From an uncultured Chloroflexota bacterium (GTDB lineage Bacteria; Chloroflexota; Anaerolineae; Aggregatilineales; Phototrophicaceae): DNA of 43,007 nucleotides. The notes under the pieces are model-generated. The model saw nothing but the letters and a program-made list of their open reading frames with translations, made no database searches and was not told the DNA's origin. Below, piece after piece: positions 1-43,007 of the stretch (positions are counted from its first letter, which is position 1; every line of letters begins with the position of its first letter). A program made the translations under genes and the position numbers. The stretch lies in contig CAIPFY010000388.1 of the NCBI GenBank assembly GCA_903864435.1, positions 1-43,007 on the forward strand, written 5' to 3'.

Positions 1-720
1 CGAAACCTGTACGCTCACGCTGAGTTCCCCGGCGTTGATCTGCGGCGCGGCCCCGGAGGCCATGACCGCATCGGCGCGGAACAGCGGTTGACCGGAACCG
101 CTGCTGTATGACTCGCTGACGGTGATGACTTCGCCCACGCTTACACCGAAGGCGGCGGCCAGCTGTTCGGCACGGGCGCGGGCATCGGCAACGGCGTTCA
201 ACCGCGCCTGTTCTTCCAGCTTTTTCATGTCAGCGATACCAAAGCTCAGGCTACCCACGCTGTTCGCGCCCGCGCTCAGACCCGACTGAATGACCGCCGC
301 GACCTGCTGAATATCGCGCAGGGTGACATTGGCTGCCGTCGAGACGTGGAACACGCGCTGTCCGGTGGATGCGCCGGTATTCGGATCATATTGATCTTCC
401 GGGTACACGTTGAAGTAGGCCGTCTGGATGTCCTTTTCAGCCACGCCAGCGGCTTTCAGGGCTTCCACGATGCGCGCCAGTGTGCTGTTCGCGTTGTTCA
501 GCGCAACGCTGATGTCCGCATCGCTCACGTCCACGCCCATGCTGATGCTGGCAATGTCCGGTGTGCCAAAGGCTTCGCCGCTGCCGTTCACGCTGATGGT
601 GCGCGAAATGCTGCCAGTATCCTGTGCGCTGACGGGACGGACTGCCGTACCGACGAGCAGCACAACCGCCAACAGCGCCAGTGCTGCGCCGAAAATTCTA
701 AACTGTGTCATCTTTCGCAT
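1..720 (-). CDS. SIMPL-domain (DUF541) secreted protein, C-terminus cut by window edge
   Basis: The 240 visible residues begin with a basic tip and a hydrophobic stretch (about residues 8-30) that ends in an Ala-Gln site, which looks like a signal peptide, so the protein is probably exported. The remainder matches the SIMPL/YggE-like family: an early 'V.G.GEA.G.PD.A' strand, a long helix with alternating Ala and Asn, then a second half with 'ARAEQLAAAFGV' and the start of the closing beta strands. Members of this family are periplasmic or surface proteins with poorly defined roles, some linked to oxidative stress. The ATG at 720 was chosen because AGGGAG lies 6 bases upstream and a good promoter lies just beyond. 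It appears to be transcribed on its own. Only a short C-terminal piece should be missing. Confidence 0.85.
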   Translation of the reverse strand, partial: MRKMTQFRIFGAALALLAVVLLVGTAVRPVSAQDTGSISRTISVNGSGEAFGTPDIASISMGVDVSDADISVALNNANSTLARIVEALKAAGVAEKDIQTAYFNVYPEDQYDPNTGASTGQRVFHVSTAANVTLRDIQQVAAVIQSGLSAGANSVGSLSFGIADMKKLEEQARLNAVADARARAEQLAAAFGVSVGEVITVSESYSSGSGQPLFRADAVMASGAAPQINAGELSVSVQVS

Positions 721-751
721 GATATGCTCCCTAATGTGACTGATTGTAGAT

Positions 752-780
752 AGTTAATCGCGTGTTCGTCACGCTGTCAA
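752..780 (-). promoter_or_regulatory. Sigma-70-type promoter of the SIMPL gene
   Basis: On the minus strand there is a perfect TTGACA (775-780), a 17-base spacer and TTAACT (752-757). The predicted start near 745 gives a leader of about 25 bases that contains AGGGAG (727-732). The -10 is only a fair match. Confidence 0.55.
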
Positions 781-831
781 TCCTAAGACGTTGCCTGTTT
801 CTAAAAAGTTCCCGGATGGCCGAACGCACTT

Positions 832-1386
832 TTAGGTGCGCTGGTCGTTGTTGTTGCGGGCATCGCGCAGCCAACCGCGCTGGATGGCACGCGCTTCTTC
901 TACCGAAACGAACGCATTGGGATTGATCCGGTGTACAGTTCCCATGAAATCGCTCACCTCGCGGCGCAGGATGACGCTTCGTAGCATGTTCACGGTGCCA
1001 TCTTTGCCCTCGCCCAGTGTTTCGGTGACGCCGAAACCGTGTTCGCGCAGGCCGTTGGCGATGTCGCGGTTGGTTCCCGGCGCGATGATGGTGGCGACCG
1101 CATAACTGGTGATGAACCGCGCCTCAATCGCCATCCCCACATAGCCCCCGATGGCGAATCCACCGCAGTAGGCCATCAGGTTCATGAAGTTGGACAGGTC
1201 TTTGACTACGCTGGAAATAACCACCGCGAAGGTGAGCGCCTCGATGAAGGCGAGGGTTGCCGACCAGAAGCGCATGTCGCGGGTAATCATCACCACGCGC
1301 ACTGTGCCGATGGCATTGTTGAACACGCGCAGCGCGAAAATCACCAGCGCCAGCAGCAGCGCGTTCATGGAAAAATCAAACGTCAT
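832..1386 (-). CDS. UPF0316 / DUF2179-type membrane protein
   Basis: This 184-residue protein has hydrophobic segments near residues 7-27, 42-62 and 68-88, followed by a soluble C-terminal half. The N-terminal pattern with 'FNNAIGTVRVVMITRDMR' and the later 'GG..IGGYVGMAIE' are typical of the UPF0316 family. The C-terminal half (about 100-175), with 'GFGVT...GEGKDGTVNML', corresponds to the small DUF2179 domain also found in YitT-like transporters. Biochemical function is unknown; it sits in the inner membrane. GAGGAA about 8 bases upstream supports the start. It follows the glycosyltransferase by 11 bases on the same strand, so the two are probably co-transcribed. Confidence 0.85.
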   Translation of the reverse strand: MTFDFSMNALLLALVIFALRVFNNAIGTVRVVMITRDMRFWSATLAFIEALTFAVVISSVVKDLSNFMNLMAYCGGFAIGGYVGMAIEARFITSYAVATIIAPGTNRDIANGLREHGFGVTETLGEGKDGTVNMLRSVILRREVSDFMGTVHRINPNAFVSVEEARAIQRGWLRDARNNNDQRT

Positions 1387-1397
1387 GGACTGTTCCT

Positions 1398-2576
1398 CTA
1401 TGTTTGTGTTCGATTACGTTCGATGAAGTGGATATAGGCGGTTTCAAGCTGTTCAGCGACTGCATCCCATGTGAAGTGCTGGTTCACCAGTTGACGGGCT
1501 GCCGCGCCCATCGTTTGCCGCCGCGTCGCATCGCTGAACAGCGTGTGAAGCGCCTGCGCGAGGGGGGCGACGGCGGGCAGCACTTCGAGTCCTGCACCTG
1601 CGGTTGCGGCTTCGGGCAAGTGACATTCGGGCGAGAGAATGACGGGCAGCCCCGCCGCCATTGCTTCCAGCGCGGCCATCGGCAGCCCTTCACCGACGGC
1701 AGGCAGCGCGAACAGGTCGGCGGCGGCCAGCGCAGCCAGCCGATCCGCCCCGCCCAGATAGCCGGTGAGGACGACTCGCTCTCCGGCGAAGGTTCGCAGC
1801 TGTTCCAGCAGCCCTTCATCCGGCCCGACGATCACGAGGCGGGCATCCGGCAGGTCGAGTTGCGTGAAGGCTTCCGCCAGCACAGCCGCCCCTTTGCGGG
1901 GATGCAGCCGCCCCATGAACAGGCATACCGGCCCGTTGCCCAGCCCGAAACGTTCGCGGAAGGACTCGCGCCCGGAGAGTGCCGCGAATTCCTGCGGATT
2001 CACGCCGTTCGGCACAATCCTTTCGAGGGCGGGCGGCTGTCCGATAGATTGCCAGCAGGCGCGAGCTTCGGCTGCTTCGTCTTGCGTGAGGCCGATTAAC
2101 GCCCCGATGTGCGGCGCGATGCGCGGGCTGATCCAGCGATCCCACAGCGTTTTGAAGGCGCTGCGGCCTGTCGTTAGCGGCAGCGTGCCGTGTGGCGAGA
2201 GTGCCACTGGCAGGCCAAGCTGTGCGGCAAGTGGCACAACCAGCAGGTTTTCGACGGTGCGAAACTCGTGAACGTGCAGTATATCGGCGGCGGGCAGCAC
2301 ATCAGCCGCCAAGCCTCGCAACCCGAAGGGCGTGCTGAGGTTCAACCGTCCGCGTAGAAGCGTGGACTGGTTGCGCGCCCGCAGCACCCGCACGCCATCG
2401 CGCAGGGTGTCGGCAGAGTCGGCGCAGCGGGTGACGGTATCCAGCGCGTCGGTGGTAAGGACGGTGACGGTATGCCCGCGCCGGGTCAGCGCCCGCGCCA
2501 TGCCTTCTACCGAGCGCACCACGCCGCCAAAGGCGAAGGCCGGGGCATAGTAAGGGGTGAGGTGGACAATATTCAA
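1398..2576 (-). CDS. Glycosyltransferase family 4 (GT-B fold)
   Basis: This 392-residue protein has the two-domain GT-B layout of family GT4. The N-terminal domain opens with 'HLTPYYAPAFAFGGVVRSVE', the usual glycine-rich acceptor-side loop. A linker near residue 185 leads to the nucleotide-sugar domain, with 'FMGRLHPRKG' near residue 217 and the EX7E-type motif 'GEGLPMAALEAMAAG' near 295. It most likely transfers a sugar from an NDP-sugar to a lipid-linked or surface glycan on the cytoplasmic face; donor and acceptor cannot be read from sequence. The start appears to be TTG at 2576, with AAGGA about 10 bases upstream. It lies between an alginate-lyase-family gene and a small membrane protein in a leftward run. 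Confidence 0.9.
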   Translation of the reverse strand: MNIVHLTPYYAPAFAFGGVVRSVEGMARALTRRGHTVTVLTTDALDTVTRCADSADTLRDGVRVLRARNQSTLLRGRLNLSTPFGLRGLAADVLPAADILHVHEFRTVENLLVVPLAAQLGLPVALSPHGTLPLTTGRSAFKTLWDRWISPRIAPHIGALIGLTQDEAAEARACWQSIGQPPALERIVPNGVNPQEFAALSGRESFRERFGLGNGPVCLFMGRLHPRKGAAVLAEAFTQLDLPDARLVIVGPDEGLLEQLRTFAGERVVLTGYLGGADRLAALAAADLFALPAVGEGLPMAALEAMAAGLPVILSPECHLPEAATAGAGLEVLPAVAPLAQALHTLFSDATRRQTMGAAARQLVNQHFTWDAVAEQLETAYIHFIERNRTQT

Positions 2577-2616
2577 ACTGCGCCCATCCTTCGATAAAGC
2601 GGTGACGGGTTAGGGG

Positions 2617-3528
2617 TTAGCCGAACAATCCGCGCCGTGCGGCCTGCCCGTGTGAAAGCGTGGTCAGCCCGCCCATGTACGGATTGTTGAAGGGGCGCAG
2701 TTCGTCCATGAGCAGTTGAATATCGCGCAAGCGGGTGCGGCGGTGGGCAATTTCGATGAACCCGCCCCACTCGCGGAACAGCGGTTTGGCCTGTTCTTCG
2801 CTCATGGTGTCCCAGCGCCACTGGGTCGGGTAATAGAAATAGTACAGGCTGTACGAGGCGGCGGTGATGGCTGAAATCCCCCGCGACTCGACATTCCACA
2901 GGTCAACATCCACATGGGCGGCGGCTTCCGCCATCAGGGTGAGCGCCCCGGCGGACAGAATTTGCCGCCACAGGCTGCCGCCATCCCCGCCTTCCACAGC
3001 GCGGGGCAAGTAACCCTCCGGGCGCACTTCATCGCGGATCGTTTGCCGAAAAACGGTTTCGCCCATCCCGAAGCGCGTATCGTCTTGCAAGACGATGCCG
3101 GTCAGCAGGTTCACCAGCCCCAGCCAGAGGCTTTCCACAAACCCCGTTCCTGCGGGCGGCAGATTGAGCAATGCGACCCGTTCCGAGAATGTGTGCAGCC
3201 AGCTTTCCGCATGGGGGGCGAACGCCGGATGGTCGCGCACCAGTTCGGCGGCCTGTGCCAGTGCTACCGCTTCCATGAGCGCCGTCAGGTAGTCCCCGCC
3301 GCCCGATAGTCCGGTGCCGTTGAGCAGAGTCGCGGCGGCAGTCTCGCCCGCCGCATCCTGAAACCGCCAGCGCAGCCCGTCCGCTACTGCTGCCGCCAGC
3401 GGTTCGGCGGGATGCAGGTTGTTCAGCGCCGCCCATGCGCCAGCCAGCGGTTCGCGGGACTGATTCTTACGGGCAGATTGAACCTGTTCAGGGGTGAAAT
3501 ATAAACCAAAGTGCGAGTAACGGGGCAT
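2617..3528 (-). CDS. Alginate-lyase-family (alpha-toroid) protein, probably cytoplasmic
   Basis: This 303-residue protein opens with 'FTPEQVQSAR' and a 'PLAGAWAAL' helix, and its centre carries 'IRDEVRPEGYLPRA' followed by a helical run ending in 'VDVDLW'. This order resembles the alginate lyase family (PF05426-like, alpha6/alpha-toroid), which cleaves uronate polysaccharides by beta-elimination. The Arg-Thr that usually follows the 'DG..P' turn is replaced here by 'RAVEGGDGG', so activity is uncertain. No signal peptide is visible, which is odd for a polysaccharide lyase. The next gene is a glycosyltransferase 40 bases downstream on the same strand. A TATAAT at 3565-3570 (minus strand) sits 37 bases upstream of the start. 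Another (alpha/alpha) toroid family is possible. Confidence 0.6.
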   Translation of the reverse strand: MPRYSHFGLYFTPEQVQSARKNQSREPLAGAWAALNNLHPAEPLAAAVADGLRWRFQDAAGETAAATLLNGTGLSGGGDYLTALMEAVALAQAAELVRDHPAFAPHAESWLHTFSERVALLNLPPAGTGFVESLWLGLVNLLTGIVLQDDTRFGMGETVFRQTIRDEVRPEGYLPRAVEGGDGGSLWRQILSAGALTLMAEAAAHVDVDLWNVESRGISAITAASYSLYYFYYPTQWRWDTMSEEQAKPLFREWGGFIEIAHRRTRLRDIQLLMDELRPFNNPYMGGLTTLSHGQAARRGLFG

Positions 3529-3564
3529 GTTGCCTATCCAGCCACTGTTAGAGATGCAAGCGCC

Positions 3565-3570
3565 ATTATA
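3565..3570 (-). promoter_or_regulatory. Perfect -10 box for the leftward alginate-lyase-family run
   Basis: The minus strand reads TATAAT here, 37 bases upstream of the start codon at 3528. No good -35 is present 16-18 bases further upstream, so only the -10 is supported. Confidence 0.4.
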
Positions 3571-3608
3571 GCCTATTTCCGCGCTTGAAAATTGTGTGAT
3601 AGGATAAA

Positions 3609-4436
3609 ATGATTAGCAATTTTCAGGAGCCTTTTGGGGAAGCGACTGTGAACAATTTGCCGGATAATACGCCTGCCCCTGAGCCGACAAACGATATGGA
3701 TGTCACGCTGAAATCGCCTATTCGTCCGGTGAACCCGAGCGCGGATGCCGCGCCGCGCCCCGGTTTGTTGGCGCGGGCGATGCAGCAGGACGCACCGCAG
3801 CCCGCGCCGCCTGCTGAACCCGCCGCCGAAGGGCATGATGCTAACCCGGCGCAAGCACTGGAGGCGCTGCGTAGCAAGATGGAAGTGGTGGCGACCGAGT
3901 TCGGGCAGGGCAAGATTAACCGGGCGCAGTTCAACGCCATCTACGGACGCTACAGCGAACAGCGCACGATCATCGAAAAGCTTATGCAGCGCAACCCCTC
4001 ATCCGATGCGTGGAAACATGCGGCTGCTCCCGGACACACCTCCTTCCTGCGCGACCATTTCGAGAGCAAGCTGCTGTTCTATCTGGTCTATCAGCACAAT
4101 ATTCCCACGCCGTTGATGATGGGCGGCAGTCAGCAGCCGAGTATGGATCGCATCAGTGGCGTGCTTAAATCGCTGTGGGGCATGACGAATCGCCCGAAGG
4201 GTGGGCTGGCGCGTAAGGAGATGGGCAACGGTCAATGGCTGGTGCTGGCACTGGGGGAGTATGCGGTGACGATGGTGCTGTTCCAGTTGGAACCTTCCAC
4301 CGAACAGACCAACCTTGTCCGCGATTTGCATGGCGACTTCGAGCGTGCCAATCGCAGGGCATTGGAACGCGGCACACGCTCCCTTGATCGGTTTGTATTC
4401 CCGCAGCGCGCTCTGACGGAAAAGACCTTTAGCTAG
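3609..4436 (+). CDS. Unrecognised conserved-looking protein with disordered N-terminus
   Basis: I do not recognise this 275-residue protein. Residues 1-80 are rich in Pro, Ala and Asp and look disordered. Residues 82-130 form a charged helical hairpin with 'GKINRAQFNAIYGRY', reminiscent of SHOCT-type short helices. Residues 140-250 form a compact domain with alternating strands ('GQWLVLALGEYAVTMVLFQL') and a C-terminal amphipathic helix. The strand-rich core recalls small roadblock-like folds, but that is only an impression. No signal peptide or membrane segment is visible. The true start may be GTG at 3648, with GGGGA 7 bases upstream, because the ATG at 3609 overlaps a possible -10 region. 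Its neighbour 77 bases downstream on the same strand is the glycoside hydrolase fusion. Confidence 0.65.
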   Translation: MISNFQEPFGEATVNNLPDNTPAPEPTNDMDVTLKSPIRPVNPSADAAPRPGLLARAMQQDAPQPAPPAEPAAEGHDANPAQALEALRSKMEVVATEFGQGKINRAQFNAIYGRYSEQRTIIEKLMQRNPSSDAWKHAAAPGHTSFLRDHFESKLLFYLVYQHNIPTPLMMGGSQQPSMDRISGVLKSLWGMTNRPKGGLARKEMGNGQWLVLALGEYAVTMVLFQLEPSTEQTNLVRDLHGDFERANRRALERGTRSLDRFVFPQRALTEKTFS

Positions 4437-4513
4437 GTGCTACACGCGCCTTCCGTCCGGCTGCAATCATCCTGTTTTTCCCTATAGTTTAGCTTCCGCA
4501 TTCGGAGGTTCTG

Positions 4514-6415
4514 ATGGCGACTCAGCCGATTTCTCATGCTCTGGTTCTGCCCGACAGCGATTTCATGACATGGTACAAATCCGCCGAAGCCTATACCAAA
4601 GCGTTTGAACGGGTTGCCATCATCCGGTCGCCTTCGGGCAACGATCTGAACCGTTTTCGGAATGTGACCGCCGTACAAGCTCCCGGCGTATGGCAAAACA
4701 ACGAAGCCGTGACCCATATCCGCCGTGTGTACCCGATGGTGGTGCGCGTGGATTTGATCCGCGCCAGCACGCCGACGGAACTGGGGCGCATTTTGCAGGA
4801 ACGGGTGCGCCTGAACGATCGCTACGGCGATACGATCACACCCGGCAATTTGTATGATCGCTTCACACTGGATTGGCCTTCGGATGCACGTCCGGCGCGG
4901 TTGACGCGGGCGTTCAACGATACCAGCAGCGGACGGCGCAACGAGGGCGTGGATGTTCACGCGCCGCAGGGGACTCCGATCCGTGCTGCGGTGGTCGGAA
5001 CGGTGGTGACGATCATCCGTCAGCCCACGTCACTCGGTTACGGGCAGTATATACAGGTGTCGTGCGTCCTTGCCGGACAGACTTATCTGGTGACTTATGC
5101 TCAACTTCAGAATATTCGCGTGAGCATGGGGCAGAAGGTGCAGGCGGGGGATGTGATGGCCGAGTCCGCGTGGGACTCGATCAAACTGGTGGTACAGCAG
5201 CCGGGATCGGGCTTGACCGGGTATATTTTGCCGGATGTGGTTGACCCGACCATGATGATCTACTGGCAGGCGTTGCGGTTGCGGCCTTCGGATACGGGAC
5301 TGCGCATCCGCGAGAAACCGGGGACGGATTTCCGCGTGCTAGGGCAGCTTCGTCTGTATGACCGTTCCGAACCGCTAGAACCACACGGGCGCACCTTGCT
5401 GAAGGTCGGGCAGAAGAATCAGTGGATTAAACTGCGTTCGCCCGCTGGTGTGGAAGGCTATTCGGCGGCGGAATTTTTGCTGGCGGACGAAACCAGCGGC
5501 ATACAGGCGTTGAATATGTCCGGTCTGAACCTCGACATCCTGCACCGCTTGGGCAAGCCGGACGCGGCGCGAATGAAGGGGGCGGGCTGGGTGCGCTTCC
5601 CGTATAACGTGTCTATGGATCGCGGTTCGACGGATTTGGACGCGGCCTACAACCTTTACGCGCCTTACATCGAACGGTATGCCGCCGCCGGACTCAAGGT
5701 GATTCTCGTCCTGACGCATCAGACTTTCGGGGAAGGACAGGGCTACGTTTGGCCGAATATGAACACCGGCTCGTGGCGCGAACTGACCACCCGTTATGTG
5801 GATTTCGCCCGCCGGATTGCAGCGCGATTTGCGGGGCGCAATCTGGTGACGGCTTATCAAATCTGGAATGAGCAGGATACCGCGCCCAGTGTGGCACATG
5901 CGGCGGTTCCGCTGCCATTTGCGGATTACGCCTACATGCTGACCGAGGCCATCAAAGCGATCCGCAGCGCCGATAGCGCAGTGAGCATCATCACGGGCGG
6001 GCATGTGGGCGGCCCCGGCAACGGCGCGACTTACGCCCGCAACACGCTGGCGGCCATGCCTTCTAACGTGCGCCCGGATGGAATTGCCTGTCATTCGTAT
6101 GGGCGCGGGCCAGTGGGGAATAAGTTCAGCCCGTTCGGGAGCATTGACGAGGATGTGGATGCTTACGGGGCGCTGCTGCCCGGTGCGCCGGTGTGGATTA
6201 CCGAGTGGGGCGTGCTGGATGTGCCGAACGCCAGCGCGACGGAAGTGGCGGATTATGCGACAGGGTTCATCAGTCGCTTGAAAGGAATCTACAGCGGCAA
6301 GGTGGCGACCTGCTGCTGGTACGGTTGGGCGGACAGTATGCACAACGGTTACGGTCTGGTGAACGTGAGCGACCAGCCCAAGCAACCGTTGTACGATCGC
6401 TTCCTACGGGCGTAG
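4514..6415 (+). CDS. Fusion: LytM-like pseudo-domain, SH3-like domain, clan GH-A glycoside hydrolase
   Basis: This 633-residue protein has four parts. Residues 1-105 are unrecognised. Residues 128-245 follow a LytM/peptidase M23 fold ('EGVDVHAPQGTPIRAAVVGTV', 'GYGQYIQV', 'VSMGQKVQAGDVMA'), but the zinc ligands are mostly lost: Asn where HxxxD has His, Gln in the 'YAHL' strand, and no HLHFE motif. Residues 253-325 look like a bacterial SH3 domain ('LRIREKPGTDFRVLGQL'). Residues 330-633 form a TIM barrel with 'YQIWNEQD' (acid/base E453) and 'VWITEWG' (nucleophile E564), the strand-4 and strand-7 glutamates of clan GH-A. No signal peptide is present. It probably binds and cuts a glycan, with the LytM part acting as a binding module; the substrate is unknown. 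GGAGG 5 bases upstream supports the ATG. Confidence 0.75.
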   Translation: MATQPISHALVLPDSDFMTWYKSAEAYTKAFERVAIIRSPSGNDLNRFRNVTAVQAPGVWQNNEAVTHIRRVYPMVVRVDLIRASTPTELGRILQERVRLNDRYGDTITPGNLYDRFTLDWPSDARPARLTRAFNDTSSGRRNEGVDVHAPQGTPIRAAVVGTVVTIIRQPTSLGYGQYIQVSCVLAGQTYLVTYAQLQNIRVSMGQKVQAGDVMAESAWDSIKLVVQQPGSGLTGYILPDVVDPTMMIYWQALRLRPSDTGLRIREKPGTDFRVLGQLRLYDRSEPLEPHGRTLLKVGQKNQWIKLRSPAGVEGYSAAEFLLADETSGIQALNMSGLNLDILHRLGKPDAARMKGAGWVRFPYNVSMDRGSTDLDAAYNLYAPYIERYAAAGLKVILVLTHQTFGEGQGYVWPNMNTGSWRELTTRYVDFARRIAARFAGRNLVTAYQIWNEQDTAPSVAHAAVPLPFADYAYMLTEAIKAIRSADSAVSIITGGHVGGPGNGATYARNTLAAMPSNVRPDGIACHSYGRGPVGNKFSPFGSIDEDVDAYGALLPGAPVWITEWGVLDVPNASATEVADYATGFISRLKGIYSGKVATCCWYGWADSMHNGYGLVNVSDQPKQPLYDRFLRA

Positions 6416-6425
6416 GGGGAGCATT

Positions 6426-6458
6426 CTCACCCCGCTGCGCTTTTCACAGCGGGGTGAG
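6426..6458. terminator. Strong hairpin between convergent genes
   Basis: A perfect 12-base-pair stem (CTCACCCCGCTG, 6426-6437, with its complement at 6447-6458) and a 9-base loop sit between two genes that converge here. There is no clear T-run on either side, so it may act as a weak two-way terminator or as an RNA 3'-end stabiliser. Confidence 0.6.
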
Positions 6459-6474
6459 GGTTTCGAGGCTTGGT

Positions 6475-7521
6475 TTAGAACACCAGCTTGGCGAAGCCGA
6501 GGATGCCCTGCTTCCAGGGGACGCGGTGCGATACGCCTGACTGCCCCTCAAACTGGTGCAGATGTTCCAGATACCACTTGTAGTTGCGGATGAGCGCGTC
6601 CTTGTTGGAATACTTGGGCGCGTAGCCGATCACGCGCTCCGCTTTCTCGATGGACACGAACGAGTCCTTGCTGGCAGTTTCATAGACCCACTTGTACAGC
6701 GGGGATATTTTGAGCGCCTCCAGCACGCGCAGGGTGAAGATGGCCGGGCCAGCCGGCAGCGGGCGGATTTTGCGCCCGAAGCCCGCGTAATCCAGCACCG
6801 CCTGATAATCCTCTTTCATGGTCGTGAACTGCTTCGCGCCGATGTTGAAGGTGTCGTTGACGATGGCCTTATCCAGCGTGGCGCTGAGGTAGATCGCTTC
6901 GCACAGGTCTTCCACGTCGAGCAGTTGATAGCGGTTGTTGCCGCTGCCGAGCATCGGGAAGCCGTGACCATCTTTCGCCCAATCATAGAACAGCGCGAAC
7001 ACGCCCAACCGTTCCGGGCCGATGAACGATTTGGGGCGGATGACCGGGACGCACAACCCCTTCTGGCGATAACCGAAGCACACTTCTTCGGCGGCGATTT
7101 TGGCTTTCCCGTAAGGGCCTACGCCGTCCAACTTGTCGGTTTCGATCAGCGGGTGATGGTCAGGAATGCCATAAACCGCTGTGGACGAGATGTGGATGAA
7201 GCGTTCAACGCCGTGCTGCAAGGCCGAGTCCAGCACATTGCGCGTGCCGTCAATATCGGTGGAGAAGATGTCGGCTTCGCTGTACAGGGGCAGCGCCGCC
7301 GCCGTGTGGACGACGATATGGACGCCCTGCATGGCGCGATCTACCGCAGCGCGGTCGCGGATGTCGCCCTTAATTTCGGTGATCTGGTCGCGTTCGGGGT
7401 ACGTGAAATCGGCGATGTCCAGAGTGGTGACTTTGTGACCGCGTGCCAGCAGATAACGGGTGAGGTTGATCCCCAGAAAGCCCGCCCCGCCGGTGATGAG
7501 ATAAGACCGCGAATCGCTCAT
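6475..7521 (-). CDS. NAD-dependent epimerase/dehydratase (extended SDR)
   Basis: This protein of about 348 residues starts with a Rossmann nucleotide-binding motif (GGAGFLG) and has the extended-SDR active site: 'SSTAVYG' for the catalytic Ser/Thr, followed by 'YGKAK' (YxxxK). The C-terminal half carries the substrate loop ('IRPKSFIGPERLG') and the 'DVEDLCEAIYL' strand found in UDP-sugar epimerases and 3-beta-hydroxysteroid dehydrogenase-like enzymes. It probably oxidises or epimerises a nucleotide sugar or related ring hydroxyl in the cytoplasm. The ATG at 7521 is preferred over an upstream in-frame ATG (7542) because AGGGAG lies 9 bases before it. It lies downstream of rpoB on the same strand but is separated from it by an intrinsic terminator. 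Confidence 0.85.
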   Translation of the reverse strand: MSDSRSYLITGGAGFLGINLTRYLLARGHKVTTLDIADFTYPERDQITEIKGDIRDRAAVDRAMQGVHIVVHTAAALPLYSEADIFSTDIDGTRNVLDSALQHGVERFIHISSTAVYGIPDHHPLIETDKLDGVGPYGKAKIAAEEVCFGYRQKGLCVPVIRPKSFIGPERLGVFALFYDWAKDGHGFPMLGSGNNRYQLLDVEDLCEAIYLSATLDKAIVNDTFNIGAKQFTTMKEDYQAVLDYAGFGRKIRPLPAGPAIFTLRVLEALKISPLYKWVYETASKDSFVSIEKAERVIGYAPKYSNKDALIRNYKWYLEHLHQFEGQSGVSHRVPWKQGILGFAKLVF

Positions 7522-7612
7522 GAAAGTTGCTCCCTGCTGCACAGGATTGCAGCCTACTGTCGGAATCCATGCCAGTGTAGTGCATCGTTTGTCAGGCCGT
7601 CAATGACGGATT

Positions 7613-7644
7613 GAGACAACAAAACAGGGGACTCGCGTCCCCTG
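7613..7644 (-). terminator. Intrinsic terminator after rpoB
   Basis: The minus strand has an 8-base-pair perfect stem (CAGGGGAC/GTCCCCTG, 7625-7644, tetraloop) followed at once by TTTTGTTGT. It lies about 30 bases beyond the rpoB stop codon. Confidence 0.8.
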
Positions 7645-7672
7645 CTGCACTCTGTTTGTGGGTGGTCGGCGC

Positions 7673-10600
7673 TTATTCGCCGCCCATGTGGTTGCTGCCG
7701 ATGTCCATCAAGCCGGTGGGCAGTTTGGGCATACGCGCCCGTTCTTCGTCCTTGCCGAACTTGATAACCTCGCCCGATTCGGAAATGGCTTCCACCGCCA
7801 GACCGAGGCTTTGGAGTTCCTTCACCAGCACGCGGAAGCTGGTGGGGATGCCCGGTTCTTCGATGGGTTCGCCCTTCACGATGGCTTCGTAAGTCTTTAC
7901 GCGCCCCTGCACATCGTCCGATTTGACGGTGAGCATTTCCTGAAGGGTATAGGCCGCGCCGTAGGCTTCCAGCGCCCACACTTCCATTTCGCCGAACCGC
8001 TGACCGCCGAACTGTGCCTTACCGCCCAACGGTTGCTGGGTGACGAGGCTGTACGGGCCAGTGGAACGGGCGTGAACTTTGTCTTCGACCAGATGCGCCA
8101 GCTTGAGCATGTGAATGAGGCCGACTGTTACAGCGCGGTCAAAGCGTTCGCCGGTGCGCCCGTCGTACAGGCTGACTTTGCCGTAAATCGGCACCGGATG
8201 CCCGCTTTTGAACATGGCTTGATCGGCTACATCGCGCAGTTCTTTGCCGGTCATTTCCATCGGGATGCTGAGATCGGGGTCTGCCCACAGTGACCACTCG
8301 CGCAGGGCGGCGTCCAGAGCTTCCTGATCGCGTTCCTGCCGTTCGTCCAGCGAGAGGCCGGTCGGGTCCCAGAGCAGGACTCTGTCGGCGTTGTAACCCT
8401 TTTCGCGCAACCACTCCGCCAGCACTGTGCGGCGGGCATAGGTGTTGTCGGTGTTCAGCTTATCGAGATCATAGAGTTCGTTGGTGCCAAGCGTTTCGGA
8501 CAGGTACAGACGGCGCACTTCGTCGTCGTCTTCCACTTCGTCCGGGTTGAATTCATCGTAAGCCTGAATCCAGTCCCATGCCCGCTGGCTGATGTCGTGC
8601 CATGCGCGGTCAATCATCCACGCACGACCTTGTTCCGCCTGAATTTCGATTTCTTTGGCACCGTCGAACACCGGGGTGATGGCGCGGAAGCCGAGGCGAT
8701 CCGCCGCCCAACCGAGGTGAATTTCGAGTACCTGACCGATGTTCATACGACCGGGGACGCCTAGCGGGTTCAGGATGATTTCCACCGGACGACCATCCGA
8801 AAGGTAGGGCATATCTTCGATGGGGACGATCTTGGAGATCACACCCTTGTTCCCGTGACGGCCTGCCATCTTGTCGCCGACGGTCAGCTTACGCTTCTGT
8901 GCCACGCTCACGCGCACCATTTTTTCCACGCCCGCCGGCAGATCGGGGTGTTCTTCGCGGGTGAAGGTTTTCACATCCACCACTTTACCCTTCTCGCCAT
9001 GCGGCAACCGCAGCGAGGAGTCTTTCACTTCACGCGCCTGCTCACCGAAGATGGCACGTAGCAACTTTTCTTCCGGGCTGAGTTCTTTTTCGCCCTTCGG
9101 CGTAATCTTGCCGACCAGAATATCGTTCGGGCCGACTTCCGCGCCGATGCGGACGATACCGAATTCGTCGAGGTCTTTCAGCGCGTCTTCGCCCACGTTG
9201 GGAATGTCGTAGGTGATTTCTTCCGGCCCCAGCTTGGTGTCGCGGGCTTCTAGCTCATGCTTTTCGATGTGGATGCTGGTGAACTTGTCCTGACGCAGCA
9301 TTTCCTCGCTGATAAGCAGCGCGTCTTCGTAGTTACCGCCGTCCCATGACAGGAACGCGCCCAACACGTCATGACCGAGCGCGATATGCCCGTGAAACGT
9401 GGACGAACTATCGGCGATGACATCGCCCTTCTTGATGTACTGTCCCTTGTAGACAATCGGGCGCTGGTCAATACAGGTGCTCTGGTTAGAGCGATTGAAT
9501 TTACGCAGGCGGTAGATGTGTTCTTCGCCTTTTTCGTCGCGCAGGATGATGCGGTCGCCCTGTACGCTCAGGACTTCGCCCGCACGATCTGCCACCAGTA
9601 CCTGACCGCTGTCATACGCGGCTTGGCTTTCCATGCCGGTGCTGACAATCGGCACATCCGGGCGCAGCAGCGGAACGGCCTGACGCTGCATGTTGGAACC
9701 CATCAGCGCACGGTTGGCGTCGTCATGCTCAAGGAAGGGGATGAGCGCCGCGCTGATACCCACGATCTGCCGAGGTGCTACGTCCATGTAGTCCACACGG
9801 CGCGAGGTCATCACCATGAACTTCTGGTTGAAACGCACCGAAACGCGATCGTTCACAAACTGACCGCGCCCATCTACGGGCGAATTGGCCTGCGCCACGA
9901 TGTAGCCGTCTTCCACATCCGCCGACATGTAGATGATGCCTTTGCCGACGAACGGCATGACCGGCACTTTTTCGACGCCGGCTTTTTCCAGCTTGGCGGC
10001 GATGTCTTCGGTGATGGGGTTGCCATCTTCAATGATGGCCTTGCCCTTGCTGTCTTCGATGTCCTCACGGACGATGCGCCCGATCAAGTCGGGGTCATTC
10101 ACGGCGAGGAACTTGATAATTTCGCGGTAGGGGGTTTCGACAAACCCGTAGGTATTCACCCGCGCATAGCTGGCGAGACGACCAATCAGACCGATGTTCG
10201 GGCCTTCCGGCGTTTCAATCGGGCAGATACGTCCGTAATGGCTGTGATGCACGTCACGGACATCGAAACCGGCGCGTTCACGGCGCAAACCGCCGGGACC
10301 GAGCGCGGACAGTGTGCGCTTGTGCGTGAGTTCTGCCAGCGGGTTAGTCTGTTCCATGAACTGCGACAATTGCGACGAGCCGAAGAATTCACGGATGGCA
10401 GCCACCACCGGACGGATGTTCACCAGCGTGACCGGCGACAGGTTATCCGCCTCGCGGATGGACATGCGTTCCTTCACCACACGCTCGGTGCGGCGTAAAC
10501 CCACGCGCAGCTTGTTCTGGATCAACTCGCCCACCGTCTTGACGCGGCGGTTGCCCAGATGGTCAATATCGTCTTTTTTGGCCTCACCGTTGTTGATGAG

Positions 10601-11614
10601 GATCATGCGCTCGATCAGCTTCACAATATCGGACTTGGTGACGGTACGCACCCGCTGCGGGATGGTGGTCGCCAGACCGAGACGCTGATTGAGCTTATAA
10701 CGACCGACGCGCTCCAGATCGTAGCGGCGCTGGTCGAACAACTGGCTGTACAGATATTCGCGGGCGTTGTCCAGCGTGGGCGGGTCGCCGGGGCGCATGC
10801 GGCGGTAGAATTCCAGCAGCGCGGCTTCTGCGACGGTCTGTTCCTTCTTCAGTTCCCACGCGGGTTCCATCTTCAAGGTGCTGGCGATATAGGTGTGATC
10901 CGGGTTGTTATCCACCCCGGCGTACAGTGCCAGCAGTTCTTCATCAGAACCGGTCTGAATCGGCGATTGTTCGGCGGGCATTCCGTCGTTGACCGCTGCC
11001 AGTGCGCGCAGCAGAATGGTGACGGGAATGGTGCGCTTGCGGTTGAACTTAATCGTCAGGTAATCGGTCTTGCGCGTTTCAAATTCCATCCACGCGCCGC
11101 GATCGGGAATGAGCTTGGAGTTGGAGAGCAAGCGCCCGGTGGTACGGTCTTCTTCGGCATCAAAATACACGCCGGGGGAGCGAATGAGCTGGCTGACCAC
11201 CACGCGCTCGGTGCCGTTGATGATGAACGTGCCTTTGGCCGTCATCAGCGGGAAGTCGCCCATGAAGATGTCGGAGATCATCACCTCGTCGCCAGCTTCG
11301 CGGTTGACCAGCGCCACGCGGGCGTACAGGGGCGCCGAGAACGACATGTCGCGTTCGAGGCAAATTTCTTCGCTGTACTTGGGTTCCTCGAACCAGTAGC
11401 GGAGGCCGAGTTCTTGCGCCTCTTTACTGGTTCCCGGCAAGTACAACTTCAGGTTGTGGTTGAAGCTCTCGATCGGGCTGATCTCGTCAAAGAGTTCAGC
11501 CAGTCCGTGCTCCTGAAACCACTTGAAGGACTGCAACTGCACATCAATGAGGGACGGCAGTTCTTGCACGTCGGGCGTGCGGGCGTAGTTCTTCACATGG
11601 GTTAGACGTTGCAA
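7673..11614 (-). CDS. rpoB: DNA-directed RNA polymerase subunit beta
   Basis: This is the RNA polymerase beta subunit (about 1313 residues), which forms one side of the active-site cleft and the rifampicin pocket. Diagnostic stretches include '[17 protein letters not shown]', '[18 protein letters not shown]', '[12 protein letters not shown]' and '[18 protein letters not shown]'. Between 'TPVFDGA' and 'LYDGRTGE' there are about 162 residues where Escherichia coli has about 21, a large lineage-type insertion (8171-8656). The start is probably TTG at 11614, with GGAG 8 bases upstream; GTG at 11623 is in frame but touches that GGAG. rpoC and the rplKAJL genes, the usual neighbours, are absent. 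The gene has its own promoter (11772-11800) and terminator (7613-7644), so it seems monocistronic. Confidence 0.97.
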
Positions 11615-11771
11615 TTGCGTCACTCCTTATTCCAACCGCTTCTGAACAGGACGTGCGAATCCGTAGGTTCGTTTCGGAGTTGAATATGTCGGGGAAGGGT
11701 CATGGTTGCTGGTTTTGGCTGCCCATGCCGACGGCGAATCACAATAAAAAACGGGAATACCGCGAAAGAGC

Positions 11772-11800
11772 ATTCTACGAAAATATAGGCCGACTGTCAA
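11772..11800 (-). promoter_or_regulatory. Strong sigma-70-type promoter of rpoB
   Basis: The minus strand has a perfect TTGACA (11795-11800), exactly 17 bases, then TAGAAT (11772-11777). Transcription would start near 11765, giving a leader of about 150 bases before rpoB. It lies just beyond the stop codon of the upstream SDR gene, with no terminator between, so some read-through is also likely. Confidence 0.8.
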
Positions 11801-11831
11801 CTATCGAAAAACGATTTTGTCAGAGGTGGCA

Positions 11832-12815
11832 CTATACCAGCCCCCTCGCTCGATACCATGCATAGGTGTCGCGCAGGCTGGTTTCCATCGCCACCTGCGG
11901 CTGTGCCAGTTCCGCCCATGCCTTTGCGCCGTCGAAATAGATGTTTCGTGCGCCCAAACGGGTCTGGTCGCTGTCTACCGGCGTTTCGATGCCCAGTTTG
12001 CGTGCCAGTTCGACCAGCGTGGCGGCGGCGGGCAGTATCGCGCCGGGTAGCGGCAGGAACGGACGGCGCACCCCGACTACATCCGCGATCATCCCCAACC
12101 ATTCGCGGTGGGTGTAATTGGCGGTACACAGGATGTAGCGTTCGCCCGTTCGCCCGCGTTCCGCCGCCGCGAGGTGCATCCGCGCCACATCGCGCACGTC
12201 AATCACGGCGATTCCGCCCGGTGTGACGGGAACCAGCGCCCCCAACCGCTTGACTTGCACGATGTACGAGCCGGAAATCATGTTCAAATCGCCCGGCCCC
12301 ATCACCACCACCGGATTGACCGTGACCACATCCTGCCCGTTGGCGACGGCTTCCTGTGCCACTTTTTCCGCCAGCACTTTGCTATAGCCGTAAGGGAAGC
12401 GTTCGGGCGACAGGTTGAACGGTTCGCTTTCGGGGGCGGGTGTGCCATCGGCACGCAGCCCGACGGCGGCGGCGCTGCTGGTGAACACCACGCGCTTCAC
12501 GCCGGTTGCTCGCGCTGCTTCCAGCACCCGCCGCGTGCCTTCCACGTTGGCCTCGAACATGCGGCTGTGGTCGGCGCGCCAGTAATCGGCGACGGCAGCC
12601 ACATGGAACACCCAGTCGCAGCCTGCACAGGCGGCACGCAGCGAGTCCGCGTCCAGAATGTCGCCGATAGCGGACTCGTAATCTGTGCTTTCCAGCGCGT
12701 CCAGTTTGGATGAACGGCGGTGCAGTACCCGCGCCCGGTGTCCGGCTTCGTTCAATGCGCGGACGATGTGAGAGCCGACGAAACCTGTGCCGCCCGTGAC
12801 CAGCGCCAGAGCCAT
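11832..12815 (-). CDS. NAD-dependent epimerase, HpnA-like extended SDR
   Basis: The protein (about 327 residues) begins 'MALALVTGGTGFVGSH', a textbook Rossmann start, and carries 'TSSAAAVG' and 'YGYSKVLAE' (YxxxK) of extended SDRs. 'VFHVAAVADYW' and 'TVNPVVVMGPGD' resemble the dihydroflavonol-reductase-like group that includes hopanoid-associated sugar epimerases. It probably reduces or epimerises a small carbonyl or sugar substrate in the cytoplasm; no hopanoid genes are visible, so that link is untested. The start at 12815 places AAAGG about 10 bases upstream and leaves 4 bases after the sppA stop codon, so sppA and this gene are surely co-transcribed. An in-frame upstream extension inside sppA is not credible. 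Confidence 0.85.
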   Translation of the reverse strand: MALALVTGGTGFVGSHIVRALNEAGHRARVLHRRSSKLDALESTDYESAIGDILDADSLRAACAGCDWVFHVAAVADYWRADHSRMFEANVEGTRRVLEAARATGVKRVVFTSSAAAVGLRADGTPAPESEPFNLSPERFPYGYSKVLAEKVAQEAVANGQDVVTVNPVVVMGPGDLNMISGSYIVQVKRLGALVPVTPGGIAVIDVRDVARMHLAAAERGRTGERYILCTANYTHREWLGMIADVVGVRRPFLPLPGAILPAAATLVELARKLGIETPVDSDQTRLGARNIYFDGAKAWAELAQPQVAMETSLRDTYAWYRARGLV

Positions 12816-12819
12816 TGTG

Positions 12820-14520
12820 TTAGCCTTTCCATTCCAGCGGCAGCAGCACGCAGGATTTGCCGCCTGCAACCGTGTTTAAGTTCTCGTTCAGATAGGCCAA
12901 CGCCGCCGCCGGATTCGCCTTGTCCGCCAGTTGAGGCGGCAGCGGTTTGTCGGCATCGCCCATGATGACTAGCGGCGCATCGTCCGGCAGATTGGCAAGG
13001 CTGCGGGCTTTGCGGAGCGCCGTCCACAGGTCGCCTAGCTCGTCCACAAGGCCGTGTTCTTTGGCCTGCACGCCCGTCCACACCCGTCCGCCGCCCACTG
13101 CGTCCACCGCTGCCGCGTCCATGCGCCGCGCCCGTGCCACATGCCCGACGAACTGGCGGTAGATGCGTTCGATGGACTGGCGGGATCGTTCGCGCTGCGC
13201 CGGCGTGAAGGGCGCGAAATCGCTCTGATAAGCGGCATTGGTTCCGCGTGTAAATTCGAGGCGGTGAATGCTCAAGCGTTCATACAGGCCGCTGGTGACG
13301 GCTTTGGCGTTGATGACGCCGATTGAGCCGGTGATCGTCCCCGGTTGCGCCACGATCCACTGCGCGGGCGTGGCGACGTAATAGCCGCCGGAAGCCGCCA
13401 CCGCGTTCATATAGACCACGACGGGACGGCTGGCGGCCAGTTCCAGCAGGGCGGAGGTCATGGCTTCGGCGGCATCCGCTGCGCCGCCGCCGCTGTCCAC
13501 ATACACAATGACCGCCCCAACGCGGTCGTCGTTCATCAGTTCGCGCACCTGTGCCACCACTGTCAGGTCGCCCGCCCGTTCGCCGCCGATGAAGGGGATG
13601 GGTAGCTCGATAGGCGGCTTGCCGCTGGTTCCCGCCACCATCAATCCCTCAATCCGCAGCAGACCTACCACCTTATCGGCAGATTTGCGCCACTTCTTCA
13701 GCAGCTTTTTGTTGGCGGCTTCCCATGTCAGCCAGTGTTCGGCCTTCAGGCGGCGGAACAGGGACTCTTCTGTTTCGGCGGCATCCACATAGCCGTTTTG
13801 CAAGGCTTCCTCGTCCAGATAAGGGGCGGCATCAATCATCGCTCGCACCGCGTCGGCGCTCAACTTGCGCCCTTCAGCGATACCCTGCACCCACTGGTTG
13901 AATTGCGAGTCCAGCAGCCATTCCAACTGTTCGCGGCCTTCGGGCGAAATGTCATTGCGGGTGAACTGGTCGAACGCGCCTTTGTAGGGGCTGATGGCGA
14001 CGCTTTCCAGTTCCACGCCCACGCGGGCTAGTGCATCTTTCAGGAAGGTGGCTTCGCGGCGCATCCCGATGGTATTCAGTTCGCCGCCCGGTTGCAGCAC
14101 GATCTCATCGGTGGCGCTGGCGAGGTAGTAGGTGGCGTTGTCGTAGCCGAGCGCGAAACAGATTACGCGCTTGCCTTTGGCGCGTAAGCGCAGCAGGCTG
14201 CCGCGCAGGGTTTGCAAATCTGCCAGCGAGAGCGTCAGCCCGCGCAGGTGCAGGATAACGCCTTTGGGACGGGGGTCGTTGCCGATGCGTTCTAGCAGGC
14301 GATCTAGCTCCACGAGGCTGACAGGCGGCGCACCCAGCACGCGCTTGCGCAGCCAACTGCGCCGTTCCGGTAACAGCGGCATTTGCGCGGGCAGCAAGAT
14401 AGTGATGTAATCTATTTTGGAACGCTGTCGTCGCCAATTACTCAGCCAAAATGCTGCCCACCGAATGCCCCGGATGGGATTGAGCCGTTTGAGCATTCGC
14501 TGAAGTTTGATGCTGAACAT
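12820..14520 (-). CDS. sppA: Signal peptide peptidase SppA, 67K type (peptidase S49)
   Basis: This 566-residue serine protease has the duplicated long form of SppA. The N-terminal half holds the general-base lysine in 'SPYKGAFDQF', and the C-terminal half holds the nucleophile in 'AVAASGGYYVA', matching the Lys/Ser dyad split between the two repeats. 'VYVDSGGG' and 'GSIGVI' are the usual framing motifs. The family degrades cleaved signal peptides at the membrane. No clear N-terminal membrane helix is visible, although residues 1-30 are basic and amphipathic, so it may be peripheral on the cytoplasmic side. The SDR gene follows 4 bases downstream. The 177 bases between it and the divergent histidine kinase must hold both promoters; none stands out. 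Confidence 0.93.
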   Translation of the reverse strand: MFSIKLQRMLKRLNPIRGIRWAAFWLSNWRRQRSKIDYITILLPAQMPLLPERRSWLRKRVLGAPPVSLVELDRLLERIGNDPRPKGVILHLRGLTLSLADLQTLRGSLLRLRAKGKRVICFALGYDNATYYLASATDEIVLQPGGELNTIGMRREATFLKDALARVGVELESVAISPYKGAFDQFTRNDISPEGREQLEWLLDSQFNQWVQGIAEGRKLSADAVRAMIDAAPYLDEEALQNGYVDAAETEESLFRRLKAEHWLTWEAANKKLLKKWRKSADKVVGLLRIEGLMVAGTSGKPPIELPIPFIGGERAGDLTVVAQVRELMNDDRVGAVIVYVDSGGGAADAAEAMTSALLELAASRPVVVYMNAVAASGGYYVATPAQWIVAQPGTITGSIGVINAKAVTSGLYERLSIHRLEFTRGTNAAYQSDFAPFTPAQRERSRQSIERIYRQFVGHVARARRMDAAAVDAVGGGRVWTGVQAKEHGLVDELGDLWTALRKARSLANLPDDAPLVIMGDADKPLPPQLADKANPAAALAYLNENLNTVAGGKSCVLLPLEWKG

Positions 14521-14697
14521 GGGTCGTCACTTTCGCTGGATATTGAGATCAATGCGTTTTGTGATTGTTTATTGCGGTGATGATAGTAGAGAAGCATCTA
14601 TTTGCCTATGCCTCGCCTTTTTATGCGGTCAGTCGTACATGGGTGTTTTGAACCGCACCATCCACCACGTTGTGTTTGTGTAAGGAGATAAAGGTTG

Positions 14698-17600
14698 ATG
14701 GAAGTGACCATCAATACGGGTATGAAGTCCTATCTGGCGGCCTTAGCGCGGCATCTGGTCGCGCCGTTGGTTCCAATCACCCCTTCCGACCATACCCGCC
14801 GCGCACAGTTCATGCTCACTTTTTTCGGGTTGCTGGCTCCGCTGGTCATCCTCGGAGAATGGATGACTTCGGCAATTTCGATGAAGGATGGGTGGAGGCA
14901 TCACCCCAGCTTTGTGCCGTTGGCGATTGTGTTTACTGTCGTGATGCTGGTGATTCTCATTCGCACTTCGTATTACCGGATTGCGGCGGGGATTACCATC
15001 GGGGTGCTGGTGATCGCCGCTTTGTTGTCTATTGCGCTGGATACGCCGCCGGTGAACTTTTCCTCCTCCTCCTATCTCATTATGAGTATGTTGCTTGCCA
15101 GTGTGATGTTCTCGGTGCGCGGCGCGGCGCTGCTGGGTGTTTCACAAAATCTGGCGTTGTTCGTGCTGGCGCTGGCGATTCCTGCCGGACAGCGCGGGCC
15201 ACTGATGTTCGACTATATTTTCGCGCATTTGCTGGTTTCTATACTGGCGTTTTTGATTCTGCTGCATCAGCGGGTGCTGGATACGGACTGGAAAATCCGG
15301 CTTTCGGTACGTGAAGATGAATTGCGTTCTGATAACGCCGACATGGAACAGCGGGTGATGCAGCGCACGCAGGATTGGGCGCAGGCCAACGCCGATTTGA
15401 TTCAGCAAATCGCCGAACGCGAACATGCGGAACACCGTCTGGCGGAGGAACGCAACCTGTTGCGCACGCTGCTGGATAATCTGCCTGATCCGGTCTTTGT
15501 GGTTAATCGAGAGAGCCGTTACATCCTCTCGAATGCGGCACATGCGTTTATGGTGAGCAGCACTGGCAACCAAGAGGCCGTCATCAGCAAATATGTGCAT
15601 GAGGTGTTCGCGCAGAAGTTGGCGGACGAGTATAACCGCGAAGAACAGGAGATGATGCGGACAGGCGTTTCGAGCATCAATGCTTTGCAGGAGATTCAGG
15701 ACTGGCAGGGTGTGATGCACTACTACCTGATGAGCAAAATTCCCCTGCGGGATGCTGCGGGTCAGGTGATTGGTCTGGTCGGAATAGGCCATGACATCAC
15801 CGAACGTAAGCAGGCCGAAGACAAACTCACGACGGAGCGCAACCTGCTGACCACGCTGATTAACAACCTGCCGGATATGATTTTTATCCTTGACCGGGAG
15901 CGCCGCTACCTGATGACCAATCCCGCGCACAGCGAGATTATCAATGGTCGCTCGCCCGAATCGCTGGTGGGCAAAACCGTTTTCGATGTGATGCCCGCAG
16001 CCATTGCGCGGAATCTTGATGACGGTGATCGGTTCGTGATTGAAAGCGGACAGCAGATGCTTTCCGACGAAGAATTGTTTGTGGACAAGTCTGGCGAAAA
16101 TCGCTGGCTGTTGACCAGCAAAATCCCGTTGAGGGATGCCGATGGTCAGGTGAACGGACTGGTGGGCATTTCGCACGACATCACCGAGCGAAAAAAGTAC
16201 GAGATGTCGTTGCAACAGGCGAACGCCACGCTGGAACAGCGCGTGGTGGAACGTACTATCGAATTGCAACAGGCGAACGTGTCGCTGCAACAACAGATCG
16301 AGGAACGTCAGCAGGCCGAAGCCGCCGAACGCGAACAACGGGTGCTGGCGGAGGCGCTGCGCGATACCGCTGCTGCCATTAACAGCACCTTGAATTTAGA
16401 TGAAGTGTTGGATCGGATTCTGGTGTCCATCGGGCAGATTTTGCCATACGATACGGCCTCGATCATGCTGGTGGAAGGCGATATGGCACGGGTGGTGCAT
16501 GGTCGGGGGTTCGCAAAGCGCGGCCTGCGGATGGAGGATGTGCTGGCGCTGCGGTTGCCGATTGCCAAGCACAGCAACCTGCGCGAGATGTATGCGACGG
16601 GTCAGCCGATCATCATCAGCAACACCCGCGACCACCCCGACTGGTTAGAAGTGCCTGAAACCGCGTGGATTAACTCGTATGTGGCCGCCCCGATCCGGGT
16701 GGAAAACCGCGTGATGGGCTTCATCAATCTCGACTCGGCAGAGCCGGGGGGATTCGGGACGGTCGTCGCCGCGCATTTGCAGGCGTTTGCCGATCAAGCC
16801 GGAATTGCCATTCGCAACTCCAACCTTTTCGCCGAAATTCACAGCTACGCGGCAGAACTGGAGACGCGGGTGGCGGAACGTGCTGCCGAAGTGATGCGCG
16901 AACGGGCGCAACTGCGTGCCATTCTGGATTCGATACACGAGGGCGTGCTGGGGAATATCGGCGGGGATACGCCAACGGTGTACGTGAATAAAGGGCTGCT
17001 GGCGATGTTCGGCTATGAGGCGGATGAGTGGGACTACAGCTTCTTGCGGCAGCCGGAGATGAGCGATGAGGATTACGAGGCGGTCATGCTGTACCGCGAG
17101 AGTGTGCTGGATAAAGAGGGCGTGTGGCGCAGTCATGGAACGGCCAAACGCAAAGATGGCTGCGAGTTTGATGCGGAGTTTGTGGTGTCTGCCATTCAGG
17201 ATTCTGCCGGAAAGCGGGTGGGGGCGGTGACGATTGTGCGCGACATTAGCCTCGAAAAGGCGCTGCAAGAGTCGAAATCGTTGTTTGTCGCCAATGCGTC
17301 CCACGAACTGCGGACGCCGCTGACCAACATCATGACGCGCCTGTATCTGCTGCGCCGCCAACCGGAACGGTTAGCCGAACATATTGATGTGATGGAAGGT
17401 GTGTCACTGCGGATGCGAACCCTGATCGAACAGCTTCTCGATCTCTCCCGCTATGAGCGCGGGTTGATTCCGTTGAAGGTGGAAACGGCGAATTTGAACG
17501 AGATTATCCAGTCGGTCATTCAACTTCAGGGGTTGGAAGCCGACAAGAAGGGGATTAGCCTGCAATCGGTTCTGCCGGAGGATGTGCTGCTCATTCAGGC

Positions 17601-17949
17601 CGATGCCGAGCGCATCACGCAGGTCATCACCAATCTGGTCGTGAATGCCATCAACTACACGCCGGAGTCCGGGCAGGTGCGCATCGTGGTCGAGCAGTCG
17701 GTTTCCGCTGGCGGGAGTGCGCCTGTGCTGCGCGTGCATGTTCAGGACACCGGAATTGGTATGTCACCGGAACAACTGCTGCACATCTTTCAGCCGTTCT
17801 ATCGCGTCAGCCAGCAGGTGAAGGGGACGGGGTTGGGGTTGAGCATCGCCCGTCAGATCATGCTGCAACATGGCGGCGACATCGAGGTGCAGAGCGCAGC
17901 TGGCGTAGGTAGCCGCTTCACGCTGATCTTTCCTCCGAGTACGAACTAG
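14698..17949 (+). CDS. Membrane hybrid sensor: 6 TM, PAS-PAS-GAF-PAS, histidine kinase
   Basis: This sensor kinase of about 1083 residues has some six hydrophobic helices within residues 35-205, then a coiled coil. Two very similar PAS domains follow (about 250-370 and 378-500, each starting 'ERNLL.TL..NLPD'), then another coiled coil, a GAF domain (about 555-715) and a third PAS (735-855). The transmitter has 'NASHELRTPLTN' (phosphoacceptor His near 872) and the ATPase boxes 'NLVVNAINYTPE', 'DTGIGM' and 'GTGLGLSIAR'. It should autophosphorylate and pass the phosphate to a receiver not encoded alongside. The near-identical first two PAS domains suggest recent duplication. AAGGAG lies 10 bases before this ATG; a TTG three bases upstream of it is an alternative start. 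Confidence 0.93.
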   Translation: MEVTINTGMKSYLAALARHLVAPLVPITPSDHTRRAQFMLTFFGLLAPLVILGEWMTSAISMKDGWRHHPSFVPLAIVFTVVMLVILIRTSYYRIAAGITIGVLVIAALLSIALDTPPVNFSSSSYLIMSMLLASVMFSVRGAALLGVSQNLALFVLALAIPAGQRGPLMFDYIFAHLLVSILAFLILLHQRVLDTDWKIRLSVREDELRSDNADMEQRVMQRTQDWAQANADLIQQIAEREHAEHRLAEERNLLRTLLDNLPDPVFVVNRESRYILSNAAHAFMVSSTGNQEAVISKYVHEVFAQKLADEYNREEQEMMRTGVSSINALQEIQDWQGVMHYYLMSKIPLRDAAGQVIGLVGIGHDITERKQAEDKLTTERNLLTTLINNLPDMIFILDRERRYLMTNPAHSEIINGRSPESLVGKTVFDVMPAAIARNLDDGDRFVIESGQQMLSDEELFVDKSGENRWLLTSKIPLRDADGQVNGLVGISHDITERKKYEMSLQQANATLEQRVVERTIELQQANVSLQQQIEERQQAEAAEREQRVLAEALRDTAAAINSTLNLDEVLDRILVSIGQILPYDTASIMLVEGDMARVVHGRGFAKRGLRMEDVLALRLPIAKHSNLREMYATGQPIIISNTRDHPDWLEVPETAWINSYVAAPIRVENRVMGFINLDSAEPGGFGTVVAAHLQAFADQAGIAIRNSNLFAEIHSYAAELETRVAERAAEVMRERAQLRAILDSIHEGVLGNIGGDTPTVYVNKGLLAMFGYEADEWDYSFLRQPEMSDEDYEAVMLYRESVLDKEGVWRSHGTAKRKDGCEFDAEFVVSAIQDSAGKRVGAVTIVRDISLEKALQESKSLFVANASHELRTPLTNIMTRLYLLRRQPERLAEHIDVMEGVSLRMRTLIEQLLDLSRYERGLIPLKVETANLNEIIQSVIQLQGLEADKKGISLQSVLPEDVLLIQADAERITQVITNLVVNAINYTPESGQVRIVVEQSVSAGGSAPVLRVHVQDTGIGMSPEQLLHIFQPFYRVSQQVKGTGLGLSIARQIMLQHGGDIEVQSAAGVGSRFTLIFPPSTN

Positions 17950-18025
17950 CCAGCGGGGAGTGCAGCGGCTACAATCGCTCCCCGTATCCTGTTGTTCATC
18001 GCATTTTAAATGCAAAGGTCTGTGC

Positions 18026-19213
18026 ATGTCCCCAACCGGAAATACACCTGAACCACGCTATGTTGACCCTCTCGAAGATAAGCTGCTGCACAAACTGCTG
18101 GTGAACACCGCCCGGATGCAGCGCACGCCGGCGCTGGCGGTGGCCGCGCTGATCGTGTTCAATGCGGCGCTGGTGGCGCTAGTCTGGTTGCCGCTGCCTG
18201 CCGGCCTGTGGATGGTGGCGCTGTACGGGCTGGCGATTGTCGGGAACTGGTGGCTGTTGAGCGAACTGCCCCGGCGCGGTTTGAGCTACGGGCCGGATCG
18301 CCCCTCGGTGATGGCGCTGGCGATAGTGGGCATGGCGGCGCTGGCGCTGCTGGGCGTGGTCGGGTTGCCGGTCTGGGTGGGGGCACTGTTCTTAGCCGTC
18401 ATCACAGCAATTGTGTACTACTCGACGTGGGTGGAGCCGTTCCGTTTGGGCGTGACGTATCAGCAGTTGACCACGCCTAAATGGTCGTCCAACGCGCCGC
18501 CGCTGCGGGTGCTGCAAGTGGGCGATATGCACATCGAACGGGTGACGCCGCGTGAACGACATTTGAACCGCCTCATCAGCGAACTGAAGCCGGATGTGAT
18601 CGTCTATACCGGCGATTTCGTGAACCTGTCGAACACTGACGATCCGGTTTCGGAGGCCGCCATCCGCGAGGTGATTGGCGCGTGGCATGCGCCGCAGGGC
18701 GTGTACTGCGTGACGGGTACGCCACTGGTCGAGCCGCTGGAGCGCGTGCAAGCCTTCGTGCGCGATCTGGATAACCTCAAACTGCTGCCGAACCAGTGGT
18801 TGACGGTGGGGACGCCTTCCGGCAAGCTGAATCTGCTAGGGCTGGTGGTGACGCATGATATGGATCGTGACCGCGATTTGCTGCGGAAGATGATGTTGAG
18901 CGCCCCGCCGGACGGCTTGCACTTGCTCCTCATGCACCCGCCGGACATCGCGCCGGAGGCCAACGAACTGGGTGTTGACCTGTATTTGTGCGGACACACG
19001 CACGGCGGGCAGATCCGCCTGCCGCTGATCGGGGCGCTGTTTTCGAGCAGTCATCTGGGCAACCGCTTCATCATGGGGCGCTACGAACTAGGGCGCACCA
19101 CGCTATACACAGCGCGGGGCGTGGGGCTGGAAGGGCTGGGTGCGCCGCGTGCGCGTTTCCTGTGTCCGCCCGAAATTGTGTTGTGGGAAATCAAAGGAAG
19201 TGAATCACGATGA
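18026..19213 (+). CDS. Membrane-anchored metallophosphoesterase, YkuE-like, with altered GNH motif
   Basis: The protein (about 395 residues) has around four hydrophobic helices in residues 35-145, then a calcineurin-like phosphoesterase domain. Metal-binding motifs are 'VGDMHIE' (near 165), 'YTGDFVN', 'MHPPDI' and 'GHTHGGQ' (near 322), the arrangement of YkuE-type enzymes. Where the family has GNHD/E there is 'TGTPLVE' (near 229), so the Asn metal ligand and catalytic His are both missing. It may be inactive or work differently. The cytoplasmic or external side of the domain is uncertain. The start at 18026 has AAAGG 7 bases upstream. Its stop overlaps the start of the thioesterase gene by 4 bases, which implies translational coupling. 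Confidence 0.88.
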   Translation: MSPTGNTPEPRYVDPLEDKLLHKLLVNTARMQRTPALAVAALIVFNAALVALVWLPLPAGLWMVALYGLAIVGNWWLLSELPRRGLSYGPDRPSVMALAIVGMAALALLGVVGLPVWVGALFLAVITAIVYYSTWVEPFRLGVTYQQLTTPKWSSNAPPLRVLQVGDMHIERVTPRERHLNRLISELKPDVIVYTGDFVNLSNTDDPVSEAAIREVIGAWHAPQGVYCVTGTPLVEPLERVQAFVRDLDNLKLLPNQWLTVGTPSGKLNLLGLVVTHDMDRDRDLLRKMMLSAPPDGLHLLLMHPPDIAPEANELGVDLYLCGHTHGGQIRLPLIGALFSSSHLGNRFIMGRYELGRTTLYTARGVGLEGLGAPRARFLCPPEIVLWEIKGSESR

Positions 19214-19656
19214 CGTTTGCAGTACCGGAAGGCTACCGGCATCACACCAGCATCCCCATCCGGTTCGCGGATTTGGATGCGTTCGGGCATGTCAACAATG
19301 CCGTTTATCTGACCTATATGGAAGTGGGGCGGGTGGTGTACCTGACGGATGTCGGGTCGTGGGGCGGGTTGCCGGTGCGGATTGGCCCGATCATGGCGAA
19401 AGTGACAGTGGATTATGTGCTGCCGCTGGATTTGGCAGATGGCACGGCGGAAGTTTACACCCGCTGCTCCCGTTTAGGAACCAAGAGCCTCGATATGGAG
19501 CATGTGATTTTGCGCCCCGGCGATGGCGCGGTGACGGCGCGGGGCGTGATCGTGGGCGTGTTCTACAACTACGAAGCCAAGCACTCTGTTGCCATCCCGG
19601 ACGATTGGCGCACTTCGATCATGGAGTATGAGCCGCTACTGCGTGGCGCTGGTTAA
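19210..19656 (+). CDS. Acyl-CoA thioesterase, hotdog fold (4HBT/YbgC type)
   Basis: The 148 residues form a single hotdog domain. The N-terminal 'IRFADLDAFGHVNNAVYLTYME' region carries the catalytic Asp and the long central helix of the 4-hydroxybenzoyl-CoA thioesterase/YbgC group. It should hydrolyse an acyl-CoA or acyl-carrier thioester in the cytoplasm, probably as a tetramer; the acyl group cannot be told from sequence. The gene starts within the stop codon of the metallophosphoesterase (ATGA overlap). Alternatives such as FatA-type thioesterases are longer and do not fit. Confidence 0.9.
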   Translation: MTFAVPEGYRHHTSIPIRFADLDAFGHVNNAVYLTYMEVGRVVYLTDVGSWGGLPVRIGPIMAKVTVDYVLPLDLADGTAEVYTRCSRLGTKSLDMEHVILRPGDGAVTARGVIVGVFYNYEAKHSVAIPDDWRTSIMEYEPLLRGAG

Positions 19657-19748
19657 GACCTCGCTGAGAAATTGTGCGGATAGGCCGCCGGATGTGGTAT
19701 GAATTGACGCTGTTTAAGCGGGATTGATACGACAAAGGGGTGCTTGTC

Positions 19749-20501
19749 ATGCGACGCATTCGTTGGAAGTGGTTACTGGGTGCGGTGGCGCTGGTGTTGG
19801 TGCTGGTAGTGGTTGGGTTCGTGGTGTGGGCGAATAACCCGCTTGCGCCCACGCCGGAGGCGCTCACCGCACTCCTGCCGGATACCGAGGTGATCGTCAG
19901 CCAGCAGAACGGTTGGACGGTGTTCACCCCGACGGCGGGCGACCCGGTGACGGGGTTCATTTTCTACCCCGGCGGGCGGGTGGATGCGCGAGCCTATGCG
20001 CCGCAACTTCACGCCATCGCCGCCAGAGGCTACCTGACCATTCTCATCCCCATGCCGCTGAACCTCGCCATCTTCGGCCTGAACAGCGCAGCAGATGTCG
20101 TCAAAGCCTTCCCGAACGTCAAGCACTGGGCGATTGGCGGACATTCGCTAGGCGGTTCGATGGCGGCGCGGTTCGTGCAGGGCAACCCGACTGCGATGCA
20201 GGGATTGGTGTTCTGGGCTTCGTACCCCGATATTGACCTGTCGCAATCCGGCTTAAAGGCGCTTTCGATCTACGGCACGAGCGACGCGGTGGCAAAAAGC
20301 GACGGTATCCAGAACTCGCACAACTTGCTGCCTGCCGATGCCGCGTTCGTCGCCATCGAAGGCGGCAATCATAGCCAGTTCGGGGCGTATGGTTTGCAAC
20401 CGGGCGACAATGCTGCCGGAATCAGCGCCGCCGAGCAGCTTGACCAGACCGTGAAAGCGACGGCGGATTTGCTCAAGAGTCTGAGTGAACCGGCGTCGTA
20501 G
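19749..20501 (+). CDS. Alpha/beta hydrolase with N-terminal membrane anchor
   Basis: This protein of 250 residues starts with a basic tip and one strong hydrophobic helix (about residues 8-30), so it is anchored in the membrane with the enzyme domain outside. The domain has the nucleophile elbow 'GGHSLGGSMAA', an acid in 'YGTSDAVA' and a final 'EGGNHSQFG' histidine, giving a complete Ser-Asp-His triad. It resembles the compact dienelactone-hydrolase-like 'alpha/beta hydrolase 5' group. The substrate is unknown. ATG 19749 is chosen because AAGGGG lies 8 bases upstream; a GTG nine bases earlier is inside that site. Its last 29 bases overlap the end of the leftward YfhO gene. Confidence 0.88.
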   Translation: MRRIRWKWLLGAVALVLVLVVVGFVVWANNPLAPTPEALTALLPDTEVIVSQQNGWTVFTPTAGDPVTGFIFYPGGRVDARAYAPQLHAIAARGYLTILIPMPLNLAIFGLNSAADVVKAFPNVKHWAIGGHSLGGSMAARFVQGNPTAMQGLVFWASYPDIDLSQSGLKALSIYGTSDAVAKSDGIQNSHNLLPADAAFVAIEGGNHSQFGAYGLQPGDNAAGISAAEQLDQTVKATADLLKSLSEPAS

Positions 20502-22791
20502 CAGCGGTTCGCGTTCGGCGTCCCCACAGCAGCAGCGCCGCGCTCAGGCCGAGCGCGAGCAGGCTGACGATTAAGCCAGCGATCAGGGCAGGCGGGCGGA
20601 ATGTAAAGCGGACGCTGTGTGCGCCGCTTTCCAGCGCCACGCCGCGCAGTGTGCCGAACACGCGCAGCAGCGGACGCGCCTGCCCGTCTACCTCGACACG
20701 CCAACCGGGGACGACCGGATCGGCTAGAACGAGGATTCCGGCGTCCGGTCGGTCGGTTTGCATCTGTATCTCGTTGGCGGTATAGCGCGTAATCGAAACC
20801 GCATCCATCCCCGGCGATTGCGGTAGCGGGGTGTCTACCGGCTGTCCGGTGGTCAGCAGCGCGGTATCTACGACGGTCAACGCTTGCAGCCGCGCATCCA
20901 TCGTTTCCACTCCGTCCACCCATTCCGCCGCGCCTAGCACGAAGGCGCGGGGCAGTACATCCGCATTGGTATACAGCCGCAGGCCGTCGGCTTCATCGGT
21001 TAGCTTCAGCCGTGAATCGGCGGGTAGTGCCACATCCGCGAGGATATATTTCACATTGAGCAACCCTAGCAGCAGCGGATTCGGACGAGCCGTCTGGTAG
21101 GCCGTCGCGTCAATCTCGTTGGAGACACAGGGCGGGATGGCTGCCGCGAGTCCGGTCAGCGGGCAACCGCTGGCGAGGCGCATGAAATGGGAATAGTCCG
21201 CGAACTGGAACGAGTTTAAGCCTTCGGCAGTTTGCATCTGATGGGCGACTGCTAAGGCATCGGTGATTTCGTGGCGCAGGCTGTACAGGCGTGGCGGCGG
21301 GATGGCCTCGGTTGCGGGCAAAGTTTGGGCGACAGTGGGCAGGTTGAGGAAATCGCTGATGGGGCGCGGCGTCCCGAAGGCGACAGCCGTCGGGAACAGA
21401 TCGAGCAGGACAGACAGCACCAGCGCGGCACTAAAGGCGCGAGAGGTGATGCGCCCCTGTCGCCAGCGCCACAGAGCGACCAGCGCCAGCAGCAAGCCGC
21501 CCGCTGCGCTGAAGCCGATCAACCAGTCCGGTTCGTCCGGTTGGCGGGTGAGGATGCGCCCTGCCAGTGTGATGATGCCTAGCAGCACCCCCCATGCGGT
21601 CAGCCTGTGCCACGTCCGTCCCGAAATCCGGTCTTTGTAGCGCCACAGCACATCCACCGCCAGTGCAGTGAGCAGCGCCAGCGCGATCAGCGTGACCGTC
21701 CATATACGGGAGGGGGCGCGTAGCAGGTTGAAACCGGGCGCGAGGTAGAACAGGAGTGTATATAGCGGGGTGGTGCTGCCTAGCGCGAACAGGGCGGTCA
21801 CGATCAGCAGCAGCGCCCACCAGCGGCGTTCGCGGCGGTTGGGATGCAGGCCGACCAGCGGTAGCAGTAGCAGCGGCAGTAATCCCGCGTAAATCTCCCA
21901 TTCCGGGAATTTCTGCGCCATCGGGAAGAAGCTGTTCATCAGCAAGGGCAGCGGCAGCGCCAGATAATTCGAGCCGTCCAGCGTCATTGCGTTGCGGGCT
22001 TGATAGGGGAGGTAGCTGGCAAACGGGAAGGCTTGATAGGCCGAGAAGCCTAGCGTGGTCGCGCCGATCAGGGCGAGGATGCCCGCATCCGCCAGCCACA
22101 CGCGCAGTCCGTCGCGGCGGCGCAGGTGTTCGACACTGCGAAAGGCGAAGTACAGAATCACCAGCCACACCGCGTACAGGATGAACTGGATGTTGTTCAC
22201 GTAGATGCAGCACAGTGCCAGCCCCGCCGCCAGCGCATAGCGCCACGAACGGCGATCAAAGGCCAAGCGCGTCCACAGCAGGCACAGCGGCAACCAGCAC
22301 ATGCCATGCGTATACCCCACATCCCCGACCACGTTGGAGCTGAGGCGCGGTGTGAGCATGACCAGCACGCCGGCCAGCAGCGCGGCGGGTTCGCTCAAGC
22401 CCCCGACACGGCGGGCAAGCCCGTAAGCGCCGATGCCCGCCAACCAGAAATGGATGACGTTCAGCAGCGCATAGCCCAACTGCTGCGGGACAGGCAACAG
22501 CGCGATCAGCAGTTGCGGCGGGTAGAACACGCGCACACCGGGGTTGCCGATCATGGGCACGCCACCCGCTGAACCGGGTCGCCACAGCGGGATTTCGCCA
22601 TCCTGCGCCAATGCCTGCCGGAAATAGGTGACAGACGGCCAGTTGTGGGCGAGCATGTCTGTACCCAAACCGGAACGCGGCCACATGAGCGAGTCGGGTT
22701 GTGTCCAGTAGGGCGCGAACAGCGCCGCAGCGACGAGCAGCAGGAACAGGGCGGCGGTCAGGGTGGGGTGGCGGATGGTGAAGGTGTTCAT
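20473..22791 (-). CDS. YfhO-family polytopic membrane protein
   Basis: This protein of about 772 residues has some twelve hydrophobic helices through residue 500, a soluble extracytoplasmic domain (about 510-730) and a final membrane helix before a basic tail. It matches the YfhO family: a DxxxxNWP-like first loop ('DMLAHNWPSVTYFRQ'), 'IPLWRPG...G.P', and the C-terminal 'YTANEIQMQT...AGILVLADPVVPGWRVEVDG'. YfhO-type proteins are GT-C-like and are linked to glycosylation of cell-surface polymers. The start at 22791 is chosen because the family sequence begins there; an upstream open extension to 23160 is low-complexity and runs across an intergenic palindrome. Transcription is leftward and the 3' end overlaps the convergent hydrolase gene. 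Confidence 0.88.
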   Translation of the reverse strand: MNTFTIRHPTLTAALFLLLVAAALFAPYWTQPDSLMWPRSGLGTDMLAHNWPSVTYFRQALAQDGEIPLWRPGSAGGVPMIGNPGVRVFYPPQLLIALLPVPQQLGYALLNVIHFWLAGIGAYGLARRVGGLSEPAALLAGVLVMLTPRLSSNVVGDVGYTHGMCWLPLCLLWTRLAFDRRSWRYALAAGLALCCIYVNNIQFILYAVWLVILYFAFRSVEHLRRRDGLRVWLADAGILALIGATTLGFSAYQAFPFASYLPYQARNAMTLDGSNYLALPLPLLMNSFFPMAQKFPEWEIYAGLLPLLLLPLVGLHPNRRERRWWALLLIVTALFALGSTTPLYTLLFYLAPGFNLLRAPSRIWTVTLIALALLTALAVDVLWRYKDRISGRTWHRLTAWGVLLGIITLAGRILTRQPDEPDWLIGFSAAGGLLLALVALWRWRQGRITSRAFSAALVLSVLLDLFPTAVAFGTPRPISDFLNLPTVAQTLPATEAIPPPRLYSLRHEITDALAVAHQMQTAEGLNSFQFADYSHFMRLASGCPLTGLAAAIPPCVSNEIDATAYQTARPNPLLLGLLNVKYILADVALPADSRLKLTDEADGLRLYTNADVLPRAFVLGAAEWVDGVETMDARLQALTVVDTALLTTGQPVDTPLPQSPGMDAVSITRYTANEIQMQTDRPDAGILVLADPVVPGWRVEVDGQARPLLRVFGTLRGVALESGAHSVRFTFRPPALIAGLIVSLLALGLSAALLLWGRRTRTAATTPVHSDS

Positions 22792-22822
22792 GCGCCCATG
22801 ATACCGCGAAATGCCGTCCAAG

Positions 22823-22904
22823 ACCCTCACCCTTGTCCCTTTCCCTGATGGCGAGGGATTTAAGAGTCGTGTAATCCTCTGTTGCTCCTTCGGGGGATGA
22901 GGGT
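22823..22904. repeat. 82-bp imperfect palindromic intergenic element
   Basis: The ends read ACCCTCACCC and, on the opposite strand, ACCCTCATCC, with an internal small hairpin (TCCCT 22842-22846 with AGGGA 22854-22858). The element sits between two divergent genes, with a terminal-repeat layout like that of small palindromic repeats scattered in some genomes. Only one copy is clear in this window. Confidence 0.4.
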
Positions 22905-22915
22905 ACGATGGTTCG

Positions 22916-22944
22916 TTGTCGGGAGGACGGCGGCGGATTATGCT
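22916..22944 (+). promoter_or_regulatory. Possible promoter of the MBL-fold gene
   Basis: TTGTCG (22916-22921), a 17-base spacer and TATGCT (22939-22944) lie 33 bases upstream of the chosen start codon. Spacing is ideal and both boxes are partial matches. Confidence 0.4.
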
Positions 22945-22976
22945 TAATGGGTGAAGCCGTAGCAGGGGATGAGATG

Positions 22977-23843
22977 ATGACCGACAACACACTAATTCGC
23001 CTGAGCGACCATGTTTACTGGATGCCGCCGGGGTTGCCGGATCGCCCCTCGCTGTGTGCGGTGGTCGGGCAAACGCACACGTTGATGCTGGATGCGGGCG
23101 CTTCGGCGGCTCATGCGCGGTTGTTTCTGGATGCGCTGCGCGAGGCGGGCGTGCCTGCACCGCACTATGTCGCGCTCACGCACTGGCACTGGGATCATGT
23201 GTTCGGGATGCGCGAAGTGGGCGTGCCGACTATCGCGCATGATCTCACCGCCCGTCAGATGGCGGTGCTGGCGACGTATGCGTGGGATGACGCGGCGCTG
23301 GACGAACGGGTGAGCAGCGGTGAGGAAATCGTGTTCTGCGCCGACAACCTCAAACTGGAGTTTCCATCCCCCCGTCAGATTGAGGTGGTGCAGCCGGATT
23401 GGGTTCTGAACGGGGCGCTGGATGTGCGGTTGGGCGGGGTGAACTGCGCGATACGGCATGTCGGGGGCGACCATGCTGCCGATTCGTGTGTGATGTTCAT
23501 CGAGCCGGATGGGGTGCTGTTCTTGAGCGATTGCTTGTACGAAGACATTTACGCGCCCGTGTGGTACTACACCGAACGGCTGTTTCCGCTGCTGGATACC
23601 GTGCTGACTTTCGACGCGCAGGTTTACGTGGAAGGGCATACCCCGCTGATGAATCGGGCGCAGTTTGAGGCGCGTTGCGTGAAGATGCGGCGGGCGGGTG
23701 AACTGGTCGCAGCCTATGGGACGGATGAGGCGGTCATCCTGCGGGCGGCGCAGGCGCAATCCGGTCAGCCGCCGGAGGACGATCTGCGCGGGTTCATTAA
23801 AGCGTTCATCGCTGGACGCGAACGACAGGTCAAACCCGCCTGA
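22977..23843 (+). CDS. MBL-fold metallo-hydrolase
   Basis: These 288 residues form a metallo-beta-lactamase fold with a complete dinuclear zinc site: 'THWHWDH' (HxHxDH, about residues 61-67), His in 'VGGDHAADS', Asp in 'FLSDCLYED' and His in 'VEGHTPLM'. The family covers hydrolases of thioesters, lactones, phosphoesters and others; a precise substrate cannot be read. There is no signal peptide, so it is cytoplasmic. An ATG three bases upstream of the chosen start is also in frame; the second ATG was picked because AGGGG lies 8 bases before it. The next gene, an SDR, follows 50 bases downstream on the same strand. Confidence 0.9.
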   Translation: MTDNTLIRLSDHVYWMPPGLPDRPSLCAVVGQTHTLMLDAGASAAHARLFLDALREAGVPAPHYVALTHWHWDHVFGMREVGVPTIAHDLTARQMAVLATYAWDDAALDERVSSGEEIVFCADNLKLEFPSPRQIEVVQPDWVLNGALDVRLGGVNCAIRHVGGDHAADSCVMFIEPDGVLFLSDCLYEDIYAPVWYYTERLFPLLDTVLTFDAQVYVEGHTPLMNRAQFEARCVKMRRAGELVAAYGTDEAVILRAAQAQSGQPPEDDLRGFIKAFIAGRERQVKPA

Positions 23844-23893
23844 ATACGGTATGATTTGCCGCCATAGTTCAGTCGTGGGTTGAGAGGTTCATC

Positions 23894-24625
23894 ATGGCAA
23901 ATGCACTTTCGGGAAAAGTAGTCATTATTACGGGCGCGAGTTCGGGCATCGGCGCGGTGGCGGCGCGGTTGCTGGCAGAAGAAGGCTGCAAGCTGACGCT
24001 GGCCGCCCGTTCGGTGGAGAAGATGCAGGCGTTGGCGGCGGAATTGGCGACTGAAACGCTGGTCGTGAAGGCCGATATGACCGTCGGGGCAGACATCACG
24101 GCGATGGTGGAGCAGACGATCCAGAAGTTCGGGCGCGTGGATGTGATGTTCGCTAATGCCGGTGTGTACATTCCGGGACAGATGGAAGATGGCGACCCGA
24201 ATGCGTGGGAGAATTTGATGCGCGTGAATGTGGACGGCGTGATGCGCTGCGCCCATGCCGTGCTGCCGCAGATGAAGGCGCAGGGTTCAGGCGATATTCT
24301 GGTGACGAGTTCGATCTCCGGCTTCATTGATATTCACTGGGAGCCGGTCTACAGCGCCTCCAAACACGCGATTCAGGGGTTTGTGCATACCGTTCGCCGT
24401 CAGGTGATGAAGTACGGGATTCGAGTGGGGTCACTTGCTCCCGGCGCAGTGGCGAATGAACTGTGGGGCATTCACGATCCCGCCGAGATTGACCGCCTGT
24501 CGTATCAGGAGCGCGGCTATCTGCGCTCGGAAGATGTGGCACGGGCGGCGATTTTCATGCTGTCACAACCGCCGCATGTGACCATCCGCGATCTGGTGAT
24601 GCTGCCGCAAAATCAGGATTTGTAG
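23894..24625 (+). CDS. Classical short-chain dehydrogenase/reductase
   Basis: This 243-residue Rossmann enzyme has the classical SDR signature: cofactor motif 'TGASSGIG' (residues 15-22), 'ANAG' in place of NNAG, the catalytic serine in 'TSSISGF', and 'YSASKHA' (YxxxK). The residue after the second strand is Arg in 'AARSVEK', which suggests NADP(H). Family members reduce or oxidise diverse alcohols; the group closest in motif pattern is often annotated as an oxidoreductase of unknown substrate. GAGAGG precedes the ATG by about 7 bases. A TATGAT at 23850-23855 could give it a separate promoter from the MBL gene, though no -35 is visible. Confidence 0.9.
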   Translation: MANALSGKVVIITGASSGIGAVAARLLAEEGCKLTLAARSVEKMQALAAELATETLVVKADMTVGADITAMVEQTIQKFGRVDVMFANAGVYIPGQMEDGDPNAWENLMRVNVDGVMRCAHAVLPQMKAQGSGDILVTSSISGFIDIHWEPVYSASKHAIQGFVHTVRRQVMKYGIRVGSLAPGAVANELWGIHDPAEIDRLSYQERGYLRSEDVARAAIFMLSQPPHVTIRDLVMLPQNQDL

Positions 24626-24754
24626 GGGCGATTGTGATGTGCGGAGAGGGCTGTGTACGGATGTTCCCCCGTATTTTGAGGGGTGTTGAACCGTGAATTA
24701 GGAGTAAGATAGAGTAGGGTTTTACGCATCACAAGCGATAAAAGGAGAATGGGC

Positions 24755-25468
24755 ATGACTGGCTTTGGGTTTGGCAGTAGTTCAATACCGGAGACGAGCG
24801 TTCAAACGTTCAATCCGATCATGCGAATGGTGTATCTGTGGATGACGCTGGGGCTGGCTGTAACCGGCGTGATCGCTTGGGTTTTGGCCGGGACGGAAGT
24901 GGGGTTGCAGATTGCCACCAATCCCGCGTTGCTCATCGGCGCGGTCATTCTGCAATTTGTGCTGGTGATCGGGCTGACGGCAGGGTTGATGCGCCTTGCT
25001 CCCGGAGTGGCAATCGCCATGTTTTTCCTGTACGCCGCAGTGACGGGCGTCATGTTTTCGATGATCTTCCTCGCCTACGATCTGGGGACGATCCAACTGG
25101 CGTTCTTTAGCACGGCGGGCGCGTTCCTTGCGATGTCGGTGGTGGGCTATACCACACAGCTTGACCTGTCGCAGTATCGTACCTATTTCATCATGGGGCT
25201 GATTGGGCTGATCGTGGCGGGTTTCGTCAACATCCTGTTCAAGAGTCCCATTCTGGATATGGCGATCAGCATGGTCGGCGTGGTGATCTTTGTGGCGCTG
25301 ACGGCCTATGACACCCAGAAGATCAAGCGGATGGCCGCTGATCCCGCCATCAACAGCGATGGCAGCATGTCCATGCGCGTGAGCATCTACGGCGCGTTGA
25401 GCCTGTATCTGGACTTCATCAACCTGTTCCTGTACCTGCTGCGCCTGTTTGGTCGCAGTCGCCGCTAG
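24755..25468 (+). CDS. Bax inhibitor-1/YccA-family membrane protein
   Basis: This protein of about 237 residues has seven hydrophobic helices from about residue 25 onward and a short cytoplasmic tail, the layout of the Bax inhibitor-1 (TMBIM/YccA) family. Typical motifs are 'VYLWMTLGLAVTG' in helix 1, 'GVMFSMIFLAYDLG' in the middle, 'ALTAYDTQKIKRM' in the sixth loop, and the final 'LSLYLDFINLFLYLLRL'. Bacterial members act as pH-sensitive calcium leak channels or FtsH modulators; the role here is inferred from the family only. AAAGGAG lies 7 bases before the ATG at 24755 but only 1 base before an upstream ATG, so the second is chosen. A strong terminator follows. Confidence 0.93.
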   Translation: MTGFGFGSSSIPETSVQTFNPIMRMVYLWMTLGLAVTGVIAWVLAGTEVGLQIATNPALLIGAVILQFVLVIGLTAGLMRLAPGVAIAMFFLYAAVTGVMFSMIFLAYDLGTIQLAFFSTAGAFLAMSVVGYTTQLDLSQYRTYFIMGLIGLIVAGFVNILFKSPILDMAISMVGVVIFVALTAYDTQKIKRMAADPAINSDGSMSMRVSIYGALSLYLDFINLFLYLLRLFGRSRR

Positions 25469-25497
25469 GCCGGGTTGACGGTTTCGAGTGTGAACGA

Positions 25498-25535
25498 ACG
25501 GGCTGCCTGTGTGTACGGGTAGCCCGTTTTTGTTG
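25498..25535 (+). terminator. Intrinsic terminator after the Bax-inhibitor-1 gene
   Basis: The stem ACGGGCT (25498-25504) pairs with AGCCCGT (25521-25527) and is followed by TTTTTGTTGTTT. It lies between convergent genes and may also stop transcription from prfA, though that side lacks a T-run. Confidence 0.75.
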
Positions 25536-25536
25536 T

Positions 25537-26613
25537 TTAGTCCTCGTCGTTGCCGCTGGTCAACCGGTCGGCTTGGTCGCGCTGTGCCAGTTCATCCACA
25601 AACGAGTCAAGGTCGCCATCCATCACGGCGGGCAGGTTGTAGTTGCTCACGTTGATGCGGTGGTCGGTGACGCGGTTTTGCGGGTAGTTGTAGGTGCGGA
25701 TTTTCTCGGAACGGTCGCCCGTACCCACCTGCGAACGGCGTTCGCCTTCCTGTTCGGCTTTGACCTTTTCCATTTCCAGATCGTACAGCCGTGCCAGCAG
25801 GATTTGACGGGCGCGCAGGCGGTTCTGAAGCTGGCTGCGTTCGTCCTGCACTTCGACCACGAGGCCGCTAGGAATATGGACGACGCGCACCGCCGTTGAG
25901 TTCTTTTGCACATGCTGACCGCCCGCGCCGCTGGCACGGGTAAATTCTTCCTGAATATCTTCCGGGCGCAACTGTACATCCACTTCATTCATTTCAGCCA
26001 GCACCGCTACGGTGATGGTGCTGGTGTGAATGCGCCCCTGCGCTTCGGTTTCTGGCACACGCTGGACGCGGTGAACGCCGCTTTCGTATTTCAGGCGGCT
26101 GTATGCGCCCTTGCCCTTCACTTCAAACGTGATTTGCTTCAAACCGCCGATGCCGGTATCGCTCTGGTCAATCACTTCCACTTTCCAGCCCCGATTCTGC
26201 GCGTAGTAGCTGTACATGCGGAACAGATCGGCAGCGAATAGGCCGGCCTCGTCGCCGCCCGCGCCGGCGCGGATTTCCATGATGACGTTCTTTTCGTCGC
26301 GGGGGTCTTTGGGAACCAGCAGGATTTTCAACTGCTCAGTTAGCGCCACTGTGCTGGCGTTCAGGCTGGCAATTTCTTCACTCGCCATCGCCGCTAATTC
26401 GGGGTCGGATTCATCTTCGAGCAGTTTTTGCGCGTCGTCCAATTCCTGCGACTGTTTTTTGTAATCGCGGAACAGGTCAACCAGCTCCGAGAGTGTGGCG
26501 CGTTCTTTAGAATACTCGGTCACTTTCGCGTAATCGTTCACGTTCGCCGGATCGCTCATCAGGCGTTCCAGTTCATCATAACGTGCTTCGATGGCTGCCA
26601 ATTTTTCAAACAT
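25537..26613 (-). CDS. prfA: Peptide chain release factor 1
   Basis: At 358 residues this has the standard length of RF1. It has the stop-codon-reading tripeptide as 'RVPETEAQGR' (PxT type, which reads UAA/UAG) and the peptidyl-tRNA hydrolysis motif in 'GAGGQHVQKN' (GGQ). 'IRAGAGGDEAGLFAADL' in the middle and 'RTYNYPQNRVTDHRI' near the end are also diagnostic. The N-terminal third is a long helical domain. It lies 85 bases downstream of dprA on the same strand; a perfect TATAAT (26656-26661, minus strand) in that gap suggests an extra promoter. No obvious Shine-Dalgarno precedes the ATG. Confidence 0.97.
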   Translation of the reverse strand: MFEKLAAIEARYDELERLMSDPANVNDYAKVTEYSKERATLSELVDLFRDYKKQSQELDDAQKLLEDESDPELAAMASEEIASLNASTVALTEQLKILLVPKDPRDEKNVIMEIRAGAGGDEAGLFAADLFRMYSYYAQNRGWKVEVIDQSDTGIGGLKQITFEVKGKGAYSRLKYESGVHRVQRVPETEAQGRIHTSTITVAVLAEMNEVDVQLRPEDIQEEFTRASGAGGQHVQKNSTAVRVVHIPSGLVVEVQDERSQLQNRLRARQILLARLYDLEMEKVKAEQEGERRSQVGTGDRSEKIRTYNYPQNRVTDHRINVSNYNLPAVMDGDLDSFVDELAQRDQADRLTSGNDED

Positions 26614-26655
26614 AGGTGATTTTCATCCATCAGTAATGCGGACTTGAATGGGTTG

Positions 26656-26661
26656 ATTATA
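26656..26661 (-). promoter_or_regulatory. Perfect -10 box upstream of prfA
   Basis: The minus strand reads TATAAT 42 bases before the prfA start. No recognisable -35 lies 16-18 bases upstream, so promoter activity is only suggested. Confidence 0.35.
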
Positions 26662-26698
26662 CGGGTTGGACGGTATAGGCGGGTAGGGTGGGGCTGGT

Positions 26699-27538
26699 TT
26701 AGAAGGGCAAATCGCTCAGATCAGGGCGCAACGGGTGAGCGCCTGTTTCCAAAAGCAGGCGATTGCCCCCGGCGTCAATGTCCAGCGCGTAGACCGGTCT
26801 GCCCTGTGCGCGGGCGAAACGTGCCGCATACATCGCGCCGCCATCCGCTTCTGTCTGGATGACGATCAGTGCTTCGCTCAGGCCAGAGATCAGCCGGTTG
26901 CGTGCCACCAATTGCCCCGCGCTGGCCGGCGCTTCGGGGTTCGTTTCGCTCAGGAGCGCCCCTTGCCGCAGTACCACATCAGCGAGGCGGGTGTGTTCGG
27001 GCGGGAAAATGTTGAGTACCCCGCCACCCAGCACCGCCAGCGTCCGCCCTGCGGGCAGCGCCAATGCACCCATGTGCGCGGCAGCATCCACGCCCAGTGC
27101 CAGCCCGCTGACGATGCACCAACCTTTTTCGACTAGCGTGGAGGCCAGATTTTGCGCGTAACGGCGGTTGCTTTCGGTGGGATGGCGTGTTCCCACGATG
27201 GCGATAGGGCGGTTGATGGGCTGCTCGCCGCGCACAAACAGCGTGGGCGGCGCATCATCCAGCGGGCGCAGCGGTTCAGGATAGGCGTCGTCCTGCCATG
27301 TGAGGACGCACACCCCACGCGCTTGCCAGCGGCGCAGGTTCGCTTCCACCTGCTGCACATCCACCGCACGAATTTGCTGGCTGATTTTGGGGCCGATGCC
27401 CGTGATGGCGCGCAGGCTGGACTCGTCGGCGGTCAGCACGTGTTCAGGCGTGCCAAATCGCGCCAGCAACGCCCTAAACGTTTTGGCTCCGAGATGACCC
27501 ACCAGCGACAGCCCGACCCATGCTGGATGAATGGTCAT
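26699..27538 (-). CDS. dprA: DNA-processing protein DprA, short form
   Basis: This 279-residue protein has an N-terminal helix-hairpin-helix part ('ITGIGPKISQQI', about residues 45-57) and the Rossmann-like DprA core with 'VGTRHPTESN', 'SGLALGVDAAAHMGAL', 'AVLGGGV...PPEH' and 'LSETNPEAPA'. DprA binds single-stranded DNA, protects incoming DNA during transformation and loads RecA. The C-terminal winged-helix found in many homologues (total 360 residues or more) is missing; the protein ends just after the Rossmann core. It overlaps the HTH regulator gene by 4 bases and precedes prfA, so the three form a leftward unit. Confidence 0.93.
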   Translation of the reverse strand: MTIHPAWVGLSLVGHLGAKTFRALLARFGTPEHVLTADESSLRAITGIGPKISQQIRAVDVQQVEANLRRWQARGVCVLTWQDDAYPEPLRPLDDAPPTLFVRGEQPINRPIAIVGTRHPTESNRRYAQNLASTLVEKGWCIVSGLALGVDAAAHMGALALPAGRTLAVLGGGVLNIFPPEHTRLADVVLRQGALLSETNPEAPASAGQLVARNRLISGLSEALIVIQTEADGGAMYAARFARAQGRPVYALDIDAGGNRLLLETGAHPLRPDLSDLPF

Positions 27539-28152
27539 TCTTCTTGGTAGTACTCAACGATACTCAGCAGGATGCTGTTGGTGAAGGTGTTCACCTGCCG
27601 GAGCAGGGTTCCCCAGTCCGCGCTGTTGGTGCGGGGTAGCGTGATTTCTGACCATGTGAGGATAGAGTTGATGATGAAATCACTGAAATAAAAAAAGCCG
27701 CGTATCGCATCAGGCAGTTTCAGACCTTCACGGTTGAGGAGCGCCGCGTAATTTTTGCCGGTGTTGATGGCGCGTCCGAGTAAATCGTCCGGCGCGCCGG
27801 AAGCGAGATACCCACGCAGCCCTTCCAGCGTGCGCAGCCCTTCCTGTCGGAGTTGTACTCTGGATTCTTCGGTGATACTTTCATACCATTGAAGTTGTGC
27901 CATTGCGCCGCCGCCCACCTGCATCCTCGTTTGTCCAAGCGCATTCTGAATAATGACTTGAATTTCGAGGGGTTGCAGTTCTCCTTGCGATTCAGCATAT
28001 TGCAGCAAATCCGCCTTGCGAAAGCGCCGGTGTCCGCCGGGGGTGCGGCGCGTAGCCAGATCACCTTTATCTGCCCAGTTGCGAACAGTGGCAGGGTGAA
28101 CACCGAGAATCTCTGCTGCCTGACGAAGGCTAATCCATTCCGATTCACTCAT
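27535..28152 (-). CDS. HTH (MerR/excisionase-type) protein with helical C-terminal domain
   Basis: The first 60 of 205 residues are a MerR/BldC-type winged HTH: 'SLRQAAEILGVHPATVRNWADKG' followed by the wing 'TPGGHRRF', a DNA-binding signature. Residues 75-205 form an all-helical domain with 'SGAPDDLLGRAINTGKNYAALL' and 'EGLKLPDAIRGFFYFSDFI', which resembles the N-terminal helical (globin-like) domain of RsbR-type proteins, so it may sense a ligand or partner; this resemblance is my own reading. It heads the unit with dprA and prfA, overlapping dprA by 4 bases, and may regulate it. A TATACT sits at 28191-28196, inside the tail of the htrA terminator. Confidence 0.85.
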   Translation of the reverse strand: MSESEWISLRQAAEILGVHPATVRNWADKGDLATRRTPGGHRRFRKADLLQYAESQGELQPLEIQVIIQNALGQTRMQVGGGAMAQLQWYESITEESRVQLRQEGLRTLEGLRGYLASGAPDDLLGRAINTGKNYAALLNREGLKLPDAIRGFFYFSDFIINSILTWSEITLPRTNSADWGTLLRQVNTFTNSILLSIVEYYQEE

Positions 28153-28190
28153 ATATGTTTTTCACTCATGATGCTTGGGTTGCTAGACTT

Positions 28191-28228
28191 AGTATAACAA
28201 AAATCCCGACGTTATGTTCCGTCGGGAT
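28191..28228 (-). terminator. htrA terminator overlapping the downstream promoter -10
   Basis: On the minus strand an 8-base-pair perfect stem (ATCCCGAC 28203-28210 with GTCGGGAT 28221-28228) is followed by TTTTTGT and then TATACT (28191-28196). The first part is a classic intrinsic terminator for the HtrA gene; the TATACT is the likely -10 box of the HTH-dprA-prfA unit. The two signals therefore abut. Confidence 0.75.
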
Positions 28229-28262
28229 GAAGTTTGTGACAAAACGGCAATCTGTTCGCGGT

Positions 28263-29393
28263 TTAGCGGGAAGGCCGTTCGCCGAGTACCAGCGGGATCA
28301 TGATGGTTTGCCCGTCACGGTATACGGTTAAGGTAACGGTTTGTCCGGGTTTTGTGAAATTCGCCAGATACGATACCAGCGAACTCATGCCATTCAGGGG
28401 TACGCCGTCAATGGCGGTGATGACATCCACCGAACGGTTCGTCGCCCCGTGAATGCCTGCTTGGTCGGCGGGGCCGTTGGGAACAATGTCGCTGATGACC
28501 ACGCCGCGCAGGTTGTTCGGCAGGCGGTAGGCTTCGATCATATCCATTGTCATGCCGCGTTCATCCGAAACCGAGCTAATACCTAGATAGCTGTAGTTGA
28601 CCACACCGGAAGCGATCAGTTCAGCGGACACGCGCTTCACCAGATTACTAGGGATGGCGAAACCGATGCCTGAATTGGAACGGCTTTCGCTCAGAATTTG
28701 CGAGTTCACGCCGATGACTTCCCCCTGCAAGTTCAGCAGTGGGCCGCCGCTGTTGCCGGGGTTGATGGCCGCATCGGTCTGGATGACTGCGCCCACGCTG
28801 AAGTTCGTCAGGCCGGTAATGGTGCGGTCAAGGGCGCTGATGATGCCGCTGGTCAGCGTCCAGCGTTGACCGAACGGGCTGCCGATGGCGAGCGTGGTTT
28901 CGCCGATGAACAGCGCGTCCGAGTCGCCCAGTTGCACCGGATTCAGGCGTTCGGCGGGCATGTCCACCTTCAACACGGCTAGATCAGAGTCTGGATCGAG
29001 GCCAACGATTTGTCCGCGCACAATGGTGCCGTCGAGGAAATTCACCTGAATGCCGTTCGAGTCGGCTCCGTCTACCACATGATTATTGGTCACGACATGA
29101 CCTTGCTGGTCAATGACAAAGCCTGTGCCGCTGGCGGAGAAGCTATTCCCCTGCGAGGTTCCGATGACGCTGATGGACACCACCGACGGGCTGACGCGGT
29201 TGTAGATACTGGCGAAGAACCGTTCGTTCTCGGTGATGGGGTCGGGGATGTGTAGCTGGGCATCCGGTTGGGCGACGAACAGCGCGGAACCGGCTGTTGT
29301 ACGCAGCGCGGTGGTGCCGAGGATGAATCCAAAGGCGATGAGGAGGATAGCCGTCATCAAGAGCGCGAGACGCTTCCGATTATAATTGGACAT
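28263..29393 (-). CDS. htrA: HtrA/DegP-type serine protease with PDZ domain
   Basis: This protein of about 376 residues starts with a short basic tip and one membrane helix (about residues 7-30), so the rest faces outside. The trypsin-like domain has a complete triad: His in 'TNNHVVDG', Asp in 'DSDLAVLKV', Ser in 'NPGNSGGPL'. A single PDZ domain follows (about 280-370, 'RGVVISDIVPNGPADQAGI'). HtrA proteins degrade or refold damaged envelope proteins, often as trimers. ATG 29393 is preferred; a longer open frame to 29675 passes through the preceding terminator and has no plausible protein character. The hairpin at 28203-28228 ends its transcript. Confidence 0.93.
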   Translation of the reverse strand: MSNYNRKRLALLMTAILLIAFGFILGTTALRTTAGSALFVAQPDAQLHIPDPITENERFFASIYNRVSPSVVSISVIGTSQGNSFSASGTGFVIDQQGHVVTNNHVVDGADSNGIQVNFLDGTIVRGQIVGLDPDSDLAVLKVDMPAERLNPVQLGDSDALFIGETTLAIGSPFGQRWTLTSGIISALDRTITGLTNFSVGAVIQTDAAINPGNSGGPLLNLQGEVIGVNSQILSESRSNSGIGFAIPSNLVKRVSAELIASGVVNYSYLGISSVSDERGMTMDMIEAYRLPNNLRGVVISDIVPNGPADQAGIHGATNRSVDVITAIDGVPLNGMSSLVSYLANFTKPGQTVTLTVYRDGQTIMIPLVLGERPSR

Positions 29394-29510
29394 AGCGTTA
29401 GTTTCCTCTAGTGTTGACCGCATCTTCGGCGGTTGTTCGTTGACATTTTTCAGGTTAATACCAATCCATGAGAACGGCGTGAGTCTGTTCTTAACTTTGC
29501 GCCGGAAGCT

Positions 29511-29547
29511 GAAAACACAACGGGAGGCAGATGGCCTCCCGTTGTGT
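29511..29547 (-). terminator. Intrinsic terminator after the TPR/SH3 gene
   Basis: A perfect 14-base-pair stem (29515-29528 with 29534-29547, 5-base loop) is followed on the minus strand by TTTTC. It lies 22 bases beyond the stop codon of the large TPR protein. Confidence 0.8.
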
Positions 29548-29569
29548 AGTGGATGAGTCGTGCGGCTAT

Positions 29570-31957
29570 TTAGCCATCCAGCGCGGGACAGTTGTCCAGC
29601 GGGGTGACGGTATCGTTGCGTACCCAGCCGGCGATGCTGCTGCCGCCTTCGATCTGCGCGTTGATGAAGTACCACACGCGGCCATCTACCACGCTGCGAT
29701 CCTGCCGCAGCACATCGGCGGCGGCGCGGACGGGCAAGAACCCGATGATGGCTGATTCCTGTCGAGTGGAGGCTTGCGACCGCACGCGAATCGCGTCTGT
29801 CCCGAAGTTAATCACGCGGCACAGCACCGGCGGCGTGGGCGTGATGGTTGGTGTGTCCGTCACCGTCGGGGTGAGCGAGGGGGTGAAGGTGGGCGTGATC
29901 GTGGGCGTGTGCGTTGGCGTCGGCGTTTCGGTGGGGGTGAGCGATGGGGTCACGGTAAACGAAGGCGTGACCGTTGGCGATGGGGTAAATGTCCATGTGG
30001 ACGTGAGCGACGCGGTGGGCGTATTGCTAGGCGTAGCCGTATTGCTGGGCGTGGCGGTAATGGTGGCGGTGGGGGTGCTACTGGAGGTGGCGGTGGGCGG
30101 CGGGAACAACACCGGCGACCACAACGGCTGTGACAGCACCAGACTGACCAAGCCGACCAGTACGATTCCGGTCAGCGTGACACCCAACCTCAGCGTGTGG
30201 CGGCGGCGCAGACTGCGAATGGCGTTTTCTAGGCGGATGAGTTCGGTGCGGCGACCCAGAATGCGGAACGGTTCTTCGCGCAGCGTCTCCAGCCATGATT
30301 CGGCTTCGCTCGCGTTGCCTTCTTCCACCGCAAATTCAGCCCGTTCCAGATAGCGTGCCATCAAATCGGTCACGACATTGCGGTAGCGTTCATCCTGTGC
30401 GTAGTCCTTCAGACCTGCCAGCATGGAACGCGCTTGCGAGAGTTCGTTGTCGAAGTTCTGCGCCACCAGCGCCGCCGAACGTTCGATGACCTGCCGCGCC
30501 CGCTGCATGTCGGTGGCGGCAGTGCGCGTGGAAAGCAGCGTTTCGGACAGCGATGTGTCGCCCGGATCGAGCTTCATGCCCAGTTCCAGCAGGTTCAGGG
30601 ATTCGTTGGTCAGCATCAACCGTTCTTCAAGGCGGTTGGCGTTGCTGGCACGATTGAGCGCCGACTGCGCCTGATCGTTCAACTGGGTTTTTATCCCCGT
30701 CAGGCGGGCGTTGGCGGTCTGGGCAAGCTGGCTCAGGCGCTGGCTGTCGGGCAGCAGTTGGCGCACGCGCATGAGCATATTGTTCACGTTCTGGAGTTCG
30801 GCTACCTGTTCGGTCAGCGGCCCACTGAGCATACTCAGCTTGACCGAGATTTGATCGGCGTCTTGCTGCACCCGGCGCACCGACTCGATCCGTTCTTCAG
30901 CTTGTGGGTCGTTGGGGACGACGCGCAGCGCCCCTTCATACTTGCGTAGGGCTTCGCTCCAATTGTCAATCTTAATCAGCCGGTCGCCTTCCAGCAGCAT
31001 TTCGCGGGCGAGGGCGAGGTCTTGAATTTCCAGCAGGGCTTGTTCAGCATCTTTCCAGCTCAGGATGCCGCTACGTTCTGCCAGATCACGCGCTTCGCGG
31101 TACAGCCGTTCAGCTTCGTCGTAGTTGCCCGCCCGCACCAGCGAGTTCGCACGGTTGTAGGCCACACGCGCATCAAACGGAATGCGGTGATCCGGCACGA
31201 CGCCGCGAATCAGGTTATCTTCGGCCTTCTGGCGATAATCGAGCGCCATCGCGCTGCCGGGTTGCTGGGACAGGATGCGGTTGGCGAGGTCAATGGATTG
31301 CTGATACTCGCCAGCATAATAGGCGGCTGTCAGTTCGGACTGAAGGGCTTCCACATCCGGTTGGGAACTACCGTAGGTTGCGCCACGTCCGGGCATACGG
31401 CGCGAAGGCGGTTCCTGATAGATTTCTTCTTCGGGCGGCGGGTATCCGGCAGAGGTGGGGAAGGCCGGCGGCGGCGGCGCAACGGGCGGTGGCGCGGGGG
31501 TGCTGCGGGAGGGCGCGGAGCGGGTGGGCGCAGCCGGGGGGCGGACGCCGTAACGCGCATACAGGTCATTCACCCGTTGCGCGGCCTGCTCACTTTTGCT
31601 GGCAGCTTCGCACAATAGAGCGATAATATCCGCATCCTGCGGTTGCAGCGCCAAGCCTTCCGCCAGAATATCAATCGCTTCGTCAATATCGTCGTTGTCG
31701 CCGGCAATCTCGATTCGGATGCGAGCGCGGCGCACCAACCCGCGCACGGCGGCGGCATTCGGAGATGTGGGGCTGCTCAACCTTGCCAGTTCGCCAAAAA
31801 ATGCTTGTGCGGTGGCCTCAAAAGGTGTATTTTTTGCATCCGCCAGCAGGGTACGTGCTGCACGTTCCAATTCGGCAATTGAACCGCTATCCGGTTCTTC
31901 GGGCAGCATTTGAAGCTGACGGCGCAGATCATCCAACCGCTGTTGCAGATTCGCCAT
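29570..31957 (-). CDS. TPR protein with membrane helix, Thr/Pro stalk and SH3-like tip
   Basis: The 795 residues show a clear order. Residues 1-145 are helical. Residues 146-190 are a Pro/Ala/Ser linker. Residues 200-580 are helical repeats of TPR type ('AAYYAGEYQQSIDLANRIL', 'RANSLVRAGNYDEAERLYREA', 'GDRLIKIDNWSEALRKYEGAL') passing into a long coiled coil. One membrane helix lies near 592-614. Residues 617-715 are an extracellular stalk of Thr-Pro repeats, and 716-795 an SH3-like domain ('AIRVRSQASTRQESAIIGFL'). The bulk is cytoplasmic and the tip outside. It may link cytoplasmic assemblies to the cell wall or a surface glycan; no enzyme motif is visible. A 14-bp hairpin terminator follows. 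Confidence 0.8.
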   Translation of the reverse strand: MANLQQRLDDLRRQLQMLPEEPDSGSIAELERAARTLLADAKNTPFEATAQAFFGELARLSSPTSPNAAAVRGLVRRARIRIEIAGDNDDIDEAIDILAEGLALQPQDADIIALLCEAASKSEQAAQRVNDLYARYGVRPPAAPTRSAPSRSTPAPPPVAPPPPAFPTSAGYPPPEEEIYQEPPSRRMPGRGATYGSSQPDVEALQSELTAAYYAGEYQQSIDLANRILSQQPGSAMALDYRQKAEDNLIRGVVPDHRIPFDARVAYNRANSLVRAGNYDEAERLYREARDLAERSGILSWKDAEQALLEIQDLALAREMLLEGDRLIKIDNWSEALRKYEGALRVVPNDPQAEERIESVRRVQQDADQISVKLSMLSGPLTEQVAELQNVNNMLMRVRQLLPDSQRLSQLAQTANARLTGIKTQLNDQAQSALNRASNANRLEERLMLTNESLNLLELGMKLDPGDTSLSETLLSTRTAATDMQRARQVIERSAALVAQNFDNELSQARSMLAGLKDYAQDERYRNVVTDLMARYLERAEFAVEEGNASEAESWLETLREEPFRILGRRTELIRLENAIRSLRRRHTLRLGVTLTGIVLVGLVSLVLSQPLWSPVLFPPPTATSSSTPTATITATPSNTATPSNTPTASLTSTWTFTPSPTVTPSFTVTPSLTPTETPTPTHTPTITPTFTPSLTPTVTDTPTITPTPPVLCRVINFGTDAIRVRSQASTRQESAIIGFLPVRAAADVLRQDRSVVDGRVWYFINAQIEGGSSIAGWVRNDTVTPLDNCPALDG
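29815..30109 (-). repeat. Thr-Pro coding repeat tract
   Basis: This stretch codes for roughly 25 imperfect Thr-Pro or Thr-x units, seen as repeated GTGGGCGT-like words on the plus strand. It is a coding low-complexity tract and not a CRISPR array; it could vary in length between strains. Confidence 0.75.
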
Positions 31958-32029
31958 GCGCTTTTTTCCCTTCTCTGTGTGCTGAAATTACCGTATTCCG
32001 CAGGGATGGGCAAGGGTGATGTTGCGTTG

Positions 32030-32057
32030 TTGCGCAGGGTTTCGCCTGTGATAGAAT
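32030..32057 (+). promoter_or_regulatory. Possible promoter of the small barrel-like protein
   Basis: TTGCGC (32030-32035), a 16-base spacer and TAGAAT (32052-32057). The -10 overlaps the first ATG of the longest open frame, which argues for the downstream GTG start at 32086. Confidence 0.45.
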
Positions 32058-32085
32058 GGAATTAGTCAAAAAAGGTCATTCACAC

Positions 32086-32406
32086 GTGTCGGTTCGAATC
32101 AATCCTCAGTATCGCTTGATCCTTTCATACAGCATTAAAGCCGATCAGTACGAGGCATATTACCAGTTCGTCATGAATGAGTTTGTCCCCGGCCTGCATA
32201 ATCTGGGGATATACATGACGGCGGTATGGCACACGGCTTACGGGCAGTATCCTCAACGTCAGGTTGACTTTGTGACTGAACGTTTGGAAACGCTGCATGA
32301 CGTATTTGAGAGTGAACGTTGGCAAGAGTTGGAGTCGCGCTTGAAGGGCTATACTCGCAATTATGCGCGTAAAGTCGTCCGGTACGTGGATCATTTCCAG
32401 TTTTGA
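32086..32406 (+). CDS. Small protein resembling dimeric alpha/beta-barrel (NIPSNAP-like) fold
   Basis: This 106-residue protein has the pattern strand ('YRLILSYSIK'), helix ('YEAYYQFVMNEFVPGLHNLG'), strand ('YMTAVWHTAYG'), strand ('RQVDFVTE'), helices and a final basic Tyr-rich stretch. This beta-alpha-beta-beta-alpha order resembles NIPSNAP or other dimeric alpha/beta-barrel proteins, which often have no known function. The GTG start at 32086 has AAAGG 10 bases upstream; the ATG at 32056 overlaps the likely -10 box and is less likely. It is divergent from the TPR gene and stands alone. The function is not known. Confidence 0.65.
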   Translation: MSVRINPQYRLILSYSIKADQYEAYYQFVMNEFVPGLHNLGIYMTAVWHTAYGQYPQRQVDFVTERLETLHDVFESERWQELESRLKGYTRNYARKVVRYVDHFQF

Positions 32407-32478
32407 TCGGTTGTTTTGGCATCAGCAAGTCGTCGTAAATCGCCTGTGCGTGCTTCAGTAGCGACTGGCGAGATGATG

Positions 32479-32498
32479 TATACTTAGATTAAGGTATA
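32479..32498. other. Imperfect dyad TATACTTA-GAT-TAAGGTATA
   Basis: Two arms (32479-32486 and 32490-32498) form an inverted repeat with a single-base bulge. It contains -10-like TATACT, sits about 120 bases upstream of the receiver gene and could be an operator or a pair of facing -10 boxes. A run of nine G lies further on at 32557-32565. Confidence 0.3.
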
Positions 32499-32608
32499 GT
32501 AGACGACTTGATGTATGTTTTTCGCTCGTCCTGTTTTGATGCGCTTGCAACGCATTGGGGGGGGGCGAGAGCCGTCTCGTGTGGTATGGCGCGTTTGGGG
32601 ATTTGAGT

Positions 32609-32980
32609 ATGTCACATTGTGCGCTGATCGTGGATGACGATGAGCATACCCTGTATTTCATCGAACAGGTGCTGCGTCCACTTCAGTTGGAAATTTTGAA
32701 AGCCGCCAATGGCGAGCAGGCCCTTGCGTATTTGCAGCAGTCTACGCCTGCTATTCTGTTTCTTGATCTGCTGCTCCCGCGTATCAGCGGGCTTGATGTG
32801 TTGAACTACGTCAGCAGCGCCCCGCATTTGAAAATGATGTATGTGGTGGTGGTGAGTGCCCATGACCCGTACCATTTTAACGTTCCCATGCCCCGCGCCG
32901 ATGTTTATTTGGTAAAACCGGTGCGCCCGAAAGAAATTCTCACCGCCGCTGAATTTGCCATTTCTCAACAACCTGTCTGA
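32609..32980 (+). CDS. Stand-alone response regulator receiver domain
   Basis: The 123 residues are a single CheY-like receiver with all key residues: acidic pair in 'VDDDEHT', phosphoacceptor Asp53 in 'LFLDLLLP', Ser83 in 'VVSAHD' and Lys103 in 'LVKPV'. There is no output domain, so it works by protein-protein contact or as a phosphate shuttle, perhaps for a histidine kinase elsewhere. The ATG at 32609 begins the domain; the longer frame upstream runs through a G tract and a small hairpin and is not likely to be translated. It precedes the PP2C-like gene by about 70 bases on the same strand. Confidence 0.92.
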   Translation: MSHCALIVDDDEHTLYFIEQVLRPLQLEILKAANGEQALAYLQQSTPAILFLDLLLPRISGLDVLNYVSSAPHLKMMYVVVVSAHDPYHFNVPMPRADVYLVKPVRPKEILTAAEFAISQQPV

Positions 32981-33053
32981 TCTTCTTCACATAGCCCCTA
33001 TTCTTCAAATCATGTAGAATCCTTTACTGACTCATGTGGGAGCAGTGAAGGTT

Positions 33054-35174
33054 ATGGCATTTGATTTTGAGGCATTGGTCGGTCATTTGTATGTGGTCGG
33101 GGGGCGGGCGATTAATGCCCAACCGCCCGGTATGCTGGTGGAAGTGGCTCCGAAGAAATCGGCGCGAGGGCGCGAACTGGACACGATTTTTGTGCTGGTA
33201 TCACCTTCAGGGGATGCGACAGCCCCGGCTGCATTTTATGAGCAGATGTCCACACTGGCCGCCGAACGTTATTTCAACAGCACCGGCAGCGTGACAGCGG
33301 GGTTGCGGACGATTTATACCTCGCTGAATCAGGATTTGATCGAGCATAACGAAAGCGGCAAGCGCCCCTACGAAGCCAATCTGGTGTGTGCCGTTTTGCA
33401 TGAGAACGAGGTGTTTGTCTCGCGGGTCGGGTCGAGCGTGGCGGTCATTCGCTCCGGGGAAGAAATCACCTCGTTTCCGGTAGATTTTAGTAACGATGAG
33501 GCGCTGGTTGGCCCGCCGCTGGGTGTGCATCCTGTCCCGGACATCAAAATGTCTCGCTATAAGGTGGAAGCCAGCACCCGACTGGTGCTGGGCGATATGC
33601 GCCTTGCCGATATGGATAGTGTGCATCTGGCCGCTGGATTGAAGGCGGCAGAAATCGCCGACATGCTGACGGCTTTGAAGGATTATTCGGGGCCGCAAAT
33701 CACCCTGCTGGCGGCGGAATTTGTGCCGCCAGACGCGCCTTCTCCGGTCAGCGTCAAAGAGAACCGGACTTCTTCCCGCGTGGCTGCTGCGCCGCCGACA
33801 GAGGGGACGCCTGCCGCAGCGCCGCCCCCGCCCCCGCCGCCTGCTACCCGCCCCCGACGGGTTCCGTTGGTGGGGTTGCGCCGTCTGGTCGGGTCGGTGG
33901 CTGGATTTCTGGCGAATGTGTTGACGGGAATCAACCGGATGCTGGATCGGCTGATTCCGCAGCCCGCCGAAGGCCAGCGTAGCTGGTTACGCACGCCCAC
34001 CGCGCTGGTCATCACCATTCTGATTCCGGTGCTGATCGTGGGGCTGGTGGTGGTGCTGGGCGTGGGCGGCACCGGACAGAGCGAATATGAGTTGTGCGTA
34101 CAGGAAGCCAGCAAGACGGCAGTGGTGGCGCGTAGTATCGCTTCGAGCGATGTCAACGGCACGCTGGCCGGATGGAACGCGGTGATTAGCATTGTGGATC
34201 GCTGCAATGATATTCGCGCCGGTGATCCGGCGCTGGCGGCGCTGACCCGTGAAGCGCAAAATGTGATTGACCTGCTGTTTCAGGTGGAGCGCCGCGAAAC
34301 CTACCTGATCGAATCCTTCCCGAATGCCATGCTCACCCGCGTGGTGTTGCAGGGCGTGGATATGTACACGCTGGATTCGCAAAATCAACTGGTTTACCGC
34401 GTGACTCTCGGTGAAGATGGGCGGAGTGCCGTGCCGAACTCGCGCATCGCCATTCCTTCGATGCGGTTGGGGGCGACGGTGGGCGCGTTCCGGGTGGGCG
34501 AACTGGTGGATATCACATGGTCGGAAGAAACCACCCAGATTCTCGCGCTGGATCGGACGGGACTGTTGATCGCGTGTTCACCGCGCTTCTTGCAAAGCTG
34601 CGAAGCCCAGCAGTTATTGGCCGCCGAACGCTGGGTGACGCCCACGCATGTCCGGTTGTGGCAGGGGCGTTTGTACATTCTCGATGTGGGCGCGAACCAG
34701 ATTTGGCGCTACGAAAGTTCCGGCGGCACGTATGCCAACTCCCCCAGTGAGTATTTTGTGGGAACAGGGCGACCGGATATTCGCAACACGGTGGATTTTG
34801 GCATTGATGACAAGGGCAGCGTGTACATTCTCACCGCGCAGGGACAAATTACAAAGTGGGTATCGGGCAGCTTGACTTCGTTCTCGTTCGCCAATTTCCC
34901 GGATGGACAGCAGATGTCCTCTGCCGACGGTATGTATTTGAACAGCGCCCCTATCGCACAGGGGATTTTCATCGTGAGCAGCGCGAATCGCACCATTTAC
35001 GAAACCACGTTGGCGGGGACGTTTAGCGCCAGCTATCGCGTGGTAAATGAAGACGATTTCGCGTCACTGGCCAGCGTGGTGGCGGATGCCAATCAGCAGA
35101 TGATTTATGCGCTTTCGGGCAATTCGATCTTCGGGCTGGATAAGCTACGCCCCGGTCAATCGAACGGTTCGTAG
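33054..35174 (+). CDS. Degenerate PP2C-like domain, membrane helix and beta-propeller-like domain
   Basis: The protein has about 706 residues. Residues 1-225 follow the PP2C phosphatase outline ('TIFVLVSPSGD', 'VTAGLRTIYTSLNQDL', 'EVFVSRVGSSVAVIRSG'), but the Asp residues that bind metal are gone: the ADG motif reads 'SPSGD', VGDS reads 'VGSS', and the late 'SDGL' is replaced. A Pro-rich linker (about 245-275), a membrane helix near 316-338 and an extracytoplasmic part follow. That part shows repeated strands such as 'MYTLDSQNQLVYRV' and 'LYILDVGANQIWRY', suggesting an NHL-like propeller. It looks like a receptor with a pseudo-phosphatase inside. The start has only a modest ribosome site; TAGAAT at 33015-33020 may be its -10. 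Confidence 0.75.
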   Translation: MAFDFEALVGHLYVVGGRAINAQPPGMLVEVAPKKSARGRELDTIFVLVSPSGDATAPAAFYEQMSTLAAERYFNSTGSVTAGLRTIYTSLNQDLIEHNESGKRPYEANLVCAVLHENEVFVSRVGSSVAVIRSGEEITSFPVDFSNDEALVGPPLGVHPVPDIKMSRYKVEASTRLVLGDMRLADMDSVHLAAGLKAAEIADMLTALKDYSGPQITLLAAEFVPPDAPSPVSVKENRTSSRVAAAPPTEGTPAAAPPPPPPPATRPRRVPLVGLRRLVGSVAGFLANVLTGINRMLDRLIPQPAEGQRSWLRTPTALVITILIPVLIVGLVVVLGVGGTGQSEYELCVQEASKTAVVARSIASSDVNGTLAGWNAVISIVDRCNDIRAGDPALAALTREAQNVIDLLFQVERRETYLIESFPNAMLTRVVLQGVDMYTLDSQNQLVYRVTLGEDGRSAVPNSRIAIPSMRLGATVGAFRVGELVDITWSEETTQILALDRTGLLIACSPRFLQSCEAQQLLAAERWVTPTHVRLWQGRLYILDVGANQIWRYESSGGTYANSPSEYFVGTGRPDIRNTVDFGIDDKGSVYILTAQGQITKWVSGSLTSFSFANFPDGQQMSSADGMYLNSAPIAQGIFIVSSANRTIYETTLAGTFSASYRVVNEDDFASLASVVADANQQMIYALSGNSIFGLDKLRPGQSNGS

Positions 35175-35209
35175 GCGAACCGCAGGGTATACAGCCGCCG
35201 CTGCTGCGC

Positions 35210-35215
35210 TATAAT
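35210..35215 (+). promoter_or_regulatory. Perfect -10 box upstream of the LCP gene
   Basis: TATAAT lies 72 bases upstream of the LCP start codon, beyond the end of the PP2C-like gene. No good -35 is visible at 16-18 bases. It suggests that the LCP gene has a separate promoter. Confidence 0.5.
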
Positions 35216-35286
35216 GCGCCCGCGTTTTGTGTTGGTCAGGCGGAGGACGTGGTGGTTCCGCGTGCTTCGTGAGGAGAGGGTTTTTG

Positions 35287-36738
35287 ATGCGAATTCCGGG
35301 ATGGTTGTTCGTGGTGGGTGTGCTGGTGCTGGTGGCATTCACCGCGCTAGGATCGGTGGTGGGCTATTCGGTGGCGCGGCAGGTTGCCATTGATGCGGGG
35401 AACGCGGGCGTTCAGTTTGTCCCCTTAACGGTCAATTCGCTGCCCACGCCTACGTCCACGCCAGCGCCGGTGGCGGTACTGCCAACCCCGACGCCTCTGA
35501 CCGATGCGGCAGTGCCAACCCCGATCGTGCCTGCCGTCCCCACGCCGACGGTTGATCCCGCAGCGCAGTACATGTGGAACGACCCGCACCGCTTCACGCT
35601 GCTGCTGCTCGGTATTGACCAGCGGCGTTCGGTGCAGGAACCCGGCCCTTTCCGTTCCGATACGATGATCGTGGTGAGCGTTGATCCGGTCAAAAAGACG
35701 GCGGGCTTGCTTTCAATCCCGCGTGATCTGTGGGTGGGCATTCCCGGTTTCAAGCAGGGGCGAATCAATACCGCGAACTCGTTAGGCGATAGCAGTGGCT
35801 ATCCCGGCGGCGGCCCCGCGCTGGCAGCGGAAACTGTCCGGCAGGTGTTGGGCATCTCCATTGATAAGTATCTCCTCATCAACTTCGACGTGTTCACCAC
35901 GATTGTGAACACCATCGCGCCGGGTGGCGTGGAAGTATGCGTGAAGGAAATGATTGACGACCCCGATTATCCTGACGCGGGATACGGCACAATTGCCGTG
36001 CATTTTGAACCCGGTTGTCAGGTGTTGGATGCTGAACACTTGCTGCAATATGCCCGCACCCGCGCTACGGCTGGCTCGGACTTTGACCGCGCTGCCCGTC
36101 AGCAAGAGGTGTTGAAGGCGCTGCGCGAGAGCGTGCTGAACGTGGGCGGGATCACGAACTTCATCGGTCAAGCGCCTGTGTTGTGGAATGAACTGGCCGG
36201 CAGTTTTAACACCAATATGACGATGGATGAAATTCTGCGCTTGGGGTCACTGGTGCAGGAAATCCCCCGTGAGAGCATTCATTTCGGGCAAATTGACAAC
36301 CTGTATGTTGATCTGGCGACGACCAACACGGGTGAGCAGGTGCTTCTGCTCAAGACGAACGCGGTGCGCCTGCTGCTTCAACAGGTGTTCAACCCGGAAG
36401 ATGGTTTGACTGTTTCCGATTTGCGTACCCGTTCGGAACCCGAACAGGCGACTATCGCGGTGTTTAACAATACCGATGTGGCGGGGCTGGCGGGGCAAAC
36501 CCGCGACTGGCTGGCGGGACGCGGGGTGAATGTGAACAGCGTGGGCAACCCGCCCACACCCGACAATGCCGATACGGTTATTCAGGTGTATACGGGCAAA
36601 ATCTGGACGGCGAAATATCTGGCGGCGCTGATGGGACTGCCGCCGGAACGGGTGCGCCCCGGCGCGGATGGCATCACCAGCGATGACATTGCGATCATCG
36701 TGGGGCCAGATATACAGACGGTGCTGCAAACGCCGTAA
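35287..36738 (+). CDS. LytR-CpsA-Psr (LCP) family ligase with LytR_C domain
   Basis: The 483 residues start with one membrane helix (about 5-28) and a Thr-Pro linker (about 50-95). The LCP domain (about 105-310) has the conserved Arg/Asp pattern: 'RSDTMIVVSVDP', 'SIPRDLWVGIPG', 'RINTANSLGD' and 'RTRATAGSDFDRAARQQ'. LCP enzymes transfer undecaprenyl-phosphate-linked polymers such as wall polysaccharides to the cell wall, outside the membrane. A C-terminal LytR_C domain (about 395-480, 'ATIAVFNNTDVAGLAGQTRDWL') may bind glycan. GAGAGGG lies 6 bases before the ATG. A bidirectional terminator follows. Confidence 0.93.
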   Translation: MRIPGWLFVVGVLVLVAFTALGSVVGYSVARQVAIDAGNAGVQFVPLTVNSLPTPTSTPAPVAVLPTPTPLTDAAVPTPIVPAVPTPTVDPAAQYMWNDPHRFTLLLLGIDQRRSVQEPGPFRSDTMIVVSVDPVKKTAGLLSIPRDLWVGIPGFKQGRINTANSLGDSSGYPGGGPALAAETVRQVLGISIDKYLLINFDVFTTIVNTIAPGGVEVCVKEMIDDPDYPDAGYGTIAVHFEPGCQVLDAEHLLQYARTRATAGSDFDRAARQQEVLKALRESVLNVGGITNFIGQAPVLWNELAGSFNTNMTMDEILRLGSLVQEIPRESIHFGQIDNLYVDLATTNTGEQVLLLKTNAVRLLLQQVFNPEDGLTVSDLRTRSEPEQATIAVFNNTDVAGLAGQTRDWLAGRGVNVNSVGNPPTPDNADTVIQVYTGKIWTAKYLAALMGLPPERVRPGADGITSDDIAIIVGPDIQTVLQTP

Positions 36739-36761
36739 GTCGAAAGACGGACGGCGATAAC

Positions 36762-36787
36762 AAAAGGGGGCCGATGCGCCCCCTTTT
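36762..36787. terminator. Bidirectional intrinsic terminator
   Basis: The 10-base-pair stem AAAAGGGGGC/GCCCCCTTTT has a 6-base loop and carries A and T runs on its flanks, so it works as a terminator for both the LCP gene and the convergent sulfite-oxidase-like gene. Confidence 0.88.
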
Positions 36788-36805
36788 TGATTCACAGGTT
36801 GCGGT

Positions 36806-37420
36806 TTAGAACCAGCCGCGCCGCTGGAACCGTTCTTCTTTCCAGGGGTCGGCTTCGTTGTGATACCCTGCGTTTTCCCAGAAACCGGGCTTATCCACCG
36901 TGCTAAATTCCAGCGCCCGCAGGAACTTGGCGCTTTTCCAGAAGTACAGCTTGGGGACGAGCGTGCGCAGCGGTGCGCCGTGATCTAGTTCGAGCATCTT
37001 TCCATCGTACTTATAGGCCAGCAGTACGTTGTCATCCATCATGGCTTCCAGCGGCGTGTTGGTGGTGTAGTCGTAATCGCAGTGCGCGATCACATATTTG
37101 GCGCTGGGCTTCACCCCGAATAATTTGACGAAATCGCGGAACAGCACCCCTTCCCACACCATGTCGAACTGGCTCCAGCGGGTGACACAATGGATGTCGG
37201 TGGTGATGGTGGTGGTAGGAAGCTGTTGAAATTCCGCCCATGTCCAGCGCATCTCTTTTTCAACTTCCCCGAACACGCGCAAATCCCATGTTTCAGGGTT
37301 GAAGGGTGGGTTGGGGCCGTAGGTGAGAACCGGGAATTTCTGTGTTAGAGATTGACCGGGAGGGAGGCGGCCTTCGCTTTTGATCTGCTCTTCCTGTTTG
37401 CGGCGTTTGAGAAAATCCAC
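36806..37420 (-). CDS. Sulfite-oxidase-like molybdopterin oxidoreductase
   Basis: The 205 residues form the molybdopterin-binding domain of the sulfite oxidase fold, with the metal-binding cysteine in 'DIHCVTRWSQFD' (near residue 75) and 'YDYTTNTPLEAMMDDNVLLAY', 'DHGAPLRTLVPKLYFWKSAKF', the usual end motifs of the YuiH-like or MsrP-like small oxidoreductases. There is no Tat signal or dimerisation domain, so it is probably cytoplasmic. The substrate is unknown. The GTG at 37420 is chosen with AAGGA about 10 bases upstream; the open frame to 37546 has no ribosome site and lacks family character. Confidence 0.9.
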   Translation of the reverse strand: MDFLKRRKQEEQIKSEGRLPPGQSLTQKFPVLTYGPNPPFNPETWDLRVFGEVEKEMRWTWAEFQQLPTTTITTDIHCVTRWSQFDMVWEGVLFRDFVKLFGVKPSAKYVIAHCDYDYTTNTPLEAMMDDNVLLAYKYDGKMLELDHGAPLRTLVPKLYFWKSAKFLRALEFSTVDKPGFWENAGYHNEADPWKEERFQRRGWF

Positions 37421-37580
37421 AGAAGTACCATCCTTGCTCAAATGCCCACCGCCGCAGGGCGCGGTTGGGCAGGGACGAAGGTGAAATTGAGGCTCATTAT
37501 AGCGCAGGTCTGAGGAAGCATGCGGCGCTGTTCCTGAAATTCTCATGCAGAAACAGCCGCCAGCGAAATGGCCGCCGAAG

Positions 37581-38015
37581 CTAGAAGAAGGGATTCACCA
37601 GCAGTTCCACCTGAATCTTCATCAGGCCAAGCGTCAGTTCATCGCCGTGCCGCAGCGGATACAGTTCGCCGGGTTTCATCCATTCGCCGTTCAGCCGTGT
37701 GCCGTTGGCGCTGTTGTTATCCTCGATGTTCACCCGTTCGCCATCCAGCTTGAAGTGCATGTGTTCGCGTGAAACGCCCAGATCGCCACCGCCGAACGGC
37801 CCTAAATCCACATCCGGGAAGAAACCGGTGTCCGGGTTGGCGCGTCCCACCGTGATCTGGTTGGTGAGGTCGAAAATCAATTCGGTTTGCAGGTGCATCA
37901 GCCGTAATGAGATGCGCCACGGCCGGGGCATCCCGATGTCAATCGGTTTTAGCGTGGGTTCGGCGGTAGCCGCCACCGCACGGGGTTGGTCAAGTTTGCG
38001 GGTCTTGCCGGACAT
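37581..38015 (-). CDS. FHA-domain protein
   Basis: The protein of about 144 residues has a 40-residue tail and then a forkhead-associated domain with its phosphopeptide-binding signature: 'VGRAN', 'SREHMHF', 'NNSANGTRLNG', and the final strands 'HGDELTLGLMKIQV'. FHA domains bind phosphothreonine peptides, so it should work downstream of a Ser/Thr kinase, none of which is encoded in the window. ATG 38015 has CAGGAG 8 bases upstream; the longer frame to 38045 is not needed. It is divergent from the carboxyltransferase gene, with about 290 bases between the two start codons. Confidence 0.92.
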   Translation of the reverse strand: MSGKTRKLDQPRAVAATAEPTLKPIDIGMPRPWRISLRLMHLQTELIFDLTNQITVGRANPDTGFFPDVDLGPFGGGDLGVSREHMHFKLDGERVNIEDNNSANGTRLNGEWMKPGELYPLRHGDELTLGLMKIQVELLVNPFF

Positions 38016-38307
38016 AAAAGCGACTCCTGACCACGATAAATTCAAGTGTGGAGACTAGATTACATTCACCATAATATACGCATTTGCCCCCTCCTGTCTA
38101 CCAATTCGTCCGTACAAAATCTTTATATGCGGATGACCCCCCCTCCGGCTTCCGCTTGTTCGCTGCAATGCGGCGGGGCGATTTTTCGCATGGTGTCACC
38201 TGATTTTGAGGAACAACATCAGATGGGTTCTGCTACAAGTCTTTATAGAATGATGTAAGCATGAATTGGTCATAAGGGGGTAGCGATACCCGAGAAGGAG
38301 CATCAGG

Positions 38308-39855
38308 GTGGATGATCCACGTATTCTGGAACTGCGCGAACGGCGTCAGCGTGCGCGTTTGGGCGGGGGTGAAGAACGCATCCGCAGGCAGCACGAAAAA
38401 GGCAAACTGACCGCCCGCGAACGGCTGGAAATTTTGCTGGATGCGGGCACTTTTCAGGAGTTGGAGCCGTTTATCACCCATCAAGGCGGCGACGGAATGC
38501 CGGTTGGCGAGAAGATTCCGGGCGAGGGCGTGGTCACGGGCTACGGACAGATTGACGGGCGCACGGTGTACGTCTACGCGCAAGATTTCACGGTATATGG
38601 CGGCACGCTGGGCGAGATGCACAGCCACAAGATTTGCAGGGTGATGGATCTGGCGCTGCGCGATGGTACGCCGATCATCGGCCTGATCGATTCGGGCGGG
38701 GCGCGTATACAGGAAGGGGTGAAAAGCCTCGCCGGATACGCGCAGATTTTCCGGCGCAACGCCCAGTATTCGGGCGTGGTGCCGCAAATCAGTGTGATTC
38801 TGGGGCCGTGTGCGGGCGGCGCGGCTTATTCCCCGGCGCTGACGGACATGATTATCATGACCGAAAAAACCTCGTATATGTTCATCACGGGGCCGGAAGT
38901 CATTAAAACGGTGACGGGCGAAAGCATCAGTCAGGATGTGCTAGGCGGCTGTCAGGTACACATGGAGATTAGCGGTACGGCGCATCTGGCTGGACGGGAC
39001 GAGCGCGAGTCGCTGCTGTTGTGCCGGACTATGCTGGGGTATCTCCCTTCTAACAATGCCGAAAACCCGCCGCACTTCGACAGCGGTGATGACCCGACGC
39101 GGATGGATGCGGCGCTGAACAGCATTGTGCCGTTAGACCCGACGGTGGCCTATCAGATGCACGAAGTCATCGAGCGTGTGGTGGATGCCGGTTCGTTTCT
39201 GGAAATTCAGCCGTTGTATGCGCGGTGTGCCATCATCGGGTTGGCGCGTATCGGCGGGCATAGTGTGGGGCTGGTGGCGCAGGAACCAAGCGTTATGGCT
39301 GGCGTGATTGACATTGACGCCGCCGACAAGATCGCCCGTTTCGTGCGCTTTTGCGACTCGTTCAACCTGCCGCTGGTCACGTTCGTGGATTCGCCGGGGT
39401 TTCTGCCGGGTATTCAGCAGGAGCATGGCGGCATTCTGCGGCACGGCGCGAAAGTGCTGTATGCCTATTCGGAGGCGACGGTTCCCAAGATCAGCGTGAT
39501 TACGCGCAAGGCTTATGGCGGCGCGTATGTGGTGATGAGCAGTAAATATCTGGGGACGGACATCAACTACGCATGGCCTAGCGCGGAAGTGGCGGTGATG
39601 GGCGCGGAAGGCGCGGTCAATATCCTGTACAAGTCACAGATTCAGCAGGCCGCCGACCCCGAAGCCGAACGGCAGCGGTTGGTGATCGAGTACCGTGCGC
39701 AGACGGGCAGCCCGTATCGCGCCGCTGAAGCGGGTTTTGTGGACGATGTGATCGAGCCGCGTGAAACCCGCCCCAAACTGATTGTCGCACTCGGCGCAAT
39801 CCGCGAGAAGATCGCCACCAACCCGCCACGTAAGCATGGGAACATCCCACTATGA
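38308..39855 (+). CDS. mmdA: Methylmalonyl-CoA decarboxylase/propionyl-CoA carboxylase-type carboxyltransferase
   Basis: At 515 residues this is the usual length of the carboxyltransferase (beta/MmdA, PF01039) that moves a carboxyl group between methylmalonyl-CoA and biotin. Motifs include 'RERLEILLDAGTF', 'IGLIDSGGARIQEGV', 'GPCAGGAAYSPALTDMI', 'TGPEVIKTVTGE' and, in the second half, 'FVDSPGFLPGIQQE' and 'ITRKAYGGAYVVM'. The neighbours (OadG-like, biotin carrier, sodium-pump beta subunit) make it part of a sodium-translocating decarboxylase. The GTG start has AAGGAG 7 bases before it. Glutaconyl-CoA decarboxylases share the family but are longer (about 590 residues). Its end overlaps the next gene by 4 bases. 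Confidence 0.93.
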   Translation: MDDPRILELRERRQRARLGGGEERIRRQHEKGKLTARERLEILLDAGTFQELEPFITHQGGDGMPVGEKIPGEGVVTGYGQIDGRTVYVYAQDFTVYGGTLGEMHSHKICRVMDLALRDGTPIIGLIDSGGARIQEGVKSLAGYAQIFRRNAQYSGVVPQISVILGPCAGGAAYSPALTDMIIMTEKTSYMFITGPEVIKTVTGESISQDVLGGCQVHMEISGTAHLAGRDERESLLLCRTMLGYLPSNNAENPPHFDSGDDPTRMDAALNSIVPLDPTVAYQMHEVIERVVDAGSFLEIQPLYARCAIIGLARIGGHSVGLVAQEPSVMAGVIDIDAADKIARFVRFCDSFNLPLVTFVDSPGFLPGIQQEHGGILRHGAKVLYAYSEATVPKISVITRKAYGGAYVVMSSKYLGTDINYAWPSAEVAVMGAEGAVNILYKSQIQQAADPEAERQRLVIEYRAQTGSPYRAAEAGFVDDVIEPRETRPKLIVALGAIREKIATNPPRKHGNIPL

Positions 39856-40178
39856 GCGATATGAGTGATGTGCTGCTGATTACGGTGGTGGGGATGGGGC
39901 TGGTATTTTCTGGGATCATTTTGCTATGGGGGCTTATCGCGCTTTTGATGGGCATTGATGCCCGGTTGCAGCGCCCCGCCGATCCGGTTTTGTCACCGGA
40001 AGCCGCCGACGAGGACACTCGCTCTGTCCGCCGTGCCAGAGCTGCTGCACTGGCAGTCGCGGCGGCGGTGGCGCTGGATACCCTGCGCCCGCCCACCCCG
40101 CGCCCGCACTCGCTGCCGTTGATTAGCGCGTGGCAGGCGGTGTTGCGTACCAATCAGTTGAAACGAGGCCGACGATGA
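39852..40178 (+). CDS. OadG-like small membrane subunit of the sodium pump
   Basis: The 108 residues include one strong membrane helix near the N-terminus ('VVGMGLVFSGIILLWGLIAL', about residues 12-32), with the Gly-Met-Gly-Leu-Val-Phe signature of the OadG/MmdD gamma-type subunit. After it come charged, Ala/Pro-rich residues that in this family stabilise the complex and tether the biotin carrier. The small size, its place after the carboxyltransferase and the 4-base overlaps with both neighbours support this. A separate epsilon subunit is not visible. Confidence 0.85.
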   Translation: MSDMSDVLLITVVGMGLVFSGIILLWGLIALLMGIDARLQRPADPVLSPEAADEDTRSVRRARAAALAVAAAVALDTLRPPTPRPHSLPLISAWQAVLRTNQLKRGRR

Positions 40179-40594
40179 AGCTATTCGTCACCGTAGACGG
40201 TGAACGGTTTGAAGTGGAAATTGAAGATGTTCGCGCTCGCCCGGTGGTGGCGGTGGTGGATGGGATGCGCTACGCGGTCGAGGTAGCAGAGGCGGAAGCG
40301 GCCAGCAGCGCCCCCCCTGTGGTCGCTCGTCCGGCGGGGAGCGTGTCTGTGCCGGCGAACGCGAACGCGAACGCGGACGTGCGGCAGGTGCTGGCTCCCA
40401 TGCCGGGAGTGGTGGTCGAAGTGGCGGTGAAGCCCGGTGATCGGGTGGAACCCCGTCAGCCGTTGATCGTGCTGGAGTCGATGAAGATGAAAAATGTCAT
40501 CCGGGCGACGGTCAGTGCGACGGTGGAAGCCGTCCATGTCAGCAACGGGCAGGGTGTGAAGCACCGCGATGTGCTGGTGACGTATGGACGGTAG
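40175..40594 (+). CDS. mmdC: Biotin carboxyl carrier subunit of the sodium pump
   Basis: The 139 residues end in a biotinyl domain with 'LAPMPGVVVEVAVKPGDRV' and the biotin-attachment site 'LESMKMKN' (ESMKM in place of the commoner EAMKM; the Lys carries biotin). The N-terminal 45 residues form strands ('LFVTVDGERFEVEIEDVRARP'), followed by an Ala/Pro/Asn linker that contains three exact GCGAAC repeats at 40355-40372. The protein carries the carboxyl group from the carboxyltransferase to the membrane beta subunit. Its start overlaps the OadG-like stop by 4 bases and its end overlaps the beta-subunit gene by 11 bases. Confidence 0.92.
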   Translation: MKLFVTVDGERFEVEIEDVRARPVVAVVDGMRYAVEVAEAEAASSAPPVVARPAGSVSVPANANANADVRQVLAPMPGVVVEVAVKPGDRVEPRQPLIVLESMKMKNVIRATVSATVEAVHVSNGQGVKHRDVLVTYGR

Positions 40595-41714
40595 CGCACT
40601 GGTGACGGAACTGACGCGAGGGTTGGCGGCTTTCGATGCGGGTCGGGCGGTGATGATCTTCGTCGGGGTCGTTTTGATCGCGCTGGCGGTCATAAAGGAA
40701 TACGAGCCGGTGCTGCTGCTGCCGATTGGTTTTGGCTGCATTCTGGCGAATATCCCGATGACCGGCATGACCGAACCCGGCGGCTTGTTCGATACGCTCT
40801 ATCAGGCAGGAATCGCCAGCGAATTGTTCCCGCTGCTGATCTTCATCGGCGTGGGCGCGATGATTGATTTCAGCCCGTTGCTGGCACAACCGCGCATGGT
40901 GCTGCTGGGCGCGGCGGGGCAGTTCGGGATTTTTGGCACGCTGATCGTGGCGCGGTGGTTGGGGTTCCCGCTGAATGAAGCTGCCTCGATTGGCGTGATC
41001 GGCGCGATTGACGGCCCCACTTCGATCTTCGTGGCGACCAAACTCGCGCCCAACCTGCTCGCCCCGATTGCAGTAGCGGCCTATTCGTACATGAGTTTGA
41101 TCCCGATCATTCAGCCGCCGGTGATGCGGTTGCTCACCACCCCTGCCGAACGGCGCATTCGCATGGTTTATACGCCGCGTCCGGTGTCAAAAACGGTGCG
41201 GGTGGCCTTCCCGATTGTGGTCACGCTGGCGGTCGGGCTGTTGATTCCAGATGCCACGCCGTTGATTAGTATGCTGATGCTGGGGAACTTGCTGCGCGAA
41301 AGCGGTGTGGTGGAACGCCTGAACAAGATGGCGCAGAACGAACTCATCAACATCGCCACGCTGTTTTTGGGGCTGACCATCGGTTCCACGATGGGCGCGG
41401 CGCAGTTTTTGAACGGTCAGACGATCCTGATTCTGGTACTCGGTCTAGGTGCGTTTGTGCTAGATACGGTGGCCGGCTTACTGTTTGGCAAGCTGTTGTG
41501 CCGGCTAACGGGCGGGGCGATTAACCCGCTGATCGGCGCGGCGGGCATTAGCGCCTTCCCGATGGCGGGGCGGTTGGCGGCACAGACCGCGCAGAACGAG
41601 GATTACGACAATTTCATCCTCATGCACGCGATGGGCGCGAATACTGCCGGACAACTGGGCAGCGTGATGGCGGGCGGTATCCTGTTGGCGCTGGTCAGCG
41701 GGTATCTGGGATAG
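40584..41714 (+). CDS. mmdB: Sodium-translocating decarboxylase beta subunit
   Basis: The 376 residues form a polytopic protein with about nine to eleven hydrophobic helices. The conserved sodium-site stretch 'IGAIDGPTSIF' (its Asp is essential in OadB/MmdB), 'LPIGFGCILANIP', 'LLIFIGVGAMIDF' and 'NLLRESGVVERL' are typical of the OadB/GcdB/MmdB family. It decarboxylates carboxybiotin and pumps sodium ions out. It is the last gene of the four-gene unit (A, OadG-like, biotin carrier, B), which is the order of known mmd operons apart from the missing small epsilon subunit. No terminator is obvious after it; an imperfect dyad and a new promoter follow. Confidence 0.95.
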   Translation: MDGSALVTELTRGLAAFDAGRAVMIFVGVVLIALAVIKEYEPVLLLPIGFGCILANIPMTGMTEPGGLFDTLYQAGIASELFPLLIFIGVGAMIDFSPLLAQPRMVLLGAAGQFGIFGTLIVARWLGFPLNEAASIGVIGAIDGPTSIFVATKLAPNLLAPIAVAAYSYMSLIPIIQPPVMRLLTTPAERRIRMVYTPRPVSKTVRVAFPIVVTLAVGLLIPDATPLISMLMLGNLLRESGVVERLNKMAQNELINIATLFLGLTIGSTMGAAQFLNGQTILILVLGLGAFVLDTVAGLLFGKLLCRLTGGAINPLIGAAGISAFPMAGRLAAQTAQNEDYDNFILMHAMGANTAGQLGSVMAGGILLALVSGYLG

Positions 41715-41746
41715 CGGTTCGCGCAGCAGCCATACGGCACGTTTGT

Positions 41747-41783
41747 GTACCGGTTGCAATATGTATCGTAATTCCAACGGTAC
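41747..41783. other. Imperfect inverted repeat upstream of a promoter
   Basis: GTACCGGTTG (41747-41756) and CAACGGTAC (41775-41783) pair with one bulged base around an 18-base loop. It sits where the -35 region of the next promoter would be, so it may be an operator; it may also be a weak hairpin at the end of the sodium pump transcript. Confidence 0.35.
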
Positions 41784-41799
41784 GTCATGGGCATAGTGT

Positions 41800-41808
41800 T
41801 GCTATAAT
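41800..41808 (+). promoter_or_regulatory. Extended -10 promoter of the receiver-GAF gene
   Basis: TGCTATAAT is a perfect extended -10 (TGnTATAAT), which needs no strong -35. It lies 35 bases upstream of the start codon at 41844. Confidence 0.65.
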
Positions 41809-41843
41809 GAGTGAGGTCTGTACTTCGCATACCGAGAGCGAGA

Positions 41844-43007
41844 ATGCTGATGGCCGCCCAATTGATGGAAACGTTGCTGGTGAGCGCCGATGGAAAGGCG
41901 TTCGTCAAGGCTTTGAATGCTGATACCTACCGTGTGACAATGGTGGGTGAGCCGGATAAGGCGATGGAAACGCTGCGCGATTCGCGCTTTGATCTGATTT
42001 TGCTAGATGACCGCATGTTCCCCGGTGATATTCTGACCGTGGTATACGAGATCAAGCGGCGCGTGCCGTTGGTGCCGGTTCTGGTGTTGACCAATAGCGA
42101 CGACACCGCTTACTACAACGACTTGATGGAAGCGGGCGCAGATGATTACCTGACCAACGCCACTGTTCCCGACGAACTCAACCGCCGCTTCAAGCTGATT
42201 TTGCGCCAGCGCCGCAGTGCCCAGTTGTTGATGCAGCGCAACCAGAATTTGCAGGCGATCACGCTGTTGTCGCGGCGGATGCACAGCGCCACCGAACCCC
42301 CCGCGTTGATTCAGGAAACCATTGAAATCGCTTGCAGCACCTTCAAGCTGTACGGGATGGCGATTGTTCTGACCGATGGGGATGCTTACCAGTTTTATGC
42401 TGGCAAAGAAGGGGATGCAGCGGCGGGGAACCTGACCGAGAGCATTGTGTACCTGAAGGATTACGACCCGTTCCGCCGCGTGATTCAAAGCGGAATTGTG
42501 CAGGTGTCTAAGAATGTGGTCAGTGATCCCTATTATGTGCCCATTCCTGCACTGCCCAGCCCGGAGTCAGCCATCTTCCTGCCGTTGACCTATCAGGAAC
42601 ACAAGATTGGCGCGATGGCAGTTTTCGGCACTGGACGCGCTCCGCTTACCCATGACGACTTGTTGATCTACGAGTTGTTTTCGTCGCAGTTCACAGTGGC
42701 GTTGCACAATTCCCGTCATTACCACAGCCAGCGCATCAGCGGGCAATCCAGTCAGCACCTTCTCCGCGCATGGCAGCGGTTCATCAACCTGAAAAGCTAT
42801 GACGAAGTGGCGACCCATCTACAGCAGTTGGTGGAGGATATACCGAACGTCACCCGTTCGCTGGTCTGGATGTACAACATGGATCCTTCTGCGCCGACGG
42901 TGGTGCGGGCGCGGGGCGAAGATGCGGTGGCGGCTTTCGAGCAGATTGAACAGAACGGGCAGATGGAACTGCTGCTCCAGCAGATTGATGATCGGCGGAT
43001 GCAGCCC
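41844..43007 (+). CDS. Receiver-GAF signalling protein, 3' end beyond the window
   Basis: The 388 visible residues, open at the window end, begin with a CheY-like receiver (about 8-125) and then a coiled coil and a GAF domain (about 145-300), with a second GAF-like region starting near 310. The receiver keeps its phosphoacceptor Asp55 in 'LILLDDRMFPG' and Thr83 in 'VLTNSD', but the acidic pair near the N-terminus reads 'VSADG' and the invariant Lys is Asn ('DDYLTN'). It may not be phosphorylated. The missing C-terminus is likely to be an output domain such as a kinase or cyclase. GAGAGCGAGA precedes the ATG loosely. Confidence 0.8.
   Translation, partial: MLMAAQLMETLLVSADGKAFVKALNADTYRVTMVGEPDKAMETLRDSRFDLILLDDRMFPGDILTVVYEIKRRVPLVPVLVLTNSDDTAYYNDLMEAGADDYLTNATVPDELNRRFKLILRQRRSAQLLMQRNQNLQAITLLSRRMHSATEPPALIQETIEIACSTFKLYGMAIVLTDGDAYQFYAGKEGDAAAGNLTESIVYLKDYDPFRRVIQSGIVQVSKNVVSDPYYVPIPALPSPESAIFLPLTYQEHKIGAMAVFGTGRAPLTHDDLLIYELFSSQFTVALHNSRHYHSQRISGQSSQHLLRAWQRFINLKSYDEVATHLQQLVEDIPNVTRSLVWMYNMDPSAPTVVRARGEDAVAAFEQIEQNGQMELLLQQIDDRRMQP

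Follow-up and report, generated by a model that had tools for sequence, protein, structure and literature searches.

The stretch of DNA analysed here (the window) covers 43,007 nucleotides of a contig from an uncultured Chloroflexota bacterium of the class Anaerolineae. On its forward strand, an open reading frame at positions 4514-6415 encodes a protein of 633 amino acids. The start of the gene is well placed, since the ATG is preceded by a GGAGGT sequence and a TAG in the same frame at 4490-4492 limits any upstream extension to at most seven codons. The upstream gene (P0002, 3609-4436, + strand, 275 aa) matches no Pfam family and is conserved within the order, being present in 49 of the 61 genomes sampled. 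We rejected it as an operon partner because it is not adjacent to homologues of the 4514-6415 gene in other genomes. At 2617-3528 on the reverse strand, an alginate-lyase-like protein (PF05426, 33.7 bits) adjoins a family 4 type glycosyltransferase. A role in anti-phage defence was also set aside, as no PADLOC match was obtained.

The features of the gene are listed in Table 1. The Pfam search gave matches above the curated cut-offs to Peptidase_M23 (PF01551, residues 142-218, 50.2 bits against a cut-off of 28.7), SH3_3 (residues 262-322, 29.5 against 27), Cellulase (PF00150, residues 355-581, 42.6 against 23.5) and Glyco_hydro_cc (PF11790, residues 500-611, 24.7 against 21), which bears out the original prediction of a LytM fold fused to an SH3-like domain and a clan GH-A glycosidase. 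Residues 1-115, here called the N-domain, had zero Pfam matches. The PDB matches found by sequence search were LytM-fold proteins including DipM, and a search for a known secreted enzyme family matching the whole protein returned none. An AlphaFold2 model built with 32 homologues showed a mean pLDDT of 88.3 and a pTM of 0.63, the latter indicating that the relative placement of the domains is uncertain. Full-length homologues were present in 42 of the 61 sampled genomes of the source organism's taxonomic family and in none of the other sampled families of the phylum. The prediction that no such glycosidase fusion is known agrees with the open-access literature, where we found no paper describing a LytM/SH3/GH-A fusion, but the fusion is a family-wide trait and not a peculiarity of a single gene. 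Based on these results, the 633-aa protein represents a conserved, undescribed multidomain family that combines a dead LytM domain with an apparently live glycosidase, and the mechanism that we infer for it is set out below.

Table 1. Positions of the gene at 4514-6415 and of its sequence features in the window.
Feature	Position	Strand	Basis
Whole gene, 633 aa, without signal peptide	4514..6415	+	ORF, hydropathy, full-length homologues
GGAGGT ribosome-binding-like site 5' of ATG	4505..4510	+	Sequence reading; gap of about 5 nt
N-domain, Rossmann-like, residues 1-115	4514..4858	+	Class-wide with LytM, Amidase_2, GH-A domains
M23/LytM fold, dead site, residues 124-250 (approximate)	4883..5263	+	Pfam and homologue alignment
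Former Hx3D motif, N143 (former metal-ligand His) to D147 (metal-ligand Asp, kept)	4940..4954	+	Alignment
Q197, catalytic His position (His260 of LytM)	5102..5104	+	Alignment
Former HxH motif S222-I223-K224, preceding loop shortened	5177..5185	+	Alignment
SH3_3 domain, bacterial, residues 255-325	5276..5488	+	Pfam
Clan GH-A (beta/alpha)8 barrel, residues 330-633	5501..6412	+	Pfam, AlphaFold2 model, Foldseek, VIA-align
E453, predicted acid/base, after strand 4, in WNEQD	5870..5872	+	Model and homologues
E564, predicted nucleophile, end of strand 7, in ITEWG	6203..6205	+	Model and homologues

In canonical M23 peptidases the zinc ligands are His, Asp and His, and the remaining two His residues are catalytic (PMC9662197). 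When we aligned the 633-aa protein with LytM domains from outside the taxonomic family, the H, D, H, H, H site positions of the intact relatives corresponded to N143, D147, Q197, S222 and K224. All four His residues, both ligand and both catalytic, are replaced, and the ligand Asp147 alone is left. The claim that all three zinc-ligand histidines have been lost was therefore correct for both ligand His residues, with the catalytic pair gone as well, but the third canonical ligand is an Asp and is kept. Both the Hx3D and the HxH motifs are broken in a domain that still scores as an M23 fold, in line with the predicted inactive LytM fold. This state is shared by the family: among 35 full-length homologues, none retains three or more of the five site residues, none carries His at position 222 and none has an intact HxH, while His143 is kept in 10, Asp147 in 27, and Lys or Arg occupies position 224 in 31. 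By comparison, 14 of the 15 out-of-family LytM domains contain all five residues, and the other one (L137) lacks two. In short paralogues the LytM domain has shrunk further and Hx3D is also gone. Judged from these alignments, the metal site of the LytM domain is dead.

The dN/dS values of the dead domain in ten close pairs were 0.05-0.20, near those of the other domains in most pairs, with synonymous sites close to saturation in the more distant of them. Residues G145, G162, G177 and Q228 are invariant in the 35 full-length homologues. On this evidence from substitutions, the dead LytM domain is under purifying selection and not in decay. The same N-domain-LytM(-SH3) head is found with its zinc site intact in relatives outside the taxonomic family, which makes one loss, within the source organism's taxonomic family, the most likely history. 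In an unrooted LytM tree, a branch with support of 100/98 separates the 13 intact domains included from the other sequences, so that a single loss is the simplest reading and not a proof. A protein of the same order but a different family (L089) combines the N-domain, an intact LytM domain and SH3 with a different GH-A type barrel; the novelty is thus the loss of the site on a pre-existing architecture. A contig titled Bacteroidetes (L062) carries a full-length homologue with 69% identity and is therefore probably misassigned.

The AlphaFold2 model places eight barrel strands at residues 336-602. N452-E453 and E564 are invariant in 35 of 35 full-length homologues, the Asn preceding the first Glu as in clan GH-A, and the two Glu residues lie at strands 4 and 7; the prediction that both catalytic glutamates are kept thus held for the whole set. 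The best Foldseek match of the barrel was PslG (E 8.9e-12), and the best VIA-align match was a GH39 enzyme (Z 25.3, rmsd 3.1 over 275 residues), with many GH1 enzymes within 1-2 Z units of it. The GH39 profile PF01229 was not listed for the 633-aa protein and gave weak matches in two relatives (L172 and L177). The assignment of the barrel to clan GH-A is safe; within the clan, GH39 is a candidate family. Predicted from the Glu pair and the fold, the barrel is apparently a retaining beta-glycosidase.

The first 105 residues had been described as unrecognised, and this description did not stand, as they belong to a Rossmann-like module that is widespread in Anaerolineae. A profile built from an 18-sequence alignment detected the N-domain in 76 of 396 Anaerolineae genomes. 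It precedes an intact LytM domain and a barrel (L083-L088, L127-L131) or a barrel alone (L090, L144), is located C-terminal to barrels (L132-L136) or to a PGRP amidase (L142), and occurs in tandem (L128, L143). When modelled alone, it adopted a Rossmann-like fold with a mean pLDDT of 85.5. The search for its structural relatives gave none that was convincing, and its profile matched only ribosomal proteins in the PDB (E of at least 0.15). We considered and rejected its identity with CWB2 or with the wall-binding domain of the clostridial phage endolysins CD27L and CTP1L: the VIA-align values (Z 6.4-6.8, rmsd 2.5-2.9, about 80 residues) were in the chance range for Rossmann-like folds, and profile-profile comparison was unsupportive.

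Since the predicted absence of a signal peptide bears on the location of the enzyme, we examined the N-termini by hydropathy, which differs from a trained signal-peptide predictor. The peak 15-residue value within the first 60 residues of the 633-aa protein was 0.52, and with the start bounded as described above, the prediction was upheld. The source genome has eight other M23 loci, seven of which peak at 1.95-2.56, that is, they have a hydrophobic N-terminal stretch; the eighth (L007) peaks at 0.87, a value that is uninformative because the locus edge cuts the gene. Hydrophobic N-termini are absent from the full-length homologues, whose highest 15-residue peak is 1.61, and the proteins related through the N-domain or the SH3-barrel are almost all leaderless by the same measure. 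A genome of the same genus encodes a protein (L179:884-2728, - strand) consisting of TIR, one membrane helix, SH3 and a GH-A barrel 42% identical to that of the 633-aa protein. By the usual topology rule, its SH3-barrel part would be outside the membrane.

The full-length homologues are chromosomal and family-wide, and they have rpoB, epimerase genes and other ordinary genes as neighbours. Many loci have a Ser/Thr kinase that contains PD40 propeller repeats and is divergent from the family member (L039, L041, L042, L044, L052, L053, L054, L059, L061, L062, L064, L069, L073, L074, L078, L094 and L097), and for the zinc-intact form in another family a kinase gene immediately precedes it on the same strand at four of six loci (gaps of 4, 4, 27 and 144 nt). 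Given about 41 kinase matches over the cut-off in the 5.4 Mb source genome, roughly one per 130 kb, adjacency by chance would be rare; the kinase loci share ancestry and thus are not independent. No kinase is near the 4514-6415 gene in the window. The source genome's kinase adjoins a short paralogue instead (L097:1151-2558, - strand). It appears to be broken into two frames that overlap, and the next gene encodes a GntR-like regulator. Elsewhere, at L192:661-8000 and L093:217-10112, the genes of a contractile injection baseplate cluster are succeeded by one for an SH3/LysM protein and one for a GH46-like-SH3(x7)-barrel protein 1825 aa long.

The explanation that we prefer, and to which we give an even chance, is that the pseudo-LytM domain, without catalysis of its own, works in cis as a binding or activating module for a retaining beta-glycosidase that targets a glycan of the envelope or matrix, with a link to Ser/Thr-kinase signalling. 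The GH-A barrel would cut a beta-glycosidic bond in such a glycan, and the N-domain, pseudo-LytM and SH3 would form a non-catalytic head that grips the wall or a partner and may control the barrel. The LytM part would have started out within this head as an active zinc peptidase, its site having been lost once within the family. The Lys or Arg at position 224, formerly a metal-ligand His, is opposite the kept Asp and could replace the charge of the metal, possibly through a salt bridge. The kinase, with an outer beta-propeller sensor, may be coupled to the expression or activity of the leaderless glycosidase. Counting against this explanation, there is no export signal, yet the expected substrates are extracellular; in addition, the kinase is not next to the gene in the window, and the kinase loci are kin by descent. 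The likeness to SH3 domains and to PslG does not fix the ligand of the 633-aa protein. A broader proposal, which we regard as rather unlikely, is that Anaerolineae have their own class of leaderless envelope hydrolases, in which the N-domain is combined with LytM, amidase, SH3 and GH-A parts and which would leave the cell by an unknown export route or by lysis controlled through Ser/Thr kinases; the peptidase of one branch would have become a switch for the glycosidase in the same chain.

A cytosolic enzyme, whose barrel would act on soluble or imported oligosaccharides and whose former wall domains would serve only as a scaffold for oligomers or for metabolite binding, is possible though clearly less probable than the preferred explanation. 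The absence of a leader or membrane helix in all full-length homologues, and in nearly all N-domain or SH3-barrel proteins, speaks for it, whereas the companion domains are of wall-binding and wall-cutting kinds (LytM, SH3_3, PGRP amidase and GH46) and the TIR protein described above would place the same SH3-barrel outside the membrane. Cargo or a lysin of a contractile injection system (eCIS) would also account for the missing leader, and in one genome (G038) a GH46-like-SH3(x7)-barrel relative is encoded just after a cluster of CIS_tube, hub, spike, PAAR, baseplate J and Tail_P2_I genes, next to which a gene carries the same SH3 together with LysM. This origin is nevertheless improbable, because at least nine genomes with a full-length homologue, including six of the genus g17, gave no tube protein match, tube and full-length genes are adjacent in no sampled genome, and no genes of this kind of cluster are near the gene in the window.

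It is still less probable that the LytM domain is a functionless, decaying remnant. Its site is lost and its short-paralogue counterparts have eroded further, as such decay would produce, but the low dN/dS values and the invariant Gly and Gln residues argue against it. A phage or prophage endolysin, finally, is largely refuted and very improbable. The leaderless modular build of LytM, SH3 and glycosidase is typical of lysins, and the LytM part matches lysis and tail families in PHROGs. These PHROGs matches, however, span the LytM fold only, no match was found in 50,697 phage records or in 2.9 million viral contigs, and the gene is chromosomal throughout the family with the ordinary neighbours mentioned above.

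Degenerate LytM folds elsewhere act as protein hubs or activators (PMC9662197; DipM, PMC10336132), in keeping with the activator and binding roles that the original prediction named for pseudo-LytM domains. EnvC, NlpD, ActS and DipM resemble the 633-aa protein in having a LytM fold without a working site, the fold being conserved for binding, and DipM, which works as an activator, likewise keeps a single one of the three metal ligands (PMC10336132). These proteins differ in being periplasmic or envelope-located and in activating separate enzymes in trans, with a coiled coil or LysM, whereas the 633-aa protein has no leader, carries SH3 instead and includes the glycosidase in the same chain. 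The proteins of other Anaerolineae families (L083-L089, L127-L131) share a homologous N-domain and LytM in the same order, are leaderless and in some cases adjoin Ser/Thr kinases, but their zinc site is intact and their GH-A kind barrel is mostly unaligned by the profile of the 633-aa family. PslG and the GH39 endo-beta-glucosidase (5bx9, 5jvk), the best structural matches, share the GH-A barrel and the retaining-type Glu pair; they show about 17% identity and lack LytM, SH3 and the N-domain, and the likeness is structural and does not imply GH39 membership.

M23 enzymes that carry a wall-binding SH3b, such as lysostaphin, or a further catalytic domain are modular wall enzymes with a LytM fold followed by SH3, as here, but their M23 domain is active and the protein is secreted. 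M23 proteins with a second catalytic domain account for less than 1% of the total, and the partners named in the M23 review are Rpf-like, amidase, M56 and NlpC/P60 domains, the GH-A barrel being absent (PMC9662197). That dozens of related proteins are leaderless raises the question of how, or whether, Anaerolineae export wall enzymes. The dead LytM domains known so far exert their control over wall enzymes in trans, whereas the one described here is fixed beside a conserved glycosidase in one chain, and since intact-site relatives exist, the change of a peptidase into a regulator or binder is directly testable.
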